11,016 nt of DNA from Candidatus Auribacterota bacterium (GTDB taxonomy: Bacteria; Auribacterota; JAFGBW01), in assembly GCA_016932965.1 (NCBI GenBank), contig JAFGBW010000053.1, positions 1-11,016 of the forward strand. The letters are read 5' to 3'. Under the pieces are notes generated by a model. The model did not search any database. It saw only the letters and a program-made list of their open reading frames with translations, and was not told the origin of the DNA. This document shows, in pieces, positions 1 to 11,016 of this stretch (position 1 is its first letter; each line of letters opens with the position of its first letter). The position numbers were made by a program, and so were the translations under genes.

Positions 1-557
1 AAAGAAATGCGAACGGTTCTCAATTGATCTCGCTCTTTACATAACTGAATAAAAGAGGACTGGAGCCGGGCAAATTGAAAATCTTTTCTGAGCATACTCA
101 GCCAAAGGGATTGATAATGCGCATAATATATAACCAAAGTGATGACTAAAATGGTGATGGTCCCCCAGATGAAATAGGGATGCCTTCGGCTTCTTTTAGC
201 AAATTGAAACAGGAGCCGATGATCAGAATTGATGTTATCTATCCATTGCACACCCAGAAGATAACGCACCCCTAATGATCCGGAATCCTGATTCAACCAG
301 ATGATATGCGCCCTGCCGGAGAGAGCCTTTTGACGGAAAGGCACCTCTATATCAATTTTTAGCTCCAATCCTTTTTGAAAAAAAATGGGATTTAAATCCC
401 CTAGTTCATTAACCTCAACACAGAGTCCATGCTGACTGATGTCTTTTGTAAAACCCTGATACCTTTTTAAAGAAACAACAGGATCCCTGTCCCAAACAGG
501 AGAAATCAAAACAGGAAACACGGTTCGTATGCGGATATAACGTCTGCGGTCACTCAT
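1..557 (-). CDS. Membrane-anchored PilZ-domain protein (3' end outside window)
   Basis: Probable cyclic-di-GMP effector. Reading the minus strand from the ATG at 557-555 gives 185 complete codons with no stop before the left edge, so the C-terminus is missing. The PilZ signature is visible: an arginine motif near the start (R5-x3-R9 in SDRRRYIRIR) and the D39-x-S41-x2-G44 motif (KDISQHGL), about 30 residues apart as in the family. These residues normally bind cyclic di-GMP. The PilZ beta-barrel appears to end near residue 120, followed by a basic patch (KRSRRH) and one hydrophobic membrane segment (about 127-148). A polar, probably helical stretch runs to the edge. By the positive-inside rule the PilZ domain should be cytoplasmic. 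The start codon lies inside the end of mutS, with an 8-nt overlap (ATGAGTGA) and no strong ribosome binding site, which suggests translational coupling. Motif assignment is firm; the process controlled is unknown. Confidence 0.82.
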   Translation of the reverse strand, partial: MSDRRRYIRIRTVFPVLISPVWDRDPVVSLKRYQGFTKDISQHGLCVEVNELGDLNPIFFQKGLELKIDIEVPFRQKALSGRAHIIWLNQDSGSLGVRYLLGVQWIDNINSDHRLLFQFAKRSRRHPYFIWGTITILVITLVIYYAHYQSLWLSMLRKDFQFARLQSSFIQLCKERDQLRTVRIS

Positions 558-3186
558 GAAGTTTTTTTATTGCTGATTTTGCCGTTTCCACGATTTCATG
601 TAAAAAAGTGATAGCCTGAAGAGGAGTGAGGTTGTGGGCATCTGTTGCGGCCAATTTTTCCAGAAGGATCAGTCCTTCCGGCGGATATGGGGAAAGAGGA
701 GCAAAGAGATCCAATTGAAATTCAGCCTTTTTCTTTTCAGAAGTCCAGGGATGGCATGCCGTTGCATCTAATCCCTGAGCTTCCAGCTGGCACAGAATTT
801 CCTTTGAACGATTGATAACATCTCCAGGAATCCCCGCTAGCCTTGCGACATGTATCCCGTATGATTTATCAGCGGGGCCGGATACGATTTTTCTTAAAAA
901 AATAATCGAATCATTCCATTCCTTAACACTGATATTGTAATTTTTCAATCCCTTGATTGATTTTTCAAGTGAAGTGAGCTCATGGTAATGCGTGGCAAAA
1001 AGGGTTTTAGCTCTGACGGTGTTTTGCAATGACAGATATTCGATCACGGCCCAGGCGATAGCCATGCCGTCATAGGTACTGGTACCACGGCCGATCTCAT
1101 CAAGGATAATCAAAGAACGGGGGGTGGCACTATTTAAAATGGACGCCGTTTCGTTCATCTCCACCATGAAAGTGCTTTTTCCCGCACTCAAGTCATCGGA
1201 AGCTCCCACCCGCGTAAAAATCCTATCCACCACGCCAATCTTCGCCTCTTTAGCAGGAACGTGTGATCCTATCTGGGCCAGAAGCACTAATAATGCCACC
1301 TGGCGGATATAGGTGGATTTGCCCGCCATATTCGGACCGGTGATCAAAAGAATCTGATTCTCCTGGTTATCGATCATAGTATCATTGGTGATGAATGTCC
1401 CCGGCTCCAGCATGCGTTCAACTACAACATGCCGGCCTTCTTTAATAAAAATAGCATCTCCGTCCGAAATTTCAGGGCGGACATAATCATACTTGGCGGA
1501 CACCGCTGCCAGAGAACACAGACAATCCAAAATAGCAATCTGGAAAGCCGATGCTTTAATGGCTTCAGTATGAACGGCGATTTTTTCACGTATTTCATTG
1601 AACAATCTTTGTTCCAGGGCAATGCTTTTCTGCTCGGCACCGAGAATCTTTGATTCCAATTCTTTCAGTTCCGGTGTGATGAACCGCTCAGCATTCACTA
1701 GGGTTTGTTTACGAATGAAATAATCTGGCACATTTGATAGTTGGCCTTTGCTGATCTCAAAGTAATATCCGAAGACATTATTGAATTTGATTTTTAAATT
1801 TTTAATACCGGTTTTTTCAATTTCATTCTGCTGAATCTCAACGATCCTTTTCTTGGCATTTTTGGCGATATCGTTTAATTCATCGAGGCCGGAATCGTAT
1901 CCCTGCCTAATGACCCCACCATCCCGGAGGAAATTGGGGCAATCAGGAGAAATCCCTTTTTCAATGAGTAAAGTCACTTCAGGAAAATCATGAAGAAACG
2001 GAAGAATATTTTTCAAAATAACTGCTTGCATAGAAACGATGCCCTGATAAAGAGATGGAAGATTCCTCAACGAATGTTCAAGTCCGAGCAAGTCTCTAGG
2101 AGAAGCGTTTCCGCAAGAAATACGGCCGCTGATCCTTTCTATATCAGCAAGTGAATACATTTGTTTCTGCAGGGAAGAAAGACCCTGAAAATTCATCTTC
2201 AGTTCAGTGACCGCATCTTGACGTTCATTAATGGATATTGAATTTTTTAACGGAGCACGAATCCATTGGCGCAATAATCTTGCACCCATGGCGGTCTGCG
2301 TCTGATCCAGGACCTCAACGAGCGTCAATCCGCTGGAACGATCAGATGTCTCGAGGATTTCCAAGTTTTTTTGCGTTTGAGGATCAAGCGACATGAAATC
2401 ACCCAGATGATAACGTACGAGATGACGGAACTGATTGACGGCATCCGGGCAGTTATCCGAAATATAATGCAGAATACTTCCGGCACTGGCTACCCCTGGG
2501 ATTGAATCTGCAAGGCCGAATCCGTCAAGAGACTGGGTATTAAAATGCCGAGTCAGGATCTGATAAGCATGACGATATTCGAAAATCCAATCCGGCTGGA
2601 ATATCATATTTCTTTTTATAAAAAAATCTCTGCATGAAAAAAAGGCCTGAAGTGATTCAGGGATGAGAATTTCAGAAGGATTCAGGCGAAAAAGTTCCCG
2701 TTCCACTTCCAGAATGTCTTTTAATTCCGTGACCTTGAATTCCCCCGTTGAAATTTCAGCATAAGAAAGCCCAATATTGGCCCCGGTTTTAGTCAGAGCT
2801 GCAAGATAATTGTTGGTACACTCATTTAATAAAGAGTCTTCAATGAGTGTTCCAGGAGTAATCACACGGAGAATTTTTCTTTTAACTATTCCCTTGACGG
2901 TTTGGGGATCTTCCATTTGTTCACAGATGGCCACCTTGTGATTAGCGGCAATCATTTTTGAAAGATACGCATGGACAGAATGATGAGGGACGCCGCACAT
3001 GGGGATGTCTTTACCCTGTAACGTCCCGCGGGAAGTGAGCGTGATATTCAATATCCGTGATGCTTTTTCAGCGTCCTCAAAAAACAGCTCGTAAAAATCT
3101 CCCAACCGAAAAAAAACAAAAACATCCTTATTGCTGGATTTGATCTCCAGGTATTGTTTCATCATGGGCGTCAATTCATTTTCCAT
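550..3186 (-). CDS. mutS: DNA mismatch repair protein MutS
   Basis: MutS binds mispaired or small looped-out bases and, with ATP, recruits MutL for methyl-directed or nick-directed repair in the cytoplasm. The 878-residue product has the full usual length. Near the N-terminus is the mismatch-reading motif G29-D-F31-Y-E33-L-F, whose Phe and Glu contact the mispair. Connector, lever and clamp regions follow. The C-terminal ABC-type ATPase shows Walker A GPNMAGKST at 617-625, Walker B ILDE with D696-E697 followed by GRGTSTYDG, and the FATHYHEL motif near 729. The protein ends with the usual helical dimerisation region (LTPLQAITFLHEI). The ATG at 3186 is preferred because it puts the conserved MKQYLEIK block at residue 9 and has a GGAAAAG stretch about 10 nt upstream; M8 or M9 are possible alternatives. 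No truncation or missing catalytic residue is seen. The PilZ gene follows with an overlap, and rplU is divergent upstream. Confidence 0.98.
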   Translation of the reverse strand: MENELTPMMKQYLEIKSSNKDVFVFFRLGDFYELFFEDAEKASRILNITLTSRGTLQGKDIPMCGVPHHSVHAYLSKMIAANHKVAICEQMEDPQTVKGIVKRKILRVITPGTLIEDSLLNECTNNYLAALTKTGANIGLSYAEISTGEFKVTELKDILEVERELFRLNPSEILIPESLQAFFSCRDFFIKRNMIFQPDWIFEYRHAYQILTRHFNTQSLDGFGLADSIPGVASAGSILHYISDNCPDAVNQFRHLVRYHLGDFMSLDPQTQKNLEILETSDRSSGLTLVEVLDQTQTAMGARLLRQWIRAPLKNSISINERQDAVTELKMNFQGLSSLQKQMYSLADIERISGRISCGNASPRDLLGLEHSLRNLPSLYQGIVSMQAVILKNILPFLHDFPEVTLLIEKGISPDCPNFLRDGGVIRQGYDSGLDELNDIAKNAKKRIVEIQQNEIEKTGIKNLKIKFNNVFGYYFEISKGQLSNVPDYFIRKQTLVNAERFITPELKELESKILGAEQKSIALEQRLFNEIREKIAVHTEAIKASAFQIAILDCLCSLAAVSAKYDYVRPEISDGDAIFIKEGRHVVVERMLEPGTFITNDTMIDNQENQILLITGPNMAGKSTYIRQVALLVLLAQIGSHVPAKEAKIGVVDRIFTRVGASDDLSAGKSTFMVEMNETASILNSATPRSLIILDEIGRGTSTYDGMAIAWAVIEYLSLQNTVRAKTLFATHYHELTSLEKSIKGLKNYNISVKEWNDSIIFLRKIVSGPADKSYGIHVARLAGIPGDVINRSKEILCQLEAQGLDATACHPWTSEKKKAEFQLDLFAPLSPYPPEGLILLEKLAATDAHNLTPLQAITFLHEIVETAKSAIKKLHE

Positions 3187-3331
3187 TTGTCTTATTCTTT
3201 TCCGTAAGTGATCATTGACCGGATGGTGAATAACTTCTCTTTATTTTGATGTCAGCAGGAAGAACAGAAGAAGCAGGAAACCTCTATTTCATCATCATCA
3301 GAGCCTTACTATATTTTATATTTTTTTACTA

Positions 3332-3361
3332 TTGACAGTCTATGACCCATTTTAATAAATT
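3332..3361 (+). promoter_or_regulatory. Sigma70-like promoter for rplU-rpmA
   Basis: A perfect -35 hexamer TTGACA lies at 3332-3337, followed after an 18-base AT-rich spacer by TAAATT at 3356-3361, which matches four of six bases of the -10 consensus. The site lies about 57 bases upstream of the rplU start on the same strand. It fits a housekeeping promoter for a ribosomal-protein operon. The -10 choice is uncertain because the whole area is A/T rich. Confidence 0.5.
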
Positions 3362-3389
3362 ATTACTCTTTTTAATAAAAAAACAAGAA

Positions 3390-3412
3390 TCTCCCGCTCA
3401 AAAAACAGGAGA
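3390..3412 (+). promoter_or_regulatory. rplU ribosome binding site, possibly within a small hairpin
   Basis: AGGAG at 3407-3411 is a strong Shine-Dalgarno sequence, 7 bases before the rplU ATG. It is part of the right arm (GGAGA, 3408-3412) of a 5-bp inverted repeat with TCTCC at 3390-3394. The RNA could fold to mask the ribosome binding site, as in autoregulated ribosomal-protein leaders. The stem is short and the loop long (13 bases), so the binding site is secure but the hairpin may be chance. Confidence 0.45.
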
Positions 3413-3418
3413 ATAAAG

Positions 3419-3736
3419 ATGTTTGCCATTATTGAATCAGGAAGTAAACAGTTTATAATTCAAGAAGGGGATTCCATACGGGTGGAAAAAATAGAAGGGG
3501 AACCTTCTTCCACTGTCATATTGGATAAAGTCCTTCTTGTTGCAGACGGAGAAAAGATCTCTGTCGGGACCCCTTATCTGAAAGGGATGACTGTCACCAC
3601 AAAAAAAGTCAGGGATGGAAAAAACAAAAAACTGGTGATCTATAAGTACAAACGAAGAAAAGACTTTGACAAGAAAAAGGGTCACCGTCAAAAAAACTCC
3701 ACCCTTAAAATCGAAAAAATCAATTTCTTAAGATAG
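3419..3736 (+). CDS. rplU: 50S ribosomal protein L21
   Basis: Structural protein of the large ribosomal subunit that binds 23S rRNA. The 105-residue product has the normal L21 length and features. It opens with MFAIIESGSKQF, close to the family start MYAVIETGGKQY. It continues with the beta-rich core (LDKVLLVADGEKISVGTPYLKG) and ends with the basic RNA-binding signature KYKRRKDFDKKKGHRQ followed by TLKIEKI. The ATG at 3419 follows AGGAG with a 7-base gap. rpmA starts 18 bases after the stop codon on the same strand, the classic rplU-rpmA pair, so the two are almost certainly co-transcribed from the promoter-like site at 3332-3361. Confidence 0.97.
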   Translation: MFAIIESGSKQFIIQEGDSIRVEKIEGEPSSTVILDKVLLVADGEKISVGTPYLKGMTVTTKKVRDGKNKKLVIYKYKRRKDFDKKKGHRQKNSTLKIEKINFLR

Positions 3737-3754
3737 GATAGATGGGAGGAACCA

Positions 3755-4006
3755 ATGGCTCATAAAAAAGGTCAGGGGAGCATCAAAAACGGCCGTGACA
3801 GTGCTGGCAGACGCCTTGGTGTCAAACTATTCAGCGGTGAAGTGGCACAGCCAGGAAGTATCATCATTCGTCAACGCGGGACTCACTTTAAACCCGGTAA
3901 AAATGTCAAAAGAGGAAGTGACGATACTCTCTTTTCCCTGATCGCCGGAAAAGTAAAATTTAAGGAAACTCATAAAGGTTCCATCGTGTCTGTGCTGGCA
4001 GCCTAA
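3755..4006 (+). CDS. rpmA: 50S ribosomal protein L27
   Basis: Large-subunit ribosomal protein whose N-terminal tail reaches toward the peptidyl-transferase centre. The 83-residue product begins [24 protein letters not shown], the L27 hallmark, followed by the conserved [12 protein letters not shown] and [14 protein letters not shown] blocks. The mature AHKKG end is encoded directly. It lacks the short N-terminal extension that Firmicutes remove with the Prp protease, which argues against a Firmicute. GGGAGGA at 3744-3750 is a strong ribosome binding site. In many bacteria obg/cgtA follows rpmA, but here a ~230-base gap and then a coiled-coil gene follow. Confidence 0.97.
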
Positions 4007-4115
4007 GCAAACGGATAGACCCATTCCCCCCTTCCGAATGACATGCCTTATTGTAGAGAATTTTTCTTTTCCGATCAAAAATCGTGGTAAACCCATTCCT
4101 CACGACAGGCCATCC

Positions 4116-4136
4116 TACTTCGGCATGCCTGAAGTA
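4116..4136. repeat. Short hairpin-forming inverted repeat after rpmA
   Basis: TACTTC (4116-4121) and GAAGTA (4131-4136) are perfect inverted arms around GGCATGCC, itself a palindrome, giving a near-complete 21-base dyad with one extra T. It lies in the gap between rpmA and the coiled-coil gene. No T run follows on either strand, so it is not a standard intrinsic terminator. It could be an RNA-processing or pause hairpin, a protein-binding dyad, or chance. I see no other clear feature in 4007-4180. Confidence 0.4.
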
Positions 4137-4180
4137 CGAATGATAAAGTGGGATCTGAAAAATCGGCATGAAATTCTGAT

Positions 4181-4209
4181 TTTACTTTCATCATGAATCA
4201 TGCTATCAT
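4181..4209 (+). promoter_or_regulatory. Sigma70-like promoter upstream of the coiled-coil gene and glycan cluster
   Basis: TTTACT at 4181-4186 (four of six -35 bases) and TATCAT at 4204-4209 (five of six -10 bases) are separated by an ideal 17-base spacer. Transcription would start near 4216, about 20 bases before the ATG at 4236. This supports 4236 rather than the ATG at 4200, which would lie upstream of that start point. The call rests on sequence match and position only. Confidence 0.4.
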
Positions 4210-4235
4210 ATGCCATATTATTTTCAGCCTGTGAT

Positions 4236-5048
4236 ATGAAAAAATTATTTTCCTGGATTACAAATCTTAATCAAAAACTTTTTCATTTATTGAAAACAGT
4301 CAAGGTCAAAATCCGACTCCGCAGACTCCAGAGACAGATCAATCAGGAATACACCAGCCTCGGCAAAGAAATTGATCATAGAGACGAAAAGTCCTCCGCA
4401 CGTTACGGTATCCCCCTTGCTCAATTGAAACAGAATCACGCTTCTGCCATCACGGAACTGGAAAAAACAAAAGAAACCGTGACATGGAAGATCCATGATT
4501 TTGAATCAACGCGCCAGGAATATCTTGGTTTCATTTCTCAGTCCGAAGAAAAGGTAACCCAATTAAAAATCCTTTTGAAAAATCTCCAAATCCGTCTTCG
4601 TGAAAACAAAAAAAAATTAGACCTGAAAATGGCCTTAGAAAAGAACAGCGCTAAAAAATTCATTGTTTTAACCATCTACAGAAGCAAAGAAGATTATAAC
4701 AAGACCCTTTTAGAGCTTCAAAAATTCAACCAGGAAGGAACCGGCGAAAAAAATAGGCTGGAGCAGGAATTACATGAAGCGAGGGACAAACTCTCTCAAC
4801 TGAAAAACAAATGGGAGAAACTGCAGGAACGGTTTTCCATCGAAATCCATCAAACCCGAAAAGAAGAAAAAACCATCATCAAAAAAAACAAGCAAGTGGA
4901 AGAAAAACTCAATAATCTTTATTGGCAATTGGGGTATCAAATAGATGAGGGGAATGCGTACCCGTCATCTCTTTTGTCTTATCAGAATAGAATCCGTATC
5001 ATAAAAGAAGCCATTATCAGGGAGAAAGACAGCTTAAGCTATAAATAA
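4236..5048 (+). CDS. Predicted coiled-coil protein of unknown function
   Basis: I do not recognise a named family. From the ATG at 4236 the product has 270 residues and is rich in Lys, Glu, Gln and Leu. Residues about 25-235 are mostly helix-forming with leucine/isoleucine spacing typical of long coiled coils (for example LEQELHEARDKLSQLKNKWEKLQ). The N-terminus (MKKLFSWITNLNQKLFHLLK) is amphipathic and basic and might touch the membrane, but there is no clear signal peptide or transmembrane segment. An ATG at 4200 would add 12 hydrophobic residues ending in a Cys that only superficially resemble a lipoprotein signal; it has no basic N-region and precedes the predicted transcription start. 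No good ribosome binding site is seen for either start. An A9 run lies at 4608-4616. The next gene starts 2 bases after the stop, so the two are probably co-translated. A scaffold or chain-length role in the downstream glycan pathway is conjecture. Confidence 0.72.
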   Translation: MKKLFSWITNLNQKLFHLLKTVKVKIRLRRLQRQINQEYTSLGKEIDHRDEKSSARYGIPLAQLKQNHASAITELEKTKETVTWKIHDFESTRQEYLGFISQSEEKVTQLKILLKNLQIRLRENKKKLDLKMALEKNSAKKFIVLTIYRSKEDYNKTLLELQKFNQEGTGEKNRLEQELHEARDKLSQLKNKWEKLQERFSIEIHQTRKEEKTIIKKNKQVEEKLNNLYWQLGYQIDEGNAYPSSLLSYQNRIRIIKEAIIREKDSLSYK

Positions 5049-5050
5049 AA

Positions 5051-5521
5051 ATGCATGCTGCTAATGATAAATCAAATCCAGTGTCTGCGAACGGATTTTT
5101 CTTTCAATTATCTGTTGCTTCTTTTTCTCCGGAAGACGTGATGCAAGAAATCCGCGAGGAAATCAAGACAAGACAAGCTCTCGGCGTTTACGACCATGCC
5201 GACTTGTCCCGGGTACTTTCTCTTGAATTGAAAGATATGAAAGGAACTGATCATGCTTTGGAATATTATCTGAAAGCCATCCGACGCTCATGGGCCGTGG
5301 ATATCAATGATTTTGACATTCCTTCAAAGGGGGGAACCCTGACTCAACAATTGGTTTTATTGAAAAAAATCATCTGGAAATGTTTAAAATTTTATACTTA
5401 CCGCCTTTTTTCCCAGCAAAGAGAATTCAATTCACAACTTAGCAACACCTTGATCGCGATGCATAAAGATTACGAAAAAAAAATCCGGGAATTAGAAAAA
5501 AAAATAAAGATGTTGAATTGA
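5051..5521 (+). CDS. Small glycan-cluster protein, copy 1 (unassigned domain with coiled-coil tail)
   Basis: A 156-residue protein clearly paralogous to the one at 6970-7422. Two blocks are nearly identical between them: YYLKAIRRSWAVDIND (about 72-87) and KKIIWKCLKFYTYRLF followed by SQQREFNSQ (about 105-129). A charged helical tail (YEKKIRELEKKIKML) follows and looks like a coiled coil. From family knowledge, a similar pattern (an RS-x-P-like segment, then basic-aromatic helix, then QQ..FN and a coiled coil) occurs N-terminal to methyltransferase or glycosyltransferase domains in polysaccharide clusters. Here it stands alone with no catalytic domain. There is no signal peptide; the aromatic-basic helix at 105-120 might contact the membrane. 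It starts 2 bases after the coiled-coil gene without its own strong ribosome binding site. Two A9 runs (5475-5483, 5496-5504) lie near its 3' end. Its partner glycosyltransferase is 353 bases downstream. Coding status is well supported; the function is unknown. Confidence 0.82.
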   Translation: MHAANDKSNPVSANGFFFQLSVASFSPEDVMQEIREEIKTRQALGVYDHADLSRVLSLELKDMKGTDHALEYYLKAIRRSWAVDINDFDIPSKGGTLTQQLVLLKKIIWKCLKFYTYRLFSQQREFNSQLSNTLIAMHKDYEKKIRELEKKIKMLN

Positions 5522-5548
5522 GGTTTAAAAATAATGATTAACATGAAA

Positions 5549-5629
5549 ATGTCCGGCTTAAAAATAAAGAAATAACGTAAAACACAATAAAATAGAGGGA
5601 TTGATTAAAAATAAAAGGAAGCCGGACAT
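5549..5629. repeat. Perfect 11-bp inverted repeat pair
   Basis: ATGTCCGGCTT at 5549-5559 is repeated as its exact reverse complement AAGCCGGACAT at 5619-5629, with 59 A/T-rich bases between. The GC-rich arms stand out sharply from the surrounding sequence. They could be the terminal inverted repeats of an 81-base miniature element or the stem of a long RNA hairpin. There is no run of Ts immediately after the right arm, so this is not a typical terminator. Confidence 0.6.
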
Positions 5630-5735
5630 AGAATTAAGAATTGAGAATCAAGAATTTTAAAAGAAACATCTTCGACTGTTGTAAGGGATGAAGGCCGAAG
5701 GCCGGAACAATACTGAATTCTCAATTCTGAATTCT
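5630..5735. repeat. Inverted arrays of a degenerate GAATTNA heptamer
   Basis: Bases 5630-5656 read as about four 7-base units (GAATTAA, GAATTGA, GAATCAA, GAATTTT). The reverse complement of 5709-5735 reads similarly (GAATTCA, GAATTGA, GAATTCA). The two 27-base arms match at 23 positions as an inverted repeat. The 52-base core between them has a direct GAAGGCC GAAGGCC doublet at its right side. Heptamer arrays of this sort are known as dispersed short tandem repeats in several bacterial groups, and the arrangement also fits a miniature transposable element. Confidence 0.6.
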
Positions 5736-5874
5736 TTAACACATCGCATAAAGAAAAAAACTGAAAATAGCATAATACAATCATTAAAAAATAAACCGGA
5801 CAGCAGTGAATCTAAATGATACTCCATTTTACACGAACTGAGCTTATCAAGCATTTTTAATAAATACAAAACAT

Positions 5875-6957
5875 ATGAACAGATCCATTCACCAGCTATT
5901 ACCCTCGGCAAGAATGGGGGATGCCATCACCCAATATGCGCTGGAACTGCAAAAAATCATACGATTAAAGGGATGGGATTCCCGACTTTTTGCACCGGAT
6001 GGAGAAATCGGGAAAGAACTGTTAAAAACAGTTCAATCCCAGAAAACCTTACCGGAAAGTCTGGCCTCAACGGACCTGCTGATTTATCATTATTCCATTG
6101 CTTCTCCAGCTACGGACGTCTATCGCCATGCCCTTTGCCGTAAAATGATATGTTATCACAATATCACTCCGGCCGTTTTTTTTCTCCCTTTTTCCGATAG
6201 CCATGCCTTCCTCGCAAGACAAGGACGGGAAGAATTGAAACAATTGATACCAATAACAGACCTGGCCACAGCCGTATCCCATTTCAATGCAAATGAACTT
6301 ATGGATATGGGATTCAAATCAGTTGAAGTGATCCCATTGATTATTCCCTCGGATTATCGCAACACAAAACCGGACAGCGCGATCCTGAATGAAATGAATG
6401 ACGGGAAAAAAAACATTCTATTCGTGGGAAGAATGGCCCCCAATAAACGTTTCGAAGATCTGCTTCAGGTTTTTTATTATTTTCATGCCGGGAATTCTTC
6501 ATCCCGATTGATCCTGGCCGGTCCTGTAGAAATAGAAAAATATCATGTTCAGGTTAAAGACTGGATTCAAAAATTGGAATTGACCGAACATGTTCTCATT
6601 ACTGGCAGGATCATTTTGCCTAAACTCATAGCTCATTATCAAACTGCTCACGCTTTTTTATGTTTATCCGAACACGAAGGCTTTTGCCTTCCTCTTCTGG
6701 AGGCTATGGCTTATTCTATTCCTGTATTTGCACTGGAAAGAGCCGGAGTCCCGGAAACACTGGAGAAAACCGGCGTTTTAATTAAAAAACTGGATCATGC
6801 ACTCATTGCAGAATTGTTGAGAACTGTGTTGGATCAACCGGAATTGATCAGGGAAATTGTTGAAAATCAGAAAAAACGACTTGAAAAATTCAATCAAACT
6901 GTTTTAAGTGCTAGACTGTCTCATTGCCTAAACATTGTTTTCGGACAGCCTGATTAA
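5875..6957 (+). CDS. GT4-type glycosyltransferase, copy 1
   Basis: Probable retaining glycosyltransferase of GT-B fold that transfers a sugar from a nucleotide-sugar donor during surface-polysaccharide synthesis, acting on the cytoplasmic side. The 360-residue product has the family length. The N-terminal half carries the subgroup's SIHQL, GDAITQYALEL, LLIYHYSI and CYHNITP blocks. The donor-binding C-terminal half carries ILFVGRMAPNKRFEDLL (181-197) and the EX7E motif E268-GFCLPLL-E276 of GT4 enzymes. No transmembrane segment or signal peptide is visible. It is a clear paralogue of the protein at 7419-8534, with about half the aligned residues identical by eye and all key motifs kept. The ATG at 5875 aligns with the copy 2 start but has no evident ribosome binding site, and the 353-base gap upstream breaks the coupling seen in copy 2. 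The small-protein gene copy 2 starts 12 bases after the stop. The donor sugar is unknown. Confidence 0.92.
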   Translation: MNRSIHQLLPSARMGDAITQYALELQKIIRLKGWDSRLFAPDGEIGKELLKTVQSQKTLPESLASTDLLIYHYSIASPATDVYRHALCRKMICYHNITPAVFFLPFSDSHAFLARQGREELKQLIPITDLATAVSHFNANELMDMGFKSVEVIPLIIPSDYRNTKPDSAILNEMNDGKKNILFVGRMAPNKRFEDLLQVFYYFHAGNSSSRLILAGPVEIEKYHVQVKDWIQKLELTEHVLITGRIILPKLIAHYQTAHAFLCLSEHEGFCLPLLEAMAYSIPVFALERAGVPETLEKTGVLIKKLDHALIAELLRTVLDQPELIREIVENQKKRLEKFNQTVLSARLSHCLNIVFGQPD

Positions 6958-6969
6958 CAAGGAAAATCC

Positions 6970-7422
6970 ATGTCAGAAGCATTTTTTGAAATTAAAAATT
7001 GTTCTGTGACCGGCAGCCAGATCATGGCTGAAATCCAACGCAGAATAAAAGAAAAAGAAGACCAGGGCATTTATCAAAAATATTCGCTTTCCCGGTCCGT
7101 TCAGTTTGAATGGAAAGAAGTCTCGGATGAAACTCAGTTTTTGGATTATTATTTAAAAACCATCAGGCGTTCATGGGCGGTTGATATCAATGAGTTTGAG
7201 ATACCTAAGAAAAAAGGCCTCAAAGGAAAAATCGAATTGCTTTTTAAAAAAATCATCTGGAAAAGTCTCAAATTTTACACTTACCGGCTGTTTTCGCAGC
7301 AGCGGGAATTCAATTCCCAGGCAGCGCACACTCTCCTTCTCCTCCACCAGGATTATACGGAAAAAATCAAGAAACTTGAAACTGAGCTCAAGGCCGTGGA
7401 GAAAACCGCGGACACCAGATGA
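6970..7422 (+). CDS. Small glycan-cluster protein, copy 2 (unassigned domain with coiled-coil tail)
   Basis: A 150-residue paralogue of the protein at 5051-5521. It shares YYLKTIRRSWAVDINEFEIP (60-79) and KKIIWKSLKFYTYRLF followed by SQQREFNSQ (93-117) with only a few changes. The N-terminus and the linker (PKKKGLKGKIELLF versus PSKGGTLTQQLVLL) have diverged. A charged helical tail (YTEKIKKLETELKAVEKT) follows. The very strong conservation of the two blocks against diverged surroundings points to a conserved contact surface. AAGG at 6959-6962 is a reasonable ribosome binding site for the ATG at 6970, and the gene starts 12 bases after the first glycosyltransferase. Its stop overlaps the start of the second glycosyltransferase (ATGA, 7419-7422), so the two products are probably made in fixed proportion and may act together. 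No catalytic domain is recognised. Confidence 0.87.
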   Translation: MSEAFFEIKNCSVTGSQIMAEIQRRIKEKEDQGIYQKYSLSRSVQFEWKEVSDETQFLDYYLKTIRRSWAVDINEFEIPKKKGLKGKIELLFKKIIWKSLKFYTYRLFSQQREFNSQAAHTLLLLHQDYTEKIKKLETELKAVEKTADTR

Positions 7423-8534
7423 TCACCCGTTCCATTCATCAGCTGATAGCCGGAGCAGGAACTGGGGACGCCATCAGCAATTATGCCTTTGAAATCCGTT
7501 CCATCCTGAAAAAGGCCGGATTCCTTTCCTGTATATTTGCACCGGAACAACACATCGCCAGGGAATATAAAAACGGGGAAGTACTTCCCCTTTCCCGGTT
7601 TCCTCAAGATATTTCTCAGGAAGATATTCTTCTGTACCATTATTCCATCGGATCATCCGCCACGGATTTGTATAAAAAAACCAAATGCAAAAAAATGCTT
7701 TGTTACCATAACATCACTCCGCCGCATTATTTTAAAAATCTCTCAGAAAAACAAATGTATGTTCTGGAACAGGGGAGAGAGGAACTAAAAGGCCTTTCAG
7801 TCATGACAGATCTCCCAACAGCGGTTTCCCATTTTAACAGTATGGAACTGGTTGAGATGGGTTTCTCAAAACCTCAAGTAATTCCTTTGATTGTGGGAAA
7901 GGATTATTTGCGGTCCAAACCCAATTCCTCAATTTTCAATCGGTTCGATGACGGAAAAACAAACATTCTGTTCGTCGGAAGAATGGTCCCAAACAAACGC
8001 TTTGAAGATCTGATTAAAACTTTCTATTTTTACAGAAAAACAATCCGTCCAGCGTCCCGGCTTATTCTAGCTGGATCCTACACAGGAAATGAAGTCTATT
8101 ATACTTATCTCCGTTCTTTGATTTTTGATCTGGATCTCATTGATTCAGTGATTGTTACAGGTCATATCGCACTTCAGGACCTGGTGGCTTATTATCAAAT
8201 CTCCCATGCTTTTTTATGCTTGTCAGAACACGAGGGCTTTTGCCTTCCGCTTATCGAAGCAATGTATTTTAATGTTCCTGTCTTTGCTCTGGATAAGGCG
8301 GCCATTCCGGAAACGTTGAAAGAAAGCGGGATACTGATAAAAAAGAACGACCCCAAAGCCATCGCAGAATTAATGGATCAGGTGTTATCCAATCGCGGAT
8401 TGGTCAGAGAAATATGCGAAAATCAAAAAAAAAGGCTGGAAAATTTCAATGAAAAGGCACTGACAGAGCGATTAGCTTTTTTATTAAAAATGTATTTTAA
8501 AGTGATTTTTAAAAGGAAATCTTTTGACAAATAG
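7419..8534 (+). CDS. GT4-type glycosyltransferase, copy 2
   Basis: A 371-residue GT-B fold glycosyltransferase paralogous to that at 5875-6957. Shared blocks are RSIHQL, GDAISNYAFEI, LLYHYSIGSSATD, CYHNITPPHYF, TAVSHFN, ILFVGRMVPNKRFEDL (183-198) and the EX7E motif E272-GFCLPLI-E280. Divergence lies mainly in the N-terminal acceptor-side loops and around 208-240, so the two copies may act on different acceptors or make successive linkages. The C-terminus has a basic extension (FKVIFKRKSFDK) that copy 1 lacks, possibly for membrane association. Translation is probably coupled to the preceding small-protein gene through the ATGA overlap. An A9 run lies at 8425-8433. The likely pathway is O-antigen, capsule or exopolysaccharide assembly, inferred from family and context. 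Confidence 0.93.
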   Translation: MITRSIHQLIAGAGTGDAISNYAFEIRSILKKAGFLSCIFAPEQHIAREYKNGEVLPLSRFPQDISQEDILLYHYSIGSSATDLYKKTKCKKMLCYHNITPPHYFKNLSEKQMYVLEQGREELKGLSVMTDLPTAVSHFNSMELVEMGFSKPQVIPLIVGKDYLRSKPNSSIFNRFDDGKTNILFVGRMVPNKRFEDLIKTFYFYRKTIRPASRLILAGSYTGNEVYYTYLRSLIFDLDLIDSVIVTGHIALQDLVAYYQISHAFLCLSEHEGFCLPLIEAMYFNVPVFALDKAAIPETLKESGILIKKNDPKAIAELMDQVLSNRGLVREICENQKKRLENFNEKALTERLAFLLKMYFKVIFKRKSFDK

Positions 8535-8553
8535 GCGCTTCTTTGTTTATTGT
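8524..8553 (+). promoter_or_regulatory. Sigma70-like promoter for the beta-barrel gene
   Basis: A perfect TTGACA at 8524-8529, overlapping the last codons of the second glycosyltransferase, is followed after 18 bases by TATTGT at 8548-8553 (four of six -10 bases). It lies about 70 bases upstream of the ATG at 8623 and would let that gene be expressed independently of the glycan operon. The downstream leader ends with AGGAG at 8611-8615, 7 bases before the ATG. Confidence 0.42.
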
Positions 8554-8622
8554 TGGCTCCATCCACAAGAAATGGTTGATTTTTATTATAAAGTACATAA
8601 ACCTTAAATCAGGAGAAAGGGA

Positions 8623-9555
8623 ATGAAGAAAGTATTATCAGGATTTTTTTTGGGAGTGCTTCTGATGGGATTGTCAGTCAATGGTTACGGTTACTCCGAG
8701 GAGAGAATGGATGGTTTAACCATTTGGGCCTCCGGAGGATATCATGATGGATCGATGAATTTCCGTGTCAGCGATGCGGGAGTATCCCGATCTGAATTAG
8801 ATTATGAAATGGATGGGATGTATTTCACCGCCGGCGTACATTATCAATTTGTTCATTCCAACGTGCCTAAACTCTCGATGACTGCGGTTGGAACCGTTTC
8901 CAGACACTTGGAAGGAACCGCCACTGATTCAGACTGGCTAACTTATTATTCACCGGATCTTTGGATCTATTCTAAATCCGATATTGATACGGATGAAGAA
9001 AAATATGACCTCAACCTGGGATATGAATTCCTCAATATCAAGGACGGTAAATTTAAACTGAATCTGCTGGGCGGCTATTACTGGAACAGTTATAAAGTCA
9101 AAGATTATGACGTAGACACACTCATTTACGATTATGAGTATATAGATGTAACGACCGCTGGCAAAGCCGCCTCTTATGATGCCAAATTCAGGGGATATTA
9201 CATCGGTTTGGACGGCGCTTTTAAAATCAATGAGCATTGGATCATCAACGCCAATTTCAAAGGCGTTCCGGACATCAGGGCTAAAGCCACTGGAAAATGG
9301 GTCTTGAGGGATTTCTATTTTAAACAGGATGCCACAGGCAAAGGATATGAAATGAGCCTGGGCACCACTTTCATCCCTAAGGAGAACTGGGCGTTTGAAT
9401 TAACCGTGACAAAAACTTCCTTTAACGTGGAAGGAGATGACGATTATTTTAAACTCACTGATTATACCTCTGGAACCTATCTAGGCACAACAAATCTGGA
9501 TTTTCTCAAACTGGATACTTATACCACTGAAATAAAGGTCAAGTATCTGTTTTAA
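8623..9555 (+). CDS. Probable outer-membrane beta-barrel protein
   Basis: A 310-residue secreted protein of no named family that I recognise. It begins with a clear signal peptide (two Lys, hydrophobic core LSGFFLGVLLMGLSV, likely cleavage after GYG at about residue 23). The mature part is full of alternating hydrophobic/polar strands rich in Tyr, Phe, Gly and Asp, such as MYFTAGVHYQF, KFKLNLLGGYYW, FRGYYIGLDGAFKI, GYEMSLGTTF and TTEIKVKYLF. It ends in Phe, the usual last residue recognised by the BAM insertion machinery. This pattern fits a barrel of about 10-12 strands. It has a strong ribosome binding site (AGGAG at 8611-8615), a promoter-like site upstream and a terminator immediately downstream, so it is probably a single-gene unit. 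It could be a porin, an adhesin-like barrel or a structural protein; a link to polysaccharide export is possible only from location. Confidence 0.8.
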   Translation: MKKVLSGFFLGVLLMGLSVNGYGYSEERMDGLTIWASGGYHDGSMNFRVSDAGVSRSELDYEMDGMYFTAGVHYQFVHSNVPKLSMTAVGTVSRHLEGTATDSDWLTYYSPDLWIYSKSDIDTDEEKYDLNLGYEFLNIKDGKFKLNLLGGYYWNSYKVKDYDVDTLIYDYEYIDVTTAGKAASYDAKFRGYYIGLDGAFKINEHWIINANFKGVPDIRAKATGKWVLRDFYFKQDATGKGYEMSLGTTFIPKENWAFELTVTKTSFNVEGDDDYFKLTDYTSGTYLGTTNLDFLKLDTYTTEIKVKYLF

Positions 9556-9573
9556 ATTAAAATAAGTTCTTAT

Positions 9574-9603
9574 AAAAAAGCCCCGGAAACGGGGCTTTTT
9601 TTT
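9574..9603. terminator. Strong bidirectional intrinsic terminator
   Basis: GCCCCG (9580-9585) and CGGGGC (9590-9595) pair around a GAAA tetraloop. Flanking A6 and T8 runs extend the stem to about 12 bp and supply a U tract on the plus strand and a shorter one on the minus strand. It lies 18 bases after the beta-barrel stop and about 30 bases beyond the stop of the convergent minus-strand gene, so it can serve both. Confidence 0.93.
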
Positions 9604-9633
9604 GAACATTGAACCAGAAATATCCAGAAAAAA

Positions 9634-11016
9634 TCAGATATCAAATGATCCCAGGATGACATGAGTTTCTTTCTTAGTTTGCCTTTCTATTTTCAACTGC
9701 TTACCTGAATCAGGATGCCAGATACCTGTTTTGATAAAAACCTTTCCGGTAACAAAGACAGGAATCCAGACCGTTCTTTCCATGAGAACTCTCATATTAT
9801 CCTGCCAGAGAGATGTCGGTTTTCGGAAATGTTCCATTTTCACATCTCCCTGAAATAAGACCCTTCCCTTGTCATCGCAATAATGGATAAATAGATAATA
9901 ATCTTTTTCCAGGGAGACCAAAGGAAGCAATTCCAAGAACAAAGTGACGCTTCGTTTGTCTCTATCGGTTTGAAAATAAAACGCGGTCATTTTCAATTTA
10001 TCTCCAAAAACAAAGGAAGACGGCACGGCTTGCGGAAATATATTTTTTAATAAAGGATATGGATAATAGAATCGCCCTGCATCGACAGGAAGAATGTCAT
10101 TCAATTGCAGTCCGTTCCAGTACAGTAAAGACCGGGTATGATTCGGGGGAATGTCATATAAATCTCGAAATAAATATGACTTTTTCTGAAAAGGGATATG
10201 GCATGCATTCAACTTATTTTCAATGGATCTAGCATGTGTTTTTTCAGCGATAAGAACATGGTTTTTTGAAAAATTGAGCGCAACTCCACAACTTAAATTA
10301 GGATTAGGCAAACCGCAATTATTGACCGATTGATTGGAGATGAAATCCACAGGAAAACCATGCAAATGGAAATAATTGCACCACCAGTGGTCACCAACAA
10401 TCACCTTGTTCCTGTGATTTTCAAATAGAGAAGCGATGATCTCTGCACGTTCCCTTGTTTTCCTATCTGACGAAATTTTCTCCATCCTTTTTACCAGAAG
10501 CATCTCGCAAATGGAGAGCGCATTCTTTCTCTTTTCAACATCAAAGATGATTTCGCAATACTTGATTCCTGGCCGATCCGGCAAAACGATTTCCATTCTC
10601 GGTTTAACCAGTTTTATAAAAGGATGCGCTTCAGACCAAAAAACCGGCTGACCCTCTTTAGTCTGAAAAACGGTTTCCCAATCACGATTGTTCCGGCTAA
10701 CCCGAATGGAAAACTCATCCGGAGAATTGTCCGCTTTCTCAGGGAACAATACGATCTTATGCAAGGATTCCGTTTCATTGAATTCAATGAACACACTCCC
10801 ATGTTTAACCGCTTCCGGATCAAGACTCCAAAAGGAGGTGATGTTATTATCTGTCAAATAAGAAGATCCAAAATGATCTGGTGAGACCAAAACTCGATAT
10901 GGAGTGATCAACTCTTCTGCATATTCCGTTTTAGAAAAATCATAGCAAACAGGCATCCCCCCGACCATTTCCAGCCTGCATTGAACGCCTGCCATTTGAA
11001 AAAGTCCGGGATTGCC
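9634..11016 (-). CDS. C-terminal part of a discoidin-domain protein, probably a membrane glycosyltransferase-like protein (5' end outside window)
   Basis: The minus-strand frame ends at 9634 and is still open at the right edge. The first ATG is at 10995, but it has seven in-frame sense codons before it and no good ribosome binding site, so the gene probably starts outside the window. Counting from that Met, residues about 34-152 look like an F5/8 type C (discoidin) carbohydrate-binding-type fold: LTDNNITSFWS, then SVFIEFNETESLHKIVLFP and FSIRVSRNNRDWETVF. A helical stretch (RERAEIIASLFENH) and an alternating segment (VIVGDHWWCNYFHLHGFPVDFI) follow. The end (about 345-445) is beta-rich, with YYLFIHYCDDKGRVLFQGD, PTSLW and a final strand pair, KVFIKTGIWHPDSGKQLKI. 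This order resembles the soluble C-terminal region of large GT39-like membrane proteins, but no membrane segment lies in the visible part. The discoidin call is moderate; the overall identity is tentative. Confidence 0.6.
   Translation of the reverse strand, partial: GNPGLFQMAGVQCRLEMVGGMPVCYDFSKTEYAEELITPYRVLVSPDHFGSSYLTDNNITSFWSLDPEAVKHGSVFIEFNETESLHKIVLFPEKADNSPDEFSIRVSRNNRDWETVFQTKEGQPVFWSEAHPFIKLVKPRMEIVLPDRPGIKYCEIIFDVEKRKNALSICEMLLVKRMEKISSDRKTRERAEIIASLFENHRNKVIVGDHWWCNYFHLHGFPVDFISNQSVNNCGLPNPNLSCGVALNFSKNHVLIAEKTHARSIENKLNACHIPFQKKSYLFRDLYDIPPNHTRSLLYWNGLQLNDILPVDAGRFYYPYPLLKNIFPQAVPSSFVFGDKLKMTAFYFQTDRDKRSVTLFLELLPLVSLEKDYYLFIHYCDDKGRVLFQGDVKMEHFRKPTSLWQDNMRVLMERTVWIPVFVTGKVFIKTGIWHPDSGKQLKIERQTKKETHVILGSFDI

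Follow-up and report, generated by a model that had tools for sequence, protein, structure and literature searches.

GtfA-GtfB adhesin pairs consist of a GT4-family catalytic subunit and an obligate partner encoded next door. The Alg14-Alg13 split glycosyltransferases are two-gene enzymes with a membrane-anchoring, non-catalytic partner. To our knowledge, the GT4 enzymes PimA, WaaG, BshA and HepE work without a recognised partner. In O-antigen synthesis by the ABC pathway, Wzm and Wzt form the exporter. ALG13/14 has been described as a heterodimeric transferase (PMC9527342). WbdD combines a coiled-coil ruler, an amphipathic helix and a recruitment site for the polymerase (PMC11231755).

Here we describe a small protein (SM) encoded upstream of a GT4 glycosyltransferase (GT) in a Candidatus Auribacterota bacterium. 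The window, which is the whole stretch of 11,016 nucleotides that was analysed, is contig 111 of a 3.1-Mb assembly with 300 contigs and about 93% completeness.

The duplicated SM-GT4 module and its flanks

As listed in Table 1, four genes lie in the order SM-GT-SM-GT, all in one orientation. A sequence-only reading had described 5051-8534 as a two-gene module duplicated in the same order, which these open reading frames confirm. It had also held that two blocks of the small protein were kept while the rest diverged and that the glycosyltransferases kept their motifs, and both points stand. The two blocks are letter-identical in SM-a and SM-b, which share 50% identity overall (phmmer ~1e-44), and the DNA flanking both blocks is 82-84% identical between the copies. 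GT-a and GT-b are 52% identical (phmmer ~1e-121). The likeness within each pair of copies is far above chance. The Glycos_transf_1 C-terminal domain scored 100.4 bits in GT-a and 105.7 bits in GT-b against a Pfam cut-off of 26.4. Both have the EX7E motif (EGFCLPLLE in GT-a, EGFCLPLIE in GT-b) and the donor-phosphate R/K motif GR...NK (GRMAPNK and GRMVPNK). By Pfam both are full-length GT4s, with putative glycosyltransferase activity.

Table 1. Features of the SM-GT4 module in the window
Feature	Position	Strand	Basis
SM-a, 156-aa putative small helical partner protein, subfamily SM1	5051..5521	+	profile A1 match, E 3.7e-61
Dispersed repeat element between SM-a and GT-a	~5528..5817		~25 or more other genome sites, 70-92% identity; copies aligned
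GT-a, 360-aa putative GT4 glycosyltransferase, GT4w subgroup	5875..6957	+	Pfam Glycos_transf_1 1e-28; EX7E at residue 268
SM-b, 150-aa putative small helical partner protein, subfamily SM1	6970..7422	+	AlphaFold: three short helices and one 66-residue helix
GT-b, 371-aa putative GT4 glycosyltransferase, GT4w subgroup	7419..8534	+	Pfam Glycos_transf_1 2.4e-30; EX7E at residue 272
Conserved block RRSWAVDIN	SM-a 5282-5308; SM-b 7165-7191	+	D72, I73, D75, F76, I78 (nearly) invariant, alignment A2, 66 sequences
Conserved block KFYTYRLFSQQREFNSQ, inside predicted cationic interfacial helix	SM-a 5387-5437; SM-b 7270-7320	+	F102 Y103 T104 R106 Q110 Q111 N115 invariant, 66 sequences

The SM and GT genes of a pair are in different reading frames. 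SM-b and GT-b overlap by 4 nt, with the GT-b start codon over the SM-b stop (ATGA). The dispersed repeat accounts for the 353-nt distance between SM-a and GT-a. This repeat is roughly 250-290 bp long, is bounded by GTCCGG/CCGGAC and contains an inverted repeat (ATGTCCGGCTT...AAGCCGGACAT). The other sites in the genome hold full or partial copies, and in form the repeat resembles MITE or REP-type elements.

In maximum-likelihood trees the two window SMs are sisters (support 96/89) and so are the two window GTs (99); SM and GT were therefore duplicated together in the window lineage. Two Auribacterota MAGs of the same order (G001 and G002) have a single SM and tandem GTs, which lie next to the window copies in the trees. 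Their GT tandem had an origin separate from the window duplication.

Upstream of the module are rpmA, rplU and mutS, as read from the translations, so rplU-rpmA precedes the SM-GT pairs. In this genome obg lies apart from rplU-rpmA, on contig 106 (L169, 12547-16223), upstream of an MFS-like transporter gene and the genome's only close GT4b gene. Wzm homologues and a GT4b are found on contigs other than that of the window. An ORF at 4200-5048 encodes a 282-aa coiled-coil protein without a family match; its stop lies 2 nt ahead of the SM-a start, and it might share one transcript with SM-a. Downstream, 8623-9555 encodes a 310-aa outer-membrane barrel weakly similar to omptins and to the Protochlamydia Pom porin family. 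On the reverse strand, 9634-10995 encodes a 453-aa protein whose N-terminal part is F5/8 type C-like (galactose-binding), just below the Pfam cut-off.

Distribution, adjacency and co-inheritance

SM proteins (150-156 aa) gave no match above the cut-off in Pfam or NCBIfam. Searches with profiles built from 16-66 members found SM in 17 of 44 Auribacterota genomes and in 58 of 288 genomes of the phylum of Kiritimatiellae, Lentisphaerae and Verrucomicrobia, this sample being the phylum of one Kiritimatiellae MAG. Named SM loci come from Auribacterota and from these three groups; further contigs of the window's own phylum go under names like Euphemobacter and Erginobacter, and some are labelled PVC, Chlamydiae or only 'bacterium'. 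Phyla beyond the two sampled were covered by a pattern-based contig scan only, and Planctomycetota and Neomarinimicrobiota are represented by one SM record each, by record label alone. No plasmid-borne homologues were found by tblastn with one SM as query, and viral contigs had no SM homologues. A literature search on these phyla found no paper with the terms used.

A diverged subfamily, SM2, has the motif LLRYQHDRxxFQQNxIN and another N-terminus, which begins IxxGxDRxxxI. In a motif scan of the gathered loci, only SM2-type proteins were plausible further carriers of the conserved block. The block KLLKFYTYRLFSQQxxFN may resemble a stretch that, in other phyla, precedes the SAM-methyltransferase domain of proteins linked to Wzt. 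Candidate SM gene fusions, which were long ORFs in L102, L078, L124 and L060, proved to be upstream frame extensions without recognisable domains.

The small protein had been proposed to be a partner of its glycosyltransferase, a proposal to which SM homologues lying mostly away from glycosyltransferases would have been contrary. The opposite was found. Among the 77 SM1 loci whose downstream sequence extends for 500 nt or more, a GT4 gene lies directly downstream in 69 (66 GT4b and 3 GT4w); the spacing is at most 20 nt in 53 loci, and the genes abut or overlap in 42. A second sample, some of whose genomes are possibly shared with the first, gave 21 of 24 loci. SM2 immediately precedes GT4w at 17/17 loci (L163 6864-7322, L164 7915-8355, L165 3989-4420 and L176-L189), and many of these pairs share the 4-nt overlap seen in the window; SM2 follows Wzt in five of the 17. 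Outside the order of the window genome, the usual SM partner is GT4b; GT4w often follows GT4b and is then third in line. GT4w also occurs with no SM directly ahead of it, as the second GT of a tandem in L028 and in L216.

SM and GT4b are nearly always either present together or missing together. In the 288 genomes SM and GT4b were each found in 58, both in 57, one alone once each way and neither in 229, so that they agree in 57 of the 59 genomes having either (Jaccard 0.97; Fisher 3e-58, kinship ignored). The exceptions are G334, in which GT4b is cut by a contig end, and G291, which has SM without GT4b. Both genes are kept even where they are unlinked: in G046 some 25 kb of a single contig separates them and in G173 they are on different contigs, so the coupling is independent of linkage. 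Related genomes have much in common, and a control gene was therefore run, the Zn-ribbon neighbour of the pair in Kiritimatiellae. It was found in 83 genomes, 54 of them with SM (Jaccard 0.62). Of these 83 genomes, 53 have both SM and GT4b, 28 have neither, and 2 have one of the two alone. The argument from co-inheritance rests on these count tables and the control, since the p-values ignore relatedness. Of the 62 genomes with GT4w or SM, 53 have both. In the 44 Auribacterota genomes SM and GT4w were both found in 16, one alone once each way and neither in 26; by family, the counts were both in 8, GT only in 1 and neither in 8. The term 'obligate partner' used in the sequence-only reading thus holds in the sense of genetic coupling, and we regard functional coupling of SM and GT4 as very likely. 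Of the adaptor roles offered in that reading, the one at the membrane is a prediction and the one at the acceptor a conjecture.

Unassigned small ORFs are common in glycosyltransferase clusters, and SM could in principle be an unrelated small gene carried along in such clusters. The counts already contradict this reading: adjacency at SM1 and SM2 loci, co-inheritance that includes unlinked cases, and co-duplication all speak against it, and many pairs lie outside any GT cluster. We consider chance neighbourhood hardly credible.

The setting of the pair differs between the two phyla. In Auribacterota the order is Wzm-Wzt-SM-GT4, with Wzt upstream in 9/9 testable loci, and the Wzt_C carbohydrate-binding domain passes the cut-off in the tested Wzt proteins. 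In the other phylum Wzt was upstream of SM1 in 0/62 loci (2/25 in the second sample), and in Kiritimatiellae, Lentisphaerae and Verrucomicrobia the genes form a free-standing pair or trio among housekeeping genes. The Auribacterota order would fit SM as a ruler of chain length, or as a scaffold for assembly, in an O-antigen pathway of the ABC-exporter type, in which its coiled coil would space the GT4 polymerase from a terminator or from Wzt and SM would contact Wzt as much as GT4. WbdD, in which a coiled-coil ruler occurs together with an amphipathic helix and a site that recruits the polymerase, is a precedent (PMC11231755), and the 66-residue C-terminal helix predicted for SM is consistent with it. 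However, SM and GT4b are inseparable in the phylum with 0/62 loci, and the existence of exporter-free loci weakens the ruler reading. No checked SM gene has a terminator domain attached, and the SM helix continues for only about 30-40 residues beyond the membrane block. We therefore think a ruler role unlikely, though it deserves some weight.

In Kiritimatiellae a conserved block (L055, L068, L074 and L090) comprises a metallo-beta-lactamase-fold gene, assigned by sequence look, followed by SM, GT4b, the Zn-ribbon gene on the opposite strand and housekeeping genes. This block suggests a core rather than a strain-specific glycan function.

Predicted structure of SM and predicted contact with GT4

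SM has no significant PDB match by sequence, and none by fold for SM alone (Foldseek). In the AlphaFold model of SM-b, which is of moderate confidence (mean pLDDT 75.9, pTM 0.44), the long helix spans residues 84-149 and the invariant block lies within its first half. The alignment of 66 sequences has ten invariant columns: I78, K93, W97, F102, Y103, T104, R106, Q110, Q111 and N115. An 18-residue window in the block had a mean hydrophobic moment of 0.32, hydrophobicity of 0.69 and net charge of +4.7. The HeliQuest-type discriminant D averaged 1.85 and exceeded 1.34, the threshold for a lipid-binding helix, in 66/66 members. SM has no transmembrane-like stretch (maximum 19-residue Kyte-Doolittle average 0.69), and by inspection no secretion signal was recognised. 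The second half of the long helix has leucine/isoleucine heptad spacing, also by inspection.

The contact with GT4 was modelled from a relative (L061) whose SM and GT4b share one frame with a stop codon between them. The artificial read-through chain of 583 residues, with the stop read as a residue and a long disordered linker, gave pLDDT 89.5 and pTM 0.83, with 7 of 89 alignment rows paired. This is a prediction for the GT4b pair of a single relative. By arithmetic, a freely floating SM would give a pTM of about 0.66 from the 393 GT residues alone; the excess therefore indicates that SM is placed against the GT in the model, with an average expected error of about 5-6 Å. The GT4 part of the relatives matches the solved GT4 enzymes BshA, HepE, MshA, PimA and WaaG, and is predicted to fold as a complete GT-B enzyme. 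Both the SM-GT4 interface and the binding of SM to the membrane are predictions of these models.

The predicted packing on the GT, together with translational coupling and strict co-inheritance, would also fit a heterodimer in which SM is devoted to the folding or stability of GT4 and has no membrane role. We hold this to be improbable: the best-conserved part of SM is the cationic, aromatic-rich interfacial helix, in all members over the lipid-binding score, and such a helix would be superfluous for a purely cytosolic chaperone. The strict pairing and the invariant N and T residues of the block might instead suggest that SM is an acceptor or primer which is itself glycosylated by GT4. These residues, however, lie in a cationic amphipathic helix and not in a flexible Ser/Thr-rich stretch, SM has neither a recognised secretion signal nor a transmembrane segment, and the Auribacterota GT4s stand in O-antigen exporter clusters. 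An acceptor role seems to us very improbable.

Proposed role and comparison with known systems

We consider it rather likely that SM serves GT4 enzymes as a partner subunit that docks them at the membrane, acting as the membrane-proximal part of WbdD would without its catalytic domains. Of the accounts considered, a two-subunit GT4 enzyme is the simplest, with SM as the subunit that would bind GT4 and hold it at the inner membrane. SM would be the non-catalytic subunit of GT4-family (GT-B fold) enzymes that assemble envelope glycans on a lipid-linked acceptor. The N-terminal helices of SM would bind GT4, its invariant cationic, aromatic-rich helix (KKIIWKxLKFYTYRLFSQQxxFN) would sit in the inner-membrane interface, and its C-terminal coiled coil may oligomerise or space the complex. 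The soluble GT4 would thus be kept beside the acceptor and, in Auribacterota, also beside the Wzm/Wzt exporter. In the window, duplication of the whole module has left each of the two GT4 enzymes with an SM of its own. We infer docking on the acceptor as the role of SM; stabilising the enzyme and setting chain length are examples of roles that we consider less likely. Whether SM1 and SM2 represent an undescribed class of two-subunit GT4 enzymes is, in our judgement, an even call; in such a class, small all-helical membrane-docking subunits would have diversified with their GT4 partners and be inseparable from them across Auribacterota and Kiritimatiellae/Lentisphaerae/Verrucomicrobia, independently of an exporter.

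This account gives a testable role to a family that is outside Pfam and NCBIfam and is carried by many little-studied bacteria. Some GT4 enzymes may require a dedicated membrane subunit, and attempts to study GT4s from these phyla in a foreign host may fail without the small upstream gene. The free-standing pairs offer a simple system for studying how a soluble GT-B enzyme reaches a lipid-linked acceptor, and the conserved Kiritimatiellae pair among housekeeping genes points to an undescribed core envelope glycan.

The WbdD C-terminal region with WbdA (E. coli O9a and Klebsiella O3) belongs, like the Auribacterota SM loci, to an ABC-exporter pathway with a CBM-type Wzt. WbdD has an amphipathic membrane helix and a coiled coil, features that are predicted for SM too, and as a partner protein it recruits the polymerase glycosyltransferase (PMC11231755), as SM may do with GT4. 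In contrast to WbdD, SM has about 150 aa, no kinase or methyltransferase and no recognised sequence match to it; because the catalytic domains are missing, we place SM outside the WbdD family. The order of the helices is reversed, with the membrane block ahead of the coiled coil, and SM also occurs away from any exporter. In Alg13/14 one GT-B enzyme is split in halves, whereas the SM system would join a complete GT-B GT4 to an all-helical protein which, unlike Alg14, has no transmembrane anchor (Kyte-Doolittle maximum 0.69, as above). The partner in GtfA-GtfB pairs, GtfB, is a large GT-like protein, whereas SM is small and helical. The monotopic stand-alone GT4s PimA, WaaG, BshA and HepE are among the closest folds to the GT4 part (Z ~28-33).
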